Positions 1-64,000 of a DNA stretch of 64,000 nucleotides are shown here, piece after piece; the first letter of the stretch is position 1; every line of letters begins with the position of its first letter. The position numbers were made by a program, and so were the translations under genes. The stretch covers positions 62,001-126,000 of the forward strand of contig NZ_JAHLDU010000004.1 of the NCBI RefSeq assembly GCF_018861905.1, in the 5' to 3' direction. The notes beneath the pieces are model-generated. The model made no database searches. It worked only from the letters and a program-made list of their open reading frames with translations, and was not told the origin of the DNA. The DNA is from Clostridium sp. DSM 17811 (lineage in GTDB: Bacteria; Bacillota; Clostridia; Clostridiales; Clostridiaceae).

Positions 1-319
1 TAACTACACTGCCGTTTGATGTTTGAGATGATGCAATGCGTGGCAAATTTACTTTGAAATTATTATAAACATGCATAGTAAAACCAGAGCAATCAAAACC
101 AGCAGTGGTAGTTCCGCCATATTTATATGGGATGCCGATAAAGGTTTCTGCATAGTCTACGATATTAGTCCCTGTAAGCTTGTTTTTACTTGCTGCTAAT
201 TGAGTAATTTCTGTTGTGTATACAAGTGCCTCAGCATGCGCAGGCTTACTAGTAATACTTATTGAACCTGCAAGCAATAAAGCAAGAGCAAATGTTATAA
301 TATTTTTAACTTTCTTCAT
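1..319 (-). CDS. NlpC/P60 family secreted peptidase, C-terminally cut by window edge
   Basis: Reading the minus strand from the ATG at 319 gives a signal peptide (about residues 1-29, ending PAHA) followed by the start of an NlpC/P60 domain. The segment IGIPYKYGGT followed by GFDCSGF places the catalytic cysteine at about residue 77. The family cleaves peptide stems of peptidoglycan outside the cell. AGGAGG lies just upstream of the ATG (plus-strand 325-330). Only about 106 codons are inside the window; the His and third polar residue of the triad are beyond the edge, so activity and total length cannot be judged. Confidence 0.85.
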   Translation of the reverse strand, partial: MKKVKNIITFALALLLAGSISITSKPAHAEALVYTTEITQLAASKNKLTGTNIVDYAETFIGIPYKYGGTTTAGFDCSGFTMHVYNNFKVNLPRIASSQTSNGSVV

Positions 320-555
320 TATGGCCTCCTTTGTAAACGTAATCTATTATTATATTCTACATAAATATAGGAAATCCCTTTAAAAAACAGAAACTTTTTT
401 TAATTATACCAATTAAGGGCATAATGAATAATATTGTTTGAATGTGATATAATATAAGTGAATACATTGAAAGAAACATTTTGTATCAATTAAATGAAAA
501 GTATTAACATTTTATAGTGAGAAGCGTGTAATTTATATGTATGGGAGTGGAATAT

Positions 556-1938
556 ATGACAAAAACAATTATAAGGATACAAAAGATTGAACTTACGGGG
601 TTTAAGAATATCCAGGAGGGAATTATCGATTTGTCAGGTTATAGACAAAAAGAATATTATAGTGGTAAATCAGATATAATTGGAATTTATGGACAAAATG
701 GTTCAGGAAAAACGACTATAGTAGAAGCTTTTAAATTATTTAAAACAATAGCAAGTGGTGAAAAATTACCAGAAGATATTAAAAATTATATACATGAATT
801 AGAAGACGAGGCAACGTTAAAGTTTGTTTTTTATATTGAACTAAAAGATCAAAAGTTATTAGTATATTACCAGTTTTCACTAAGGAGAAAAGAAGGGCAA
901 GCAGAATTATATAATGAGAAGTTAAGTTATTCTCAAATAAATGAGGATAACAAAAAAAGAAAAATTGATATAATCGAATATCTTATAGATTTAAAGGATA
1001 CATATATATTGCCAAAGGCTCGTTATAACGAGTTAATAAGAAATAATAAAGAAAATGAATTTAATCTTGAAGTGAGTAAAAGGTTATCAATAAAGGAAAA
1101 AACATCTTTTATTTTTAACGATAGTTTGGAAGAAATTTTTAAAAGTAATTCAATGAGCAATGATTATTTTAATGTTATTAATGTTATTAAACATTTTGCT
1201 AGAGTAAATTTATTTGTAATAACTAATGAACATTCAGCGACTATAAGCCTTAATTATATGCCATTAAGTTTTAGAATGGAGAATGAGGCATGCGTAACTA
1301 GTGGAGATATCGCAATTAATTTACTCGGGAAATCAAATATAGATAAAAAAAGGTATAATATAGCAACAAAAATTATAAAACAGTTGAATATAGTGTTAAG
1401 TACTATCATTCCTAATTTACAGTTAGAGATTAATAATTTAGGAAACGAGTTATCTAAAAATGGAAAAGAAGTAGTAAGAATACAATTGCTTTCTATTAAA
1501 AAAGATATAAAGATTCCGCTTAAATATGAATCTGAGGGTATAAAAAAGATAATTTCTATTTTAAGTACCTTAATTTCCATGTTTAATAATCCATCAATTT
1601 GTTTAATAGTTGATGAACTTGATGCTGGCATATTTGAGTATTTGTTAGGGGAATTATTAAAGATAATTGAGCAAGAAGGAAAAGGCCAATTTATTTTTAC
1701 ATCACATAACCTACGACCACTTGAAATGTTAGAAAAAGAATCATTGGTATTTAGTACCGTGAATCCACAAAATAGATTTATAAGAATAACGAATATAAAA
1801 AGTAATAATAATCTACGAAATGTATATTTACGTGGGGTTGATTTGGGTGGACTTAATGAGTGTATATACGAAGAAACTAATAGTTTTGAGATTGCACACG
1901 CATTTAGAAAAGCTGGTGACATTCTTTATGAAGAGTAA
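556..1938 (+). CDS. AAA/ABC-type ATPase (AAA_15/OLD-like), candidate phage-defence component
   Basis: A 460-residue soluble ATPase. Walker A is GQNGSGKT at residues 46-53, after an N-terminal strand typical of SMC/RecF-like ATPases (IRIQKIELTGFKNI). Walker B is LIVDELD at about 350-356 and a switch histidine follows in FTSHNLRPLE near 384. The middle is a long insert without recognisable motifs. I chose the ATG at 556 rather than 541 because GGGAGTGG lies 5 nt upstream of it. The gene overlaps the next one by 11 nt, so the two are translationally coupled. ATPases of this class paired with a TOPRIM protein occur in defence systems such as PARIS, RloAB-like and AbiL-like pairs; that role is inferred here. 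Confidence 0.8.
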   Translation: MTKTIIRIQKIELTGFKNIQEGIIDLSGYRQKEYYSGKSDIIGIYGQNGSGKTTIVEAFKLFKTIASGEKLPEDIKNYIHELEDEATLKFVFYIELKDQKLLVYYQFSLRRKEGQAELYNEKLSYSQINEDNKKRKIDIIEYLIDLKDTYILPKARYNELIRNNKENEFNLEVSKRLSIKEKTSFIFNDSLEEIFKSNSMSNDYFNVINVIKHFARVNLFVITNEHSATISLNYMPLSFRMENEACVTSGDIAINLLGKSNIDKKRYNIATKIIKQLNIVLSTIIPNLQLEINNLGNELSKNGKEVVRIQLLSIKKDIKIPLKYESEGIKKIISILSTLISMFNNPSICLIVDELDAGIFEYLLGELLKIIEQEGKGQFIFTSHNLRPLEMLEKESLVFSTVNPQNRFIRITNIKSNNNLRNVYLRGVDLGGLNECIYEETNSFEIAHAFRKAGDILYEE

Positions 1939-2641
1939 AAAAATTGTTTTATTTATAGTTGAGGGAGTAACTGATAGAAATTCATTTGCATTAATTTTAT
2001 CTAAAATAATTGAAAAAGATAAAATTGTTAGGTTTAAAGTTATTCACGGTGATGTTACAGCGCAAAATGGAGTTAATGCAGGTAATATTTACACCAAAAT
2101 TACAGATTATATAAAGGAGTTTATATCTAGTGATATGTATAAGAAAAGTGATATTTCAAATGTAATTCATTTAGTAGATACTGATGGTGCATTTATAAGT
2201 GATGAACAAGTTTTGCAAAAGGACATGAATAGTATTAAACCCAAGGATAGTATTGAGTATAACACCCAAAATATATATGCAAAAAATACCGATAATATAA
2301 AAAAACGTAATAAACAAAAATCACAAATCCTAAGTAAGCTGGCAACTACGAATATGATATATACAAACTTAAGTTACCGGGTATATTTCTTTTCTTCTAA
2401 TTTAGAACATGTAATTCATAATGTGCAAGGGGTTAATGCTGATGATAAACGGAGGTTTGCTGAAAAGTTTGAAGACAAATTTATAACAAGTCCTATTAGT
2501 TTTATTGAATTTATGAATAATCCGGAATTTGCTATTAATGCTGAGTATAAAGATACCTGGGAATTTATAAAAAAAGATACAAATTCTCTAAAACGATTTA
2601 CTAATTTTAATTTATATCTTAACACAATAAAAATTGAATAA
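1928..2641 (+). CDS. TOPRIM-like nuclease-fold protein, partner of the upstream ATPase
   Basis: A 237-residue protein with the two TOPRIM hallmarks: a strand ending in a glutamate (FIVEGVTD, Glu12) and a DxD after a second strand (HLVDTDG, Asp84 and Asp86). These residues bind Mg2+ in topoisomerases, OLD nucleases and the effector subunits of some defence systems. The rest, lysine-rich and then alpha-helical, has no motif I recognise. The ATG at 1928 overlaps the ATPase stop; a longer frame from 1820 lies wholly inside the ATPase gene and is unlikely to be the start. A hairpin terminator follows. The precise family (DUF4435, RloB or other) cannot be settled by eye. Confidence 0.7.
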   Translation: MKSKKIVLFIVEGVTDRNSFALILSKIIEKDKIVRFKVIHGDVTAQNGVNAGNIYTKITDYIKEFISSDMYKKSDISNVIHLVDTDGAFISDEQVLQKDMNSIKPKDSIEYNTQNIYAKNTDNIKKRNKQKSQILSKLATTNMIYTNLSYRVYFFSSNLEHVIHNVQGVNADDKRRFAEKFEDKFITSPISFIEFMNNPEFAINAEYKDTWEFIKKDTNSLKRFTNFNLYLNTIKIE

Positions 2642-2652
2642 ATTACAAAAAT

Positions 2653-2684
2653 AAAGTAGACTACCAAAAGGTTGTCTACTTTGT
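2653..2684. terminator. Bidirectional intrinsic terminator
   Basis: Arms AAAGTAGAC (2653-2661) and GTCTACTTT (2674-2682) form a 9-bp stem between the convergent TOPRIM gene and the amino acid permease. Confidence 0.75.
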
Positions 2685-2700
2685 TATTGTAATATTATTT

Positions 2701-4092
2701 CTATTTTTCTTTTTGAAGTAAACTGTGATGTCTACTATACACGAAGTAAATCACTATTCCAATTAATAACCAAATTATAAATCTAATCCATGTTACTAGT
2801 GGTAAGGCTGACATTAAATAAACACAAGAAAGTGCAGAAATGATAGGTAAAACTGGTACCCATGGGCACCTAAACTTTCTTTCAATATTCGGCATAGTTT
2901 TCCTAAGAACTATAACTCCTATTGAAACTAAGATGAATGCAAATAATGTACCTATATTGCATAGTTTTATTATTTCATCTAATGGTAGAAAACCGGCCAT
3001 TATTCCAGCAATACTACCTGTTATTATTGTGCAAAGAGTAGGGGTTTTGTGAATAGGGTGTACCTTTGAAAAAACCTTTGGAAGTAACCCATCTCTTGAC
3101 ATAACCATAAACACTCTAATTTGTCCATAAAGCATTACAAGTAGTGTTGAAATCATACCTATAACTGCTCCAGTTCCAACAAGGGCTGCTCCCCAATTGA
3201 TGCCAAATCTTGCAAGAGCTCCTGGAACAGCATTGTTCTCAATTATTTCTTTATATGGAACCATACCAGTTATAACAAGTGCAACTGCAACGTAAAGTAT
3301 AATTACTACTCCTAGGCAAATTGCAAGTCCGCGAGGTACATCCCTCTTTGGGTTTATAGTTTCTTCGGCAGCAGTTGAAACTGCGTCAAAACCAATATAT
3401 GCAAAGAATATAATTGAAGCACCAGCCATAACACCACTCCAACCAAATGGAGCAAATGGTTTATAGTTAGCTACATTAATATGGAATACTCCAAGTATTA
3501 CAAATAAAATAATTACACCAACTTTTACCAAGACAATTTTATTGTTTAATTTTGCACTTTCTTTTATGCCTATAAATAATATCCAAGTTACAAACATAGT
3601 TATAAGAACAGCGGGTAAGTCAATAATTCCACCGGCCGAGGGAGTTCTAATTATTGCATTAGGCAAATTTAGCCCTGCGGAACTTAATAAACCTACAAAG
3701 GTTCCTGACCATCCAGACGCAACTGCAGCGGAAGAAACCAAATACTCAAGCATTAAGTCCCAGCCTATAATCCAGGCTATTAATTCACCGAAGGCAACAT
3801 AAGAATATGCATATGTACTGCCAGCAACTGGAAACATTGTAGCAAGTTCAGAATAAGTAAGAGCGCAAAGTGCACTTATTACTGCAGCTACTATAAATGA
3901 TAAAACAACTGCAGGTCCTGCTAAATGTGCCCCGACACCAGTTGAAACAAAAATCCCTGTACCTACAACTGCACCTATTCCAAGTGCTGCAAGGTCTTTT
4001 GATGTAAGATTCTTTTTTAAATCAGATTTTTCAGCTGAATGTAACATTTGTTCTAGGGTTTTCTTTTTCCAAATATCCATAAATTTTTTCAC
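2701..4092 (-). CDS. APC-superfamily amino acid permease (YfnA/cationic amino acid transporter-like)
   Basis: A 463-residue integral membrane protein with a soluble N-terminus and about 12 hydrophobic helices. The first helix holds the APC signature GIGAVVGTGIFVSTG (about residues 38-52), and EETINPKRDVPRG follows helix 6, as in YfnA and CAT-type permeases. These transporters import amino acids by proton symport or exchange at the cytoplasmic membrane. AAAGGAG precedes the ATG. It is monocistronic, divergent from the esterase gene. The substrate cannot be read from the sequence. Confidence 0.88.
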   Translation of the reverse strand: MKKFMDIWKKKTLEQMLHSAEKSDLKKNLTSKDLAALGIGAVVGTGIFVSTGVGAHLAGPAVVLSFIVAAVISALCALTYSELATMFPVAGSTYAYSYVAFGELIAWIIGWDLMLEYLVSSAAVASGWSGTFVGLLSSAGLNLPNAIIRTPSAGGIIDLPAVLITMFVTWILFIGIKESAKLNNKIVLVKVGVIILFVILGVFHINVANYKPFAPFGWSGVMAGASIIFFAYIGFDAVSTAAEETINPKRDVPRGLAICLGVVIILYVAVALVITGMVPYKEIIENNAVPGALARFGINWGAALVGTGAVIGMISTLLVMLYGQIRVFMVMSRDGLLPKVFSKVHPIHKTPTLCTIITGSIAGIMAGFLPLDEIIKLCNIGTLFAFILVSIGVIVLRKTMPNIERKFRCPWVPVLPIISALSCVYLMSALPLVTWIRFIIWLLIGIVIYFVYSRHHSLLQKEK

Positions 4093-4571
4093 TCCTTTAA
4101 TTAAATTTTAATTTTACTTTAATCGTTTTGTTGATATAAAAACTAAAGTTTTATGTATTAATATTGTTCGTTTCTTATTTGAATTATTTGTATTTAGAAT
4201 TATAAAAAGAAATGAATGTAATACTATATTATGCATAAAAAATATTAATAAGATTCATTATATAGAAAATTTGGAGAATTAGAAAGAACTAAACATAGCT
4301 TGTTAAGCTCATTGGTTTGATTAGATATATAATACTATAACATCATGACATTTTCTAAGTTTTAATATGCAGTTACAATATTGACAAGATGATTTAATTT
4401 TATTTGGATAAGAAGTAAAATAGTAGCAAAAATTATTAATATGCTAACAAAATAAAGAGAACATTATAAAAATATAGACAATTTGGTATATTCTTATTAT
4501 AATAGACTTAATTTGTCAAAAAAGTATCTGTAGTTTCTTAGCTTAAATTTATGATTAAAGGAGGGATGAAT
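4093..4571. other. Divergent intergenic region, AT-rich
   Basis: Holds the upstream signals of the permease (minus) and the esterase (plus). Apart from the promoter listed for the esterase I see no small ORF, repeat or RNA element. Confidence 0.5.
4475..4503 (+). promoter_or_regulatory. Sigma-A type promoter for the esterase gene
   Basis: TAGACA (4475-4480), a 17-nt spacer and TATAAT (4498-4503), about 70 nt before the esterase start. Confidence 0.6.
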
Positions 4572-5399
4572 ATGATAAATAAGACTATTGATTTGTGGGG
4601 TAAGTTTCCATATGAAAATAAGGGAAATGATGATTTTAGACCAAGTTTAGATACGTATTTACTTAAAGGAGATAAATTAAGGGGAGCTGTTTTAATATGC
4701 CCAGGAGGGGCATATGCTTATACATCATTAAGAGAAGCTGAACCAATAGCTATTAAATTTAACGCTGCTGGCTTTCATGCATTTGTCTTATATTATAGTG
4801 TTGCTCCAAACAAGTATCCACAATCATTGCTAGATTTATCAAGGGCAATGTGTATACTTCGTGAAAATTCTAAAGATTGGAAAATTGATGTTAATAAAAT
4901 TGCGGTGTGTGGCTTTTCGGCAGGTGGGCATGTAGCTGCAAGTCTTGGAGTTTATTGGGATGAGCCTTATTTAAAAGGGGTACCTGGAATTGAGGGAGGT
5001 AAAAACAATCCAAATGCTCAAATTTTATGTTATCCTGTCATAACATCAGGAGTATTTACTCATGAAAACTCACTTTGCAATTTGATAGGAGATAATGCTA
5101 GTGAGTCATTAAAGGAGAAGATGTCATTAGAACATAATGTCTCTGGGAAAACACCACCTACATTTTTATGGCATACATTTGAAGATAACTCAGTACCGGT
5201 TGAAAATACATTGTTATTTGCTAAGGCGTTAAGAAACAAAAAAATACCTTTTGAATTACACATATACCCAGAAGGACCACATGGGTTATCGCTTGCTAAT
5301 GAAGAAACTCGGGAAGAGGGAAAAGGGGTTTATCCGAATGTTGCTACTTGGATGGATTTGTGTATTACGTGGTTAACTAATCTATTTTCAAAGAAATAG
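4572..5399 (+). CDS. Alpha/beta hydrolase, acetyl esterase/xylan esterase-like
   Basis: A 275-residue cytoplasmic serine hydrolase of the BD-FAE/acetyl-esterase type. The nucleophile elbow is GFSAG (Ser116), the oxyanion motif is CPGGAY (about 43-48), Asp205 sits in FEDNSVP and His237 in EGPHGLS, giving a complete triad in family order. I chose the ATG at 4572 because AAAGGAGGG lies 6-7 nt upstream; the in-frame ATG at 4551 precedes that ribosome binding site. It is monocistronic. Likely substrates are short-chain acyl or acetylated sugars, but this is inferred from the family only. Confidence 0.85.
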   Translation: MINKTIDLWGKFPYENKGNDDFRPSLDTYLLKGDKLRGAVLICPGGAYAYTSLREAEPIAIKFNAAGFHAFVLYYSVAPNKYPQSLLDLSRAMCILRENSKDWKIDVNKIAVCGFSAGGHVAASLGVYWDEPYLKGVPGIEGGKNNPNAQILCYPVITSGVFTHENSLCNLIGDNASESLKEKMSLEHNVSGKTPPTFLWHTFEDNSVPVENTLLFAKALRNKKIPFELHIYPEGPHGLSLANEETREEGKGVYPNVATWMDLCITWLTNLFSKK

Positions 5400-5657
5400 A
5401 ATAAAAATTTATAAGAACATATTTTTAGCCTAAACACCCATTTTCAAAGCGTTCATGGAATCTAGTCATAGATTGTTCATAATATTGACACTTAAATGCA
5501 ATAATTATTTGTTAGTATTGTTAACAGATACAGAGGAACTACATGATGAATCCTCAAAATAACATAATCAACATATCACTAAATATTAATAATATCAGGT
5601 GAGTATTAAATGCAATTAATAATATAGCCTTTAAGGGCGGAATGGAGACAAATTATT

Positions 5658-6083
5658 ATGGAACATAATGTAAAAAACACAACAAAAAAATCTGCTATTT
5701 CAATCGTTTTATTTATATCTGCTATAGTTGTAGCGATCTTAGGAGTGGCACTATTAGTTGATAATATCTACTTGTATAATACTAGTTTTGCTCAAGCTGT
5801 AACTCAAGGTTATGCAGTTGGTACGGTAAGAAAGGCATTAATGACATCACAATTGTTACCAGGAATATTCCAGCCGATTGCCATGTATGGTGGAGTTGCA
5901 TTACTGCTAGTAGCGGTGGGTAAAATCAGTGATAAAGTTTCAAAATGTTTAACAGTTTTAACTAAAAAAGAGATTTGCGATGATGTTACTCATGAAAATT
6001 GTGTAGATCAAGATGTTGTTAATGTAGAAAATATAGAAACAACTAATCCAGAGGAAATATCTGACGAAACTCAAAAAATATAG
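5658..6083 (+). CDS. Small membrane protein of unknown function, two TM segments
   Basis: A 141-residue protein with one hydrophobic helix at about 13-33, a polar loop of about 45 residues and a second helix at about 75-90, then an acidic hydrophilic tail. I do not recognise the family. GGAG lies about 10 nt before the ATG and a strong terminator follows, so it is a single-gene unit. Confidence 0.6.
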   Translation: MEHNVKNTTKKSAISIVLFISAIVVAILGVALLVDNIYLYNTSFAQAVTQGYAVGTVRKALMTSQLLPGIFQPIAMYGGVALLLVAVGKISDKVSKCLTVLTKKEICDDVTHENCVDQDVVNVENIETTNPEEISDETQKI

Positions 6084-6096
6084 ATTAAAAATAAGG

Positions 6097-6137
6097 AAGG
6101 TCTTGTCTTAGCAATTAGCTAGGGCGAGACCTTTTTT
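6097..6137 (+). terminator. Intrinsic terminator
   Basis: A 13-14 bp stem with G.U pairs (GGTCTTGTCTTAG against CTAGGGCGAGACC) followed by seven T residues, after the small membrane protein gene. Confidence 0.85.
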
Positions 6138-6162
6138 TATGGTTAATTAGAAAATCCATAAA

Positions 6163-7176
6163 TTATTTTATATCTATAACTGCATTTTTATCTACGATAT
6201 TCCACCAAGTCTTTCCTGGATTTAAAGGTAAAATATTACCTTCTTCATCTGTTAGTAGTGTTTTTGAAGTTGTTGTTTTTTTAGTCCAAAACATTTTAAC
6301 ATATTTACCATTGCTGATAACATAACCATTCCCTGTGCCCACAAGTTTAATGTCTAAATGACTTCCATCTGCTTGAGTTTTAATTGTGGTTATTTGGACA
6401 ACTACATTTTTAACGCTTAAGGGAAGTTTATTTTCTTTATCGGTAGAAGATTTTCCATCCATGCTTTTTAGGTAAAATCCATTTTTATAAGTGTATCTAG
6501 TGTTGTAATATTTATTTAAATTTAAAAATACATCGGATGCTTTAGTTAGTTTAGTATTATCCCAATAGCTTTTATTAAATTTTAATGTAACACTAGGTGA
6601 GTATACAAATTTTTTACTTTTGATAAGCTCTCTTAATTTATCTGTAGAGGTATAAAGGTTATGGGGAGCTTTCCTTATCGAATCCCTCCAATATGTAGAG
6701 GCATTTGTCATTTCGTTCATGCTCATTAATTTTTCTCCATTTATTTTAAGAAGGGCTTCTTCGCTTCCACCACAATGAGCAAAAGGCAAATTATATTCCT
6801 TTGAAATATCTAAAAAATAAGCCCGAGCGCTTCTAATTGGTCCGATTTTTTTAGGACTTTCCTTTTGAAACAATGTTATAAACCTAGGAATTCCACCCTC
6901 TGCCATGGTTTCATAAACTATATCAGCATCATTTAATCCGGATTGAGGTCTTGCATCTAAAGAGTTCTCGACTATTGCAAGTACAGCAATATTAGAGAAT
7001 ACTTTCTTTGTTACCTCTTCGCCAGTATAGGGTGAGATGTATTTTTGAGAGGTTTTTACAGTGGGTTTTGGTTTGAGTTGTATTGTAGTATCAACTTTTT
7101 TGCCACACCCTTCAGACAAAAAAAATATTGAAACAAGTATACATAGTAGCAGTTTAGATTTATTTTTCAAACTCAA
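6163..7176 (-). CDS. DUF3048 (YerB-like) lipoprotein
   Basis: A 337-residue exported lipoprotein: basic start, hydrophobic helix and lipobox LSEGC. The DUF3048 core follows (IVENSLDARPQSGLNDADIVYE, and later GPIRSARAYFLDI), and the C-terminal half carries the second YerB-type domain. The longer frame from 7239 would put 21 polar residues before the signal peptide; AGGAGG followed by 5 nt points to a TTG start at 7176, with TTG 7170 as an alternative. The function of DUF3048 proteins is not established; the location outside the membrane is clear. Confidence 0.82.
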   Translation of the reverse strand: MSLKNKSKLLLCILVSIFFLSEGCGKKVDTTIQLKPKPTVKTSQKYISPYTGEEVTKKVFSNIAVLAIVENSLDARPQSGLNDADIVYETMAEGGIPRFITLFQKESPKKIGPIRSARAYFLDISKEYNLPFAHCGGSEEALLKINGEKLMSMNEMTNASTYWRDSIRKAPHNLYTSTDKLRELIKSKKFVYSPSVTLKFNKSYWDNTKLTKASDVFLNLNKYYNTRYTYKNGFYLKSMDGKSSTDKENKLPLSVKNVVVQITTIKTQADGSHLDIKLVGTGNGYVISNGKYVKMFWTKKTTTSKTLLTDEEGNILPLNPGKTWWNIVDKNAVIDIK

Positions 7177-7373
7177 TATCTCCTCCTTTAGTTTTAAGTA
7201 TCGTAATATATGGTCATAATAAATCTTTCTACAAGTCATAGATAATCACCTTTATATTTAATGATTTTTTTTTAGCGAAATATCTATTATAATATAAAAA
7301 CTTATACTATAATAGATATTAATAAAGAATAAGTATTAAAGGATATAAAATAATATGTTGTGAGGTGATTTTT

Positions 7374-8819
7374 ATGTATGATGTAATTATTATAGGAGCG
7401 GGAGTAGTTGGAGCGGCTATTGCAAGGGAACTTTCAAGGTATGATTTAAAAATATGTGTTTTAGAAAAAGAAGATGATGTTGCAACCAAAGCTACAAAAG
7501 CAAATAGTGGGATAGTTCATGGCGGATATGCAGCAAAGTACGGTACATTAAAAGGACAATTATGTGGAAAAGGGAATAAAATGTATAAAGCGCTTGAGAA
7601 AGAATTAAATTTTGGATATCGGAAAACAGGAGCTTTGGTAATTGGTTTTAATGAGAGTGATGAGAAAAGAATTATTGAGTTATATGAGAACGGTCTAAAA
7701 CTTGGATGCGATGATTTAGAGATTATAAAAGGTGAGAAGTTAAAAGAGATAGAGCCATACTTAAATAGTGAAGTAAAGGTAGCACTTTATGCTAAAAGTG
7801 TAGGGGTTACATCACCTTATGAATTTACAATTGCATTAGTTGAAAATGCAATAACTAATGGTGTAGAACTTAAGCTAGAGAATGAAGTAATGAGTATAGA
7901 AAAATTGGAAGAAAAATTTACGATTCATACTAATAAGGAGGAGATCGAATCAAGATACATTATAAATGCTGCAGGACTTCATAGTGATAAAATATCTAAT
8001 ATGGTAGGAATCGATGATTTTAAAATAGTACCGAAGCGAGGTCAATATATTCTAATGGGAAAAGAGCAAGGTCATCTTGTAAATACTGTTATTTTTCAAG
8101 TGCCTACAGATAAGGGAAAAGGAATACTTGTAACTACAACATATCATGGCAATTTTATGATTGGACCTAATGCAGAAGAGGTTGATAATACAGAAGATGT
8201 ATCAACTAATGAGAATAGTTTAAAGGATGTAATTACTGCTGCTAGAATGTCCATACCTGATTTTAATATTCAAAAGGCATTAACTACTTTTTCAGGTATA
8301 AGAGCTACTAGTAGTACAGGGGATTTTATCATTGAGGAAAGTAGAGTTAAAAGATTCGTAAATGTTGCTGGGATAGATTCACCAGGGCTTACATCATCAC
8401 CTGCAATTGCGAAGATGGTTGTAGATATAATTAAGAATTTAGAAGGAAATCTTAGACTGAAAAATAGTTTTAATCCAAATAGAAAAGGAATAGTAATAAA
8501 GAAAGATAAGAATTTTGATGGAAAAGTTGATGATGAAAATAAAGAAAAGAATATAATATGCAGATGTGAGCAGGTTACAGAGTCAGAAATTATTGATGCT
8601 ATTCACAGAAATATACCAATTAATTCTACAGATGCTATAAAAAGACGTACAAGAGCAGGAATGGGAACTTGTCAGGGTAATTTTTGTCAAAGAAGAGTTA
8701 AGGCAATAATAGCAAGAGAACTTAATATTTCAGAGGATAAGGTTACTGTAAGGGGAAATAGGAATTCTCAATCACCAGTTAAGGCGGAAATAAATTTAAT
8801 TAGGAAGGCTAAATATTAA
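7374..8819 (+). CDS. FAD-dependent oxidoreductase (GlpA/L-2-hydroxyglutarate oxidase-like) with BFD-like [2Fe-2S] domain
   Basis: A 481-residue flavoprotein. The dinucleotide-binding motif is DVIIIGAGVVGAAIAREL at the N-terminus, and the DAO fold runs to about 360. The C-terminal part has the BFD-like cysteines CRCEQ ... TCQGNFCQ, which bind a [2Fe-2S] cluster. This layout is seen in anaerobic glycerol-3-phosphate dehydrogenase-type proteins. The start is the ATG at 7374, 6 nt after GAGGTG; an upstream in-frame GTG overlaps that ribosome binding site. It stands alone, so the substrate remains open; glycerol-3-phosphate or a 2-hydroxyacid are candidates. Confidence 0.85.
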   Translation: MYDVIIIGAGVVGAAIARELSRYDLKICVLEKEDDVATKATKANSGIVHGGYAAKYGTLKGQLCGKGNKMYKALEKELNFGYRKTGALVIGFNESDEKRIIELYENGLKLGCDDLEIIKGEKLKEIEPYLNSEVKVALYAKSVGVTSPYEFTIALVENAITNGVELKLENEVMSIEKLEEKFTIHTNKEEIESRYIINAAGLHSDKISNMVGIDDFKIVPKRGQYILMGKEQGHLVNTVIFQVPTDKGKGILVTTTYHGNFMIGPNAEEVDNTEDVSTNENSLKDVITAARMSIPDFNIQKALTTFSGIRATSSTGDFIIEESRVKRFVNVAGIDSPGLTSSPAIAKMVVDIIKNLEGNLRLKNSFNPNRKGIVIKKDKNFDGKVDDENKEKNIICRCEQVTESEIIDAIHRNIPINSTDAIKRRTRAGMGTCQGNFCQRRVKAIIARELNISEDKVTVRGNRNSQSPVKAEINLIRKAKY

Positions 8820-8896
8820 TATGGTAAATTTGAGTTAGAATGAAAAAAGAGCAAAGATCATTTTATGAACTTTGCTCCAATGTTTGAGATAAAAAA

Positions 8897-9541
8897 TCAA
8901 CTTAAGCTAGGCTTATTTACAACTAGTTTTGATAAACGTGTTATAGGTAAAATAGCAATAATTATACAGGTGATTATTGTTTCGAGACCCATGTATGAGC
9001 CGTTATATAAAAGGGAGTATAAATAAACTGAGGTTCCCTTTGGAGCAGAGGTAGCGAAAAATACCACGCCGGATATAAAATGGCATGCAAATCTTGCTAG
9101 CATTGCACAGATTACTCCAATAAGTATTCCTGTAATTTTAAAGGATCTAAAGTATCCTACTATTCCAATGGCCATAAAAGGAAGAGGATAATCAAATAAT
9201 ACTTGGACTGGGTGGACTGCAAAAGGAGATAATATGAAATTTATTATTCCAAATAAAAAGCCTGTTAGAAAACCAACTTCCGGGCCATAAAACAATGCTA
9301 TTAGTACTATTGGGACCATACTTCCAGCAGTTACGCTACCACCTTGTGGTAATTTCATAATAGTAATAAATTGCAATGAAGTAGCTAATGCAATAGATAC
9401 ACCAACTAAAGTTATCATTTGCGTAGTAAACTTAATTTTTCTAACTTTCAAAATAACATAAATTAATATTAAAACTCCAAGTAGTGCAAAAAGAGCAATG
9501 GGGCTTTTGGTAATTTCAGCGATTCTTTCATTTAAAGACAT
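8897..9541 (-). CDS. thiT: ECF transporter S component for thiamine, ThiT
   Basis: A 214-residue membrane protein with about six helices. The family-typical region TMKLPQGGSVTAGSMVPI-like (here IMKLPQGGSVTAGSM, about 82-96) and the downstream FGIINFILSPFAVHPVQVLFDYPLPF segment match ThiT. ThiT captures thiamine outside the cell and works with the shared EcfA/EcfA'/EcfT energising module, which is not in this window. The TPP riboswitch upstream independently supports a thiamine role. AATGGAGG precedes the ATG. Confidence 0.92.
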   Translation of the reverse strand: MSLNERIAEITKSPIALFALLGVLILIYVILKVRKIKFTTQMITLVGVSIALATSLQFITIMKLPQGGSVTAGSMVPIVLIALFYGPEVGFLTGFLFGIINFILSPFAVHPVQVLFDYPLPFMAIGIVGYFRSFKITGILIGVICAMLARFACHFISGVVFFATSAPKGTSVYLYSLLYNGSYMGLETIITCIIIAILPITRLSKLVVNKPSLS

Positions 9542-9593
9542 TTATATAACCTCCATTTATTGTGCTACAGAAGTATTATGGTAAAAACAAAAA

Positions 9594-9620
9594 AACTATA
9601 TTCACAAAAGGAATATAGTT
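9594..9620 (-). terminator. Expression-platform terminator of the TPP riboswitch
   Basis: On the minus strand, AACTATATTC (9611-9620 complement) pairs with its partner at 9594-9603, followed by a U-rich run. It lies between the TPP aptamer and thiT and probably terminates transcription when TPP is bound. Confidence 0.8.
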
Positions 9621-9640
9621 AATGTATTTATACATCATTA

Positions 9641-9725
9641 CCGCTTTCCTCCGCTGGTATTATCCAGATCAGGTATAAGGGTCAATGAATTAATATTCAT
9701 ATCTCAGCCATAAGGCACCCCTAGC
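9641..9725 (-). promoter_or_regulatory. TPP riboswitch (THI element) controlling thiT
   Basis: The minus strand carries the conserved THI-box blocks: GGGGTGCC, CTGAGA, then ACCTGATCTGGATAATACC and GCGGAGGAAAG. It sits about 100 nt upstream of thiT with a terminator between. TPP binding is expected to switch the gene off. Confidence 0.97.
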
Positions 9726-9895
9726 ACATATTATTATTTAATTATATAACAGTATATTACAATTTACAAGTAATTTTATGTATTTAGTATAAGGGACGCC
9801 TATGTAAGTAAACAAAGGCAGGTTTGCAATTTAATACACAGAGTGTTATTGTATAAGTGTTCTAGGTGAATTTTAAAATTAGGAAATATTTTGTT

Positions 9896-9924
9896 TTGTT
9901 AAAAATTAAACAATAAATTATAAT
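9896..9924 (+). promoter_or_regulatory. Promoter of the TM1266-hydG leader
   Basis: TTGTTA (9896-9901), 17-nt spacer, TATAAT (9919-9924). Transcription would start near 9931 and leave a leader of about 180 nt before the first gene. Confidence 0.6.
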
Positions 9925-9930
9925 TACAAA

Positions 9931-10073
9931 AATATCGTTCTGAAGGTATGAGGGTTCGTCCCGAATGAGAAGGCGAGAGAATAGTTGTAATATTGTTAAG
10001 GAACATACTTTTAATGGTGTGTCTTTAATTATAAGAAACTATCCCTATGCCTTTAGAGGTATAGGGATAGTTT
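9931..10073 (+). ncRNA. Structured leader of unknown class upstream of the hydG operon
   Basis: After the promoter lies a block that can fold: AAGGTATG (about 9942-9949) pairs with CATACTTT about 55 nt later, enclosing a G-rich segment with GGGTTCGTCCC. A 17-bp hairpin with one G.U pair follows (10036-10052 with 10057-10073, loop TTAG). I could not assign it to TPP, SAM, THF, c-di-GMP, T-box or other classes I know. Riboswitch function is inference. Confidence 0.4.
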
Positions 10074-10074
10074 A

Positions 10075-10111
10075 ATTTATTAAGGAGATTTAATTTATTA
10101 AGGAGATTTAA
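10075..10111 (+). repeat. Tandem duplication of an 18-bp unit carrying the ribosome binding site
   Basis: The unit TAATTTATTAAGGAGATT occurs twice in direct tandem just before the first hydG-operon gene, so two AAGGAG sites are present; the second is about 9 nt from the ATG and is the functional one by spacing. Confidence 0.85.
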
Positions 10112-10114
10112 TTA

Positions 10115-10375
10115 ATGGAAACAAGAATTGCATTAATTGGAATTATAGTTGAAAACACAGATGCAGCTCCAAAGATTAACTCTATACTTCACGAATATGG
10201 TGAGTATATTGTAGGTAGAATGGGGGTTCCATATCATAAACGTGATATCTCAGTAATAAGTGTTGTTATTGACGCACCAAATGATGTTATCAGTGCTCTA
10301 TCAGGTAAGCTAGGAATGATACCCGGTGTAAACACTAAAACAATTTATTCAAAAGTTACACCGCAAGCAAAGTAA
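10115..10375 (+). CDS. TM1266-family iron-only hydrogenase system putative regulator
   Basis: An 86-residue protein with the ACT/NikR-C-like ferredoxin fold of the TM1266 family: RIALIGIIVEN at the start, YGEYIVGRMGVPY near 29-41, and a GKLGMIPGVNTKTIYSK end. The family is named for its constant neighbourhood with hydrogenase maturation genes; its biochemical role is not established. It is cotranscribed with hydG, 35 nt upstream of it. No DNA-binding domain is visible, so direct gene regulation is doubtful. Confidence 0.88.
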   Translation: METRIALIGIIVENTDAAPKINSILHEYGEYIVGRMGVPYHKRDISVISVVIDAPNDVISALSGKLGMIPGVNTKTIYSKVTPQAK

Positions 10376-10410
10376 ATAAAAATTATTTTATATAAAAAGG
10401 AGATTATGTT

Positions 10411-11829
10411 ATGTATGATTCTATGTCAAAAAATGCAACAGAGTTTATTGATGATGATGAAATTTTATCTACCGTTGCGTATGCTAAGGAAAACAAGAGT
10501 AATCGTGAATTAATTGATAGTCTAATAAAACGTGCAAGTGAAGGCAAGGGGTTAACACATAGAGAAGCTGCTGTTCTACTTGAATGTGATTTGAAAGATG
10601 AAGAAGAAAAAATGTTCAAACTTGCAAAGGAACTTAAGCAAAAACTTTATGGTAATCGTATTGTTATATTTGCGCCTTTATATCTATCAAATCATTGCAT
10701 AAATGGATGTGTGTATTGTCCTTATCATTCTAAAAATAAAACAATACATCGTAAAAAACTTTCACAAGAAGAAATAGTTAAAGAGGTTGTTGCGCTTCAG
10801 GATATGGGACACAAGAGATTGGCTTTAGAAGCAGGAGAAGATCCTATTAATAACCCAATTGAATATATTTTGGAGAGTATTAAGACAATCTATAGTATTA
10901 AACATAAAAATGGGGATATTAGACGTGTAAATGTCAATATTGCAGCTACTACTGTAGAGGAATATAAGATGCTCAAAGAAGCTGGAATTGGAACTTACAT
11001 ACTTTTCCAGGAAACTTATAATAAGAAAAGTTATGAAGAGCTTCACCCAACGGGACCAAAACATAACTATGCATATCATACTGAGGCAATGGATCGTGCG
11101 ATGGAAGGCGGTATTGATGACGTTGGAATTGGTGTCTTGTTTGGTTTAAATATGTATCGTTATGACTTTGTAGGCTTACTTATGCATGCAGAGCATTTAG
11201 AAGCAGCTAAGGGTGTAGGTCCACATACTATAAGTGTTCCAAGAATTTGTCCTGCTGATGATATTGATCCGAATGCATTTTCAAATTCAATATCAGATGA
11301 GATGTTTGAAAAAATTGTAGCTGTTATTCGTATTGCTGTACCATACACAGGCATGATTGTTTCAACTCGTGAATCAAAAGCAACTCGTGAGCGTGTGCTA
11401 GAACTTGGTATATCTCAGGTAAGTGGAGGATCATGTACAAGTGTCGGAGGATATTCGCAGCCAGAGGCAGAAGATGATAATTCAAAGCAATTTGAAGTAA
11501 CCGACACTAGAAAATTAGATGAAATAGTAAATTGGCTTTTAGAACTGGGTTATATTCCAAGCTTTTGTACTGCCTGTTATAGAGAGGGACGTACAGGAGA
11601 TAGATTTATGAAACTTGTAAAGTCAGGTCAGATTGGAAACTGCTGTCAGCCAAATGCACTAATGACACTTAAAGAATATTTGGAGGATTACGCATCCGAG
11701 GATACTAAGAAAAAGGGTGAGATCTTAATTCAAAATGAGATTCCAAATATAAAAAGTGAAAAAGTTAGAGAAATTGCAACGGAGTATTTGAAAGAACTTA
11801 AAGATGGAAAAAGAGATTTCCGTTTCTAA
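10411..11829 (+). CDS. hydG: [FeFe]-hydrogenase H-cluster radical SAM maturase HydG
   Basis: A 472-residue radical SAM enzyme that cleaves tyrosine to supply CO and cyanide ligands for the 2Fe subcluster. The radical SAM cysteines are Cys96, Cys100 and Cys103 (NHCINGCVYCPYH), the CX3CX2C pattern of HydG/ThiH. The C-terminal auxiliary cluster motif CTAC ... GNCC gives Cys386, Cys389 and Cys412, which separates HydG from ThiH. Length matches the family. hydE and hydF are not in this window. AAGGAG precedes the ATG and a strong terminator follows. Confidence 0.96.
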   Translation: MYDSMSKNATEFIDDDEILSTVAYAKENKSNRELIDSLIKRASEGKGLTHREAAVLLECDLKDEEEKMFKLAKELKQKLYGNRIVIFAPLYLSNHCINGCVYCPYHSKNKTIHRKKLSQEEIVKEVVALQDMGHKRLALEAGEDPINNPIEYILESIKTIYSIKHKNGDIRRVNVNIAATTVEEYKMLKEAGIGTYILFQETYNKKSYEELHPTGPKHNYAYHTEAMDRAMEGGIDDVGIGVLFGLNMYRYDFVGLLMHAEHLEAAKGVGPHTISVPRICPADDIDPNAFSNSISDEMFEKIVAVIRIAVPYTGMIVSTRESKATRERVLELGISQVSGGSCTSVGGYSQPEAEDDNSKQFEVTDTRKLDEIVNWLLELGYIPSFCTACYREGRTGDRFMKLVKSGQIGNCCQPNALMTLKEYLEDYASEDTKKKGEILIQNEIPNIKSEKVREIATEYLKELKDGKRDFRF

Positions 11830-11840
11830 AATTATAAAAG

Positions 11841-11871
11841 AGGTGTAGCAGAATTTGCTACACCTTTTTTG
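11841..11871 (+). terminator. Intrinsic terminator of the hydG operon
   Basis: A 10-bp perfect stem AGGTGTAGCA/TGCTACACCT with a 5-nt loop and a T run. Confidence 0.92.
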
Positions 11872-11906
11872 TATTGCTCATATAATAAAGTAATTTTATC
11901 ATTTAC

Positions 11907-11935
11907 TTGACATATTGAAGAGATAGTAATACTAT
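11907..11935 (+). promoter_or_regulatory. Promoter of the nitroreductase gene
   Basis: Consensus TTGACA (11907-11912), 17-nt spacer, TACTAT (11930-11935). Confidence 0.55.
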
Positions 11936-12006
11936 GATAATATAAAGTATATAATAATTATTACTAATAGATAATATAATCAATAAAAGAAATCGGGGGA
12001 ATTTAA

Positions 12007-12621
12007 ATGAATTTAAAAGAAGTTTATGAAGGTAGAAGAGCTATTAATTTTTTTGATACTAATAAAGGTGTGGAGGCTGGATTACTTAAAGATATAATTA
12101 ACCTTGCGGTACTCGCACCATCAGCATTTAATCTTCAACCTTGGGAGATTATAGCAGTAAAATCTAAAGAGGGTAAAGAAAGATTGCATAAATTTGCAGC
12201 TCAACCTAAGATATTAGAAGCTCCAGTTACTTTAATTATAGTAGGTAACAAAACAGGATATGAAGCATCAAACCCTACTTGGAATGATATGTTAAAGTTA
12301 ATGGGTGGAGATAAAGAAAAATTAGCCGGTACACAAGGAATGGCAGCTGGTTTATATGGTACATCAAACGAAAATAAATTAAAGTTTGCTGAAAGTAATG
12401 CAGGATTACTTGCAATGTCTATAATGTATGCAGCTAAGAGTCTTGGAGTTGATTCTCATGCAATGAGCGGAATGGATTTTGAAGGTGTACGAAAAGAATT
12501 TGAACTTGATGAGAATAAGACTGTAGTTATGCTAATTTCACTTGGTCACTTAGATGAGAGTAATACACTTTACCCAAGAGCATATAGAAGAGGGTACGAT
12601 GAGATAGTTAAAGAAGTTTAA
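12007..12621 (+). CDS. Nitroreductase family protein (FMN-dependent NAD(P)H oxidoreductase)
   Basis: A 204-residue protein of the nitroreductase fold. The N-terminal YEGRRAINFFDT region aligns with the FMN phosphate-binding R-R-S/A segment, APSAFNLQPWEII (about 38-50) is the canonical second motif, and a GMDFEGVRKEF stretch near 155 resembles the NAD(P)H nitroreductase C-terminal part. Such dimers reduce nitroaromatics, quinones or flavin substrates. It is monocistronic between its own promoter and a bidirectional terminator. The physiological substrate is unknown. Confidence 0.88.
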   Translation: MNLKEVYEGRRAINFFDTNKGVEAGLLKDIINLAVLAPSAFNLQPWEIIAVKSKEGKERLHKFAAQPKILEAPVTLIIVGNKTGYEASNPTWNDMLKLMGGDKEKLAGTQGMAAGLYGTSNENKLKFAESNAGLLAMSIMYAAKSLGVDSHAMSGMDFEGVRKEFELDENKTVVMLISLGHLDESNTLYPRAYRRGYDEIVKEV

Positions 12622-12652
12622 ATGCATTTTGGATTGTAATTTAATAGATTAT

Positions 12653-12696
12653 AATAACAAAAGCGGCGCCATAGATTATGGGCCGCTTTTGTTATT
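12653..12696. terminator. Bidirectional terminator between nitroreductase and metA
   Basis: 15-bp perfect arms (12653-12667 and 12682-12696), AATAACAAAAGCGGC and its complement, flanked by T-rich ends on both strands. It touches the last codon of metA. Confidence 0.92.
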
Positions 12697-13612
12697 ATTC
12701 TAAATACACCAGATTATATGGAGTTTCTTGGTAAACATAATAGTTTAACCAATTTGAAAAGAGTAAACTTGAATGACCTCTCCATTTTACAATAGGTGTT
12801 TTAGTTGGATCATCTTGTGGATAATAATTTTTTGGAACATCTATATTTAAGCCATTTGAGATATCTCTATCATATTCTGTTTTAAGCGTTAATGGATCAT
12901 ACTCCGAATGTCCTGTTATAAAAATCTGACGTCCTTTTTTCGCTGATACAATGTAAATTCCTGATTCCTCTGATTCTGATATAATTTTAAGTGCATCTAC
13001 TTTATCAATATCAACTTTTCTTATTTCAGAATGCCTTGAATGTGGAACATAAAACTCATCGTCAAATCCAGTCAAAAGCCTGACATTCTTATGTGTTGCC
13101 GTATGTTTAAATACTCCAAACAGTTTTTTATCAAGTTTATGTTTTTGAACTCCATAATGATAATAAAGCCCAGCTTGGGCACCCCAACAAATATGCAAGG
13201 TGGAGAATACATTGCGCACGCTCCAGTCCATGATTTTTTTTAGCTCATCCCAGTAATCTACTTCTTCAAAAGGAACATTTTCAATAGGTGCTCCTGTTAT
13301 TATCATTCCATCAAATTTAGAATCTTTTATTTCATCAAAAGTATTGTAAAATTTAATTAAATGTTCAGGTGATATATTTTTGCTGTCATGACTTTCTGGG
13401 TGAAGAAGTACTATATCAATCTGAAGTGGTGAGTTACCAAGAAGTCTTAGAAGTTGCGTTTCTGTATCAATTTTTGTAGGCATTAGGTTTAAAATTATAA
13501 TTTTTAATGGCCTAATATCCTGATGAAATGCGCAGTCTTCAGTAATAGTAAAAACATTTTCTTTATTAAGGGTCTTATATGCTGGAAGATTGTCTGGTAT
13601 TTTTATTGGCAT
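12695..13612 (-). CDS. metA: Homoserine O-acetyltransferase (MetA family)
   Basis: A 305-residue MetA protein that activates homoserine for methionine synthesis. Catalytic Cys142 (HICWGAQAG), His235 and Glu237 (FITGHSEYD) are present. Residue 111 is glutamate (GAPIENVPF); in this family Glu111 favours acetyl-CoA whereas enteric enzymes with Gly use succinyl-CoA, so I call acetyltransferase. It lies 68 nt downstream of metY on the same strand; AAGGAGG precedes the ATG. Product O-acetylhomoserine is the substrate of MetY. It is presumably under the same SAM-I riboswitch. Confidence 0.93.
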
Positions 13613-13680
13613 CTAAATCCTCCTTAGGGTAATGCATCTTGCGTATTATAATATGTCAGATGCATAAGTTATTTTTGTGA

Positions 13681-15033
<1,353 letters not shown>

Positions 15034-15100
15034 TTATACGTAAAGGTTTGTGAAAATGTAATAGTATATTATCTTAACAACAAAGTAATTTTATTTTATT

Positions 15101-15134
15101 AAAAAAAAAGCAACTCTCCTATAAGGAAAGCAGC
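15101..15134 (-). terminator. Expression-platform terminator of the metY SAM riboswitch
   Basis: On the minus strand an imperfect 10-bp stem, GCTGCTTTCC against GGAGAGTTGC, is followed by nine U residues. It lies between the aptamer and metY. Confidence 0.8.
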
Positions 15135-15183
15135 ATGATTAACTTTAATAAACAATAATATTGTATAATAAAATTTGCTATCT

Positions 15184-15293
15184 TCCTTATCTTTCAGATT
15201 TTACAATCTGATGGAATTGACACCATTGCATTTCGCTATAAATGCTGGTTGTCGGGTATCATCGGGCCAGTCCCTCTACCTCTCTTGATAAGT
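15184..15293 (-). promoter_or_regulatory. SAM-I riboswitch (S box) controlling metY-metA
   Basis: The minus strand starts CTTATCAAGAGAGGTAGAGG, the S-box hallmark, followed by GACTGGCCCGATGA and AACC, then closes with GAAAGATAAG, completing P1. Methionine genes follow, as expected for a switch turned off by SAM. Confidence 0.97.
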
Positions 15294-15366
15294 TGTTAGT
15301 GATTAGTATATGGTTCATAAAAGTAAATGTCAATCGTTTTTTTGTTTTAATTTCAATTGATGCACT

Positions 15367-15825
15367 TTATTTGCAAACATCAACAAATTCAGCTTGAGTT
15401 AAATTTTGCATATCTGATGGCCTTATTTTAAGGGCTGTAAAAGCTGAACCAGCTGCTGGGTAAACATATTCATAGTCTTTTAGTGACACATCTATGTATA
15501 CTCCTATAGGACTTGCGAGTCCAAATGGACATACTCCACCAACAGGATGACCTGTTATTTGTGCAACTTCATCGTGGTCTAGCATTTTGGCCTTGGTTTT
15601 AAAAAAATCTTTGTATTTCCTATTATCTATTCGTGCATCACCTTTAGTAACAATTAAAATATCTCTGTCTTTAAGACGAAAGGATAATGTTTTTGCAATA
15701 AACTTTGGTTCAATTCCTAAAGTTTTAGCTGCAAGGTCAACTGTAGCACCGCATTCTTCAAGTTTAAATACGGGATCTACAAGCCCCTGTTCAGTGAAAA
15801 ATTTTTTTACACTTTCAACACTCAA
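15367..15825 (-). CDS. YbaK/ProX-family aminoacyl-tRNA deacylase-like protein under a SAM riboswitch
   Basis: A 152-residue protein of the YbaK/aminoacyl-tRNA-editing domain family. Visible landmarks are a conserved lysine in FIAKTLSF, VTKGDARIDNRKY in the middle, and GHPVGGVCPFG, the loop that binds the 3'-end of misacylated tRNA. Members hydrolyse wrong amino acids such as Ala or Cys from tRNA(Pro). The frame is open from 15843, but only the TTG at 15825 has a site (AGAAGG, 7 nt away). It is the only gene between its own SAM-I riboswitch and the metY leader, which is unusual for this family. Substrate unknown. Confidence 0.82.
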   Translation of the reverse strand: MSVESVKKFFTEQGLVDPVFKLEECGATVDLAAKTLGIEPKFIAKTLSFRLKDRDILIVTKGDARIDNRKYKDFFKTKAKMLDHDEVAQITGHPVGGVCPFGLASPIGVYIDVSLKDYEYVYPAAGSAFTALKIRPSDMQNLTQAEFVDVCK

Positions 15826-15881
15826 GTTATTGCCTTCTCTCAATGATTATTTTAGTAAATTAAAACATAATTATCTTTTGA

Positions 15882-15916
15882 TAAAAAAATACCCTCTTCT
15901 ATAGAAAGAAGAGGGT
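15882..15916 (-). terminator. Expression-platform terminator of the second SAM riboswitch
   Basis: Perfect 10-bp stem (15891-15900 with 15907-15916; minus strand ACCCTCTTCT/AGAAGAGGGT) followed by a U run. Confidence 0.9.
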
Positions 15917-15941
15917 TAATTTATATTTTAAATATAGCCAT

Positions 15942-16041
15942 CTTATCTTTCAAGAATAAATTTGCTGAAATTGGCACAGTATTCTAAAAGAACCCGCTGC
16001 CGAGGCTTCATTGGGTCAGTCCCTCTACCTCTCTTGATAAG
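15942..16041 (-). promoter_or_regulatory. Second SAM-I riboswitch, upstream of the YbaK-family gene
   Basis: Minus strand begins CTTATCAAGAGAGGTAGAGG, then GACTGACCCAATGAAGCC and CGGCA, and ends TGAAAGATAAGA. All S-box core blocks are present. The only gene between it and the next leader is the YbaK-family gene, 117 nt downstream of the aptamer. Confidence 0.96.
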
Positions 16042-16264
16042 TGTTTTCGTATTAAGTTGTTAAAGATATGATAAAGCTTTTATTGAATATTGTCAATAGT
16101 CCAAAAATAATTATATACAATAATATGTACAGAAATGAAACAAATTGATAATTATAAATTAGATAAAAAGCAAATGTAATATTATAACAAATAAGTCGTT
16201 CTCAGGGTAACCAAACAATGGAAATAGAATAATATAAAGTATAAATATTATTTTGGAGGTACTT
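16042..16264. other. Divergent intergenic region
   Basis: Promoter region of the second SAM-riboswitch transcript (minus) and of the methionine-rich protein gene (plus). I see no further ORF or RNA. Confidence 0.4.
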
Positions 16265-16909
16265 ATGTACGATTATCGTTGTAAAAATTGTGAAAATCTT
16301 GGACAATGTATGTCTATGATGAATATGCCAATGATGAATATGACAATGATGAATATGCCTATGGGGGATATGAACATGGAGAATATGCCAATTGAGGATA
16401 TTCCAATGGGGGATATGCCAATGATGAGCATGCCAATGGGGAATATGCCCATGATGAACATGCCAATGGGGAATATGCCCATGATGAACATGCCAATGAT
16501 GAACATGCCAATGATGAATATGCCAATGATGAACATGCCCATGATGAATATGCCTATGATTGAGAGCGATGATGAAAGTGATGAGAAGTTAAAAAATATG
16601 TATCCTAAGATATACATTAAAATATTACCTATGGTAAAACATCATTGCGATATGATGGTAGCCAAGCATGGAAAAAAATATTGCCCTAGTAAAGAAGAAA
16701 TGGATTGTATTTGTAAGGAGATATCTGACAAGTATAAGGAACATTATAGGGGTGAGGAAGAAGTAGAAATAGAGGATAATTGTAGCGATGACGATGATAA
16801 TATGAGGCGAAGACGTCGTTATGGTAGCGGTGGCGGAATTGGTGATATAGCTAGAATATTAATTATCGGAACTTTACTTGGAGGCAGAAGCTATAATTAC
16901 GGATATTAA
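16265..16909 (+). CDS. Methionine-rich repeat protein, probable spore coat-type protein
   Basis: A 214-residue protein in four parts. Residues 1-15 contain Cys6, Cys9 and Cys15. Residues 16-98 are a run of five-residue repeats, mostly NMPMM or NMPMG, giving one of the highest methionine contents possible. Residues 111-160 form a short domain with YPKIYIKILPMVKHHCDMM and cysteines at 128, 140, 148 and 150. The end is acidic, then RRRRRYGSGGG and a short hydrophobic tail. GGAGG precedes the ATG at 16265. The layout resembles clostridial coat proteins; metal (copper) binding by Met/Cys is another possibility. Neither is shown. Confidence 0.75.
   Translation: MYDYRCKNCENLGQCMSMMNMPMMNMTMMNMPMGDMNMENMPIEDIPMGDMPMMSMPMGNMPMMNMPMGNMPMMNMPMMNMPMMNMPMMNMPMMNMPMIESDDESDEKLKNMYPKIYIKILPMVKHHCDMMVAKHGKKYCPSKEEMDCICKEISDKYKEHYRGEEEVEIEDNCSDDDDNMRRRRRYGSGGGIGDIARILIIGTLLGGRSYNYGY
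16310..16558 (+). repeat. In-frame 15-bp tandem repeats encoding NMPMM/NMPMG
   Basis: About 16 units with period 15 bp, some in 30-bp higher-order pairs (ATGATGAACATGCCAATGGG and neighbours). Nearly identical units in the middle suggest recent expansion by slippage or recombination. Confidence 0.9.
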
Positions 16910-17036
16910 AAGTATGATTAAATTTTATTAAGTATGATGTTTAGGGTATTAGTGCAGAAGTGACAGAAAGAGGATATAATGAAGAGAACCATGAAATGAT
17001 TTCTGTTGTAAATAAATTTAAACAAAGGGGATAACA

Positions 17037-17507
17037 ATGATAAAAACAAATGTTATGCGTATTTTAGATAAAATGAGTGTAGAATATAATGTTATGACCT
17101 ATGAGGTCAAAGATGATAAAGTAGATGGGATATCTGTTGCAAAGAAGATAGGTAGAGATGAAAAATATCTCTATAAAACAATAGTTACACATGCAAATTC
17201 TAAAGAAATTTATGTTATTGTAATTCCTGTTAGACAAGAAATAGATTTTAAAAAAGTAGCTAGAGTAACTAATGAAAAGAACATAGAAATGTTAGATCTT
17301 ATAGATTTACAGAAGTGTACAGGATATATTAGAGGTGGGTGTTCTCCCATAGGTATGAAAAAAAAGTATAAAACGTTTATTGACAAAGGAGCACTTGAAA
17401 TAGATAAGATAATTGTAAGTGCTGGGAAAATAGGATTTCAAATAGAGATAAATCCGAATTTATTAAAGGATATCATAGATGGTGAATTTGCTGATTTAAT
17501 AAAGTAA
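17037..17507 (+). CDS. ybaK: Cys-tRNA(Pro)/Cys-tRNA(Cys) deacylase YbaK-like
   Basis: A 156-residue YbaK family protein. The conserved order is VAKKIGRDEKYLYKTIV with the catalytic-type lysine near 47, then VIVIPVRQEIDFKKVARV, then YIRGGCSPIG, the hallmark GGxSPIG loop. YbaK removes cysteine mischarged on tRNA(Pro). It starts 127 nt after the Met-rich gene and has AAGGGG upstream. It is only distantly similar to the family member at 15367-15825, so the two are paralogues of different subtypes rather than a recent duplication. Confidence 0.88.
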   Translation: MIKTNVMRILDKMSVEYNVMTYEVKDDKVDGISVAKKIGRDEKYLYKTIVTHANSKEIYVIVIPVRQEIDFKKVARVTNEKNIEMLDLIDLQKCTGYIRGGCSPIGMKKKYKTFIDKGALEIDKIIVSAGKIGFQIEINPNLLKDIIDGEFADLIK

Positions 17508-17512
17508 ACTTA

Positions 17513-17566
17513 AAAACACAAAAAAGATGGTTTCTAATTAATGTAGAAACCATCTTTTGTGTTTTA
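17513..17566. terminator. Bidirectional terminator
   Basis: Long hairpin: AAAACACAAAAAAGATGG plus TTTCT pairs with AGAAACCATC and TTTTGTGTTTT, loop of about 9 nt, between convergent ybaK and permease genes. Confidence 0.92.
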
Positions 17567-19072
17567 TAGGTTTTTTAAATATTTTCTTTCATAGTTCCAA
17601 TATATTATAAATGCAACTACAGCAAAAAATATCGGGCCACCCACACTCCAAAGGGTTGTTGGTAAGTCTCCTTCGAGTGCTGGTTGTATTATTGAAAAGA
17701 AATTTGCAAATCCAACAGTGAACATAACTACTATTGTCCATATTAAAGCACTTGTGTTAGTTTTAAATATTTCAAAAGGTTTAACAATAGCTTTGTTTTT
17801 CTTAAATGGTGCAAAAGCAAACGCTATAAACATGTATGGAAGAGTCATAGCTACGTTAGTCATTGAAACTAATATTTCAATGAACTTTTTCATAGAATCT
17901 CCACCAACAACAGAAACAAGGAAAATCATAACACAAACTATTATAGCTTGAATCCACATTGCATTTTGAGGCATTCCGTTTTTCATTTCTGCCATTTTTC
18001 CAGGCCATAATTTAGGTGGCGTACCTTCAATTAATTGTTTTAATGGTGAGAACATTAGTGTAAAGAAAGCACCAGATAAAGCTAAGAACATTGAAAGTCC
18101 AACGAATCTAGCTACACCATGTCCAATTGCTATTGAAGTAGCTTGGGTTGCACCGTATGCATTACCAAGAGAATATCCTAGGTTGTTCATTACTACATAA
18201 CCAGCATTAGCTAAGTTAACGTTATCGCCAGTCATAATAGTAGACCAGTTAGTAAATATACCAACAAGGAATATTCCAAGTGAGTAGCCAATTGAGATAA
18301 TAATTGCTGAAATAACAACACCTTTAGGAAAGTTTTTTTCAGCATTTTCCGTTTCATCAACTAGTCCTCCAACAACTTCAATACCACCATAAGCAAATAT
18401 AGCAAATACTACGAATGCAAATGATTGAAGTATATTCCCAACAAATTTAGGGTTTGGTGAATCTATGAATGAACTAATTCCAGTTATAGGCTGAGCTAAA
18501 TGACCATGATTTCCTACAAGAACTAGTATAGCTCCGATAAATAAAACTATATTTAATAATGCTACTGCAGTACCTCCAAGTGAAGTTACTTTTTTTATTT
18601 TATCTAATCCCTTAGTTGATATAATTGTAACAAATATTATCCAACATATTCCGAGTATTCCTAGAAATCTTGGGCCCGTTAATCCAAATAAACCCCAACT
18701 TTTTGTTGTATCTGTACCAAATATCGCATTTGATATTGGAACCCAAACTGTTGACGCAACATTAACCATCCAGATTACATAAGATGCATACCACATAAAT
18801 GTTCCCATAAAAGCAAATTTAGCTCCTACGGACTTTGCCATCCATGAATAAATTCCACCCTTTTCATCCTTGAAAGCTGCACCGAATTCAGCCATCATGA
18901 AAGCAAAAGGTATGAAAAATGTTATTCCTGATAATATGTACCAAGGAATAGCAGCATAACCCATTTTATAAAATGATCTTGGAATGTTATTAAATCCGTA
19001 AACAGAAGTAAAAATCATTAATACCAATGGTACCAATGTTAAATGCTTAATATTTTTTGATTTTTCTGACAT
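17564..19072 (-). CDS. APC-family amino acid permease, glutamate/GABA antiporter type (YjeM-like)
   Basis: A 502-residue membrane protein with about 12 helices. The first helix has MIFTSVYGFNNIPRSFYKMGYAAIPWY and the sixth region has FAIFAYGGIEVVGGLVDETENAEKNFPKG, the pattern of the YjeM/GadC side of the APC superfamily rather than YfnA-type. The long periplasm-facing loop with NAMWIQAIIV is also typical. It is monocistronic, preceded by a GGGGG-type site. The substrate is not determined. Confidence 0.85.
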   Translation of the reverse strand: MSEKSKNIKHLTLVPLVLMIFTSVYGFNNIPRSFYKMGYAAIPWYILSGITFFIPFAFMMAEFGAAFKDEKGGIYSWMAKSVGAKFAFMGTFMWYASYVIWMVNVASTVWVPISNAIFGTDTTKSWGLFGLTGPRFLGILGICWIIFVTIISTKGLDKIKKVTSLGGTAVALLNIVLFIGAILVLVGNHGHLAQPITGISSFIDSPNPKFVGNILQSFAFVVFAIFAYGGIEVVGGLVDETENAEKNFPKGVVISAIIISIGYSLGIFLVGIFTNWSTIMTGDNVNLANAGYVVMNNLGYSLGNAYGATQATSIAIGHGVARFVGLSMFLALSGAFFTLMFSPLKQLIEGTPPKLWPGKMAEMKNGMPQNAMWIQAIIVCVMIFLVSVVGGDSMKKFIEILVSMTNVAMTLPYMFIAFAFAPFKKNKAIVKPFEIFKTNTSALIWTIVVMFTVGFANFFSIIQPALEGDLPTTLWSVGGPIFFAVVAFIIYWNYERKYLKNL

Positions 19073-19384
19073 GTTTTTTCCCCCTAACGATGTTGTAAAT
19101 AAATCTATTTTACTTTACTAATATAATTATATATAAAACGACAAAAAAATCAATCTTTTTGTAAGTTTTGAGTAAACTACAATTATACTTTAATGGAATT
19201 TTCAACTATAATTTAAAAATTGTTAATATAATGATGATGATTTACCTTGTATTTGCTGATTTAAGCTTAAAATGGTATAATATAAATAATTATAGCTTAA
19301 TAAAATGGGCACGCTAACTACAAAGGTTTAAAAAGTCGGAGTGTTTTTTGAATTTAATCACAATTAAGTGTTGAAGGAGAGATT
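19073..19384. other. Divergent intergenic region with a long leader on the plus strand
   Basis: Contains the promoter below and about 95 nt of leader before the PLP/GNAT gene. I see no riboswitch class or ORF in the leader. Confidence 0.4.
19253..19281 (+). promoter_or_regulatory. Promoter of the PLP-fold/GNAT gene
   Basis: TTGCTG (19253-19258), 17-nt spacer, TATAAT (19276-19281). Confidence 0.6.
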
Positions 19385-20737
19385 ATGCGAAAAAGTGGAA
19401 GAACACCATTAATGAGAGCAAAAAAATTAGAGAAGGCATTAGGTATTTCGGAGATATATTTAAAACTTGAAGGAACTAATCCATCAGGACATAAATATGA
19501 TCGTATATCAGAAGTTTTAGTTAAAGATGCTATTGCTAATGGATTTAAAAAAATATTAGTTGATGGGTCTGAGTGTTACATACAATCGGTAATGTTATTT
19601 GCAAAGTTAAATGAAATTGAGATTAAGGTTCCTTTATTCAAGCAAGAGAAATGGAAAATTTCAAAAATAGATAAATCTATTTTATTTGATATGCGTGATA
19701 AAAAAGATACTATTACACGTTCTAATTTAAGAGATATAGCAGAAAAAAACAACATGTATTTGATGTGTGAATGGAATTTAAATAATATTATTAGCCATCT
19801 TGTGCTAGAAGATATGACAAGAGAGTGCTTAGAACGTATGGATTTTAAGGTTGATACAATTACAATACAATTAGGCCTTGGATATACACTTTCAAGTGTT
19901 TATAGTGGATTAATTAAAAGTTGGGTACATGAGGAATTAGGTAAGTTACCTGAATTAATATGTGGTTCAAATCCGTCGTGGAAAGATTCACTGGACGAGT
20001 ACGTTAGGAAAATGCAAATCGGTGGGATTAAAAGCAAGGAAAAAGATACTGCAAAACCTAATTTATACATGGAAGATGATTATACAGGTATAGTTGCAAC
20101 AGTTGATAAAATAATTATGGATACACGTGCGGAAATGATTGAGATTGAAGAAATTGATTTAAAAAATGCAGCTAACATGTTAAGAGACCTTGAAGGTGTT
20201 ATGGTATCAAGGAAGGAATCATATGCAATTGCGGCATTTATTAAAAATGTAAATCAAGGTAAGCTAAGTAATGGGAAACATTTAATTATTTTAAATGATG
20301 CAAGAAGTGAAATTGAAGTGTGTGAGATTAAAAGCTTTAATGATAAAAACAAAGAAGAGCTGCTTGAGATGACGCGTGATTGGTTATCTACTTATAATGA
20401 TTCAGTGGGAGAGACCGTAGATGCTATAGAAAAAGCTATGAAAGAAGGTTTTTTATTAATAGCGAAACGAAATGGTGAAGAGCAGGGTATTTGTATTGTA
20501 GTAAATATGGGGTTTGAACGATTTATTCCAACTTACCACCTGGCATATATTGGTGTTAAGCCAGGTAATAAAGGTCGAGGTGTGGCATCTGAACTGATAG
20601 GGCGTGCAATTGAACTAACAGATGGTAATCTGTCCCTTCATGTAGATCTTGATAATAAAAAGGCTAAAAATCTTTATCGTAAAATGGGGTTTAACCATGT
20701 ATACGATAGGATGATATATAATCATCCAAATGAGTAA
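19385..20737 (+). CDS. Fusion: fold-type II PLP-enzyme-like domain plus GNAT acetyltransferase
   Basis: A 450-residue two-domain protein. Residues 5-300 resemble threonine/cysteine synthase: RTPLMRAKKLEKALG, then LEGTNPSGHKYDR with the presumed PLP lysine at 37. The usual SGN loop that holds PLP is replaced by DGSECYIQS (about 60-68), and the glycine-rich phosphate loop is degenerate (LGLGYTLSS, 164-172). Residues about 313-447 are a GNAT domain with YIGVKPGNKGRGVASEL, the acetyl-CoA loop, and a C-terminal NKKAKNLYRKMGF. Activity of the first half is uncertain; the GNAT half looks intact. GAAGGAGA precedes the ATG. Confidence 0.8.
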   Translation: MRKSGRTPLMRAKKLEKALGISEIYLKLEGTNPSGHKYDRISEVLVKDAIANGFKKILVDGSECYIQSVMLFAKLNEIEIKVPLFKQEKWKISKIDKSILFDMRDKKDTITRSNLRDIAEKNNMYLMCEWNLNNIISHLVLEDMTRECLERMDFKVDTITIQLGLGYTLSSVYSGLIKSWVHEELGKLPELICGSNPSWKDSLDEYVRKMQIGGIKSKEKDTAKPNLYMEDDYTGIVATVDKIIMDTRAEMIEIEEIDLKNAANMLRDLEGVMVSRKESYAIAAFIKNVNQGKLSNGKHLIILNDARSEIEVCEIKSFNDKNKEELLEMTRDWLSTYNDSVGETVDAIEKAMKEGFLLIAKRNGEEQGICIVVNMGFERFIPTYHLAYIGVKPGNKGRGVASELIGRAIELTDGNLSLHVDLDNKKAKNLYRKMGFNHVYDRMIYNHPNE

Positions 20738-20750
20738 GTTAAAATAAAAA

Positions 20751-20803
20751 AAGGAGATCAAACTACTGAAATATATTTCAGTAGTTTGATCTCCTTCTTT
20801 TTT
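20751..20803. terminator. Bidirectional terminator, about 21-bp perfect stem
   Basis: Arms at 20751-20772 and 20775-20796 (AAGGAGATCAAACTACTGAA and complement) followed by a T run; it serves the convergent PLP/GNAT and acetyltransferase genes. Confidence 0.93.
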
Positions 20804-20809
20804 AGAATA

Positions 20810-21364
20810 CTAAACAATTTTTTTTAATATTTTACAAGGGTTTCCTACAGCGACAACATTAGCTGGGATATCCTTTGTAACAACACTACCAGAACCTATT
20901 ACACTATTATCACCAATAGTTATACCTGGATTTATTATACATCCACCGCCAATCCATACATTGTTTCCTATAGTTACGGCTTTTGTATAATCGGCATTTT
21001 TAGGTCTCAAATTAGGATCAAGAAGGTGAGTTGCAGTAAATATACTTACATTAGGAGCAATTAATACATTGTCGCCTATTGTTACAAGTCCGTCATCTAA
21101 AACTAAAAAATTAAAATTGGCATAGAAGGTTTCCCCGATGTGAATATTAGTTCCGTAATCACAATTAAAGGGAGGTTCTATTTCAAAATTATCACCTATT
21201 TTCCCAAATAGTTTTTTTAGAATATTTATTCTATCAGTAACATCTTCTGGTTCAGTATTATTATATAATTTTGTAAGATGCCTTGCTTTATTTCTTAAAA
21301 GGACTAAATCCTTATCATATGCATTATAGATTTCACCATTTAGCATCTTTTGTTTTTCACACAT
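20810..21364 (-). CDS. Maltose/galactoside-type O-acetyltransferase (hexapeptide repeat)
   Basis: A 184-residue left-handed beta-helix acetyltransferase of the Maa/LacA/NodL group. The N-terminal MLNGEIYNAYDKDLVLLRNKAR helix region is the maltose acetyltransferase domain; IAPNVSIFTATHLLDP contains the catalytic histidine; WIGGGCIINPGITIGDNSVIG and the VAVGNPCKILKKI end are diagnostic. The ATG at 21364 is chosen over the upstream in-frame GTG because AAGGGG lies 8 nt before it. It acetylates a sugar or small acceptor in the cytoplasm. It is probably cotranscribed with the DUF2179/DUF5698 gene 24 nt upstream. Confidence 0.9.
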   Translation of the reverse strand: MCEKQKMLNGEIYNAYDKDLVLLRNKARHLTKLYNNTEPEDVTDRINILKKLFGKIGDNFEIEPPFNCDYGTNIHIGETFYANFNFLVLDDGLVTIGDNVLIAPNVSIFTATHLLDPNLRPKNADYTKAVTIGNNVWIGGGCIINPGITIGDNSVIGSGSVVTKDIPANVVAVGNPCKILKKIV

Positions 21365-21388
21365 TTTATACACCCCTTAGTTAGATCT

Positions 21389-21898
21389 TTATTTTCTAAT
21401 ACCATATCCGCCATATATAGTTTTAGTATCCATTAGAGAAATTACAGCATTTATATGGGAATCTGATATCAATTTTATTAATTCGTTTTTTCTTTTTCTT
21501 TTAACATGTAATATAAGCATCTTTTTTTCTTCTTTTAACCCTTCGGCATCAACAATAGTAACACCTACATTTTCTTTTCTTAATAGCTCAGCCAATGTAT
21601 ATCCATCTTTAACAGACACTATTGCATTTATAGTAATTAAGCCTAATGCTAGTTTTTCTTCTAAAATACAACCTATGTAATTTCCACAAGCAAAGCCTGA
21701 GGCATAAGTGATCATTTTAAGTGGTGCTTCATTTATTCCAACAAGCATTGTACCAATTATATATAACCATATAAGTACTTCGAAAAAACCAATGATAGAA
21801 CCATAGAATTTTTCACCACGAGTTATGAGAACTATTCTAATCGTAGTTAATGAAACCTCAACTATTTTAGCAAAAAAAATAATAATAAAACCTAACAT
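21389..21898 (-). CDS. UPF0316/DUF2179 (DUF5698) membrane protein
   Basis: A 169-residue protein with three N-terminal hydrophobic helices (IIIFFAKIVEVSLTTIRIV at the start) and a soluble C-terminal DUF2179 domain of about 80 residues (DGYTLAELLRKENVGVTIVDAEG). This is the UPF0316 layout; function is unknown, though DUF2179 has been suggested to bind small ligands. The ATG at 21898 has GGAGGG 7 nt upstream; the frame extends to 21916 without a better start. Confidence 0.85.
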   Translation of the reverse strand: MLGFIIIFFAKIVEVSLTTIRIVLITRGEKFYGSIIGFFEVLIWLYIIGTMLVGINEAPLKMITYASGFACGNYIGCILEEKLALGLITINAIVSVKDGYTLAELLRKENVGVTIVDAEGLKEEKKMLILHVKRKRKNELIKLISDSHINAVISLMDTKTIYGGYGIRK

Positions 21899-22131
21899 AT
21901 GTAATCCCTCCAACATAATATATCTTTTGTACGTTTTCTATTACATAATACAATATGCTCTATTTAGAAGAGGTTTGCAAGAACTATTATCAAAAGTTTA
22001 TACATATTTAACTAATACAAGAGAGTTTTTTAATTTAGTGGAAAAAATTTGTTTTATATAGTTAACTTAACCAAATATAAATATGCTTAAACATTTTAAG
22101 CATAACATTATAATACAGGAGTAGCTAAGTG

Positions 22132-22179
22132 GTTGACAAGTCAACAAAAACTTATTATAATAAGGTTGACTTGTCAACC
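22132..22179. promoter_or_regulatory. MarR-type operator pair overlapping the efflux-operon promoter
   Basis: Two palindromes with the same half site: GTTGACAAGTCAAC (22132-22145), which covers the -35 box, and GGTTGACTTGTCAACC (22164-22179), which starts just after the -10 box. Spacing centre to centre is about 33 bp, three helical turns, so two dimers could bind one face. The adjacent gene is a MarR repressor, so autoregulation is the natural reading. Confidence 0.85.
22133..22161 (+). promoter_or_regulatory. Consensus sigma-A promoter of the MarR-MFS operon
   Basis: TTGACA (22133-22138), exactly 17 nt, TATAAT (22156-22161). Confidence 0.9.
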
Positions 22180-22223
22180 AAAATTAAAAATATAATAATA
22201 TACTTAATATAGGGGTGTAATAT

Positions 22224-22664
22224 TTGAAAGAAGACATAATGCATTTGCTAAAACTTAATAATCAAATTTTAAGAAGCACACAAGTTCATTTGGATAAGAT
22301 GCTAAAAGAATATGATTTAAGCAGTGGTTCATATCCTTATTTACTTATGTTAAGGGGAAATGAAGGTATTAGCCAAAATAAAATAAGCGAGGAAGTAGGT
22401 TGTGATAAGGCAATGTCAGCTAGAACCATAACAAAACTAATTGATCTTGGATACATAGTTAGGAATAAAGATGAAGATGATTCTAGAGCCTATAAGTTGT
22501 ATTTAACGCAGAAAGCTAAGGTTATAATTCCAAAAGTACTTTATAAGATACATAAATTGGTAGAACTAATTACAAAAGATTTAAATGAGGAGGAGAAGAG
22601 AACTACAATAAACTCATTGAGTAAGGTTCTAAATAGTGTAAAAAAAATGAAAATACAAGGATAA
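22224..22664 (+). CDS. MarR family transcriptional regulator
   Basis: A 146-residue winged-helix protein. The recognition region ISQNKISEEVGCDKAMSARTITKLIDLGYIVRNKDEDDSRAYKLYLT (about 48-94) is the classic MarR helix-turn-helix plus wing with DDSR. The TTG at 22224, 6 nt after AGGGGTG, is the likely start; ATG 22236 is possible. It is 13 nt upstream of an MFS exporter gene and downstream of two matching palindromes, so it most likely represses the operon until a drug or phenolic ligand binds. Confidence 0.92.
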   Translation: MKEDIMHLLKLNNQILRSTQVHLDKMLKEYDLSSGSYPYLLMLRGNEGISQNKISEEVGCDKAMSARTITKLIDLGYIVRNKDEDDSRAYKLYLTQKAKVIIPKVLYKIHKLVELITKDLNEEEKRTTINSLSKVLNSVKKMKIQG

Positions 22665-22677
22665 GAGGAGAATATAA

Positions 22678-24117
22678 ATGAATTCAGCGAATGATAGTAA
22701 TTATAAAAACAGATGGGCAATTTTATTTATAGTTGTAATGGTAACTTTTATGTGCACTTTAGATAGTAGTATTGTAAATGTAGCTTTACCTGTAATGGCT
22801 AAAGCGCTTCATGTAACATCAGCAGGTATACAATTGGTAGTAACAAGTTACTTAATTGTTATCTCAGCAGCTATATTAGTTTTTGGTAAATTAGGGGATA
22901 TGCTTGGTAAAACAAAGGTATTCAAGTTTGGAATAGCTTTATTTACTCTGGGGTCTTTATTTTGTGGAATAACAAGTTCTCTTACGGTTTTGGTTTTAGC
23001 GAGAGTTGTGCAGGCGGTAGGAGCTGCAGCGACTATGGCAAACAGTCAAGGAATTATAACAGGAGTGTTTCCTGCAAATGAGAGAGGTAGGGCCCTTGGA
23101 ATTACAGGGACGTTTGTTGCACTTGGGGCAATGGTTGGACCGGGGCTCGGAGGATTTATAGTCGATGCTACCAGTTGGGAATATATATTTCTAATTAACA
23201 TACCAATAGGCATAATAACTTTATTTTATGGATTAAAAATACTTCCTAAAGCAAACAAAACAGAAAAAGGTAAATTGGATGGATATGGAGCATTACTATT
23301 TGCATTTACTATAATTCCTCTATTTGTAGCTCTGGGTAAGGGTCAAGAAATTGGGTTTACACACCCTATAATTTTAATAGGTTTTTTAATATCAATTGTT
23401 TCATTCATACTATTTATATTTGTGGAGAAGAAACGTAAAAATCCTTTATTGGAATTAAAAATATTTGAGAATAAATTATTCTCACTCTCTATATTTTGTG
23501 GATTTATATCTTTTGTAGCAATGTTTTGTTCAGTTATTATTCAACCCTTTTATCTTCAGGATGTACTTAATTACTCACCTGCATTTACGGGACTTGTACT
23601 TATGGTATCTCCTTTAGTTTTGTCTGTTGTTGCACCAATAAGTGGGCATTTATCAGATAAAATAGGATCCGAGATTCTAACTTTTATAGGTCTAGCAATT
23701 AATAGTGTGGGTCTACTTTTAATGTCAACTTTAAATGAACAAACTAGTCTAATGAGTATGGTGTTTTATATAGTCGTTATGACCATTGGTAATGGTCTAT
23801 TTCAATCGCCTAATAATTCTTTAATAATGTCCACAGTACCAAAGGATAAGTTAGGTATTGCAGGAAGTATTAATGGACTTGTAAGAAACCTTGGAATGGT
23901 ATGTGGAATAGCTTTATCAACTGCACTTTTATATAATAGAATGAGTTTTAAAATTGGACATCGTGTAACTAATTATATAGTAGGACGAAATGATGCATTT
24001 ATATATGGCATGAGAATTGTATATATAACTGCAGCAATTATTTGTTTCATTGGGGCTGTGTTAACTTTTTCAAGGTTACATAGCAGTAAAGGAAATTCCA
24101 GTATTGATATACAATAG
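22678..24117 (+). CDS. MFS drug efflux transporter, DHA2 family (EmrB/QacA type, 14 TM)
   Basis: A 479-residue proton-drug antiporter. The first helix contains TLDSSIVNVALP, the DHA2 motif D1; GKLGDMLGKTKVF is motif A; LARVVQAVGAAATMANSQGII and GPGLGGFIVDATSWEYIFLINIPIG are motifs B and C. About 14 hydrophobic segments fit the DHA2 group. AGAGGAG precedes the ATG. It is the second gene of the MarR-controlled operon and probably exports the compound the regulator senses. Confidence 0.92.
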   Translation: MNSANDSNYKNRWAILFIVVMVTFMCTLDSSIVNVALPVMAKALHVTSAGIQLVVTSYLIVISAAILVFGKLGDMLGKTKVFKFGIALFTLGSLFCGITSSLTVLVLARVVQAVGAAATMANSQGIITGVFPANERGRALGITGTFVALGAMVGPGLGGFIVDATSWEYIFLINIPIGIITLFYGLKILPKANKTEKGKLDGYGALLFAFTIIPLFVALGKGQEIGFTHPIILIGFLISIVSFILFIFVEKKRKNPLLELKIFENKLFSLSIFCGFISFVAMFCSVIIQPFYLQDVLNYSPAFTGLVLMVSPLVLSVVAPISGHLSDKIGSEILTFIGLAINSVGLLLMSTLNEQTSLMSMVFYIVVMTIGNGLFQSPNNSLIMSTVPKDKLGIAGSINGLVRNLGMVCGIALSTALLYNRMSFKIGHRVTNYIVGRNDAFIYGMRIVYITAAIICFIGAVLTFSRLHSSKGNSSIDIQ

Positions 24118-24164
24118 GAATTATGGTAAAATTAATATAATAATTTTAAAAAAGGAGTAAAACA

Positions 24165-24311
24165 ATGGCTAAATTCTTTTTAGAGAATACGATTTTAGAT
24201 AGATTACCAATGTCATTATCTGGAATAAGTTTTGCTGATTTCAATTTTACGGGAGAAATCTACCCAAAATTGAATATATCGCTAAAAAGAAGAAAGTTAT
24301 CTTTAACTTAA
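24165..24311 (+). CDS. 48-residue small protein of unknown function
   Basis: A short frame with an excellent ribosome binding site (AAAAGGAG, 7 nt before ATG) and its own hairpin terminator downstream. The product starts MAKFFLENTILDRLPMSLSG and ends in a basic KRRKLSLT tail; no TM segment or cysteine. It is too short for motif assignment. It could be a free-standing peptide or a leader peptide, since two hairpins separate it from the ABC-F gene. Confidence 0.6.
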   Translation: MAKFFLENTILDRLPMSLSGISFADFNFTGEIYPKLNISLKRRKLSLT

Positions 24312-24334
24312 ATACATTATAATTATGTTATTTG

Positions 24335-24370
24335 AAACCTAGGTAATGACTCTCTTGCCTAGGTTTTTTG
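24335..24370 (+). terminator. Terminator after the 48-residue ORF
   Basis: Arms AAACCTAGG (24335-24343) and CCTAGGTTT (24358-24366), extended by wobble pairs, followed by T6. Confidence 0.88.
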
Positions 24371-24421
24371 ATTCGAGTATGAATATGTTAGAATAACTAA
24401 TCTATATTAAAATCAAACATA

Positions 24422-24457
24422 AAAACTTCGGCAAGTGTTTCTTGCTGGGGTTTTATT
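24422..24457 (+). terminator. Second hairpin terminator upstream of the ABC-F gene
   Basis: 14-bp stem with G.U pairs (AAAACTTCGGCAAG at 24422-24435 against CTTGCTGGGGTTTT at 24441-24454) and a T-rich tail. It may be an attenuator for the ABC-F gene starting about 90 nt later. Confidence 0.75.
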
Positions 24458-24543
24458 TATTTTTAAGTTTATTCCTAAAAACATAAATACGAGATTAAAT
24501 TAACTTGAAATAAAAAGAAATATAAAATACGGAGGAATTAATA

Positions 24544-26436
24544 ATGATAGAAATAGAATTAAAGGAAGTAGAAAAATATTTTGGAGGTAATAGAATCCTT
24601 AGCAATATTAGCTTTGAAGTTCATAACAATGAAAGAGTTGGACTAATTGGGAAAAATGGATCGGGTAAAACTACAATTTTTAAAATTATTGCTGGTATGG
24701 AAAATAAAGACAACGGAAGCGTATCTATAAGAAAAAATTCGACAATAGGATATTTAGAGCAAATACCAGATTATCCAAAACATTTTAAAGTGATAGATGT
24801 TCTAAAAACTGCTTTTCGAATTCAATATGAAATAAATAAAGAATTAAAAATAATAGAAGTGAAAATGGGTAGCCTAAACGGAAATGAATTAGAACGTGTT
24901 TTAAGAAAATATGGTGAACTTAATGAACTTTATCAAGCAAAAGGTGGGTATGAAATAGAAGAAAAAATGAGTAAGGTTTGCATTGGATTAAAGTTTGAAG
25001 AAGAGACTCTAGATAGGGAATTTATGACTTTAAGTGGTGGAGAGAAAACCATTGTTATGTTAGGTAAAATACTACTTGAGAATCCTGAAATACTACTTCT
25101 TGATGAGCCTTCAAATCATTTAGATGTAGCATCAATAGAGTGGCTTGAAAATTATCTTAAATCATATAAAGGAACAGTAGTAATCATTTCACATGATAGA
25201 TATTTCTTGGATAGAGGTGTAACAAAAATAGTTGAAATTGAGGAGGGTGAGACCTCTTTGTATAATGGTAATTATTCATATTATGTTATAGAAAAGCAAA
25301 GAAGGATATTTGAAGAGTTTGAAGCATATAAAGATCAACAAAAGAAAATAAAGGCAATGGAAAAAGCCATAAAAAGATTAAGAGAATGGGCGACTCAAGG
25401 TGATAACGAAAAATTCTTTAAAAGAGCTGAAAGTATGCAAAAAAGGTTAGATAAGGTAGAAAGGGTTGATAAGCCCTTAATAAATGGAGCTAAAATAAAA
25501 CTTGATTTTGCGAAAACTGATAGATCTGGCACGGATGTTGTGAGGCTTAAAGGTATGTGCAAAAAGTTTGAGGATAAAAAGGTATTAGAAGATTTGTATT
25601 TAGATGTTAGAAATAGCGAATCTACAGCTTTGCTAGGAAGTAATGGTAGTGGTAAATCAACCATTGTTAAAATCATTTTAGGTCAAGTTATACCAGATAA
25701 GGGTGAGGTAAAGTTAGGTTCTAATATTAAAATAGGATATTTACCACAGAATATAACATTTCACAATGAGGAGTTAAATGTACTTGATGTTTTTAGAGAT
25801 GAAATCACTGTTTCTGAGGGTGAAGCTCGAGGAATCCTTGCGAAGTTTTTATTTTATGGGGAGAGAGTTTTTAAAAAGGTTAAAAATCTTTCAGGTGGAG
25901 AAAAAAGTAGACTTAAACTTTGCATTCTAATTCAAAATGATATAAATTTATTGATACTTGATGAGCCAACAAACCATCTTGACATTGATTCAAGGGAAAG
26001 GCTAGAAGAATCATTATTAATATTTGCAGGAACTATATTATTTATATCTCATGATAGATTTTTTATAAATAAGCTTGCAAAAAGAATATTAGAAATAGAA
26101 GATAAAAAGATTATTAGTTATGATGGCGACTATGAATATTATAGAGAAAAGAAAAATGAATTTGAACGAAATAAAGTAGAAAATCCCAAAGAAGATAAAA
26201 CAAATAAGCAGCGAAGCATCGAAAATCATAATAAGATAGTAAGTAATAACAAATTAAAGGAGGTAGAAACTTTAGAAGAAACAATACAAAAATTAGAAAA
26301 AAAATTTAGGGACATAGATGTTGAAATGAATAATAGTGGTAGAGATTATGAGAAATTGGTGGAGCTCGGAAAGAAAAAGGAAAAAATTCAAATGGAGCTA
26401 GATGTAAATATTGAAAAATGGGTGGAAATGGAATGA
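24544..26436 (+). CDS. ABC-F family ATPase (ribosome-associated translation factor or antibiotic-resistance type)
   Basis: A 630-residue protein with two ABC domains and no TM segment. Walker A1 is GKNGSGKT (about 38-45), signature 1 LSGGEKTIVM, Walker B1 LLLDEPSNHLD; Walker A2 GSNGSGKS, signature 2 LSGGEKSRLK, Walker B2 LILDEPTNHLD. A linker rich in Lys/Glu joins them, and a coiled-coil C-terminal extension follows from about 540. ABC-F proteins bind the ribosomal E site to rescue stalls or displace antibiotics. Subfamily (YdiF-like housekeeping versus resistance type) is not decidable by eye; the upstream attenuator-like hairpins are typical of inducible members. Confidence 0.9.
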   Translation: MIEIELKEVEKYFGGNRILSNISFEVHNNERVGLIGKNGSGKTTIFKIIAGMENKDNGSVSIRKNSTIGYLEQIPDYPKHFKVIDVLKTAFRIQYEINKELKIIEVKMGSLNGNELERVLRKYGELNELYQAKGGYEIEEKMSKVCIGLKFEEETLDREFMTLSGGEKTIVMLGKILLENPEILLLDEPSNHLDVASIEWLENYLKSYKGTVVIISHDRYFLDRGVTKIVEIEEGETSLYNGNYSYYVIEKQRRIFEEFEAYKDQQKKIKAMEKAIKRLREWATQGDNEKFFKRAESMQKRLDKVERVDKPLINGAKIKLDFAKTDRSGTDVVRLKGMCKKFEDKKVLEDLYLDVRNSESTALLGSNGSGKSTIVKIILGQVIPDKGEVKLGSNIKIGYLPQNITFHNEELNVLDVFRDEITVSEGEARGILAKFLFYGERVFKKVKNLSGGEKSRLKLCILIQNDINLLILDEPTNHLDIDSRERLEESLLIFAGTILFISHDRFFINKLAKRILEIEDKKIISYDGDYEYYREKKNEFERNKVENPKEDKTNKQRSIENHNKIVSNNKLKEVETLEETIQKLEKKFRDIDVEMNNSGRDYEKLVELGKKKEKIQMELDVNIEKWVEME

Positions 26437-26522
26437 AAAATCAAAATAATAGGTTAGTATTTTTAATATCTCGATTTATGGTATAATTTTCTTAAGGGTT
26501 ATAGATAATATATTAGAATAGT

Positions 26523-26635
26523 GCTAAGTAGTCTATGAATAAACTTAGCCATGACAAGGGGCTTATACCTTGTACATAAGATATATAAAGGAAGTGAGTA
26601 TTTAGTGGATTTGGGTATTGTGTACTAATCCGCTA
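26523..26635 (+). promoter_or_regulatory. Structured leader with 7-codon mini-ORF before the aminopeptidase gene
   Basis: Three hairpins in a row: GCTAAGT/ACTTAGC (26523-26529 with 26543-26549), ACAAGG/CCTTGT (26554-26559 with 26568-26573), TAGTGGATT/AATCCGCTA (26603-26611 with 26627-26635). The last one contains a GTG mini-ORF (26605-26628, encoding MDLGIVY) with its own GGAAGTGAG site, while the aminopeptidase ATG itself has no clear site. Function is inference. Confidence 0.4.
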
Positions 26636-26645
26636 AAGATATATT

Positions 26646-27875
26646 ATGGATAATAAATTATTAGAGAAATATGCTCTTTTACTGGTTAAGACAGGAATTA
26701 ATATCCAAAAGGATCAAACACTTGTAATTAATTCGCCTATTGAGTGTGCTGCTTTTACTAGGATTGTTTCTAGAATAGCATATCTAGAAGGGGCTAGAGA
26801 AGTAGTGGTAACATGGAGGGATGAAATATCTACAAAAATCAAATTCATGTTTGCTCCGGAAGAGATATTTTCAGAATATCCAGATTGGCAAAGAGATTTT
26901 TATGTTTCAAGTGCGCGAAAGGGAGCTGCTTTTTTAAGTATTTCAGCTTCTGACCCAGAACTTATGAAGGATGTTAATCCTGAAAGATTGTCAAAATCAA
27001 ATAAGGCTGCGAGTACTGCAATAAAAGAATACAGAGATAGAATGATGAGTAATAAAAATGTTTGGTGCGTTGCATCTATTCCAACACAAGCTTGGGCAAA
27101 TAAAGTTTTCCCAGAAGTTTCAGAAGGCGATGCAATGGAAAAACTTTGGAATGCTATATTTAAAACAGTAAGAGTAGATGCGTTGGACCCTGTTGCTTCG
27201 TGGGAAACTCATAAATCAAATCTAAAGAAAAGCATGGATTATTTGAACTTAAATAATTTTAAATATCTTCAATATAAGAATTCATTGGGTACGGATCTAA
27301 AAATTGAACTTCCAGAAAATCATCTATGGCTTGGAGGATCGGATTATACGCCTGGTGGTGTAGAGTTTATAGCAAACATGCCTACTGAAGAAGTATTTAC
27401 ATTACCTAAAAAAACTGGAGTTAACGGTACTGTAGTAAGCTCTAAACCTTTAAATTATAATGGAAATTTAATTGAAAATTTCTCACTTACTTTTGAGAAG
27501 GGAAAAGTAGTAGATTTTAAAGCAGAAACAGGTTATGATATTTTAAAGAGTATTATTGAAACTGATGAAGGCTCATGTTATCTTGGTGAAGTAGCATTAG
27601 TGCCATATGATTCTCCAATATCAAACTCTAATATATTATTCTATAACACGCTTTTTGATGAAAATGCATCATGTCATTTGGCTCTAGGAAAGGCATATCC
27701 AGTATGTATAAAAAATGGTGAGAATTTAAGCAATGAGGAACTTTCCGGATTAGAAGTTAATGATTCATTTGTACATGAAGATTTTATGGTTGGCACAGAG
27801 GACTTACAAATAATTGGTATCACAGCAGACGGAAAAGAAGTATCTGTGTTTGAAAATGGAAACTTTGCATTTTAA
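26646..27875 (+). CDS. M29 family aminopeptidase (AmpS/PepS-like)
   Basis: A 409-residue metallo-aminopeptidase. The metal-binding residues of M29 can be followed in order: Glu in NMPTEEVFTLP (about 250), Glu in CYLGEVALVPYDSP (about 315), His in CHLALGKAY (about 347), then VHEDFMVGTEDLQI (about 377-390) with His and Asp. These are cytoplasmic dimers that trim N-terminal residues from peptides. It appears monocistronic, behind a possible regulatory leader. Confidence 0.92.
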   Translation: MDNKLLEKYALLLVKTGINIQKDQTLVINSPIECAAFTRIVSRIAYLEGAREVVVTWRDEISTKIKFMFAPEEIFSEYPDWQRDFYVSSARKGAAFLSISASDPELMKDVNPERLSKSNKAASTAIKEYRDRMMSNKNVWCVASIPTQAWANKVFPEVSEGDAMEKLWNAIFKTVRVDALDPVASWETHKSNLKKSMDYLNLNNFKYLQYKNSLGTDLKIELPENHLWLGGSDYTPGGVEFIANMPTEEVFTLPKKTGVNGTVVSSKPLNYNGNLIENFSLTFEKGKVVDFKAETGYDILKSIIETDEGSCYLGEVALVPYDSPISNSNILFYNTLFDENASCHLALGKAYPVCIKNGENLSNEELSGLEVNDSFVHEDFMVGTEDLQIIGITADGKEVSVFENGNFAF

Positions 27876-27925
27876 CGACATTTCAGAAGTCGTTAATGTT
27901 GCAGTTTCTAAGAAGAGACTGTAAT
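27873..27925 (+). repeat. 3'-UTR element, copy A
   Basis: Begins at the stop codon with TAACGACATTTCA, then GAAGTCGTTAATG, so ACGAC and GTCGT can pair, and TTCTAAGAAG follows. The same arrangement occurs at the asnS stop (56829), the only other copy I found here. Confidence 0.6.
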
Positions 27926-28128
27926 AAAATGTATAAAAAAAGTTTGTCGAATGGTTAAAATTATATTGTACATGCTTTTTAAATATGTTAATATAAGTAT
28001 GTAATAGTAATTTAAAGTTACTATTTAAGAGAATCTAATCTGATAAACAACATATCCCCTTTTATTTAGGAAATTATTGTTAATCAAATTTAGATCTTAA
28101 TTTTCAAATAAAAGGAGGAATATTTAAA

Positions 28129-28296
28129 ATGGAAGACAAAAACTTAATTTGTAAAGACTGTGGAAAAGAATTCGTATTCACTGAGGGCGAACAAGCTTTC
28201 TACAAAGAAAAAGGATTTGAAAATGAACCACAAAGATGTGTTGATTGCAGAAGAGCAAGAAAACAACAAAATAATAACTCATCTTTCGGAAGATAG
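28129..28296 (+). CDS. 55-residue zinc-ribbon protein (probable zinc-binding domain, CxxC...CxxC)
   Basis: A short protein with a complete zinc-ribbon: CKDC at 8-11 and CVDC at 37-40, separated by KEFVFTEGEQAFYKEKGF, followed by RRARKQQ and a polar tail. This is the zf-trcl type often found at the start of clostridial proteins and also as a stand-alone small protein. AAAGGAGG precedes the ATG and a terminator follows, so it is a single-gene unit. Function unknown; nucleic-acid or redox-related roles are guesses. Confidence 0.88.
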   Translation: MEDKNLICKDCGKEFVFTEGEQAFYKEKGFENEPQRCVDCRRARKQQNNNSSFGR

Positions 28297-28314
28297 TTAA
28301 ATAAGTGAATTATA

Positions 28315-28348
28315 CCCTATAAAACTTTTGTTTTATAGGGCTTTTTTT
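28315..28348 (+). terminator. Intrinsic terminator of the zinc-ribbon gene
   Basis: 10-bp perfect arms CCCTATAAAA/TTTTATAGGG and T7. Confidence 0.92.
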
Positions 28349-28382
28349 ATATAAAGATACCTGTCTAATTAAAATTTATACT

Positions 28383-28440
28383 AAATAAGAGCACTAGCCC
28401 CTTACTGTGTAACAGTAAGGGGCTAGTGCTCTTATTTTTT
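28383..28440. repeat. 25-bp perfect inverted repeat with 5-nt loop, no gene attached
   Basis: Arms 28383-28407 and 28413-28437 (AGAGCACTAGCCCCTTACTG core), loop TGTAA, then a T run. It looks like a very strong terminator but follows another terminator by only 35 nt with no gene in between. Confidence 0.9.
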
Positions 28441-28640
28441 AAGTTGTGAAGCTTATTTAATTACTACATACTTGATATAGCTATTATAGGAGTAGCCGTA
28501 CATTTAAAATTAACATAGAAAAAACAAAGTGGATATTTTAGATTAAATAAGAGAAACTATGTAATATAAAAATCATAATTGAGGTATCAATATATAATTC
28601 ACAATCTGTCTATCTATAAGAAAAGGACATGGTGATTGCA
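28441..28640. other. Upstream region of the germination operon
   Basis: AT-rich. A sigma-G promoter is expected here on general grounds, but I could not pick a convincing match by eye. Confidence 0.3.
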
Positions 28641-30122
28641 ATGGAAAATGGAGATTTAAATGGAAATATAGATTTAATTAGGAATGGGTTAGGCAAGCAA
28701 AGTCCTATAGTGGTAAAGCATTTTTATATTGGAAGTGATCAGCCTTTAGAAGCTGCGATTATCTATGTAAATGGAATTGCGAACAAGGATATTATTGATA
28801 GAGATATATTGAATCCTCTGATGATTCATATAGGAGAAAATTTAAATGGGAGGGCGAATATAGGAGAGTATCTTTGTAAAAGATATATTTCTATGAGCAA
28901 TACATTAATAGAATCAGATGTAAATGGGGTCGTTGATCATCTCAAAAGAGGAAAAACAGCAGTCTTAATAAATGGCGATTTGGAAGTAATAATAGCTGAC
29001 ACTGCAGGTGGAGTACAACGTGCTATTATGGAGCCTATGAATGAAACAGCAGCAAAAGGTCCAAGAGATGGTTTTGTAGAGAATTTAGAAGTGAATATCA
29101 GCCTTATTCGAAGAAAAGTCAAGGATAAGAATCTCACAATTGAGTTATTTAATTTAGGAAGTCGATTGCAGAGTGATTTGGCAATAGTTTATATAGATGA
29201 TATAGTGGATAAACATGTATTGGAAGAATTAAAAAAGAGAATAGAAGCTATTGACGTAGATGCCGTACTTTCAGCGGGAAAGCTTGAGCAATATATTGAA
29301 GACTATCCCTATACGGTTTTTCCACAAGCCTATAGCACAGAAAGACCAGATAGAGCCATTGGAAATATGCTAGAAGGAAGAATAGTTATTATTGTAGAAG
29401 GAACGCCAATGGTGCTTGTATATCCAGCAATATTCATGCAATTTTTTCAGGCTGTAGAGGATTATACTGAAAGAACAGTTGTATCCTCTTTTGTAAGACT
29501 TCTAAGAATTTTGGCGGCAATTATTGTTATTACCCTACCTTCTATTTATTTAACACTTATAAAGTTTAATGTAGAACTTATACCCATAAAATTTGTCACC
29601 CCCATTGTTCAATCAAGGGTAGGAATTGCCCTAACTCCATTTTTAGAGATTATAGCTATGGAACTAGTTGTGGAGTTTTTACGCGAGGGTGGCTTAAGGC
29701 TACCTACTAAAATTGCTCAAACATTAAGTTTAGTAGGAGGCATTATTATAGGTGATACGGCAATTCAATCTAAAATGGTTAGCCCGACTACCTTACTTAT
29801 AGTGGGGATTACTGTAATTACTACCTTTTTAATACCTAATTATGATATGTCCCTTTCTATTCGAATGTTACGATTTCCAATGCTGGTACTAGCAAATATC
29901 ATGGGCATATTTGGAATTGCAGTGGGTTGGTTTTTAATTTTAGTTCATCTTTCATCTTTAGACAGTCTAGGTGTACCATATTTTGAGTTTCATAAAAGTG
30001 ACATGAAGGATACCTTTATTAGAGCACCGCTTTGGAAGATGAACAAACGGCCAGAGGGAATTCCCAATAGTGACCCAATAAGGCAGACGGATTATAGAAA
30101 CAAGTTTAAGAAAAAAAGGTAG
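28641..30122 (+). CDS. gerKA: Spore germination protein, GerA/GerKA subunit
   Basis: A 493-residue GerA-family protein: soluble N-terminal domain to about 275 with the hallmark GPRDGFVENLEVNISLIRRK, TERPDRAIGNMLEGRIVIIVEGTPMVLVYP, then about five TM helices including PFLEIIAMELVVEFLREGGLRLP and a polar C-terminus. GerA subunits sit in the inner spore membrane, assemble with GerB and GerC and act as germinant-gated channels. The ATG at 28641 has GGTGA 5 nt upstream; an in-frame ATG at 28629 is too close to AAAAGG. It overlaps the next gene and is the only A subunit of the seven-gene operon. Confidence 0.95.
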   Translation: MENGDLNGNIDLIRNGLGKQSPIVVKHFYIGSDQPLEAAIIYVNGIANKDIIDRDILNPLMIHIGENLNGRANIGEYLCKRYISMSNTLIESDVNGVVDHLKRGKTAVLINGDLEVIIADTAGGVQRAIMEPMNETAAKGPRDGFVENLEVNISLIRRKVKDKNLTIELFNLGSRLQSDLAIVYIDDIVDKHVLEELKKRIEAIDVDAVLSAGKLEQYIEDYPYTVFPQAYSTERPDRAIGNMLEGRIVIIVEGTPMVLVYPAIFMQFFQAVEDYTERTVVSSFVRLLRILAAIIVITLPSIYLTLIKFNVELIPIKFVTPIVQSRVGIALTPFLEIIAMELVVEFLREGGLRLPTKIAQTLSLVGGIIIGDTAIQSKMVSPTTLLIVGITVITTFLIPNYDMSLSIRMLRFPMLVLANIMGIFGIAVGWFLILVHLSSLDSLGVPYFEFHKSDMKDTFIRAPLWKMNKRPEGIPNSDPIRQTDYRNKFKKKR

Positions 30123-31225
30123 TGGATAAAATGCAGAGAAACTCTGGTAAAAAACAAAGCTACTTAACGGTAAGTCAGTTTGCCCTTATTATCTTTGGTA
30201 GCATCGTTGGAGTGGGTGTTTTATCACTTCCAAATGGTGTAGTAAAAGCTGCTCATCAGGATGGATGGATTTCCACTTTAATTGGTGGAATATATCCATT
30301 ATATGTTGTAAGTATAGCCAACTATATAAGTGGAAAATTTCATAATGATAACATACTAATTTTGAGTAAAAAGTATTTTGGTGAAATTATTGGAAGTAGC
30401 TTTAATTTAATCTTTGCTACTTATTTTATTTTTATAACATCGATGAATGCTTGTTATTATAGTAACTTAATGCGAAATTATATGATGGGATTTTTAACCC
30501 CTTTTAAACTTATAGCTATCCTAGTTATCTGTATTATTTATGCGGTTTCAAGAGGCTTAAAAGTAATAGGAAGAATAAGTGAAATTTCTTTTTACGTTAC
30601 AATCATTCTTCTTTTATCACCTATAATAGCTTTACGATCTCCGAACATGACAAATATTTATCCTGTATTTGGCTCTGGTTTTAGTTCAATAGCAAAGGGG
30701 GCTATAAAATCAAGTTTTGCTTATGGAGGAGCGGAAATAATCCTACTTATTTATCCGTTTCTAAAAGAGAAAAAGAAGATTCTTAAATCTTCGCTTATAA
30801 GTGTGACTATAGCTATTGTTATTTATGTTTGGTGCGTTTTTATAACTATATATTATTTAGGACCAGATATTGTGAACAAAAATTTTTGGTCATTTTTGGT
30901 GGTTACAGAAACTATAACCGTATCAGTAATCAATAATTATAGATACATTTTTATGACATTTTGGAGTTTAGTAGCATTTAAAAGTATGAGCATTAACTGT
31001 TATGCAAGTATATATATTTTAAAAGAGTTTGCACATAAAATAGAGACTAAAAATATTTATTTTTTAATCTTTCCAATAATTGTATATTTATCTCTGAAGT
31101 TTGGTAATGAAATAAGTAGGCAAAATATTAACGATATTATTTTACCCGGGTTTATCATATTTAATTTATTATATATGACATCTATTGCTATATTTATATC
31201 TTTTAAGGGAGGAGATAGAGCTTGA
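30122..31225 (+). CDS. Spore germination permease GerB-type, first copy
   Basis: A 367-residue APC-fold membrane protein of the GerAB/GerKB family. It starts with LTVSQFALIIFGSIVGVGVLSLPNGVVKAAHQDGWIS, the family signature, and has ten hydrophobic segments; SSFAYGGAEIILLIYPFLKEKKK is the conserved middle helix. GerB subunits are thought to bind the germinant. It overlaps gerKA by 1 nt (GTG start; ATG 30131 is possible) and the following GerC gene by 4 nt. Confidence 0.94.
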   Translation: MDKMQRNSGKKQSYLTVSQFALIIFGSIVGVGVLSLPNGVVKAAHQDGWISTLIGGIYPLYVVSIANYISGKFHNDNILILSKKYFGEIIGSSFNLIFATYFIFITSMNACYYSNLMRNYMMGFLTPFKLIAILVICIIYAVSRGLKVIGRISEISFYVTIILLLSPIIALRSPNMTNIYPVFGSGFSSIAKGAIKSSFAYGGAEIILLIYPFLKEKKKILKSSLISVTIAIVIYVWCVFITIYYLGPDIVNKNFWSFLVVTETITVSVINNYRYIFMTFWSLVAFKSMSINCYASIYILKEFAHKIETKNIYFLIFPIIVYLSLKFGNEISRQNINDIILPGFIIFNLLYMTSIAIFISFKGGDRA

Positions 31226-32334
31226 ATAAAAAAAAATACTTCATCATAATAATTGGTGTTTTTATTTATGTATTTATTATGCTTGATCAAGACCGGGTAC
31301 CTATTGAGGAGATAGTGACTATTAATGGCATTGGGTATGATATAGAAAGAAAAAGTGAAGGCAACATTGAATATAGTATACCTATTAATACAAATGTTTA
31401 TAAGGCAAGTGGTAAGCAAGCGAATTTGTTATTTAATGAGCAAGGTCAAAATTTAGGGGAAGTAACTCAGAAAAGGCAAGAAAAGATGGATAAAAAATTT
31501 GTACAGGGGCAAGAAAGGGTTGTTTTTGTCAGCCAGGATTATGCAAGGTATGGTTTAAAAACTTTGATAGATGATAGATTTAGAAATCCACAAACGAACA
31601 ATATGGCCTATATGGTAGTATGCAAAGGGAAAGCAGAGGATTATTTAAGGTACCAAGAAAAAGGTTATAGTAACTCTTCAGAATATGTAGGGGGGCTTGT
31701 AGAATCTTATGGCAATTATAGTTTTTTTTCTAATAACTACAAGTTAATAGATGCGTATGTGAGGATTGGAGCTGAGGGTAGAAGTCTGGTGCTTCCATAT
31801 ATAGAAATAACAGAAGAAGGAATAGAAATCACTGGTGTGGCTATTTTCAATGGAGATAAAATGGTAGAAGTTGTGGATATACAAAAGGGTAAAATACTTA
31901 ATTTGTTAAAAAATGATGATGTAAACGGGATACTAACTTTACAAAAGAGTCCTAAAGAGTTTGTTGATTTTGATGCAAAAACTGGTAAAAGAAAAGTGAA
32001 ATGTTATAAGCATGGAGATAAATACAGTTTCATTATTGATTTAACATTCACAGGTACAATTACTAATAATGAAATGTACGTTGATATGTTAAAGGATATA
32101 AACAAAAAAAAAGAATTTGAAAAAGATATGGAAAAAGATATGGAAAAGCAATGTGTTGATTTTATAAAAATAATGCAGAGTGATTATAAGATGGATTGTA
32201 TTACTCTTGGAAGAGAAGCGGCTGCAAAGTATGGAAGGCAGAAAAATGTAGATTGGAATAAAGTAGTTTCAAATGCAGATATTAAAGTAAATGTGGCGGT
32301 TAATGCAGATTTACAGGGTAGAGGAGATTATTAG
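31222..32334 (+). CDS. Ger(x)C family protein, first copy, no lipobox cysteine
   Basis: A 370-residue GerC-like protein: N-terminal hydrophobic anchor, PIEEIVTINGIGYDIE domain start, LVLPYIEITEEGIEITGVAIFNGDKMV in the middle and a C-terminal GerC domain ending AAKYGRQKNVDWNKVVSNADIKVNV. Typical GerC subunits are lipoproteins with Cys just before a D-R/W-D-R segment; here the matching place reads IMLDQDRVPIEE, without cysteine. It would be membrane-anchored by an uncleaved helix. GGGAGGAG lies upstream; start overlaps gerB by 4 nt. Confidence 0.9.
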   Translation: MNKKKYFIIIIGVFIYVFIMLDQDRVPIEEIVTINGIGYDIERKSEGNIEYSIPINTNVYKASGKQANLLFNEQGQNLGEVTQKRQEKMDKKFVQGQERVVFVSQDYARYGLKTLIDDRFRNPQTNNMAYMVVCKGKAEDYLRYQEKGYSNSSEYVGGLVESYGNYSFFSNNYKLIDAYVRIGAEGRSLVLPYIEITEEGIEITGVAIFNGDKMVEVVDIQKGKILNLLKNDDVNGILTLQKSPKEFVDFDAKTGKRKVKCYKHGDKYSFIIDLTFTGTITNNEMYVDMLKDINKKKEFEKDMEKDMEKQCVDFIKIMQSDYKMDCITLGREAAAKYGRQKNVDWNKVVSNADIKVNVAVNADLQGRGDY

Positions 32335-32336
32335 GT

Positions 32337-33425
32337 ATGCGGATAGAAAAGAAAAATCTACTAACTCCAAATGAAGTAACTTTTATATTAATAGGAATTA
32401 TGCTTGATGTAACGGCTACGAGTTTACCTAATGGGGGAATAGATATTGCAAAACAGGATGAGTGGATTTCTGTAATAATAGGGGCTTTATATCCCTTATA
32501 TGTAGCTATCTTAGCTGTATATGTAAGTGGAAAATACCCTAAGGATAATATTTTAGTGCTTAGTAAAAGATACCTGGGAAAGACATTTGGGAGCATATTA
32601 AATGTTCTTTTTTTACTAAGTTTTTTTAGCTTTTTTCCACCATTAATTACAACAATCATGTTAATTGTAAGAACGGAAGCATCCCCTATTTTAACTCCTT
32701 TTAAAATTTATGTAGTTTTATTATTTATAGGAGTATACGCTGCTGGCCTTGGAATTAAAGTGCTGGGAAGGACATGTGCTATCACCTTTTGGATGGTGCT
32801 AGGGGTAATTATCCCTACCATTTCTATTTTAAAACAAGGAAGTTATTTAAATATAAGTCCTGTATTTGGGGCAGGAATTGTAAATATCTTAAAAGGTAGC
32901 GTTTACTCTGCTTATGATTACTCATTAATGGAGATTATATTTTTAATTTATCCCTTTATAAACGATAGTAGCAAGATAAGGAGTTCCACTTTAAAGGCAG
33001 TAGGATTTACTGCTATTATATATACATGGATTACTTTTATAACCATATATTATATGGGAAAAGATATTATTCATAAAACAATATGGAGTTTTTTTGGAGT
33101 TACATCGGCAGTAAAGGTTGAAGTAATAAATAATTTTAAATATATTTTCATATTTTTTTGGATAATTATAGCAATTAAATCTGTCGCTATTTTTAATTAC
33201 GTGTGTTTGGTTTTCTTAAATGATTTTAAGAAAATAAAAAATAAAAAATTAATATATGTTGTTATAGCTGTTTTGGTTATTATCATTACAAACACCTATT
33301 ATTCGGATAAGTTAGCGATGGAGAAAATTATAAAATATACCCTTCCAATCAGCGTTATTTACAATTTAATATATATAACCCTCATCACCAGTTTAATATG
33401 GATAAAAAAAGGATGGGCAAAATGA
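32337..33425 (+). CDS. Spore germination permease GerB-type, second copy
   Basis: A 362-residue paralogue of the GerB subunit: LTPNEVTFILIGIMLDVTATSLPNGGIDIAKQDEWISVIIGALYPLYV at the start and SVYSAYDYSLMEIIFLIYPFINDSSKIR in the centre. The first helix differs from copy one (no GVGVLSLP), so the ligand pocket has probably diverged. It starts 2 nt after the first GerC gene and ends with a 4-nt overlap into the second. Confidence 0.92.
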   Translation: MRIEKKNLLTPNEVTFILIGIMLDVTATSLPNGGIDIAKQDEWISVIIGALYPLYVAILAVYVSGKYPKDNILVLSKRYLGKTFGSILNVLFLLSFFSFFPPLITTIMLIVRTEASPILTPFKIYVVLLFIGVYAAGLGIKVLGRTCAITFWMVLGVIIPTISILKQGSYLNISPVFGAGIVNILKGSVYSAYDYSLMEIIFLIYPFINDSSKIRSSTLKAVGFTAIIYTWITFITIYYMGKDIIHKTIWSFFGVTSAVKVEVINNFKYIFIFFWIIIAIKSVAIFNYVCLVFLNDFKKIKNKKLIYVVIAVLVIIITNTYYSDKLAMEKIIKYTLPISVIYNLIYITLITSLIWIKKGWAK

Positions 33426-34543
33426 AAAAATATATGAATATAATATTGAATGTTTTTTTATGTAGTACTTTAATTATGGTTATTTTTGGAGGTGAAAAAA
33501 ACAAAACACATAGTGTGGAGGATTTAGGTATTTCTGTGGGTGTAGGAATTGGAATAAATAAAAATGGTGAAGGGAATATAATATATAGGGTCTCTACCAA
33601 TGCTAATGAATATAAAGAAGACGGCACTGTTGAAACACTATTAGGTACTGGAATAGGTAGCACTATTGGGAAAACAAGAGAGAATAGACAAAAAAAAACA
33701 GGAAAAGATTTTTTTTTAGGACTATCAAAGATTTATATAGTAGATGAAGAATATGCTAAATATGGAATAAGAGATTTAATAGATGTTAATTTTAAGAACT
33801 CTGTGGTTAATGACAATGCATTTTTAGTTGTATGCAAAGGTAGGAATGAAGATTATCTTAAGTATACTTCCACAGGTTATGATAATTCAGCAGAGTATAT
33901 AAGCGATATGATTAAAAACTCAGTAAACTATAATTTTTTTAAGGAAGATTACATGGTTAAGGATGCATTTTTATCAATAGATGCAGAGGGCAAAAATGTT
34001 GTTAGTCCATATATTGAAATAATGGAAGATGGAATTAAAATAAAAGGTATGGCAGTTTTTAACAAGGATAAGCTAGCTGTTATTTTGGATACAAAGGATA
34101 CAAAAATAATGAATATGCTTAGAGAAAATAAAGTAAAGGGCATATTAACCATACAAAAGAATTCAAAAGAATATGTGAATTATTCAGCGGAATCTAAAAG
34201 AAAGATTACATGTAAAAAAATAGACGGCAAATATACTTTTATTATTGACTTGGATTTGAAAGGAGAAATTGTTAACAATGGGTTATATGAAGGTATGACA
34301 GTAAAGACAGAGCCCATTCAAAAATTTGAGGATGACATGTCAAAACAAGTGGAAAATATGTGTATTGGATTTTTGGATAAGATGAAGAAAGAGTATAAGG
34401 TAGACTTACTGCAACTAGGATGGGTGGCTACTGCGAAATATGGAAGAGACACAGGAGTAGACTGGAATGAGGTTGTCTCTAACTCTGAGATTAAAGTAAA
34501 TGTAAAGGTACATGTTGATAAATTAGGAAGAGGACAGTATTAA
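33422..34543 (+). CDS. Ger(x)C family protein, second copy, no lipobox cysteine
   Basis: A 373-residue paralogue with the same domain order: anchor helix, SVEDLGISVGVGIGINK, VVSPYIEIMEDGIKIKGMAVFNKDK and AKYGRDTGVDWNEVVSNSEIKVNV. The only cysteine near the anchor is inside the helix (FLCSTLIM), not at a +1 lipobox position; the exit reads IFGGEKNK. The ATG at 33422 forms a coupled stop-start with the permease; in-frame ATGs at 33398 and 33413 lie inside the permease gene. Confidence 0.9.
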   Translation: MKKYMNIILNVFLCSTLIMVIFGGEKNKTHSVEDLGISVGVGIGINKNGEGNIIYRVSTNANEYKEDGTVETLLGTGIGSTIGKTRENRQKKTGKDFFLGLSKIYIVDEEYAKYGIRDLIDVNFKNSVVNDNAFLVVCKGRNEDYLKYTSTGYDNSAEYISDMIKNSVNYNFFKEDYMVKDAFLSIDAEGKNVVSPYIEIMEDGIKIKGMAVFNKDKLAVILDTKDTKIMNMLRENKVKGILTIQKNSKEYVNYSAESKRKITCKKIDGKYTFIIDLDLKGEIVNNGLYEGMTVKTEPIQKFEDDMSKQVENMCIGFLDKMKKEYKVDLLQLGWVATAKYGRDTGVDWNEVVSNSEIKVNVKVHVDKLGRGQY

Positions 34544-34578
34544 ATATAGCTAAGTAAGAAAAAATAGAAGGTGACACT

Positions 34579-35736
34579 TTGAAAAAGAAAAAAATAATAA
34601 TTGTGTTGTTAGTGGTAAGTATAGTTTCTATTTATGCAGAAAAATTGCAAGTAAGCCCTGTGGAGGATTTAAATATAACAGCAGGTGTTGGGTATGATAT
34701 TAATAAAGGTCTAAATGGTGAGGTGGAATATAGAGTTCCTATTACTATATACGATTTTAAAACTAAGGGAAAAGAAGGTGCAGGCAGTTCTATTAAAAAT
34801 TCAACTAAAATTATAAAAGGTAGTGATGTAAGTAGTAGTATTATAAAAACAAAGGCAAATACCATTGCAGAAATAAGGCAACAAAGACAATTAAATGCAA
34901 GTAAACCTTTTACAATTGGAACTCCGAAAATAACTATAATAGGTGAAGAACAGGCATTTTATGGGATAAAAAACATTGTAAATATATTGTTTTTTAATGC
35001 AAATGGTAATGATAAAGTTATATTTGCAGTTGGTAAAGGGAAGGCAGAAGATATATTAAGGGTTAAGGTAGATGGGTATCCTAGTGCGGCAGATTATATG
35101 GAGGGTATTGTTAGACATGGAACAAACTATAATTTTTTCAACACTGAATATAATTTATTGAATATATATGTTACATTGGATTCAGAAGGCAAAAATTTAG
35201 TACTGCCATATCTAGAAATAAAGGATAAAAATATTGCGATTACTGGAATGGCATTATTTAAAGGAGATAAAATGGCTTATGTACTACCTATGGAGGAAGG
35301 CAAAATTATGAATATGCTTAGGGAGAAAAATGGGAAGGGAATATTAAGTTTGCAGGAAAGTCCAGATAAGTATATAAATTATGATGCAACGGTTAAAAGG
35401 AAGGTAAAATGTAATAAAATAAAAGGCAAATATGAATTCATCATTGATTTAGAATTTCAGGGTGACATTATAGAGAATACATTATATAAATCTATGAAAA
35501 AAGAAAGTGAAAAAGAATTTGAAGAACTCATTTCAAAAAAAATAGAAATGAAATGTTATGATTTTTTATGCAAAATGAAAAATAGTTATAAAATAGATTG
35601 CTTAAATTTAGGAATGTATGCTGCGGCCAAATATGGCAGAGAATCTGGTGTAGATTGGAATGATGAGGTAAGCAATGCAGATATTAAAGTAAATGTAGTG
35701 GTGAACATTGATAAGATTGGAATAGGTCAGTATTAA
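34579..35736 (+). CDS. Ger(x)C family protein, third copy, no lipobox cysteine
   Basis: A 385-residue paralogue starting at TTG with GAAGGTGA upstream. Anchor helix IIIVLLVVSIVSIYAEKLQVSPVEDLNITAGVGYDI has no cysteine. The middle LVLPYLEIKDKNIAITGMALFKGDKMAY and the end AAKYGRESGVDWNDEVSNADIKVNV match copies one and two. A Ser/Lys-rich insert of about 30 residues (GSSIKNSTKIIKGSDVSSS) after the first strand pair makes it the longest copy. It follows copy two by 35 nt with no permease between them. Confidence 0.9.
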   Translation: MKKKKIIIVLLVVSIVSIYAEKLQVSPVEDLNITAGVGYDINKGLNGEVEYRVPITIYDFKTKGKEGAGSSIKNSTKIIKGSDVSSSIIKTKANTIAEIRQQRQLNASKPFTIGTPKITIIGEEQAFYGIKNIVNILFFNANGNDKVIFAVGKGKAEDILRVKVDGYPSAADYMEGIVRHGTNYNFFNTEYNLLNIYVTLDSEGKNLVLPYLEIKDKNIAITGMALFKGDKMAYVLPMEEGKIMNMLREKNGKGILSLQESPDKYINYDATVKRKVKCNKIKGKYEFIIDLEFQGDIIENTLYKSMKKESEKEFEELISKKIEMKCYDFLCKMKNSYKIDCLNLGMYAAAKYGRESGVDWNDEVSNADIKVNVVVNIDKIGIGQY

Positions 35737-35757
35737 AGTATATGGGGAGTAAATAAG

Positions 35758-36843
35758 ATGGATAAAGTAAAAAAAAACTTCTTAGAAGAGAGCGAAACTA
35801 TAGCAATTTTAGTAGGTTTTATAATTGGAATAAATATTTTAGCATTACCTAGTGAGGTAGTACAGGATGCAAAGCAGGCTGGTTGGATATCGGTGATAGT
35901 TGGTGGACTGTATCCGCTATATATGGCTTTATTATCAATTTATTATGCAAAAAAACATCCCAATCAGAATATATTGACCTTAAGTAATATATATTTAGGA
36001 AGGATACTCGGAATTATTTGTAATATTTTATTTATGGCTGAATTTGGTCTATTTACAATAGTTACTATTGTTGGCTTAGCTAATATTTTTAGAGTGCATG
36101 CAACAGCTTTTTTAACACCAATAAAAATTTTTATTCCTACCATACTATTAGCTATTTATTTAAGTAATAAAGGGATAAAAGTATTAGTAAGAATCAATAA
36201 AATTTCGCTATATATTATAGTGACAATAACAATGCTATTAGTAATATCACTGAAAAGTGGAGATTATTTAAATCTTTTCCCTATATTCGGACCAGGAATT
36301 AAAAATATTTTTAGTGGTAGCATTCAATCAGTTTTTGCCTATAGCGGAATAGAAGCCATATTTTTATTTTATCCAGTTTTGAAAGAAAAAAACAAAATAA
36401 AAAAGATAACTTTGAAAGCGTTATTTATTACTATGTCAATTTATGTTTGGATTACATTTATATGTATATATTCTTTAGGATATAAGGTTACATCTATTGC
36501 TTTATGGCCGGTTTTATTAGTAGCAGGAGGGATAGACATACCAATACTAATTAACTTTAGATTCTTATTTTTATTTTTATGGAGTATCGTGATGTTTATG
36601 ATTATAGCAAATGAGAATTATGCGTTTGCTTATATTCTAAGTTATATATGTAAAATAAAAGATAAAAAGAAAATATATTGGTTTATATTTCCGGTTACTC
36701 TCCTTTTATGCACCATTATTAAAAATGAAGTGCAAAGAAGAGCTTTAATTGGGTATATTGTTCCTAAAATAGTTTTATTTAATATAACGTACATATCTAT
36801 TATTGCCATATTGATATTTATAAAAGACAAAGGTCGAAAGTAA
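35758..36843 (+). CDS. Spore germination permease GerB-type, third copy
   Basis: A 361-residue GerB paralogue: ILVGFIIGINILALPSEVVQDAKQAGWISVIVGGLYPLYM and SVFAYSGIEAIFLFYPVLKEKNKIK. It is the last gene of the operon, 21 nt after the third GerC gene, with GGGAGT upstream of its ATG. With three B and three C subunits but one A, the receptors probably exchange partners around the single GerA protein. Confidence 0.92.
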   Translation: MDKVKKNFLEESETIAILVGFIIGINILALPSEVVQDAKQAGWISVIVGGLYPLYMALLSIYYAKKHPNQNILTLSNIYLGRILGIICNILFMAEFGLFTIVTIVGLANIFRVHATAFLTPIKIFIPTILLAIYLSNKGIKVLVRINKISLYIIVTITMLLVISLKSGDYLNLFPIFGPGIKNIFSGSIQSVFAYSGIEAIFLFYPVLKEKNKIKKITLKALFITMSIYVWITFICIYSLGYKVTSIALWPVLLVAGGIDIPILINFRFLFLFLWSIVMFMIIANENYAFAYILSYICKIKDKKKIYWFIFPVTLLLCTIIKNEVQRRALIGYIVPKIVLFNITYISIIAILIFIKDKGRK

Positions 36844-37043
36844 ACTGTTTTTACTTAAAATTTATTTATAAATATCTTTATTATAAAAAAACCACCAGAA
36901 TTTTTTCAATATTTTCTATAACAAAACAAAATAATATTTTATAAATCTATATGTATGAATTTTGGTTAGATGTATAATATTAATATTGAGTATTTTATTT
37001 ATTTTTATGATTGAAAAAATAGTTTTGGAGGAAGTGACGTAAT

Positions 37044-37769
37044 ATGCCTTTTAATGTATACAGTAAAAACGGAGAATATTTAGGATTCATTCAATCTGCA
37101 TATCCGCAATATACTAATGTATTTATGGTTGCGAGTACAGATATTAAACTTACGGAGAAGGACTTTAATATAAATAAAATAAAATCTGAGTTAGCAAGTT
37201 TTCTGGGATGTAAAAGTATTTTAGGGAAAATTAATGAGCAAAGATTAAGTAAAAGCATAGAGAATATAATAATTAAAGAATTCAAGAAATTCAAAGATAA
37301 TACCTATGAGGAATTATTAAAACTAGTATATCTTAGAATAATGCGTTCTGAAGAAAACTTTAATTATAAAAAATTAGATATAACACAAATAAATGCATAT
37401 TTTTTAGTGGATATTAATAATGCTATAATTGAAAATGATTCAATAATTATAGATGAAGAGATAGATTATATTTGTAATAAAAAAATAGAAAATCTAATTC
37501 CTATTGTTGCTAAAATAACTGATTATCCGGTAATACAAATTGATAGTCTAATGTCAGGGCAAGGGTTGTTATTAGGGGCAGACCTTGCTGATTTGGTAGG
37601 AAGAAGCCATATACATAGGACAAAATTAAAAATAAAATCAGGGAACTTTGCATATGAACTTAATTTGCCTGTAGAGTTATATATAAAAATAGGCGATGTA
37701 ATTGAGATGTATGTAAGTAACAGAGTTGTTAAAAGAATATTTTGCGATGGTATAATATATGAGTTTTAA
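37044..37769 (+). CDS. Hypothetical protein, 241 residues
   Basis: A soluble protein with no signal peptide or TM segment. The middle (about 65-160) is helical and Lys/Ile/Glu-rich. The C-terminal third, from ADLADLVGRSHIHRTKLKIKSGNFAYELNLPVELYIKIGDVIEMYVSN, reads as a compact beta-rich domain. I do not recognise the family. TTGGAGG precedes the ATG. The next gene starts 41 nt later on the same strand, so they may be cotranscribed. Confidence 0.65.
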   Translation: MPFNVYSKNGEYLGFIQSAYPQYTNVFMVASTDIKLTEKDFNINKIKSELASFLGCKSILGKINEQRLSKSIENIIIKEFKKFKDNTYEELLKLVYLRIMRSEENFNYKKLDITQINAYFLVDINNAIIENDSIIIDEEIDYICNKKIENLIPIVAKITDYPVIQIDSLMSGQGLLLGADLADLVGRSHIHRTKLKIKSGNFAYELNLPVELYIKIGDVIEMYVSNRVVKRIFCDGIIYEF

Positions 37770-37810
37770 TATTCTTAGAATTAAAAAGAATTTTTATTGG
37801 AGATATGAAT

Positions 37811-38230
37811 ATGTATATTAATGAAACAAAACTAAAAGTAAGATATGTAGAGACCGATCAAATGGGAATTGTTCATCATTCAAATTATTACGCTTATTTT
37901 GAAGTAGGTAGAACAGAATTTATAACAGCAATAGGAATGACATATAAAGAAATGGAAAAAGATAATATTATGTTACCAGTTGTGGAAAGCTCATGTAAGT
38001 ACATAGAAGGTGCAAAATACGAAGATATAATTATTATCCAAACATTTATGAAAGAGCTAAATGGTGCTAAGGTAATATTTAATTATAATGTAGTTCGGGC
38101 AGAGGATGGAAAAATTTTGGCTAAGGGTAGTACAACGCATGCTTTTGTTAATGAAAAATTTAGAGTCGTAAATCTTAGAAAGGTTAATATTGATATGTGG
38201 AGTAAACTTAAAAAACTATTTGAAAAATAG
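37811..38230 (+). CDS. Acyl-CoA thioesterase, YbgC/FadM hotdog family
   Basis: A 139-residue hotdog-fold protein. VRYVETDQMGIVHHSNYYAYFEVGRTEF near the start holds the catalytic Asp and the YbgC pattern (D-x-x-G-x-V-H/Y-x-x-N/Y). Such enzymes hydrolyse acyl-CoA thioesters in the cytoplasm. The ATG at 37811 is preferred to 37805 because GGAG then has a proper 8-nt spacing. The terminator hairpin begins within its last codons. Confidence 0.88.
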   Translation: MYINETKLKVRYVETDQMGIVHHSNYYAYFEVGRTEFITAIGMTYKEMEKDNIMLPVVESSCKYIEGAKYEDIIIIQTFMKELNGAKVIFNYNVVRAEDGKILAKGSTTHAFVNEKFRVVNLRKVNIDMWSKLKKLFEK

Positions 38231-38262
38231 AATTTCTATTCTTCAAATAGTTTTCAAGTTAA
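38211..38262. terminator. Bidirectional terminator overlapping the thioesterase stop
   Basis: AAAACTATTTGAAAAATAG pairs with CTATTCTTCAAATAGTTTT around a 5-nt loop, serving the thioesterase and the convergent exonuclease. Confidence 0.85.
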
Positions 38263-38871
38263 TTATTTAGCAAGATTCGTAAAATAATGTTTTGGTATGA
38301 AACCTTTTTTAATACCTTCTGTAACTAGTAAATATGTTGCAGTAGTATCAAATCTAGCATCATGAAAATTTGCAGCGTCTCCAAAATACTTGTTGCTTTT
38401 TAAGTTTATTTGATCTTCGTTTAAGTCAAGAAATTTAATGGCTTCTGCTAATTTTGGGTTTTTGTATCCTCCACGTGAAGTAAAAAGTTTGCATATGTCT
38501 TTATAATACTTCATGGTACAAAATGTATGTTTAGGGTTTAGAGTATGTCCACAATTCTCAAGTTCGTGAGTTAAAAATTTTATATCAAAATTAACATTGT
38601 GACCTATAAGAATGTCTGCATTTATAAAATCTTCAATAAAATCTTCATAGGAATCTTCGAAAGTTTTGCCTTCGCTTAGTGCAAATAAAGTATCTACACT
38701 AAAACCATGTACATCCTCTGCAGATGGTTCTACATAATCTACAGTAAAAAATATATTTTTACCTATTGTTTTTGTAGGTTTATAGTCAGTATCAACGAGT
38801 ATATAGCTAAGCTGACATATATTACCTGGCCTTATGCCAGTAGTTTCTGTATCAAAAAAAATCATTCTCAT
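38263..38871 (-). CDS. DEDDh 3'-5' exonuclease (DnaQ/PolC-exo-like)
   Basis: A 202-residue nuclease with Exo I IFFDTETTG (Asp, Glu), Exo II IGHNVNFDIKFL (Asp) and Exo III HDARFDTTATYLL (His, Asp), a full DEDDh set. Stand-alone forms of this size act in DNA repair or as proofreading-like or RNA-trimming exonucleases. GGGAGGG lies 9 nt before the ATG at 38871; an ATG two codons later is the alternative. The frame is open further upstream but without a start signal. Confidence 0.88.
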   Translation of the reverse strand: MRMIFFDTETTGIRPGNICQLSYILVDTDYKPTKTIGKNIFFTVDYVEPSAEDVHGFSVDTLFALSEGKTFEDSYEDFIEDFINADILIGHNVNFDIKFLTHELENCGHTLNPKHTFCTMKYYKDICKLFTSRGGYKNPKLAEAIKFLDLNEDQINLKSNKYFGDAANFHDARFDTTATYLLVTEGIKKGFIPKHYFTNLAK

Positions 38872-39101
38872 TAAATGAGCCCTCCCATATTTCTCTGTGG
38901 AATATAACAATAATGTTACATTAATTATAACATAGATTTTACATCTTTATATATTGTAGAATATTCCCTAGGTAAATATAGATTTAGGTGAAATGAAGGT
39001 TTGTGTGAAAAGTACTGTTAACAGATAGCATTTATTCAAAAGTTATATGACGGGAGAGTGTGTTATAGTAATATTAGTATATAAAATTTGAAAAAATAAA
39101 T
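38872..39101. other. Intergenic region without visible gene
   Basis: Upstream DNA of the exonuclease gene; I see no ORF, RNA class or repeat before the palindrome. Confidence 0.4.
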
Positions 39102-39157
39102 TATATTAACAAAAGGACTGATTAAAGTTAACTTTAATCAGTCCTTTTGTTAATATA
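39102..39157. repeat. 56-bp perfect palindrome (28-bp arms, no spacer)
   Basis: Centre between 39129 and 39130; the arm outward from the centre reads AACTTTAATCAGTCCTTTTG and continues TTAATATA. It lies 18 nt after the small membrane protein gene (minus strand) and is followed on that strand by a T-rich stretch, so it probably works as a terminator. Confidence 0.9.
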
Positions 39158-39175
39158 GTGCTTGAAAAATTAATA

Positions 39176-39355
39176 CTATTTCCTGTGTTCAACAAGATCA
39201 ATTGCTCCAAGCACTATGTGAGCAAGCCCAAATCCTACAACACCAGCTTCTATCATAGGAAACATATTTTTCTTCTTCATGTTACTCTTTGAAAATGATG
39301 CACCAGCAACGCTTACAACTGTACCTAGAATCGTTGGAATTAATCCTTCACGCAT
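39176..39355 (-). CDS. Small membrane protein, 59 residues
   Basis: A short protein with two hydrophobic segments: LIPTILGTVVSVAGASF (about 5-21) and MIEAGVVGFGLAHIVLGAIDLV (about 33-54), joined by SKSNMKKKN. AAAGGAGG lies 9 nt upstream of the ATG at 39355; an upstream extension to 39397 would cover that site. I do not recognise the family; asp-rich or holin-like features are absent. Confidence 0.7.
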   Translation of the reverse strand: MREGLIPTILGTVVSVAGASFSKSNMKKKNMFPMIEAGVVGFGLAHIVLGAIDLVEHRK

Positions 39356-39470
39356 ATTAAAAAACCTCCTTTTTAATAACATATTAATATCTTTCACAAA
39401 AGAGAGAAAGTTAATACTGTGAAATATATAGAATGTAATCTATATATTATTAGTTATGTATTTATTTGTT

Positions 39471-40409
39471 TTAGTTACTATTTCTATTTTGTGTTTTATT
39501 GGAATGTTTTTGTATGTTATTATTACTAGGAAAATCGGCGTTTTTAATATTTTTATTTTTAGATGTATGCATATTATTTCTGATTTTATTTGAATTTTCA
39601 TGTTTTGTGATGGATGATGAATTACTAGGTGAATTTTTTCTTTCAATTTTGATATCGCTGTTAATTTTATTATATTTTTTTGTTGTAGATTCGGAGTTAT
39701 CATTCAACGTATCTTTAATTTTAGATGATTTATTTTCGCTTATATTTATATTTGATTGGTTACTTGTAATTTTTCTTTTGTAACTATTGTTGTTTAAGGT
39801 TGAAGTGTTTATTTTTTTATTATTAATTATAATATCAATGTTCTTAGTGTTGCCCGGAGATAGATTAATTTTAACATTTAAATTATTATTACCTATAGTA
39901 TTTTCAAAGTTAGAAATATCGATAGAGATGGTTTTGGTACTTTTAATGTCAAGATTAATAACTTTTTTATCAATTATATATTTTTCGTTTATAAAGTTTT
40001 CAGTTTTAGCTTCTTTAACTAAAAGGCCAAGACCAACGTCAATAGATTTATTTTTTAACTTAATATTATTAAGTATTAGGGCACCATCAGAATTCAGTGG
40101 CTTAGAATTAATAATTTTATTCCATTTATTAGCGTCAATAGAAATAGAAGGGTTAATCCTAAGAATTATAGTTGATACAGGGGTATAGTAGGAATGCGCG
40201 TAGGTGCTAGAAACAAGCATAAACATCAGTGATGCAACGCTTATAACATATTTGTAAATAAATAAATTTTTCTTGTATAATTTTCCTGTATAAATTCCAC
40301 CTATATTAGGTAATACTTTACTAATTTTTATATATAAAAATTCTCCACTGGAAGTCATAATGCCAGCTTTTTTATTAATGATATTTATCACAATACCTGT
40401 TTTATTCAT
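39471..40409 (-). CDS. rsgI: Anti-sigma factor RsgI-like, single-pass membrane protein
   Basis: A 312-residue protein: N-terminal cytoplasmic RsgI domain (GIVINIINKKAGIMTSSGEFLYIKIS), one TM helix at about 52-70, a conserved extracellular domain (TVSTIILRINPSISIDANKWNKI ... LNSDGALIL), then about 130 residues of Asn/Ser/Lys-rich low-complexity sequence. RsgI proteins hold SigI at the membrane and release it on an external signal. In cellulolytic clostridia the outer part is a carbohydrate-binding module; here it is disordered-looking. The start overlaps sigI by 8 nt. Confidence 0.9.
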   Translation of the reverse strand: MNKTGIVINIINKKAGIMTSSGEFLYIKISKVLPNIGGIYTGKLYKKNLFIYKYVISVASLMFMLVSSTYAHSYYTPVSTIILRINPSISIDANKWNKIINSKPLNSDGALILNNIKLKNKSIDVGLGLLVKEAKTENFINEKYIIDKKVINLDIKSTKTISIDISNFENTIGNNNLNVKINLSPGNTKNIDIIINNKKINTSTLNNNSYKRKITSNQSNINISENKSSKIKDTLNDNSESTTKKYNKINSDIKIERKNSPSNSSSITKHENSNKIRNNMHTSKNKNIKNADFPSNNNIQKHSNKTQNRNSN

Positions 40410-41151
40410 TTATGTCACCCTCTTTTATATCAAGATAGGATTTCAAATACACATATTCCGGATTGGTAATTATTAATATTAAAGAAATTATGTATATACG
40501 CCATTTTTCTATTAATTTTCTGTTGGAGGCAGTTAGTATTATTATTTCCTTGGTTGGTAGTCGTTTCTTTGTTCTTAAATATCTTAATATTGATTCTTCC
40601 CTAGAGGATAAAAATGCAATATTTAATAAATTATTTCTTGTATCTTTGTGGGAGGGGGATAAGTTAATTAGTGAATCAAAATTAATTTTGTATTTTAATA
40701 ATTCTTTAGAAAATAAGTTTATTTCATCAACTCTAAATTCATTCTCTATTTGAATTTCAAAATTAGTAATTGAATTTTTTTTATCTATATAATCTATATT
40801 AAATTCATTATTAGAAAACATTAGACTAGGGCATGTTACATTTTTTCTAAAAAAATCTATTAATGAATTCTTAATAATAATTTTACCAAAACCATAAAAA
40901 TTTCCTTTTGTTTTATCATACTTGTCACAAGCTACATTAAAGGAATTAAGTGCGATACTAAGTTCTTCATCATTTTCCCAGCTTAAATGTCTTTTGCATA
41001 TGTTACTTGTAGTTGAATAAATAAAACCTTTGCTTTTTTCAATAAAATTATTACGATTTTCAATAAATAAAGCATCTATATTAAAACTTTGTTCTTCATC
41101 TAACCCCGGAACTGTTTTTTTGTTTTTATGAAAAAGAAGTTTTAAGTTCAT
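40402..41151 (-). CDS. sigI: RNA polymerase sigma factor SigI
   Basis: A 249-residue SigI-family sigma factor. Region 2 is visible (SWENDEELSIALNSFNVACDKYDKTKGNFYGFGKIIIKNSLIDFFRK, about 57-103), with the SigI-type region-4-like C-terminus around LSSREESILRYLRTKKRLPTKEI and NRKLIEKWRIYII. SigI works with RsgI; in Bacillus it responds to heat and in Clostridium to polysaccharides. GGGGTG precedes the ATG and it is the first gene of the sigI-rsgI operon. Confidence 0.92.
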   Translation of the reverse strand: MNLKLLFHKNKKTVPGLDEEQSFNIDALFIENRNNFIEKSKGFIYSTTSNICKRHLSWENDEELSIALNSFNVACDKYDKTKGNFYGFGKIIIKNSLIDFFRKNVTCPSLMFSNNEFNIDYIDKKNSITNFEIQIENEFRVDEINLFSKELLKYKINFDSLINLSPSHKDTRNNLLNIAFLSSREESILRYLRTKKRLPTKEIIILTASNRKLIEKWRIYIISLILIITNPEYVYLKSYLDIKEGDINE

Positions 41152-41175
41152 TTGTACACCCCTTATACTTTCTAT

Positions 41176-41202
41176 ACGTAAATATTATTAATTTTAAGAG
41201 GG
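41176..41202 (-). promoter_or_regulatory. Possible SigI-dependent promoter of sigI-rsgI
   Basis: On the minus strand CCCCTCTT is followed after 17 nt by CGTA, resembling the C-rich -35 and CGWA-type -10 of SigI promoters, about 25 nt before the sigI start. Spacing is only roughly as expected, so this is tentative. Confidence 0.3.
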
Positions 41203-41347
41203 GAAAGAAAAATAAACTGCAATTTATGTAAAATGGAAAAACCCTCTAATAAATCATATCATGTAACGTATATAAAGTGAAATTTAAAATATGGGACAAT
41301 AATTAAAGACTATTATTTATATAAGAACAATATGAGGAGGAATTAAC

Positions 41348-41878
41348 ATGAAGAGAGTAGGTATTTTAGTTGCGGCTATAGTGTTTACAATAAGCATAAA
41401 TACACAGGTGTTTGCAATAGGAGTTGAAAATTCTAAAAGTATAAGTAATGAAACAAATATAAATGAGGTTGTAAATAAGGAAACAAAAATCATAGGAAAT
41501 AGCATTTTCTATGTTATTAACAAGGGAGTGGACAATCTAAAATTATTTTTAAACTTTGAGGATGTTAAGAAAACAGAAGTAATTTTACAAATTGAAAATG
41601 AAAGATTAGTTGAATGTGACGATATGACAGATAAAGAAAAATATGAATTGGCAAAAGATATGATTAAAGAATTAGGAAAGTTAAATGGTAAATTAGATGA
41701 TAGTAGAAAGGAAAAAATTGAAACTCAATTAGTGAAAGTTAGTTTAGAGCGAGCGAAGAAATCTGGTGATGAGGTAGCTATAAAAGTGGCTGAAGAATTG
41801 TTAAAAGAAAAACAAAGTTTATATAAAGTTGCTATAGATGAAGATAAAACTGTTAGTGTGCCAAACAAGGTAGAATAA
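41348..41878 (+). CDS. Secreted protein, DUF5667-like helical domain
   Basis: A 176-residue protein with a signal peptide (cleavage near TQVFA at about 22). The mature part contains a helical Lys/Glu-rich region (about 65-150) resembling DUF5667: ENERLVECDDMTDKEKYELAKDMI and ERAKKSGDEVAIKVAEELLKEKQ. It is transcribed divergently from sigI-rsgI, 196 bp away, so it could be a SigI target. GAGGAGG precedes the ATG. Function unknown. Confidence 0.7.
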   Translation: MKRVGILVAAIVFTISINTQVFAIGVENSKSISNETNINEVVNKETKIIGNSIFYVINKGVDNLKLFLNFEDVKKTEVILQIENERLVECDDMTDKEKYELAKDMIKELGKLNGKLDDSRKEKIETQLVKVSLERAKKSGDEVAIKVAEELLKEKQSLYKVAIDEDKTVSVPNKVE

Positions 41879-41957
41879 AAATTATCTTCTAGGTAAAAAT
41901 AAAGTATTGTAATGAAATGTTACAATACTTTATTTTAATTTTAGAGGAGGAAATATT

Positions 41958-42119
41958 ATGAAGAAAACAAAATTACCAAAAGGTCAACATGAAGAGCAAG
42001 TTGAATTAGTAAAAAATATGCTTGAGAGTGGAAGTGGTATTATCGAAGTTATGACATCAACAAGTCTAAATGAAGAGGAAGTTTTAAAAATCAATAATGA
42101 TTTTAGAGGAGAAAAATAG
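41958..42119 (+). CDS. 53-residue small protein, possible DNA-binding-like helix pair
   Basis: A short frame starting MKKTKLPKGQHEEQVELVKN with AGAGGAGG upstream. The central part GSGIIEVMTSTSLNEEEVLKI is reminiscent of a helix-turn-helix of the transposase/DUF-type small proteins (A-x-x-x-T-x-L-x-x-E/x-V), but it is too short to assign. It sits between the secreted protein and another small ORF with an almost identical ribosome-binding region (GGAGGAAATATTATG). Confidence 0.6.
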   Translation: MKKTKLPKGQHEEQVELVKNMLESGSGIIEVMTSTSLNEEEVLKINNDFRGEK

Positions 42120-42201
42120 TAGATAAGGTTTTTAAATAAAATAATATCTAAAAGATAATTAATGAAATGAGGATAATAAATAAATTTAAGGAGGAAATAT
42201 T

Positions 42202-42315
42202 ATGGCTAAAAAGGGAATGAGTAGACCTATGTCACCAGAGGTTCAAAGTAAAGGTGATAAAAACAAAAAAATGAAGAGGAATGATGCGAAAAATGTTCCG
42301 GTAGTAGGTAAATAA
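42202..42315 (+). CDS. 37-residue basic small protein
   Basis: Starts MAKKGMSRPMSPEVQSKGDK, strongly basic and without hydrophobic segment. It has an excellent ribosome binding site (AAGGAGG, 8 nt) with the same downstream bases as the 41958 gene. No family recognised; the composition (Lys, Pro, Asn, Ser) resembles small spore-type or nucleic-acid-binding peptides. Confidence 0.5.
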   Translation: MAKKGMSRPMSPEVQSKGDKNKKMKRNDAKNVPVVGK

Positions 42316-42333
42316 AAAAAATAAGAAATTAAT

Positions 42334-42371
42334 TAAACACCAAGTCTGGTATTACCAAGGTTTGGTGTTTA
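42334..42371. terminator. Hairpin between convergent genes
   Basis: TAAACACCAA (42334-42343) and TTGGTGTTTA (42362-42371) pair around a small inner hairpin; it can serve the small basic ORF and the convergent 42381 gene. Confidence 0.6.
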
Positions 42372-42380
42372 GTACTAAGT

Positions 42381-42794
42381 TTATTCGTATAATCCAAATC
42401 CGGTAATAACCAAAAGATCCCAATCGGTTTCTTCATTTTTAACCCATTTGTATTCAATACAAAGTTCTTTTAACCAGGCATTTAGACCATTACTTTTTTT
42501 TGATACATTTGGAGATTGTCTTCCAAAATTTTGTTTTATAACTTCAAGTAATTCTTGTTGCTCCTCTTGTCCCAGGTCCTTATCAAGTTGTTCTTCTATA
42601 AAGTCACAACAAAGCTCATAACATTTCTTATCATCAACATACAAATCATCAGCAATTAACTGTCTTTTTTTATTCATGGTATTCTGAACAGCATTAATTT
42701 CTTCTGAATTTGTTAAGTATTTCTTAGCTATGTTCATAGCAGAAATTTCATTATCTATTTTAATTATTGCTCTTTCCAATTTTGCATTTCTCAT
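42381..42794 (-). CDS. Hypothetical soluble helical protein, 137 residues
   Basis: A charged, helical protein with no signal or TM segment: MRNAKLERAIIKIDNEISAM at the start, a CYELCCDFIEEQLDK segment with three cysteines (about 58-72), and a C-terminal WLKELCIEYKWVKNEETDWDLLVITGFGLYE. I do not recognise it. GTGAGAAG lies upstream of the ATG. It is followed by the hairpin above. Confidence 0.6.
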   Translation of the reverse strand: MRNAKLERAIIKIDNEISAMNIAKKYLTNSEEINAVQNTMNKKRQLIADDLYVDDKKCYELCCDFIEEQLDKDLGQEEQQELLEVIKQNFGRQSPNVSKKSNGLNAWLKELCIEYKWVKNEETDWDLLVITGFGLYE

Positions 42795-42962
42795 TTTAAT
42801 CTTCTCACTTTACAGTTTTTATTTAGTCATTATTTATATCATCTTAAAATTTTGTTAATAAAAATTAAATATATTCCTTAGGATGATTACATCCCCGTTT
42901 CTAGGGATGACTACTGACAATAAATTAATTATATCATAAATTGACTATGTTCGGAAAGAACG

Positions 42963-43517
42963 TTAACCAATTTTAGATTCTAATTCTTTTAATAAGGTAA
43001 TATAGGTATCTTGAAGATTATTTTTTTTAGCTTCTTTTTCTACCTCAAGGCAGGCAAAGTCAATTTCGCTTAGTTGCTCTTTGTTTAACTTTCTTTGTGC
43101 AAAGGTATAAATGGTGGTATCTTCTTTTTCTATATGCCTATAAAGAAGGTCAGTGTATCCTATAGCATTTGCAATTATATCTACTCTAGAATCATTATCT
43201 CCACCCTTAAATTTAATTAGAGCTGTTTCTAGATTTCCTATAAAAAGTCTGCCTAAATCATGTTCAACAAGCATACCCATAATGGGACCATTAGCTATTC
43301 GCTCTCCTAAAACGTCACCCATTTTTTTAAAGAGAATAACCTCTTCTTTATTATGATGATGTTTATCTGCAAAATTATGTACAAAATCAATAACTTTATT
43401 AAAATCATTATAATCAACTTCTTCATTGTTAAGCACCTTAATAGAGATTTTCCTTGTTACAGCGAGCATCCTCTTTATAAGTTTATGTTCTTCAATCATT
43501 AAATCTATAGCATTCAT
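42963..43517 (-). CDS. Hemerythrin-domain protein
   Basis: A 184-residue four-helix protein with the diiron ligand pattern of hemerythrins: His in MIEEHKLIKRML (11), His in DFVHNFADKHHHNKEEVILF (two His and Glu near 46-58), MLVEHDLGRLF (about 85) and LLYRHIEKEDTTIY (about 132-136). Such proteins bind O2, NO or act in iron/oxygen defence in anaerobes. AGGAGG precedes the ATG; monocistronic. A role in oxygen handling is inferred from the family. Confidence 0.88.
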   Translation of the reverse strand: MNAIDLMIEEHKLIKRMLAVTRKISIKVLNNEEVDYNDFNKVIDFVHNFADKHHHNKEEVILFKKMGDVLGERIANGPIMGMLVEHDLGRLFIGNLETALIKFKGGDNDSRVDIIANAIGYTDLLYRHIEKEDTTIYTFAQRKLNKEQLSEIDFACLEVEKEAKKNNLQDTYITLLKELESKIG

Positions 43518-43781
43518 AGTTAGTTCCTCCTAGAAAATTTGTTTTATGGGTTATTTAAGTATTTATACTTTATCTTAAACAAAACAAGTTATTATATACA
43601 TATTTATAAATTAGCAATTCTTATTAATTAAAATATATCATATGAAAATATCTAGGTAAACTACAATTGTTACGGAATATATAAATGGAAATTTATCTTT
43701 ATATGGTGTAAAATTAGATTATTATAGCAAATTCATAGAAAAAATAAAGTAAGGTCTTAGTATGAGATGAGGAGTGTCTGT

Positions 43782-44600
43782 ATGAACATTAGAAAAGAAT
43801 ATTTAGAAAATGTAAAAAGAATTGTAGTGAAGGTAGGAACTTCAACATTAACTCATTCTACTGGATTATTAAATTACAAACATATTGAAAGTCTTATAAG
43901 ACAACTCGCGGATGTTCATAATAAAGGAATTGAGGTAGTTCTTGTAACTTCTGGTGCTATAGGAGCTGGCATGGGGAAATTAGGGCTTGCAAAAAGACCG
44001 GAAACAATACCAGAAAAGCAGGCGGCGGCAGCTGTTGGTCAAGGCATATTAATCCACATGTATGAGAAGTTTTTTTCAGAGTATGGAAAAACCACGGCAC
44101 AAATTCTTTTGACAAAAGAGGATTTTGGTGATGAAGCGAGACATTTAAATGCTCATAATACATTTTTGATGTTATTATCACAAGGGGTCATACCGGTGGT
44201 AAATGAAAATGATGCTGTAATCGTTGATGAAATAATGGTTGGAGATAATGATACCTTGTCGGCTATGGTTACAAATCTAATAGGGGCAGAATTACTTATA
44301 ATACTTTCTGATATTGATGGATTATATGATTCAAACCCTAGGGTAAATTCTGATGCTAAAATAATATATAATGTACAAAATATTACTGATGAAATTAAGG
44401 AATCAGCGCAGGGAGCAGGAACGGAGCTTGGAACTGGTGGTATGGCAACTAAGATTAATGCAGCAGAAATTGTAGTAGATGCAAATGCTGCTATGATTAT
44501 AGCTGAAGGCTCTACACCTAATGTTATTACTGACATTTTAGAAGGAATTGAAATAGGTACATTATTTAAAGGAAATGATATGAATAAGAACACCAAGTAA
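43782..44600 (+). CDS. proB: Glutamate 5-kinase ProB (short form without PUA domain)
   Basis: A 272-residue amino acid kinase that phosphorylates glutamate in proline synthesis. [19 protein letters not shown] at the start, [68 protein letters not shown] and [15 protein letters not shown] are the ProB motifs. The C-terminal PUA domain of E. coli ProB is absent, as in many Firmicutes. GAGGAG precedes the ATG at 43782; the frame is open from 43767. It is followed by proA after 64 nt. Confidence 0.96.
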
Positions 44601-44664
44601 AACGGATTGATAAATTGAAGTTAGTAACTGTTATTAGCTACATAAGGACAAAAGGAGGGTATGA

Positions 44665-45921
44665 ATGGATTTTGATAACTACATTATAAATATAGGTAGA
44701 AATGCAAAAGCTGCATCTAGGATTATGGTTACTGTTAGTACTACTATGAAAAACAATGCACTTTTGCATATGGCTGAAGTTTTAATAGATAACAAAAAAA
44801 CTATAATTGAAGCTAACAATAAGGATATGGAATCTGGGAAAAAAAATAATTTATCTACTGCGATGCTTGATAGATTAATGATTAATCAGGAGAGAATTGA
44901 AAAGATGGCTGAAGGACTTAGAAATGTATCGACTCTGCCAGATCCAATAGGCGAGGGGATAAAAAGATGGAAACGACCCAATGATTTAGATATTTCAATG
45001 GTAAGGGTTCCACTTGGTGTTATAGGTATGATTTATGAGTCAAGACCAAATGTTACTGTAGATGCAGCAGCTTTATGTATAAAAGCAGGAAATTCAATAA
45101 TACTAAGAGGTGGATCAGAAGCTATAAATACTAATATGGCTTTAGCTAAGGTTATTATTAAAGCAGCCACGAACGTAGGGCTGCCAAAAGGGTGTATTCA
45201 ACTTATTGAGATGGTTGATAGGGAATTAGTAAATAAATTAGTAAAACTTAATGATTATGTAGATGTAATTATTCCAAGAGGTGGAAAGGGACTTAAGAAG
45301 GCTATTATAGCAAATGCAACAGTACCAGTAATTGAAACGGGATCAGGTATATGTCATATATATGTTGATTCAGATGCTGATTTAAAAATGGCTGAGGAAA
45401 TAATAGTTAATGCTAAAACTCAAAGACCAGGGGTATGTAATGCGGTAGAAACAGTACTAGTTCATAAAGATATTGCAAGCGAGTTTTTACCAAAACTATC
45501 CAAAAGGCTTTATGGATTAGGCGTAGAAATAAGAATGTGCAAAAAGGGCCTGGAAATTATAGAAGATGCAAAAGTTGCGGTTGAGGAAGATTGGGCTACT
45601 GAATATTTAGATTTAATACTTTCAATTAAGGTTGTCTCAACAATAGAAGATGCAATAGATCATATTTTTAAATATGGAACAAAACATTCAGAGGCTATAA
45701 TAACTAATAATTATACGAACTCTCAGAAATTTTTAAGAGAAGTTGATGCTTCTTGTGTTTATGTGAATGCTTCTACAAGATTTACAGATGGTGCAGAATT
45801 TGGATTTGGAGCAGAGATAGGAATTAGCAATCAAAAACTTCATGCTAGAGGACCAATGGGACTTGAGCAACTTACAACTACAAAGTATCTTATATATGGA
45901 GATGGTCAAGTTAGAAAATAA
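44665..45921 (+). CDS. proA: Gamma-glutamyl phosphate reductase ProA
   Basis: A 418-residue NADPH-dependent enzyme that converts gamma-glutamyl phosphate to the semialdehyde. PLGVIGMIYESRPNVTVDAAALCIKAGNSIILRGG, VPVIETGSGICHIYVD and the catalytic cysteine in QRPGVCNAVETVLVH are all present; YVNASTRFTDGAEFGFGAEIGISNQKLHARGPMGL closes the protein. Length matches the family. AAAGGAGGG lies before the ATG. It forms the proBA operon; proC is not in the window. Confidence 0.97.
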   Translation: MDFDNYIINIGRNAKAASRIMVTVSTTMKNNALLHMAEVLIDNKKTIIEANNKDMESGKKNNLSTAMLDRLMINQERIEKMAEGLRNVSTLPDPIGEGIKRWKRPNDLDISMVRVPLGVIGMIYESRPNVTVDAAALCIKAGNSIILRGGSEAINTNMALAKVIIKAATNVGLPKGCIQLIEMVDRELVNKLVKLNDYVDVIIPRGGKGLKKAIIANATVPVIETGSGICHIYVDSDADLKMAEEIIVNAKTQRPGVCNAVETVLVHKDIASEFLPKLSKRLYGLGVEIRMCKKGLEIIEDAKVAVEEDWATEYLDLILSIKVVSTIEDAIDHIFKYGTKHSEAIITNNYTNSQKFLREVDASCVYVNASTRFTDGAEFGFGAEIGISNQKLHARGPMGLEQLTTTKYLIYGDGQVRK

Positions 45922-46016
45922 GGTTATAAGATAAGTATAAATAATTATTTATGCTTATCTTATTTTTGATTATTTTATGAATTATGGTTTGAAAATTTTA
46001 AGAAGGAGCTGGTATT

Positions 46017-46805
46017 ATGTCTATAGGGAGACTAGCGAGATTAATAAAAACTAAAGGTTATGTATATATAATTTTAGGTTTATTATGTGAAATATATTAT
46101 ATAGGGACAATAATATTTGGCGGGATAGTAACTTTTGCATGGTTTTATCTAGGTGTTGGAATAGTATTAATAACACTCGGATTAAAAGAGAAAAAAAATA
46201 AGAAAGAATATATGTTAATAAGACCAGGCAAGATTAAAAATATGGTGAAAATATGTTTTTTACTTGGTTTAATTTCTGTTGTAATTATAGAAGGTTTAAT
46301 AATTCAATCAGCTGTATCAAAATATAAGGGAAATAGTGACTATCTTATGATTTTAGGTGCAGGTATTAGAGGCGAAATTCCATCGACGGCTCTTTATCAA
46401 AGACTTTATGCAAGTCTTAAATATATTGAAATTAATCCTAATGTTAAAATAGTAGTTTCAGGTGGTAAAGGTTCCGGGGAGAGCATTACTGAAGCGGAAG
46501 CTATGAAAAGATTTTTAATAAAACATGGAGTTTCAAAAAATAATATTATAAAAGAAGAGAGATCAACCAATACTTTTGAAAATATGAAGTTCACAACGCA
46601 GATCTTGAAAAAATTAGATAAAAAAGAAACTATAGAAGTAACTGTTGTAACAAATAATTTTCATATGTTTAGATCTAAATTTTTAGCGAAAAGACAAGGA
46701 TTAAAGGTATATGGTTATCCAGCACCTCTTCATCCAATGTTAGTTCCTACTTGCTTTGCAAGGGAGTATTTAGCAGTAATAAATTCATTTATATTTGATA
46801 AATAA
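46017..46805 (+). CDS. YdcF family membrane protein (DUF218)
   Basis: A 262-residue protein with three N-terminal TM helices (two near 15-60, one near 75-95) and a DUF218 domain: DYLMILGAGIRGEIPSTALYQRLYASLKYIEINPNVKIVVSGGKGSGESITEAEAMKRFLIKHGVSKNNIIKEERSTNTFENM in short blocks, then VTNNFHMFRSKFLAKRQGL. YdcF/SanA-type proteins act in envelope metabolism, possibly on lipid carriers; the exact reaction is not known. AAGGAG precedes the ATG. Confidence 0.88.
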   Translation: MSIGRLARLIKTKGYVYIILGLLCEIYYIGTIIFGGIVTFAWFYLGVGIVLITLGLKEKKNKKEYMLIRPGKIKNMVKICFLLGLISVVIIEGLIIQSAVSKYKGNSDYLMILGAGIRGEIPSTALYQRLYASLKYIEINPNVKIVVSGGKGSGESITEAEAMKRFLIKHGVSKNNIIKEERSTNTFENMKFTTQILKKLDKKETIEVTVVTNNFHMFRSKFLAKRQGLKVYGYPAPLHPMLVPTCFAREYLAVINSFIFDK

Positions 46806-46993
46806 TAATATCTTAGAATAGAGAAAGTAAGTTCTTATAGAATTTGATAAAGAAAACAATATACGCATATACGTATAATTATGCAATATAATAAGCAAAA
46901 TAATCGATTTACAAACTGACATTTTTCGTGTTTTATTCCTTAAATGGCTTGACATAACGATTTAAAACTTTGATAAATTATTATAATAGTCTA

Positions 46994-47022
46994 TTGACAT
47001 ATGCATTAAAATACAATATAAT
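46994..47022 (+). promoter_or_regulatory. Consensus promoter upstream of the 126-residue protein
   Basis: TTGACA (46994-46999), 17-nt spacer, TATAAT (47017-47022); the gene starts about 50 nt downstream. Confidence 0.85.
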
Positions 47023-47071
47023 GTATATATAAAGTAAATGGTTTATTCTATTAATTCAGGAGGTAATATAA

Positions 47072-47452
47072 ATGTCAAACATGCAATTATTTCAATCAAA
47101 AACAGAATTAGTAGGTTTTATATCAGAATATCTCATCAAACATGATGATACTATAGCGATAATAAAAAAAGACTTAAGAAAAGATGTAATTAAGTCATTA
47201 CTAATAAGTGAAGATTTTAATACATTTAAAGACCTTTCCGGCTTAGAAGAAAATGTACTATTTCTAATTAAGACTGGTGATAAAAAAGGTAAAAATTTAA
47301 GTATTAAGATTTGTGATGCACATAATCAACAAACCAAAGCTTTCAAAATGATAGACATAGATAATATATTACTTGTAGATGGTTTGATTACTGATGATGA
47401 GGCTGGAAGTATTACTTATTATAAAGAAATTACTAAAATGAGATTACAATAA
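47072..47452 (+). CDS. Hypothetical protein, 126 residues
   Basis: A soluble alpha/beta protein starting MSNMQLFQSKTELVGFISEYL with a Lys-rich first half and an acidic end (IDNILLVDGLITDDEAGSITYY). No motif recognised. It has a perfect promoter, an AGGAGG site and its own terminator, so it is a well-expressed single gene. Confidence 0.65.
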   Translation: MSNMQLFQSKTELVGFISEYLIKHDDTIAIIKKDLRKDVIKSLLISEDFNTFKDLSGLEENVLFLIKTGDKKGKNLSIKICDAHNQQTKAFKMIDIDNILLVDGLITDDEAGSITYYKEITKMRLQ

Positions 47453-47500
47453 AAAAGCTTATGTTTGCTTAAATATATAAATGATATAGTAGAAAGCATT

Positions 47501-47554
47501 AAAATGGTAAAAATCCCAGGATAACTTTGGGGTTGATACTATTTTATTTTTTTT
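47501..47554 (+). terminator. Intrinsic terminator
   Basis: Two-part stem: AAAATGGTA with TACTATTTT and AATCCCA with TGGGGTT, followed by a run of T. Confidence 0.85.
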
Positions 47555-47704
47555 GAGGATATTTATTTATAGACGAAGTATAACAATTAATAATTCCACA
47601 TGTGAAAGATAAAAGTGAACAATAGTTGAAATAATATACGTAAATGCAGTAATATATAATTAAGTAGGATATAATAGTCTTATACCGATAATCATAAAAA
47701 AGGT

Positions 47705-47733
47705 AGACTAGCATTCTGGCTAGTTATTTTTTA
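47705..47733 (+). terminator. Terminator-like hairpin 47 nt before clpS (possible attenuator)
   Basis: GACTAGC ATTCT GGCTAGTT followed by ATTTTTT. It lies after the previous terminator and before clpS, inside the expected clpS leader. Confidence 0.6.
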
Positions 47734-47779
47734 AAAATTCAAAAAAAAAATTTAAAGGTAAACAGTGGGGTTGTTAAAT

Positions 47780-48115
47780 ATGTCAGAAAAAAGGATTTTT
47801 AATGAGGGAATTGAAACTAAAGAGAAAATTGATATTAAAGAAAAAATAGAAACTAAGATTAGGAAACCTAGTAATTATATGGTGATCATTCATAATGATG
47901 ATTATACAAGCATGGAATTTGTTGTACAGGTTTTAGTTGGAGTTTTTAAAAAACAGGTTGTGGAAGCCACAAGAATTATGTTTGATGTCCATAAGAAAGG
48001 TAGTGGCGTCGCTGGGATATATAGTCATGATGTGGGCTTAACAAAAATTGATCAAACTATGGAAATGTGTGAAGAAAGTGGATTTCCACTGAAATTAACA
48101 TTAGAAGAGGAGTAA
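47780..48115 (+). CDS. clpS: ATP-dependent Clp protease adaptor ClpS
   Basis: A 111-residue adaptor that hands N-degron substrates to ClpA. The ClpS core NYMVIIHNDDYTSMEFVVQVLVGVF, KKQVVEATRIMFDVHKKGSGVAGIYSHDVG is complete, including the Asp pair and His that hold the N-terminal residue. It is 2 nt upstream of clpA. ATG 47780 is used here; an in-frame GTG at 47765 with AAAGG upstream would add five residues. Confidence 0.95.
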   Translation: MSEKRIFNEGIETKEKIDIKEKIETKIRKPSNYMVIIHNDDYTSMEFVVQVLVGVFKKQVVEATRIMFDVHKKGSGVAGIYSHDVGLTKIDQTMEMCEESGFPLKLTLEEE

Positions 48116-48117
48116 TT

Positions 48118-50457
48118 ATGCAATTAGATGATATAGTAAATGAAATTATTACCGCAGCTTTTAATGAAGCTCAAACGTCAAATCATGAGTACTTTACCCC
48201 TGAACATATTCTTTATGCTTCTTTGTTTTTCGAAGAGGGTATAGAAATAATAGAAAATAGTGGTGGTAATGTTAAAAGGCTTAAGAACCAAATTAAAAAA
48301 TTTTTAAAGGAAAATATAGAAGTTGTAGAAGACACAGAACCTATACAAACCATTGGAATACAAACAATTTTATCAAGCGCTGCAGATCATGTTATGTTAT
48401 CTGGCAAAGAGTTAGTAAAGATAGGTGATGTTATTGTTGCTATGTATGATGATGAGGAAAGTTTTGCTTCTTATTTTTTAAGACAACAGCAAATGAAAAG
48501 GCGGGATCTTCTTAATTATATAGCGCATGGTATATCTGTAGTGGATACGCTTGATTTTTCATCTAGTATAGATAGTGAAAGAGAAGATCAAGTGAGTTTC
48601 ACCGAAGACGAAGAAGATATAGAATATACTTATGACGAGGATATGGATAATCCAAATTTAAAAGGAGATTTTTTAAGTAATTTTACGGAAGAGTTAACGG
48701 AAAAAGCAAAAAAAGGAGAAATGGATCCGCTTATTGGGAGACAAGATATTCTTTTAAGAACACTTCAGGTATTATGTAGAAGGCTTAAAAACAATCCAGT
48801 TCATGTAGGGGAACCTGGAGTAGGTAAAACTGCTATCACTCAGGGACTTGCACAATTAATTGTTGAAAATAAAGTACCTAAGGTATTGCAAGGAAGTAAA
48901 ATATATTATTTGGATATGGGAGCTCTAATTGCAGGTACAAAGTATAGAGGTGACTTTGAGGAACGTATTAAAAAAGTCCTAAACGAAATTAGTAAAGAGG
49001 AAAAACCTATAGTATATATTGATGAAATCCATACTATAGTTGGCGCAGGTGCAGTTTCTGGAGGGTCTATGGATGCTTCAAATATTTTAAAACCATTTCT
49101 TGCAGATGGTAAGGTAAGGTTCATTGGATCAACTACTTATGATGAGTATAAAAAGCATTTTGAAAAGGATAGTGCATTAGCTAGAAGATTTCAAAAGATT
49201 GAAGTTCCAGAACCATCAATTGACGATACTGTAAGTATTCTTATGGGACTTAAAGATAAATACGAAGCTTACCATAATGTTACATACAAAGATGAGGCTT
49301 TAAAAACAGCAGTAGAATTATCTAGTAAATATATTAAGGAGAGGTTTCTACCAGATAAAGCTATAGATATTATGGACGAGGCAGGTGCTTATGCAAGGCT
49401 TTATGCTGGTGATAATGATGAAAATATTGTTATAACGGTAGGTGCAGTTGAGAAAATAGTAGCTACTATTGCAAAAATTCCAGAGCAAAGTGTATCTGGT
49501 AATGAAGTAGATACATTGAAAAATTTGGATCTTAATTTGAAGAAACAGGTTTTTGGACAAAGCGATGCTATCGACACTTTAGTAAAGGCTATAAAGAGAT
49601 CTCGCGCCGGTTTCAATGAAGAAGATAAACCAATAGCATCTCTTCTTTTTGTAGGCCCTACAGGAGTGGGAAAGACAGAAATAAGTAAACAATTAGCTAA
49701 GAGTTTAGATATACCACTTATCAGATTTGATATGAGTGAATATCAGGAAAAGCATACTGTAGCGAGGCTTATTGGTTCGCCACCAGGATATGTAGGTTAT
49801 GAAGAGGGTGGAATGTTAATTGAGGCCATTAAAAAGAAGCCTTATTGCGTTCTACTTTTAGATGAGATTGAAAAAGCTCACCCTGATATTTTTAATGTGC
49901 TATTGCAGGTTATGGATTATGCAACACTTACAGATAACACTGGTAAAAAGGCAGATTTTAGAAATGTAATTTTAATAATGACTTCAAATGCAGGAGCTAG
50001 AGAATCTAGTAAACATATAGTTGGATTTGGAGAAAGAGTGGGAGCTGGCGGGGCAATTATTAAAGAGGTTCAGCGAGTATTTTCTCCGGAGTTTAGAAAT
50101 AGATTGGACAATGTAATTGAATTTAATAAAATAGATAAGGTTATGGCTCTTCAAATTGCAAAGAAGGCAATGAAGTTGTTTGAAGATAAACTTTTAACTA
50201 AAAATATAAAATTAAAGGTAACGGATGCCTTATATGCTTGGTTAAGTAAAAAGGGATTTTCAGAGGATTATGGTGCAAGGGAAATTAACAGAGTTGTTCA
50301 ACAAGAAATTAAAACTTATTTTGTTGATGAGGTGCTCTTTGGAGAACTTAGTACAGGCGGTAGCGCGATAGTTGACATTGTGGATGATAAACTTACAATA
50401 ACAAAAGATAATTCAAATAAGATAAGTGAAAAAAGACAAGTAAAAAAGTACAAATAA
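48118..50457 (+). CDS. clpA: ATP-dependent Clp protease ATP-binding subunit ClpA
   Basis: A 779-residue HSP100 unfoldase. N-domain about 1-145, an acidic linker (DSEREDQVSFTEDEEDIEY), NBD1 with GEPGVGKT (about 228) and DEIHTIVGAGAVSGG, no long middle domain (which separates ClpA from ClpB/ClpC), NBD2 with GPTGVGKTEISK (about 515), and the D2-small domain to the end. An ILGF-type ClpP loop is not obvious by eye. Adjacent clpS supports the ClpA call. It ends at a strong terminator. Confidence 0.93.
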   Translation: MQLDDIVNEIITAAFNEAQTSNHEYFTPEHILYASLFFEEGIEIIENSGGNVKRLKNQIKKFLKENIEVVEDTEPIQTIGIQTILSSAADHVMLSGKELVKIGDVIVAMYDDEESFASYFLRQQQMKRRDLLNYIAHGISVVDTLDFSSSIDSEREDQVSFTEDEEDIEYTYDEDMDNPNLKGDFLSNFTEELTEKAKKGEMDPLIGRQDILLRTLQVLCRRLKNNPVHVGEPGVGKTAITQGLAQLIVENKVPKVLQGSKIYYLDMGALIAGTKYRGDFEERIKKVLNEISKEEKPIVYIDEIHTIVGAGAVSGGSMDASNILKPFLADGKVRFIGSTTYDEYKKHFEKDSALARRFQKIEVPEPSIDDTVSILMGLKDKYEAYHNVTYKDEALKTAVELSSKYIKERFLPDKAIDIMDEAGAYARLYAGDNDENIVITVGAVEKIVATIAKIPEQSVSGNEVDTLKNLDLNLKKQVFGQSDAIDTLVKAIKRSRAGFNEEDKPIASLLFVGPTGVGKTEISKQLAKSLDIPLIRFDMSEYQEKHTVARLIGSPPGYVGYEEGGMLIEAIKKKPYCVLLLDEIEKAHPDIFNVLLQVMDYATLTDNTGKKADFRNVILIMTSNAGARESSKHIVGFGERVGAGGAIIKEVQRVFSPEFRNRLDNVIEFNKIDKVMALQIAKKAMKLFEDKLLTKNIKLKVTDALYAWLSKKGFSEDYGAREINRVVQQEIKTYFVDEVLFGELSTGGSAIVDIVDDKLTITKDNSNKISEKRQVKKYK

Positions 50458-50460
50458 AAG

Positions 50461-50516
50461 ATCAAATAAAAAGATGTTGCTAATAAAACGGCAACATCTT
50501 TTTATTTGATTTTTTC
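50461..50516. terminator. Bidirectional terminator between clpA and motB
   Basis: 20-bp perfect arms (50461-50480 and 50491-50510), 10-nt loop, T run on the plus side; it overlaps the last codons of motB. Confidence 0.93.
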
Positions 50517-51263
50517 TGTTTTTGAAAATTGATTACTTAATATAATAATATCTACGGTTCTATTTTTAGCTTTTCCAACTTCGGTCGTATTAGTAGCCAC
50601 TGGTCGATTCTCTCCATATGCTACTGCTGATATCTTTTTAGGAGAAATTCCTGCTTTTGAAATAAGTAGCTCAGTAACATTAGTTGCGCGAAATGCAGAA
50701 AGTTGCCAGTTAGACTTAAATTCATTATTGCTCATTGGAGTACTGTCTGTGTGTCCTTCAATTCTTACGTAATTATTAACATGATTTAATATTTTACCTA
50801 TGCTGATTAGCTTTTTAGCTGAATCTTCTTTAACACCTGCTGTACCAACATCGAAGAGTAATGAAGTTTTAAGACTTACTTCAAGCCCTCTCTCATCAAT
50901 TTTAGTAGAAACGCTACTTGCTAAGCCATTTTGTTTCAAATATGTATCAACATTTTTTTTGATGTTTTCCATGTTGTTTTCTTCTGCTGTCTTACTATTT
51001 GCAGCGTTTGTAGTGGTTTCGGGCGGATCAACTACAGTGACTGTTGAATTTGAAACACTTGTAGCAGTATCACTACCAATAATAGAAGCACCACCACCAC
51101 TAATAGCTACATTAAGTGATTTAGCTAGTTGTTTGTATTTAGTAGTGTCTGCAGTGCTTGAGGCATACATAACAACAAAAAATATCATAAGCAAAGTTAT
51201 TAGATCTGAGTAGGTTAAAAGCCACCTTTCACCATTCCCTTCTTTTTCTTCGCGTTTTTTCAT
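50502..51263 (-). CDS. motB: Flagellar motor stator protein MotB
   Basis: A 253-residue inner membrane protein. RWLLTYSDLITLLMIFFVVMYASS holds the ion-conducting Asp20 in the single TM helix; the periplasmic part has an OmpA-like peptidoglycan-binding domain (about 130-245) with VRIEGHTDSTPMSNNEFKSNWQLS and ENRPVATN. MotB anchors the stator to the wall. Start ATG touches the motA stop, so the genes are coupled. Confidence 0.95.
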   Translation of the reverse strand: MKKREEKEGNGERWLLTYSDLITLLMIFFVVMYASSTADTTKYKQLAKSLNVAISGGGASIIGSDTATSVSNSTVTVVDPPETTTNAANSKTAEENNMENIKKNVDTYLKQNGLASSVSTKIDERGLEVSLKTSLLFDVGTAGVKEDSAKKLISIGKILNHVNNYVRIEGHTDSTPMSNNEFKSNWQLSAFRATNVTELLISKAGISPKKISAVAYGENRPVATNTTEVGKAKNRTVDIIILSNQFSKTEKIK

Positions 51264-52051
51264 TATGCTACTCCTCCGTTATCCATTTCAGTAAATTTCT
51301 TTATTTGTTTTTTATCTAGAAAACCTTTTAGTTTTTCTGCTAAAATATTAGGGTTTGCACCTTCTTGCATAAGAAGAACAGCTTCTATTACTAATTCTTT
51401 CTCTTTAATCTCTTCGTTATTTAAATCTTTTAATTTTGAAGCCATAGGAAGCCATAGTAAGTTTGCAGAACCAACACCATACAGTGTAGCGATGAATGCA
51501 GAGGCTATTTTCTCTCCTAAAACAGAAGGATCAGCAAGATTACTTAAAACCATAACTAGACCCATAACTGTACCTATAATACCCATAGTTGGTGCAAAAC
51601 CACCCGCGGCTTCAAATATAGCAGCACCATTTTTATGTCTATCATATGTTGATTCAAGTTCGAATTCTAATATAGTTTTTACCATCTGAGGATCAACTCC
51701 ATCTACTACTAGTTGCAAACCTTTTTTTATAAAAGGATCCAAATCATCAGTTATTTCGCCTTCAATGCTAAGTAAACCCTCTTTCCTTGTTTTGAAGGAT
51801 AATTGTTTGAAATATGTGACTATTTCTACTAAATCCCTATCTTTAGCTGTAAATATGAGCTTGAACATTGCTGGAATATTCTTTAATTTATTGACCGAAA
51901 ATCCAAGACCAACAGCTCCGATGGTACCACCGAATACTATTATAGCAGCACTTGCACTGGCGAGCATAGCGGGGCTTCCACCTTCCATAATGAAGGCACC
52001 TACCATCGAACCAAAACTTATTATTATAAATATAATTGAAAAAACATTCAT
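51263..52051 (-). CDS. motA: Flagellar motor stator protein MotA
   Basis: A 262-residue protein with four TM helices and a large cytoplasmic loop between helices two and three (KLKNIPAMFKLIF ... RHKNGAAIFEAAGGFAPTMGIIGTVMGLVMVLSNLADP). The loop carries the charged residues that contact FliG. MotA forms the ion channel with MotB. AGGAGG precedes the ATG. The operon is only motA-motB here; other flagellar genes are absent. Confidence 0.95.
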   Translation of the reverse strand: MNVFSIIFIIISFGSMVGAFIMEGGSPAMLASASAAIIVFGGTIGAVGLGFSVNKLKNIPAMFKLIFTAKDRDLVEIVTYFKQLSFKTRKEGLLSIEGEITDDLDPFIKKGLQLVVDGVDPQMVKTILEFELESTYDRHKNGAAIFEAAGGFAPTMGIIGTVMGLVMVLSNLADPSVLGEKIASAFIATLYGVGSANLLWLPMASKLKDLNNEEIKEKELVIEAVLLMQEGANPNILAEKLKGFLDKKQIKKFTEMDNGGVA

Positions 52052-52243
52052 AAAATCCTCCTATTTTGCAGCTTGCATCATAATATATTTATTATAATAA
52101 GATGTAAACACAGTTTAATATTTTAGAAATAAAATAATATCATATAATAATCTTCGAACAAAGTTAGTTTTTATTTAGCCTTTTAACCAAATTTATTCAA
52201 TTTATAGTAATTTATTGTTTTAATTTGAGTTAAAACATAAAAA

Positions 52244-52274
52244 AAACTCCAAAAGGAGTGTAAATCTCCTTTTG
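52244..52274 (-). terminator. Terminator of the glyoxalase-like gene
   Basis: Arms CAAAAGGAG (52250-52258) and CTCCTTTTG (52266-52274); U run on the minus strand. Confidence 0.85.
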
Positions 52275-52344
52275 AAGCCAATAATATTGTACATTTTAAG
52301 GGCTGATACTTGAAAATATTTGTTTAGGGTTATTTTGACGAATT

Positions 52345-52713
52345 CTATTTTTTTGGAATAACCTCTGTCCAGTAACCATCTGGGTCCATGATAAAATATA
52401 TTCCCATAGGTTTATTTTCATAACAGATGCAGCCCATTTTTTTATGATATGCGTAAGCCTCATCATAATTATCAGCAACTACAGCAAGATGAAACTCATT
52501 TTCACCTAGGTTATATGGTTCTGTTCTATCTTTCATACAAGTAAGTTCTAATTTATGTCCTGTTGTTTCATCACCTAAAAATACAAGCGTAAAACTATCA
52601 TCTGATGGATGATGGCGCCTAGTTTCTACAAATCCTAAGGCCTCTTTATAAAATTCTACACTTTTTTCTAAGTCTAAAACATTTATGTTATTATGGTCAA
52701 AAGAAAACTTCAT
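52345..52713 (-). CDS. VOC-family protein, lactoylglutathione lyase-like
   Basis: A 122-residue vicinal-oxygen-chelate protein with the four metal ligands of GloA-type enzymes: His7 (FDHNNINV), Glu in HKLELTCM, His in EFHLAVVAD and Glu in WTEVIPKK. LEKSVEFYKEALGF and IMDPDGYW are typical. It may detoxify methylglyoxal-type adducts, though clostridia usually lack glutathione, so another thiol could be the cofactor. Monocistronic. Confidence 0.85.
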   Translation of the reverse strand: MKFSFDHNNINVLDLEKSVEFYKEALGFVETRRHHPSDDSFTLVFLGDETTGHKLELTCMKDRTEPYNLGENEFHLAVVADNYDEAYAYHKKMGCICYENKPMGIYFIMDPDGYWTEVIPKK

Positions 52714-52907
52714 TTAATATAGCCACCTTTTCTAAAGAATTTAATATATCATATATATTATATCTTTATTATAAGCTTACTTTAAATTTTATTCATAAAT
52801 ATTTTCAAACAAAAAATATTTTTATTTACTTGAAACCTACGTTTGTATATAATTTTAGTATAATTATAATTAAACTAAAATATTGTTAATGTAGGGAGCG
52901 ATAATTT

Positions 52908-53627
52908 ATGAAAAAAGCAAAAATATACTATATATACCATAGTGGGTTTGTTGTTAAGACTGAAAATCATTTTCTGATATTTGATTATTATAAAGAACCT
53001 ATAGAAAATCATGACAGAGTTTTGCTATCACCTGAAAATATAAAAGAAATGAAAAATGTTTATGTATTTTCATCTCATAGTCATGCAGATCATTATAATC
53101 CTAAAATTTTAGAATGGGAAAAATATAATGATAATATACAATATATACTTAGTAGTGATATAAAAACTGATAAAGATAAATCAAATTATAATTTTATGGG
53201 GGAAGGCGACGAAAAAGTATTTCAAGATATTTATGTAAAAGCTTATGGTTCAACGGATATTGGAATATCCTTTTTAGTAAAAGTAGATGGATTAACTATT
53301 TTTCATGCTGGAGATCTAAATTGGTGGCACTGGAAAGAAGATAGTATAGAAGAACAAACACTTGCGGAGTCATTATTTAAGGCTCATATAGAGAAGATAA
53401 AAGAAGAAAAAACTATAGATATAGCCTTTTTTCCAGTAGATCCTAGACTTTGCGAGTTTTATTATATAGGGGGAGAATATTTTGCGAAAAATATTCAGCC
53501 AAGGGTACTTATACCAATGCATTTCGGAGATGATGTGGATATTACTAAGCAATTCGCAAATCGAATGAATAAGATAAATATAAAAGCTGCTCTAATAAAT
53601 TATCCAGATCAGGAGATAATATATTAA
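52908..53627 (+). CDS. Metallo-beta-lactamase-fold hydrolase
   Basis: A 239-residue MBL-fold protein. SSHSHADHYNP (about 54-64) is the HxHxDH motif, IFHAGDLNWWHW (about 130) the following His/Asp, and VLIPMHFGDD (about 200) the last His. The strand start KAKIYYIYHSGFVVKTENHFLIFDYY is family-typical. Substrate unknown; relatives include UPF0173-like hydrolases. A site GGGAGCG lies before the ATG; the next gene is 51 nt downstream. Confidence 0.85.
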   Translation: MKKAKIYYIYHSGFVVKTENHFLIFDYYKEPIENHDRVLLSPENIKEMKNVYVFSSHSHADHYNPKILEWEKYNDNIQYILSSDIKTDKDKSNYNFMGEGDEKVFQDIYVKAYGSTDIGISFLVKVDGLTIFHAGDLNWWHWKEDSIEEQTLAESLFKAHIEKIKEEKTIDIAFFPVDPRLCEFYYIGGEYFAKNIQPRVLIPMHFGDDVDITKQFANRMNKINIKAALINYPDQEIIY

Positions 53628-53678
53628 AATAATTTATGTATTTGGATAGAGTAGAAATTGGAAAGTAGGATAATTAGG

Positions 53679-54542
53679 ATGGGAAGAGAAACTAAAAATG
53701 AAAATATTTTAAATTATGTATACATTATAATTGGAGCCACAATACTTGCAGCAGGTATAAATATGTTTTTTGCAAATTTAAAATTAGTAACTGGTGGGGT
53801 ATCTGGTCTTGCTATTGTTATAGAGTATTTGTCTATTAAGAATTATGGAGTAGACATTCCGTTGTGGTTTACTAATATTGTGGTAAATATACCGTTACTT
53901 GCTATTGCTATAAAACTTAAGGGAAGAGCATTTGTTGGTAAATCTATGTTTGCTGCGGCATATCTGTCTTTTGCATTGTTTTATACAAGCTTTATTCCAG
54001 TCCCAAAGGTTGATCTATTGATAGCTAGTATATTTGGTGGTGTATTTGTTGGTATAGGCTTAGGCTTTGTATTAAGAGCATCTGCAAGTACTGGTGGAAC
54101 AGATCTTGCTGCCAATATTATAAAGGTTTATTTGAAAAACATTCCAATTGCCAAAATCATATTAGTAATTGATTCTACTATAATATTATTAGGTGCTTTT
54201 GTATTTGGAATTGAAAAGGCTATGTATGCATTAATATCAACATACATAGTGTCTAAAGTAATAGACAGTATACTTGAAGGAATAAATTTTTCGAAAGCGG
54301 TATTTATTATTTCGGATTATTCAAATGAAATAGCAGAAATACTAATGAAAGATTTAAATAGAGGTGTCACAGGAATACATGCTAAAGGTATGTATTCAAA
54401 AGGAGAAAAACAGGTATTGTTTGTAGTAGTTGGTAAAGATGAAATAGTACCTCTTCAAAAAATGGTTAAGGAAATAGATACCAAAGCGTTTATTACTGTT
54501 GCAGATGTGAGAGAAGTTCTAGGAGAAGGATTTACGGAGTAA
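53679..54542 (+). CDS. YitT family membrane protein (DUF161 + DUF2179), first copy
   Basis: A 287-residue protein with five to six TM helices (AAGINMFFANLKLVTGGVSGLAIVIEYL is the first conserved block; LRASASTGGTDLAANII the second) and a soluble DUF2179 domain (SNEIAEILMKDLNRGVTGIHAKGMYSKGEKQVLFVVV). YitT proteins are of unknown function and may be transporters. I chose the ATG at 53679 (AGTAGGA 7 nt upstream) over TTG 53658. Confidence 0.88.
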   Translation: MGRETKNENILNYVYIIIGATILAAGINMFFANLKLVTGGVSGLAIVIEYLSIKNYGVDIPLWFTNIVVNIPLLAIAIKLKGRAFVGKSMFAAAYLSFALFYTSFIPVPKVDLLIASIFGGVFVGIGLGFVLRASASTGGTDLAANIIKVYLKNIPIAKIILVIDSTIILLGAFVFGIEKAMYALISTYIVSKVIDSILEGINFSKAVFIISDYSNEIAEILMKDLNRGVTGIHAKGMYSKGEKQVLFVVVGKDEIVPLQKMVKEIDTKAFITVADVREVLGEGFTE

Positions 54543-54671
54543 GAGGTAATAAGTTATAATTATACTCATATTATTTTTAAAATGTTTTAAAGTTGAAAAT
54601 TAGGTAACATTTCCAAAGTATATTTCGAAGTCTTCATGCACAGACTAGATTTAGAAAGGAAGTGTATATAT

Positions 54672-54926
54672 ATGAACGATAGATTAAATAGTAAACCAAT
54701 TACATTTGATCACCCAGAAAAACTTACAGAGGGAGTTTCTTTAGTAGAAGGAGATGTTACAGCAAAAAGTTTTATTAGCGAAGTTGATGGACATGTAACA
54801 TCCAACATTGTTATTGAAAATAAGGCTACTGGAGAAAGAGCTAAGAGAGATGCAGTTATTGGTGAAATAGTTGAAGATGAAGATGAAGAAGTAGATGCAG
54901 GCGAAATTGAAAGAGACGATATATAA
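54672..54926 (+). CDS. Small acidic hypothetical protein, 84 residues
   Basis: A soluble protein with alternating hydrophobic pattern in PITFDHPEKLTEGVSLVEGDVTAKSFISEVDGHVTSNIVIENKA (short beta strands) and a very acidic tail EIVEDEDEEVDAGEIERDD. No family recognised. GGAAGTG precedes the ATG at 54672; the upstream frame from 54636 has no site. Confidence 0.6.
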   Translation: MNDRLNSKPITFDHPEKLTEGVSLVEGDVTAKSFISEVDGHVTSNIVIENKATGERAKRDAVIGEIVEDEDEEVDAGEIERDDI

Positions 54927-55019
54927 TATTAAATTTTAAACCTTATCCTATAAAGTAGACGATGTAATAAGTTTGCTTTATAGGATATTTATATATATTA
55001 AGCAGAGTATAATAAGGAT

Positions 55020-55048
55020 TTGACATTTATTATTAAAAACATTATAAT
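55020..55048 (+). promoter_or_regulatory. Consensus promoter of the asnS T-box transcript
   Basis: TTGACA (55020-55025), 17-nt spacer, TATAAT (55043-55048). Confidence 0.9.
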
Positions 55049-55094
55049 TTAATTGTATATATAAAGTAATTAATGAATATAATAGTGTTTATAA

Positions 55095-55399
55095 GTTAAA
55101 TGTAAAGACTAAGATGAGAAGAGTAGATATAAAAGGTAGTTTTAGCGATTTGGTGACGGTGAGAGACCAATACGAGATTTATATTGAAAAACATCTCTGA
55201 GTTTCTAACCGAAATCATTAGAGAGTAGGCTTAGACGGGTCCAATCCGTTAATGGTTGGGTAGTATCAAATTATAATTCGAAACATTGAATACATAATTT
55301 TGTACTAATTAGAGTGGTCATATTTTATGACAAATTGGGTGGTATCGCGAAATTATAGTTTTTCGTCCCTTTATTATTATGGGAAGAAAGGCTTTTTTT
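55095..55399 (+). promoter_or_regulatory. T-box leader (Asn-specific) controlling asnS
   Basis: Stem I region from about 55095, a candidate specifier AAC at 55207-55209 (asparagine codon), then the conserved T-box GGGTGGTATCGCG at 55337-55349 and a terminator (arms 55357-55369 with 55381-55393, then T7). Uncharged tRNA(Asn) should pair with the T-box and permit read-through into asnS. Confidence 0.95.
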
Positions 55400-55439
55400 A
55401 TTATGTACAAAAGCATTAAATTATAAGGAGGGCAATTTT

Positions 55440-56831
55440 ATGGAAAAATTGTTAGTGAAACAAATTTATAGAGGCAGTGAAAAATATGCAGATCAAGTAG
55501 TATCTATCTCTGGATGGATAAGAACGTTAAGGGCTTCTAAAGCGTTTGGGTTTATAGAAGTAAACGATGGAAGTTTCTTTAAGAATATTCAAGTAGTCTT
55601 TGAAGAAAAGTTAGATAATTTTGTAGAGATATCTAAATTACCTATAAGCTCCTCACTTACTATTGAAGGAACATTAGTTGTAACGCCAGATGCTAAACAA
55701 CCATTTGAGCTTAAAGCTACTAAAATAATAGTTGAGGGAATGTCAGATACCGATTATCCACTTCAAAAGAAAAGACATTCTTTTGAGTATTTAAGAACTA
55801 TTGCACATTTAAGACCAAGAAGTAATGCGTTTTCAGCAGTGTTCAGAGTACGTTCATTAACTGCTTTTGCTATTCATGAGTTTTTTCAAAAGAGAGGCTT
55901 TGTATATACTCATACTCCAATAATTACTGGCAGTGATTGCGAGGGTGCAGGTGAAATGTTCAGAATTTCTACCCTTGATTTTAGTAATATTCCAATGGAT
56001 AAAAACAAAAAGGTTGATTATTCACAAGACTTTTTTGGCAAGGAGACTAGCTTAACGGTAAGTGGGCAGTTAGCAGCAGAGGCTTTTGCTTTAGCTTTTA
56101 GAAATGTTTATACATTTGGACCAACCTTTAGGGCAGAGAATTCTAACACAGGAAGACATGCAGCTGAGTTTTGGATGATAGAACCTGAAATAGCTTTTGC
56201 GGATTTAAATGATGACATGAAACTTGCAGAAGATATGATGAAATATATAATAAAATATGTTATGGAAAATGCACCAGAGGAAATGGAGTTTTTCAACAGT
56301 TTTGTAGATAAGGGTTTAATTGAAAGATTAAATGGTGTTGTAAATTCAGAATTTGGTCAGGTTACATATACTAAAGCTGTAGATATTTTAATGAAATCAG
56401 GGAAAGAGTTTCAGTATCCAGTAACTTGGGGCTGTGATCTTCAAACTGAGCATGAAAGATATTTAACAGAAGAGGTATACAAAAAACCATTATTTGTAAC
56501 TGATTATCCAAAAGAAATAAAATCTTTTTATATGAGAGTAAATGAGGATGGTAAAACAGTAGCTGCAATGGACTTGCTTGTACCGGGGATAGGTGAAATT
56601 ATAGGTGGAAGCCAAAGAGAAGAAAGACAGGATATTCTAGAAGCTAGAATGGAGGAATGTGGTCTTAATAAAGAAGATTATTGGTGGTATCTAGAACTAA
56701 GAAAATACGGCGGAACTAAGCATGCTGGATTTGGATTAGGATTTGAAAGAGCTATTATGTATATTACGGGTATGAGTAACATAAGAGATGTTATTCCATT
56801 CCCAAGAACAACTGGGTCTGCTGAATTTTAA
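55440..56831 (+). CDS. asnS: Asparaginyl-tRNA synthetase
   Basis: A 463-residue class II synthetase. N-terminal OB domain ([33 protein letters not shown], about 20-55), motif 2 in [26 protein letters not shown], motif 3 in [30 protein letters not shown]. The AEFWMIEPE and [12 protein letters not shown] segments are AsnRS-type and the specifier of the leader is Asn. AAGGAGGG precedes the ATG. Single gene, with a two-part 3' element and terminator behind it. Confidence 0.97.
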
Positions 56832-56885
56832 CGACATTTCAAACTGAAGTCGTCAATGCATCTTCTGAGAAGTTGTTGCAGCGAC
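56829..56885 (+). repeat. 3'-UTR element, copy B (same element as at 27873)
   Basis: Starts at the stop with TAACGACATTTCA, then GAAGTCGTCAATG after a 4-nt insertion, followed by CTTCTGAGAAG. ACGAC/GTCGT pairing is kept; the C in GTCGTC and the T in copy A differ outside the stem. Confidence 0.6.
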
Positions 56886-56956
56886 CCAGGAGATGATTTA
56901 ATCTAAGAAATTTAGAAATAACATAATAAAATATATATAAATATAAGTACAATATT

Positions 56957-56992
56957 AATCTCTTAGCCCTTAAGCTAAGAGATTTTATTTTT
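56957..56992 (+). terminator. Intrinsic terminator of asnS
   Basis: 11-bp arms AATCTCTTAGC/GCTAAGAGATT with a 6-nt loop, T-rich tail. Confidence 0.88.
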
Positions 56993-57075
56993 AAATGTGT
57001 TATTATTAATTATTACACTAAATATAACTGTATTTGATATTCAAATATTAAAATTTAAATGAGGGGGCAATAAGC

Positions 57076-57927
57076 ATGAAAACAATTATTAAAGAATATG
57101 TATTGATAACTGTAGGAATAGCACTTGTAGCGTTAGGACTTTACTTTTTCTTAATACCAAATGATTTAGCAGTAGGGGGTGTTAGTGGCCTTGCTATGGT
57201 TATAAATCAGTATATGCCAGGTCTTACTATTGGGGCTTTAATGTTTGTATTAAATGTCGTTTTATTTGTTGTAGGGTTTATGTTTATAGGGTCAAGTTTT
57301 GGAGTAAGGACAATGTATGCTAGTTTCGGATTATCTGGTATGATATGGGTATTAGAAAAACTTTTTCCTATGAGTGGTACTATAACAAATGACATATTTC
57401 TAGAATTGATATTTGGTATATTAATTGGAGCCGTAGGGATGGGTATGGTCTTTAATCAAAATGCATCCACAGGAGGAACTGACATAATAGCTAAAATGCT
57501 TAATAAGTATTTTCACTTAGAGATAGGTAAATCTCTGCTTATAGCAGACCTTTTCATAACAATACTAGCAGGTGTAGCATTTGGTCCTAGAATAGGAATG
57601 TATGCATTATTAGGAGTTATTATTAATGGATATACTGTCGATGCAGTTATTGCTGGTATTAATAATTGTAAAAAGGTAGAAGTGGTTAGTTCGAAAGGGG
57701 AAGAGATAAAAAGGTTTATAATTGAAGATTTAAATAGAGGGGCAACACTTTACATGGCTAAGGGAGCTTATACTAATGATGAAAAAGAAATTATAACTAC
57801 TGTTTTAGGTAAAAAGCAGTTTATAAAATTAAAAAATCATATAAAAGAAATTGATAAAACAGCTTTTATAATAACATATAATGTACATGAAACGGTTGGA
57901 GAAGGTTTTAAAGATATAGATGAATAA
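57076..57927 (+). CDS. YitT family membrane protein, second copy
   Basis: A 283-residue paralogue of the 53679 protein: FFLIPNDLAVGGVSGLAMVINQYMPGLTIGALMF, FNQNASTGGTDIIAKMLNKYF, and a DUF2179 end EEIKRFIIEDLNRGATLYMAKGAYTNDEKEIITTV. Two YitT genes within 4 kb, interrupted by asnS and a small gene, suggests ancient duplication. GAGGGGG precedes the ATG. Function unknown. Confidence 0.88.
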   Translation: MKTIIKEYVLITVGIALVALGLYFFLIPNDLAVGGVSGLAMVINQYMPGLTIGALMFVLNVVLFVVGFMFIGSSFGVRTMYASFGLSGMIWVLEKLFPMSGTITNDIFLELIFGILIGAVGMGMVFNQNASTGGTDIIAKMLNKYFHLEIGKSLLIADLFITILAGVAFGPRIGMYALLGVIINGYTVDAVIAGINNCKKVEVVSSKGEEIKRFIIEDLNRGATLYMAKGAYTNDEKEIITTVLGKKQFIKLKNHIKEIDKTAFIITYNVHETVGEGFKDIDE

Positions 57928-57930
57928 AAA

Positions 57931-57967
57931 AAACAATCTATTGACGAAAGCCAATAGATTGTTTTTA
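57931..57967 (+). terminator. Terminator of the second yitT gene
   Basis: 13-bp arms AAACAATCTATTG/CAATAGATTGTTT, 8-nt loop, T run; also faces the ferredoxin gene. Confidence 0.9.
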
Positions 57968-57979
57968 AATATGTTCTAA

Positions 57980-58682
<703 letters not shown>

Positions 58683-59534
58683 TTAAGAAAGTATTTTCTT
58701 GTATTTTAATGGGGAGACACCTGTTATTGATTTAAATGCTCTCCCAAAGTGGGTGATGCTACGATAACCAACTTTTTCGGATATATTGGTAATATTTAGC
58801 TCCGTGGAGAATAATAATTTTTCGGCTGCTTTTATTCGAATAGTGTTAACGTACTGGTTTAAATTTAAACCAGTGACCTTTTTAAAAGTTCTGCTTAAAT
58901 AGTAGGTGCTAATAAAGAAACGCTTTGATAAAAAATCTAAAGTTAAATTTTCTACATAATTTTTATTAATGTATGTAATGATTTCAGATATCCTTTTATG
59001 AGTAAGATTTGTTGTTTCAATGTGATAACTAGGTGCATTTTTTAATAATCTTTCAACTAAGATTAAAAACTCGGTAAGCATGATTTTTAAATAAATGGTC
59101 GTACTATCAACTTGATGTGTATCTTCATAAAGCATTTTAGATAATAAACTTTCGATAGATTTCTGTTCGTCAATTTTTAGCCTTAAGATATTAGTATTTC
59201 CATGAAAACATGAAAGTAGATCGTAATTTTTTGCTTCAACTAGTATATTATTTAAATATGATTTTTTAAATGTTATTAAAATCCTTTGATGATATGGAGC
59301 CCCGGCATCAAAAGTTTTATGAATCTCATTTTTTTCAACAAATACTAGATCTCCTTTTTTTATATCATAGATCTTATCTTTTATAAAATAATGTCGCTTT
59401 CCATCTAATAAATAATAGATTTCATAGTCGTCATGGTAGTGATTCGTTTTCATACTTACATTTCCAACTTGCTTTATTTTGGTTATTTCAAAGGCTTTTT
59501 CAATTTTATCATGATCTTTAATATTTTCGTTCAT
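58683..59534 (-). CDS. AraC family transcriptional regulator (cupin sensor)
   Basis: A 283-residue regulator: N-terminal cupin-like sensing domain (TNHYHDDYEIYYLLDGKRHYFIKDKIYDIKKGDLVFVEKNEIH, about 30-75) and a C-terminal AraC double helix-turn-helix (about 185-283: KRISEIITYINKNYVENLTLDFLSKRFFISTYYLSRTFKKVTGLNLNQYV ... NISEKVGYRSITHFGRAFKSITGVSPLKYKK). GGGTGA precedes the ATG at 59534. It is divergent from the GH4 gene and probably controls it. Confidence 0.9.
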   Translation of the reverse strand: MNENIKDHDKIEKAFEITKIKQVGNVSMKTNHYHDDYEIYYLLDGKRHYFIKDKIYDIKKGDLVFVEKNEIHKTFDAGAPYHQRILITFKKSYLNNILVEAKNYDLLSCFHGNTNILRLKIDEQKSIESLLSKMLYEDTHQVDSTTIYLKIMLTEFLILVERLLKNAPSYHIETTNLTHKRISEIITYINKNYVENLTLDFLSKRFFISTYYLSRTFKKVTGLNLNQYVNTIRIKAAEKLLFSTELNITNISEKVGYRSITHFGRAFKSITGVSPLKYKKILS

Positions 59535-59604
59535 AACATCACCCAATAAAATTATAGTGCTTACTAATTATTATTACAACAAGATTTGTAGAAAATTAAT
59601 TTTA

Positions 59605-59648
59605 AGAGCAAATTTTGTGCTGAAAGTTATCAATTGTTGCTCTATAAT
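59605..59648 (+). promoter_or_regulatory. Promoter and candidate AraC operator of the GH4 gene
   Basis: CTGAAA (59620-59625), 17-nt spacer, TATAAT (59643-59648). The inverted repeat AGAGCAA (59605-59611)/TTGCTCT (59637-59643) brackets the promoter and touches the -10 box. Confidence 0.5.
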
Positions 59649-59697
59649 ACAATTATAAAGACATTAAAAAGAGAATAGTTATAGGGAGGAATTACTT

Positions 59698-61089
59698 ATG
59701 ATTTTAAATGAAAATAAAGTTAAAAATGTTAATGTAGCTTATATTGGGGGTGGTTCTAGAGGTTGGGCATGGGGTCTTATGAGTGATTTGGCATCTCAAG
59801 AAGAACTTTCAGGTACAGTATATTTATACGACATTGATTATGAAGCAGCTAAGTGTAATGAAATTATAGGCAATTCGATTAAAGGTCAAAATTATTCTAA
59901 AAGTAATTGGGATTACAGAGTAGTTAAATCATTAAAAGAAGCTTTGAAAGATGCTGATTTCGTTATTATATCTATTTTACCAGGAACTTTCGATGAGATG
60001 GAATCAGATGTACATGCTCCTGAGAAATATGGTATATACCAATCAGTAGGGGATAGCGTTGGACCTGGTGGTCAATTTAGGGCTCATAGAACAATACCAA
60101 TGTATGTTGAAATTGCAGAAAATTTAAAAAAGTGTTGCCCTAATGCATGGGTAATAAATTATACTAATCCTATGTCACTATGTGTTAGAACTTTATATGA
60201 GATATTTCCTGAAATCAAAGCCTTTGGGTGTTGTCATGAGGTATTTTCAACTCAGAACCTTTTAATCAATGCACTAAATGATATATTGGGCATTAAAGAA
60301 GCAAAACGGTCAGAAATTAAAATTAATGTGCTTGGTATAAATCATTTTACATGGATTAATGAAGCCTATTACAAAGATATAAACTTATTCGAAGTTTATT
60401 CAAAATTTGTTAATGAAAATTTTGAAAACGGTTACGTTGGAAATGAAGGGGGACATTGGATGAATGACACATTTAAGTCAGCTGAAAGAGTTAAATTTGA
60501 TCTGTTTTTAAGATATGGAATTATTGCTGCAGCTGGTGATAGACATCTTGCTGAATTTCTTCCAGGAAATTGGTACTTAAAGGACACAAAAACTGTGGAA
60601 AATTGGAAATTCGGATTAACAACTGTGAAATTTAGAAAAAGTCAACTCAAAGAGAGATTAGAAAGAAGTGAAAGACTAGTTTCTGGCTCTGAAAAATTTG
60701 AGTTAAAAGAAACTGGGGAAGAGGGTGTTAATATAATGAAGGCACTTCTTGGAATCAGGGACCTCGTAACTAATGTTAACATGCCAAACTATGGTCAAGT
60801 AATTGGATTACCAATAGGCGCTATTGTAGAAACAAATGCTGTTTTTACAAAAAACAGTATTAAACCTGTAATGGCAGGGAAATTACCAGATAATGTGTTA
60901 GGATTTGTGCATAGAGTGGTTATGAACCAAGAAACAATACTCACAGCTACTTTAGCTAAAGATAAGAAATTGGCCTTTACTGCCTTTGTAAATGATCCTC
61001 TTTTAGTCAATATCTCATTAAAAGATGCGCAGGTTCTTTTTAATGAAATGTTTGATAATACAGAAAAATATCTAAAGGGATGGAATTAA
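59698..61089 (+). CDS. GH4 family glycosidase, alpha-galacturonidase-like (CHEV motif)
   Basis: A 463-residue NAD- and metal-dependent glycosidase. NAD loop AYIGGGSRGWAWG (residues 14-26), conserved NYTNPM (154-159), the active-site motif CHEV (Cys179-Val182) and NVLGINHFTW (about 208-217). In GH4 the CHEV motif marks alpha-galacturonidases such as LplD, whereas alpha-glucosidases have CHGF-type and 6-phospho-enzymes CN/CD-type motifs. It should release galacturonate from pectin fragments inside the cell. AGGGAGG precedes the ATG. Neighbour regulators fit an inducible sugar-acid locus. Confidence 0.88.
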   Translation: MILNENKVKNVNVAYIGGGSRGWAWGLMSDLASQEELSGTVYLYDIDYEAAKCNEIIGNSIKGQNYSKSNWDYRVVKSLKEALKDADFVIISILPGTFDEMESDVHAPEKYGIYQSVGDSVGPGGQFRAHRTIPMYVEIAENLKKCCPNAWVINYTNPMSLCVRTLYEIFPEIKAFGCCHEVFSTQNLLINALNDILGIKEAKRSEIKINVLGINHFTWINEAYYKDINLFEVYSKFVNENFENGYVGNEGGHWMNDTFKSAERVKFDLFLRYGIIAAAGDRHLAEFLPGNWYLKDTKTVENWKFGLTTVKFRKSQLKERLERSERLVSGSEKFELKETGEEGVNIMKALLGIRDLVTNVNMPNYGQVIGLPIGAIVETNAVFTKNSIKPVMAGKLPDNVLGFVHRVVMNQETILTATLAKDKKLAFTAFVNDPLLVNISLKDAQVLFNEMFDNTEKYLKGWN

Positions 61090-61130
61090 AGATTCTGAGG
61101 ATGTTATGTTAGTTTAATAATAAACAATTG

Positions 61131-61165
61131 ACCTGAGCTAGTGATAAATACTAACTCAGGTTATT
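61131..61165 (+). terminator. Intrinsic terminator of the GH4 gene
   Basis: 12-bp arms ACCTGAGCTAGT/ACTAACTCAGGT with one G.U pair, then a T-rich tail. Confidence 0.85.
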
Positions 61166-61371
61166 TAATTTTATTAAGAACTATTTTCTAGTAAGGATTG
61201 TTTATGATTTATAATACTTTTGTGGTAGACTAATAAATGTAAATATATTATAAATTTTTTGTATTATTGAAGTAATAAACTTTTAAAATGGGTCTGAAAA
61301 TAGATTTTTACAGACTCAATTATAACGGTTTCTGTAAAAGTTTATTTTAAGACTTACTAAGGAGGAAAACT

Positions 61372-63141
61372 GTGGTAATAAATAATTATTTAAGTAATAT
61401 AAAAAAATATATTATTAATTTTTATAAAATAATGACTATCAAAAGAAAGGTTTTTATTATATTAGCAACATTAGTGTTAATAATTAGCATGTTATCATTT
61501 CTGCTATTACAGGTAACTTTTAAAGTATATGATAGGCAATTAATTAATAATTCATCAGAGATTCTAAATATATATTCTACTAATATTGAAAATGAACTTA
61601 GAAAGGTTGAAAGTCTAAGTTTTGGTGTTATAACTTCAAATCAAACGCAGGAATATTTAAGTACAATTAATAATAAAAAATCATCTTATGAAAGATATGT
61701 TGCTATTTCAAGAATGGAAGATATTTTGCGCAATCAATCTCAATCTGAAGGTTATATATCATCTATTAGTCTTGTTGATATAAATGGCAGTATGTACACA
61801 GTAGGAAATAGCACAATTACAATTAACAATACAATCCAAAATGAAATTATGAAAAGATTAGAAAAAAAATCTGGTGGGCTTGTGTGGATAGAACCTCAAG
61901 AGGATAATAAAAATTTTATATTAGCTAGGAAGATAAGGTCTATTAGCAATTTTAAGGTAATAGGCACACTTATAATAAGAATTGATGCTGATAACTTAGT
62001 GAATTCAGTTTCAAATATGTCTCCACAATATAAAGCAAATTTAATAATATTGTCCGAAAATAAAAATATGATATATAAAGATAAAAAAATCACTTCAGCG
62101 AAGGCAATAGATATTGGATTAAATAATGTGTCAAATGAAATATATAATATTGACGGAAAAAAATTTTTATTAAATCGAGAAGTGTCAAACTATTCTAATT
62201 GGACATATGTTAATTTTTTGTCCTATGAAAATATTTTTCAGAATATAAAATTAATGAGAACTATTATGTTAGGTTGCTTTTTAATGATTTTTATTTTAGC
62301 AGTTTCTATGGGACTCGGTTTTGCGGGTAGTATAACAAAACCAATAATTACATTAAGTAAAAAAATGAAAAAAGTTGAAAATGGTAATTTTGAAATAATG
62401 GAAATAGATAAAATTTCTGATGACAAATGTGATGAAGTGGGACAGTTAAATAATGATTTTATTGTCATGGTTAACAAAATAAATGAGTTAATAAAGGAAA
62501 ACTATATTAAACAAATATTAGTTAAGGAAACAGAATTAAAGGCCTTACAATCTCAAATAAATCCTCATTTTTTATATAATACTCTTGATTCAATTAATTG
62601 GATTGCTAAAGCTAATAAACAAGATAAGATATCTTTAATGGTTAAGTCGCTTTCAAATTTATTTAGGGCTTCAATAGCTAGCAAGGATAGTATTATAAAA
62701 ATTGAGGATGAACTAAAGTTATTAAATGATTATATAAATATACAAAAGATAAGATATGAGGAAAGACTAGATTTTAGCGATTTGGTAGAAGAGGATATAA
62801 AGGAGTGTTATATTCTTAAAATGACATTGCAACCATTAGTTGAAAATTCTATTAAGTATGGACTGGAGCAATTAACTGGTGTATGTAAAATTACAATAAG
62901 GTCTCAAAAGCAAAAAGATTTTCTTGAGATAATAGTTAGCGATAATGGAATTGGTATGACTAAGGAATTTATCCACGAGTTAGAAATTGGTGAGAATAAA
63001 TCTAGGAGTACTGGTATAGGTATAAAAAACATAGATGCACGAATAAAGTTGTTTTTTGGTGAAGAATTTGGAATATCAGTAAAAAGTCAATTAAGTGAGG
63101 GAACCACAGTTATAGTTAGGATTCCATACAAAGTGAGGTGA
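61372..63141 (+). CDS. Sensor histidine kinase, YesM/LytS-like (two-component)
   Basis: A 589-residue kinase: cytoplasmic start, TM1 at about 28-50, an extracellular sensing domain of about 240 residues, TM2 at about 300-320, HAMP (ITKPIITLSKKMKKVENGNFE), then the His_kinase domain with QINPHFLYNTLDSINWIA (His399) and a HATPase with NGIGMT and GIGIKNIDARI. This YesM type pairs with YesN-like regulators and commonly senses sugars for ABC transporters. Start GTG has AAGGAGG 6 nt upstream. It is 4 nt from the next gene. Confidence 0.93.
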   Translation: MVINNYLSNIKKYIINFYKIMTIKRKVFIILATLVLIISMLSFLLLQVTFKVYDRQLINNSSEILNIYSTNIENELRKVESLSFGVITSNQTQEYLSTINNKKSSYERYVAISRMEDILRNQSQSEGYISSISLVDINGSMYTVGNSTITINNTIQNEIMKRLEKKSGGLVWIEPQEDNKNFILARKIRSISNFKVIGTLIIRIDADNLVNSVSNMSPQYKANLIILSENKNMIYKDKKITSAKAIDIGLNNVSNEIYNIDGKKFLLNREVSNYSNWTYVNFLSYENIFQNIKLMRTIMLGCFLMIFILAVSMGLGFAGSITKPIITLSKKMKKVENGNFEIMEIDKISDDKCDEVGQLNNDFIVMVNKINELIKENYIKQILVKETELKALQSQINPHFLYNTLDSINWIAKANKQDKISLMVKSLSNLFRASIASKDSIIKIEDELKLLNDYINIQKIRYEERLDFSDLVEEDIKECYILKMTLQPLVENSIKYGLEQLTGVCKITIRSQKQKDFLEIIVSDNGIGMTKEFIHELEIGENKSRSTGIGIKNIDARIKLFFGEEFGISVKSQLSEGTTVIVRIPYKVR

Positions 63142-63145
63142 GAGA

Positions 63146-64000
63146 ATGTATAAAGTTTTGATTGTTGATGATGAGAGAATAATAAGAGAAGGTATTGCAA
63201 ATTCTATTGAGTGGAACAAATATGGTTTCTCACTTTGTGGAATGGCGCAGAATGGAATAGATGCTTATGAAATTATTAAGCAAATTGTTCCAGAAGTGGT
63301 TATAACTGATATTAAAATGCCTGGAATGGGAGGATTAGAATTAATTTCTAGGATATATAAGGAATATCCTCAAATTATTTTCATAATTTTGTCTGGATAT
63401 GGAGAATTTGAATTTGCAAATAAAGCGATGAAATACGGCGTTAAATACTATTTATTAAAACCATGTGATGAGGATGAAATAATTAAAATTTTAAAAAAAA
63501 TAGCAATAGAAAAAAAAGAAAAAGAAAAAAAGGATAAATTTCTTACGGATATAAATGATAATTTAAAAAAAGTTTTACCACAAGTCGGGGAACAGTTTTT
63601 AAGAGATTTTATAATTGGGGTAAATTATAGTAAATTAGAATGTGAATATTTTTTAAGACTGTTTGATATAAAAGAAACTAAGTTTAAACTTGTTGTATTT
63701 AAACTGGATAATGGAGTGGATTTACTAGAGAAGTTTGCTTTAAAGAATATAGCATATGATATATTGAATCAAAATGTTGTTTACTTGAGCACTATATTGG
63801 ATAATAATATTTTATTGCTAATTAAGTCTATTGATTTATCTATGCTTACAGACTTATTGTCCCAAATTAAAGATATTTTTAATAAATATTTTAAATATGA
63901 TATTTGTATAGGAGTAAGTAATGAAAATAGTTTTGAAAGTATACAAAAAATGTATCTAGAGGTTAAGGAATGTTTGAAATGTGAATTCTATCTTGGTGAT
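63146..64000 (+). CDS. YesN-like response regulator, AraC type, cut by window end
   Basis: The first 285 codons of a regulator: REC domain with MYKVLIVDDERIIREG, phospho-acceptor Asp55 in VVITDIKMPGMGG and Lys105 in YYLLKPCDEDEI, followed by the Ia helical linker of the YesN family. The AraC DNA-binding domain should lie beyond the edge. GAGGTGAG precedes the ATG; it starts 4 nt after the kinase stop, so the pair is one operon and probably regulates a nearby sugar transporter. Confidence 0.93.
   Translation, partial: MYKVLIVDDERIIREGIANSIEWNKYGFSLCGMAQNGIDAYEIIKQIVPEVVITDIKMPGMGGLELISRIYKEYPQIIFIILSGYGEFEFANKAMKYGVKYYLLKPCDEDEIIKILKKIAIEKKEKEKKDKFLTDINDNLKKVLPQVGEQFLRDFIIGVNYSKLECEYFLRLFDIKETKFKLVVFKLDNGVDLLEKFALKNIAYDILNQNVVYLSTILDNNILLLIKSIDLSMLTDLLSQIKDIFNKYFKYDICIGVSNENSFESIQKMYLEVKECLKCEFYLGD

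Follow-up and report, generated by a model that had tools for sequence, protein, structure and literature searches.

Seven consecutive open reading frames in the order A-B-C-B-C-C-B occupy positions 28641-36843, on the + strand, of the window (the whole analysed stretch of 64,000 nucleotides from Clostridium sp. DSM 17811), and they probably constitute a working nutrient germinant-receptor operon of layout A(BC)3, i.e. one in which three diverged B-C modules share a single GerA. What the analysis shows directly is the gene content and order, their conservation, the purifying selection on the genes, the position-specific residues of the sensing pocket, the recurrence of similar sets in distant families and the joint duplication of B and C genes elsewhere.

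Gene content and transcription of the operon

The seven products, each of full length, are one GerA, three GerB and three GerC proteins, and the genes are adjacent and co-directional, as expected of one gerA-type operon:

28641..30122, + strand: gerA, the single A subunit (PF03323, 532.8 bits, profile 3-465 of 466)
30122..31225, + strand: gerB1, APC-type sensor subunit (PF03845, 220.7 bits; G25, G27 and G200 present, GerAB numbering)
31222..32334, + strand: gerC1 (PF25198 and PF05504), TTG start, without N-terminal Cys
32337..33425, + strand: gerB2, APC-type subunit (PF03845, 163.6 bits), D25/L200 replacing two helix-breaking glycines
33422..34543, + strand: gerC2 (PF05504 and PF25198), ATG at 33422 or 33398
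34579..35736, + strand: gerC3 (PF05504 and PF25198), TTG start, without N-terminal Cys
35758..36843, + strand: gerB3, APC-type subunit (PF03845, 183.6 bits), retaining G25 and G200

In profile searches the three B proteins scored above the cut-offs for both PF03845 and TIGR00912, and the three C proteins above both Pfam cut-offs; the cut-off for TIGR02887 was passed by C1 and C2, with C3 below it (155 vs 163.25 bits). Identity between paralogues is 38% for all three B-B pairs and 43-45% for the C-C pairs. The sequence-only reading, which had proposed this gene order and a single GerA accompanied by three clearly different GerB and three GerC proteins, is thus borne out by the open reading frames, the full-length Pfam matches and the identities. 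A sequence search of the PDB returned 6o59 and 9prb as relatives of the GerA NTD and found no relative of C1.

The genes lie very close together. Overlaps occur at the A/B1 (1 nt), B1/C1 (4 nt) and B2/C2 junctions (4 nt if gerC2 begins at the ATG of 33422, 28 nt if it begins at that of 33398), and gaps at the C1/B2 (2 nt), C2/C3 (35 nt) and C3/B3 junctions (21 nt); the overlaps are therefore of the 1-4 nt foreseen earlier, at three junctions rather than four. A purine-rich stretch resembling a ribosome-binding site precedes the gene starts of the operon. For gerA itself the ATG at 28641 is the better start, because it is found in all 12 aligned sequences (the window and 11 congeners), which the ATG at 28629 is not. 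Within the operon the + strand holds no strong terminator-like hairpin (two weak ones lie at 32800 and 32996), and with genes that nearly overlap it is likely that the seven form one transcript, as had been supposed. Two further features lie upstream:

28388..28432, no strand assigned: hairpin with a perfect 20-bp stem followed by a T run, a likely terminator insulating the operon from upstream genes
28532..28560, + strand: conserved block GATATTTTAGAT..AAGAGAAACTAT, about 80 nt 5' of gerA, largely conserved between the window and 11 congeners, a possible promoter

The hairpin occurs once in the genome when searched at up to 3 mismatches, and a second strong hairpin lies further upstream (28315-28340). 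The conserved block emerged from an alignment of 12 upstream regions, and a forespore (sigma F/G) reading of it would depend on what we take to be the consensus. A scan for sigma F/G-like promoters with patterns of the same, presumed kind, covering 106 upstream regions of which the window's was not one, gave no match at any operon of the A-B-C-B-C-C-B layout; 7 and 6 of the 106 regions matched, compared with rates of about 2.2% and 1.4% for random stretches.

Divergence of the B-C modules and probable sharing of GerA

Judged by their residues, the B proteins differ by operon position at the sensing pocket. Glycines G25 and G200 are kept in 17/17 and 17/17 of the B1 proteins and in 12/17 and 17/17 of the B3 proteins, against 3/17 and 1/17 of the B2 proteins. 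In 13 of the 17 species B2 carries Asp and Leu at these two helix-breaking positions (4/17 are not Asp/Leu), and both glycines are absent from 13/17 B2 vs 2/144 other B proteins, a count restricted to B proteins longer than 280 residues, to which L044, L067 and L143 do not contribute their split B genes. The G25A variant of GerAB is described as assembling, yet germination requires G25 (PMC8617281). Lacking the two pocket glycines, B2 would most likely bind something else or act as a non-sensing, threshold-setting partner.

The C proteins likewise deviate at their N-termini. Within the first 45 residues there is no Cys in any of 11 C1 rows, nor in 11 of 12 C3 rows (the exception being L037); in C2 a Cys is present in 11 of 12 rows (as FLC in 9), in a context that does not match the pattern we take to be the usual lipobox. 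The lipobox Cys by which the GerC of gerA-type receptors counts as a lipoprotein was accordingly not found in the C proteins of this operon.

In our preferred explanation the single GerA would, following current models, form an oligomeric ion channel of the spore inner membrane and would be co-produced with the modules B1C1, B2C2 and C3B3. Each B would serve as a ligand subunit with an APC fold, and its C as the outer partner; the modules would dock on the common GerA, with a channel carrying either a single kind or a mixture in its ring, so that one channel type might respond to several nutrients or open only to a combination of them. The one transcript, the sharing of GerA, the heteromers and the role of B2 are the parts of this scheme that we infer. 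The earlier idea of a combinatorial set on one GerA is hereby narrowed to B-C modules in which B2 departs from B1 and B3 in its sensing site; a covariation test of the B-C pairing was not discriminating. After regression on GerA, residual distances (9, 12, 14 and 16 taxa) ranked the pairing 1-1, 2-2, 3-3 only second or third of six (with 12 taxa, a mean residual correlation of 0.53 vs 0.58 for one with partners swapped), and adjacent genes outside the pairs correlate equally well, so that the test provides no evidence for B-C pairing. It would be a bolder and rather doubtful step to regard A(BC)n operons in general as encoding heteromeric ligand-gated channels, with mixed B-C modules round one GerA ring, B2 as a pseudo-sensor that provides a gate or threshold, a set combination of nutrients being needed, and an architecture that arose several times independently.

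Compared with known systems, the operon shares with B. subtilis GerA (GerAA, GerAB, GerAC) the three families, the A-B-C start, the APC-type B pocket and the predicted A channel with B and C around it (PMC8617281, PMC11841064); the prediction is a pentamer or hexamer of A, encircled by B and C (PMC11841064). It differs in having a single A for its three B and three C genes, a C1 and C3 without N-terminal cysteine and a B2 without two pocket glycines. The heteromeric amino-acid transporters composed of SLC7 and SLC3, in which an APC-fold subunit has a dedicated outer partner, have been likened to GerB-GerC (PMC8617281), which is an analogy only and implies no homology of GerC to SLC3. The premise that established operons contain the A, B and C genes once each was too strong, because operons with several B genes have already been published: gerX2 of C. 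botulinum Group I and C. sporogenes, with the clusters ABABCB, BABCB and ABCB, and gerX4 of C. botulinum Group III, with ACxBBB (PMC4161481, PMC5083711). Like the window operon these have extra B genes within one cluster, but as described there they have one C, whereas the window operon multiplies C too, in equal number to B. With its three gerC genes it falls outside a gerX2 definition of one gerC and two or three gerB, and it fits an A(BC)n definition of one A with B and C equal in number and each more than one. What is new, then, is the presence of several C genes and their equality in number to the B genes.

Similar sets are found elsewhere. Sets of one A with three B and three C recur in two other, distant families, whose GerA proteins are 33-36% identical to that of the window, in the orders B-C-A-B-C-B-C (L150) and A-B-C-C-B-C-B (L151 and L154), and two B and two C per A are present in L039-L042, L078, L085, L086, L088, L142, L153 and L156. 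In L142 B and C were duplicated jointly, and in L150 and L156 quick trees of the B and of the C proteins pair the adjacent genes identically. The numbers of B and C are unequal in L103 (A-B-C-C), while L152 has A-C-C and then overlapping B-like frames. A phylum sample of GerC proteins (119 genomes) held at least 4 tandem places among the matches listed, chosen by eye.

The plainest form of the shared-GerA explanation is that of three homogeneous receptors (A with B1C1, B2C2 or B3C3, never mixed) competing for one GerA pool and acting as an OR gate that broadens the nutrient range; it accounts for the same gene facts, and we regard it as a serious contender of somewhat lower probability. In B. 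megaterium different B subunits can exchange on GerUA/GerUC. Multi-B clusters are discussed in such terms in PMC5083711, and the account of B. megaterium in PMC4661057 includes a receptor in which GerVB is the B subunit beside GerUA and GerUC, with a gerU construct that combines gerUA, gerUC and gerVB; that system has one C, whereas the window operon pairs a C with each extra B. Homogeneous receptors leave unexplained, however, why B2 lost both pocket glycines in 13/17 species and why C was triplicated, since one C stands beside several B in L083 (ABCBBB) and L079 (ACBB).

Distribution, intactness and history of the seven genes

It is improbable that the additional B and C proteins work with GerA proteins from other loci of the genome and were placed in the operon merely for co-expression. 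Cooperation between receptors is reported for GerI and GerQ (PMC13170314) and the genome does have five other GerA genes, but each of the five has B and C genes of its own close by, so that none is left that needs the extra subunits, and the B and C positions beside the present GerA are fixed across 17 species. The genome also contains two orphan GerB genes (C16:33832 and C37:5221), so B genes can stand alone, a point against the reading of B-C modules.

A search of genomes for the order A-B-C-B-C-C-B recovered it in 16 of 206 genomes of the family, including 12 of the genus's 17, and also in Fervidicella, i.e. in 17 species. The family census considered GerA proteins with an E-value up to 1e-150 to the window GerA (93 places in 65/206 genomes) and counted named and unnamed copies of one genome once (16 GerA-identical pairs). 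Among the carriers is C. tagluense. The bacterium of the window is itself related to cold-tolerant clostridia.

That the extra copies are redundant duplicates, kept for gene dosage or decaying towards loss, is very improbable and largely refuted. Two genes are split, namely C1 of C. muellerianum (L034) and B2 of a MAG (L037); yet all seven genes are open in 15/17 species, 117/119 genes have an uninterrupted frame longer than 280 residues, and none of the copies in the window shows decay. The values of dN/dS (0.08-0.43 over 69 gene-by-species-pair values) point to purifying selection, and the low identity of the paralogues (38-45%) and the trees, which group the copies by position, also speak against decay. 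The two C1 pieces of L034 and the 125-residue B2 piece of L037 were excluded from trees and rates. An artefact of assembly that joined several operons is refuted: the window genome is a draft of 98 contigs, but the same gene order is present in G003 (2 contigs), G006 (4 contigs), G121 (2 contigs) and other assemblies.

In careful trees B2, B3, C1 and C2 each form one supported clade across seven species and B1 does so in six of the seven, whereas the C3 proteins of the seven species lie on one side of a weakly supported branch (73/92). GerA from all 17 species forms a single clade in a quick tree of 88 rows, from which copies, some short-contig loci and more distant GerA genes were omitted. 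The origin of the modules is less sharply drawn. The best tree joins B2 of the seven-gene operon with B1 of ABCBC operons (69/88) and B3 with their B2 (53/65), both unsupported; neither a single clade of B1, B2 and B3 (p-AU 0.105), nor one of all seven B1 (p-AU 0.474), nor the grouping of C2 of the seven-gene operon with C1 of ABCBC (p-AU 0.225) was rejected. The GerA orthologues in G003 and G006 are 96% identical, and the last part of the operon follows another relative:

34600..36735, + strand: recombined cassette, nearly all of C3 and B3, 88-93% identity to C. lacusfryxellense, flanks following G003/G006

The cassette was delimited by sliding identity and informative sites, and a second, short recombined tract lies at about 34160-34450. 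The window C3 and B3 are sisters of those of L031 (support 100/100) and were exchanged together, which favours the module reading, although a single tract of this kind might be no more than ordinary homologous exchange.

Meaning for nutrient sensing by spores

The wider question that an operon with one channel subunit and three diverged sensor pairs addresses is how spores combine nutrient signals. It offers a natural test of which nutrient belongs to each B, of whether or not two kinds of B enter one channel and of whether or not each C is matched to its B. A survey of 2016 poses the question why there are no extra gerXA or gerXC copies (PMC5083711); extra gerC genes do appear in other clostridia, which bears on that question. 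Since related species retain the set and comparable ones occur in distant species, spores may read several nutrients via one shared channel. C. tagluense is named among the spoilers of chilled vacuum-packed meat (PMC7476324), where knowledge of its germinants would be of practical use.

Content and structure of the operon

Seven consecutive genes on the + strand occupy positions 28641-36843, and Pfam assigns them, each at full length, to GerA, GerB, GerC, GerB, GerC, GerC and GerB, which bears out the order A-B-C-B-C-C-B (genes A, B1, C1, B2, C2, C3 and B3) proposed in the sequence-only reading; NCBIfam concurs for all seven, with C3 slightly below its cut-off. The three GerB and the three GerC proteins are indeed distinct, as had been claimed (38% identity between B proteins and 43-45% between C proteins). 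The described overlaps of 1-4 nt and short gaps are also present, except that the overlapping junctions number three and not four, the remaining gaps being 2, 35 and 21 nt. Purine-rich stretches precede the gene starts, and strong terminator-like hairpins were found upstream of the operon and none inside it. Some 29 nt that lie 80 nt ahead of the operon start are largely conserved in an alignment of the window with 11 congeners and may represent the promoter; a scan for sigma F/G-like consensus patterns did not match them.

The genome, a 5.19 Mb draft assembly, encodes six GerA, ten clear and two weakly matching GerB, and eight GerC proteins plus a GerC fragment, and each of the other five GerA genes has its own B and C. 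The closest relatives found among named species are clostridia of cold habitats (C. tagluense, C. bowmanii, C. frigoris and C. lacusfryxellense), and a place in the C. estertheticum group is probable for this genome; for C. estertheticum itself lactate is cited as a germinant (PMC7476324).

Other elements of the window, and ger loci on other contigs of the same genome (G000)
9629-9732: TPP riboswitch (Rfam)
15184-15294 and 15940-16043: two SAM riboswitches (Rfam)
28388-28432: hairpin with a perfect 20-bp stem, lying between gerA and the genes upstream of it, present once in the genome
37044-37769: 241-aa protein directly downstream of the operon, shared by 10 of the 11 congener loci checked, without a match in Pfam or NCBIfam
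55102-55373: T-box leader (Rfam)
Contigs C16 and C13: A-B-C
Contigs C12 and C4 (170k): A-C-B
Contig C1: A-C with a divergent B
C16:33832-34761 and C37:5221-6150 (L013, L014): lone gerB genes, no adjoining GerA or GerC match in the genome searches
C14:30336-30572 (L027): GerC fragment, 82-residue open frame, stop within the match

Distribution and history of the layout

A GerA search (E up to 1e-150) yielded 93 places in 65 of the 206 family genomes, and gene orders were read with profile HMMs around the 92 places outside the window. The layout A-B-C-B-C-C-B occurs in 16 family genomes (12 of the 17 covered for the genus and four others) and additionally in Fervidicella metallireducens (L053). 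Most other family places have A-B-C; further orders are A-B-C-B-C, A-B-C-C-B, A-B-C-C, A-B-C-B, A-B-C-B-B(-B) and A-C-B-B. Locus L083 has one C and four B genes (A-B-C-B-B-B), and five loci with the same GerA family (L109, L110, L112, L113, L115) carry A-B pairs, with no GerC in the stretch fetched. All seven genes are open in 15 of the 17 carrier species, the exceptions being a split C1 in C. muellerianum (L034) and a split B2 in one MAG (L037). Each of the 11 congener loci checked has two or more of eight flanking genes in common with the window; the five carriers outside the genus share none, except for a weak ABC-F protein match in L035. In C. bowmanii (L029:9154-9966) the operon is immediately preceded by a partial gerA-like frame in reverse orientation.

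Trees were built from 54 B proteins and 50 C proteins, with seven carrier species sampled, and in them the copies cluster by operon position and not by species: B2, B3, C1 and C2 form supported clades spanning all seven, the B1 clade holds six, and the C3 clade is weakly supported. Since the copies group by position and a quick tree places GerA from all 17 species in a single clade, the set was most likely assembled one time and has been retained since. Purifying selection acts on all seven genes (dN/dS 0.08-0.43; GerA 0.09-0.17). L142, an A(BC)2 locus, shows an independent duplication of a B-C unit (the copies are sisters at 100/99 in the B tree and in the C tree).

DNA identity to the closest relatives (G003, G006) is 92-98% from A to mid-C2 and 95-97% beyond B3. 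Between about 34600 and 36735, which takes in almost the whole of C3 and B3, the window instead follows C. lacusfryxellense (88-93%): the two genes were exchanged together. The mosaic tract with its C. lacusfryxellense-like source extends overall over 34160-36735 (part of the C2 end, C3 and most of B3).

Similar sets in distant families

In a phylum sample of 119 genomes, at least four places with tandem GerC were present among the matches listed, and the families of two were searched further. The orders are B-C-A-B-C-B-C (L150), A-B-C-B-C (L156), B-A-C-C-B (L153) and, in two genera of one other family, A-B-C-C-B-C-B (L151, L154), where 332 and 653 nt follow the second C before the next open frame begins, which perhaps makes two transcripts of each of these sets. 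GerA of these loci shares 32-36% identity with that of the window, and none of their B and C proteins joins its groups; the resemblance is read as convergence. In L150 and L156 the B and C trees pair the same neighbouring genes, so that B and C were duplicated jointly. Clusters with several B genes have been described in C. botulinum and C. sporogenes (PMC4161481, PMC5083711), and the latter paper asks why there are no extra genes for gerXA or gerXC; among the papers that full-text searches of open-access literature brought up, none describes several gerC in one operon in its title or opening abstract.

Sensing pockets and a probably shared GerA

According to current models, GerA forms a pentamer or hexamer with B around A and C outside (PMC11841064, PMC13170314). 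On such a model, a single GerA gene with three B-C modules would yield either three receptors drawing on one A pool or mixed rings. That the modules share GerA is likely; a bolder form, in which the rings are mixed and B2 does no sensing, is considerably less so. A covariation test gave no support for B-C pairing.

In GerAB, G25 and G200 are predicted breakers of helices 1 and 6 at the ligand pocket and are required for germination, and G25A still assembles (PMC8617281). By alignment with GerAB, B1 retains both glycines in all 17 species, and B3 retains G200 in 17 species and G25 in 12. In B2, position 25 is Asp in 13 species and position 200 is Leu in 14. Glycine is missing from both positions in 13 of 17 B2 proteins, against 2 of the 144 other B proteins compared; because of common descent these counts are not independent. 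The A-B-C-B-C operons of L039-L042 and L078 have a first B without G25 and a second B with both glycines; in L142, an independent case, both B proteins keep G25. Judging from the pocket residues of B2 and of these first B proteins, one operon may combine a normal sensor and a modified one.
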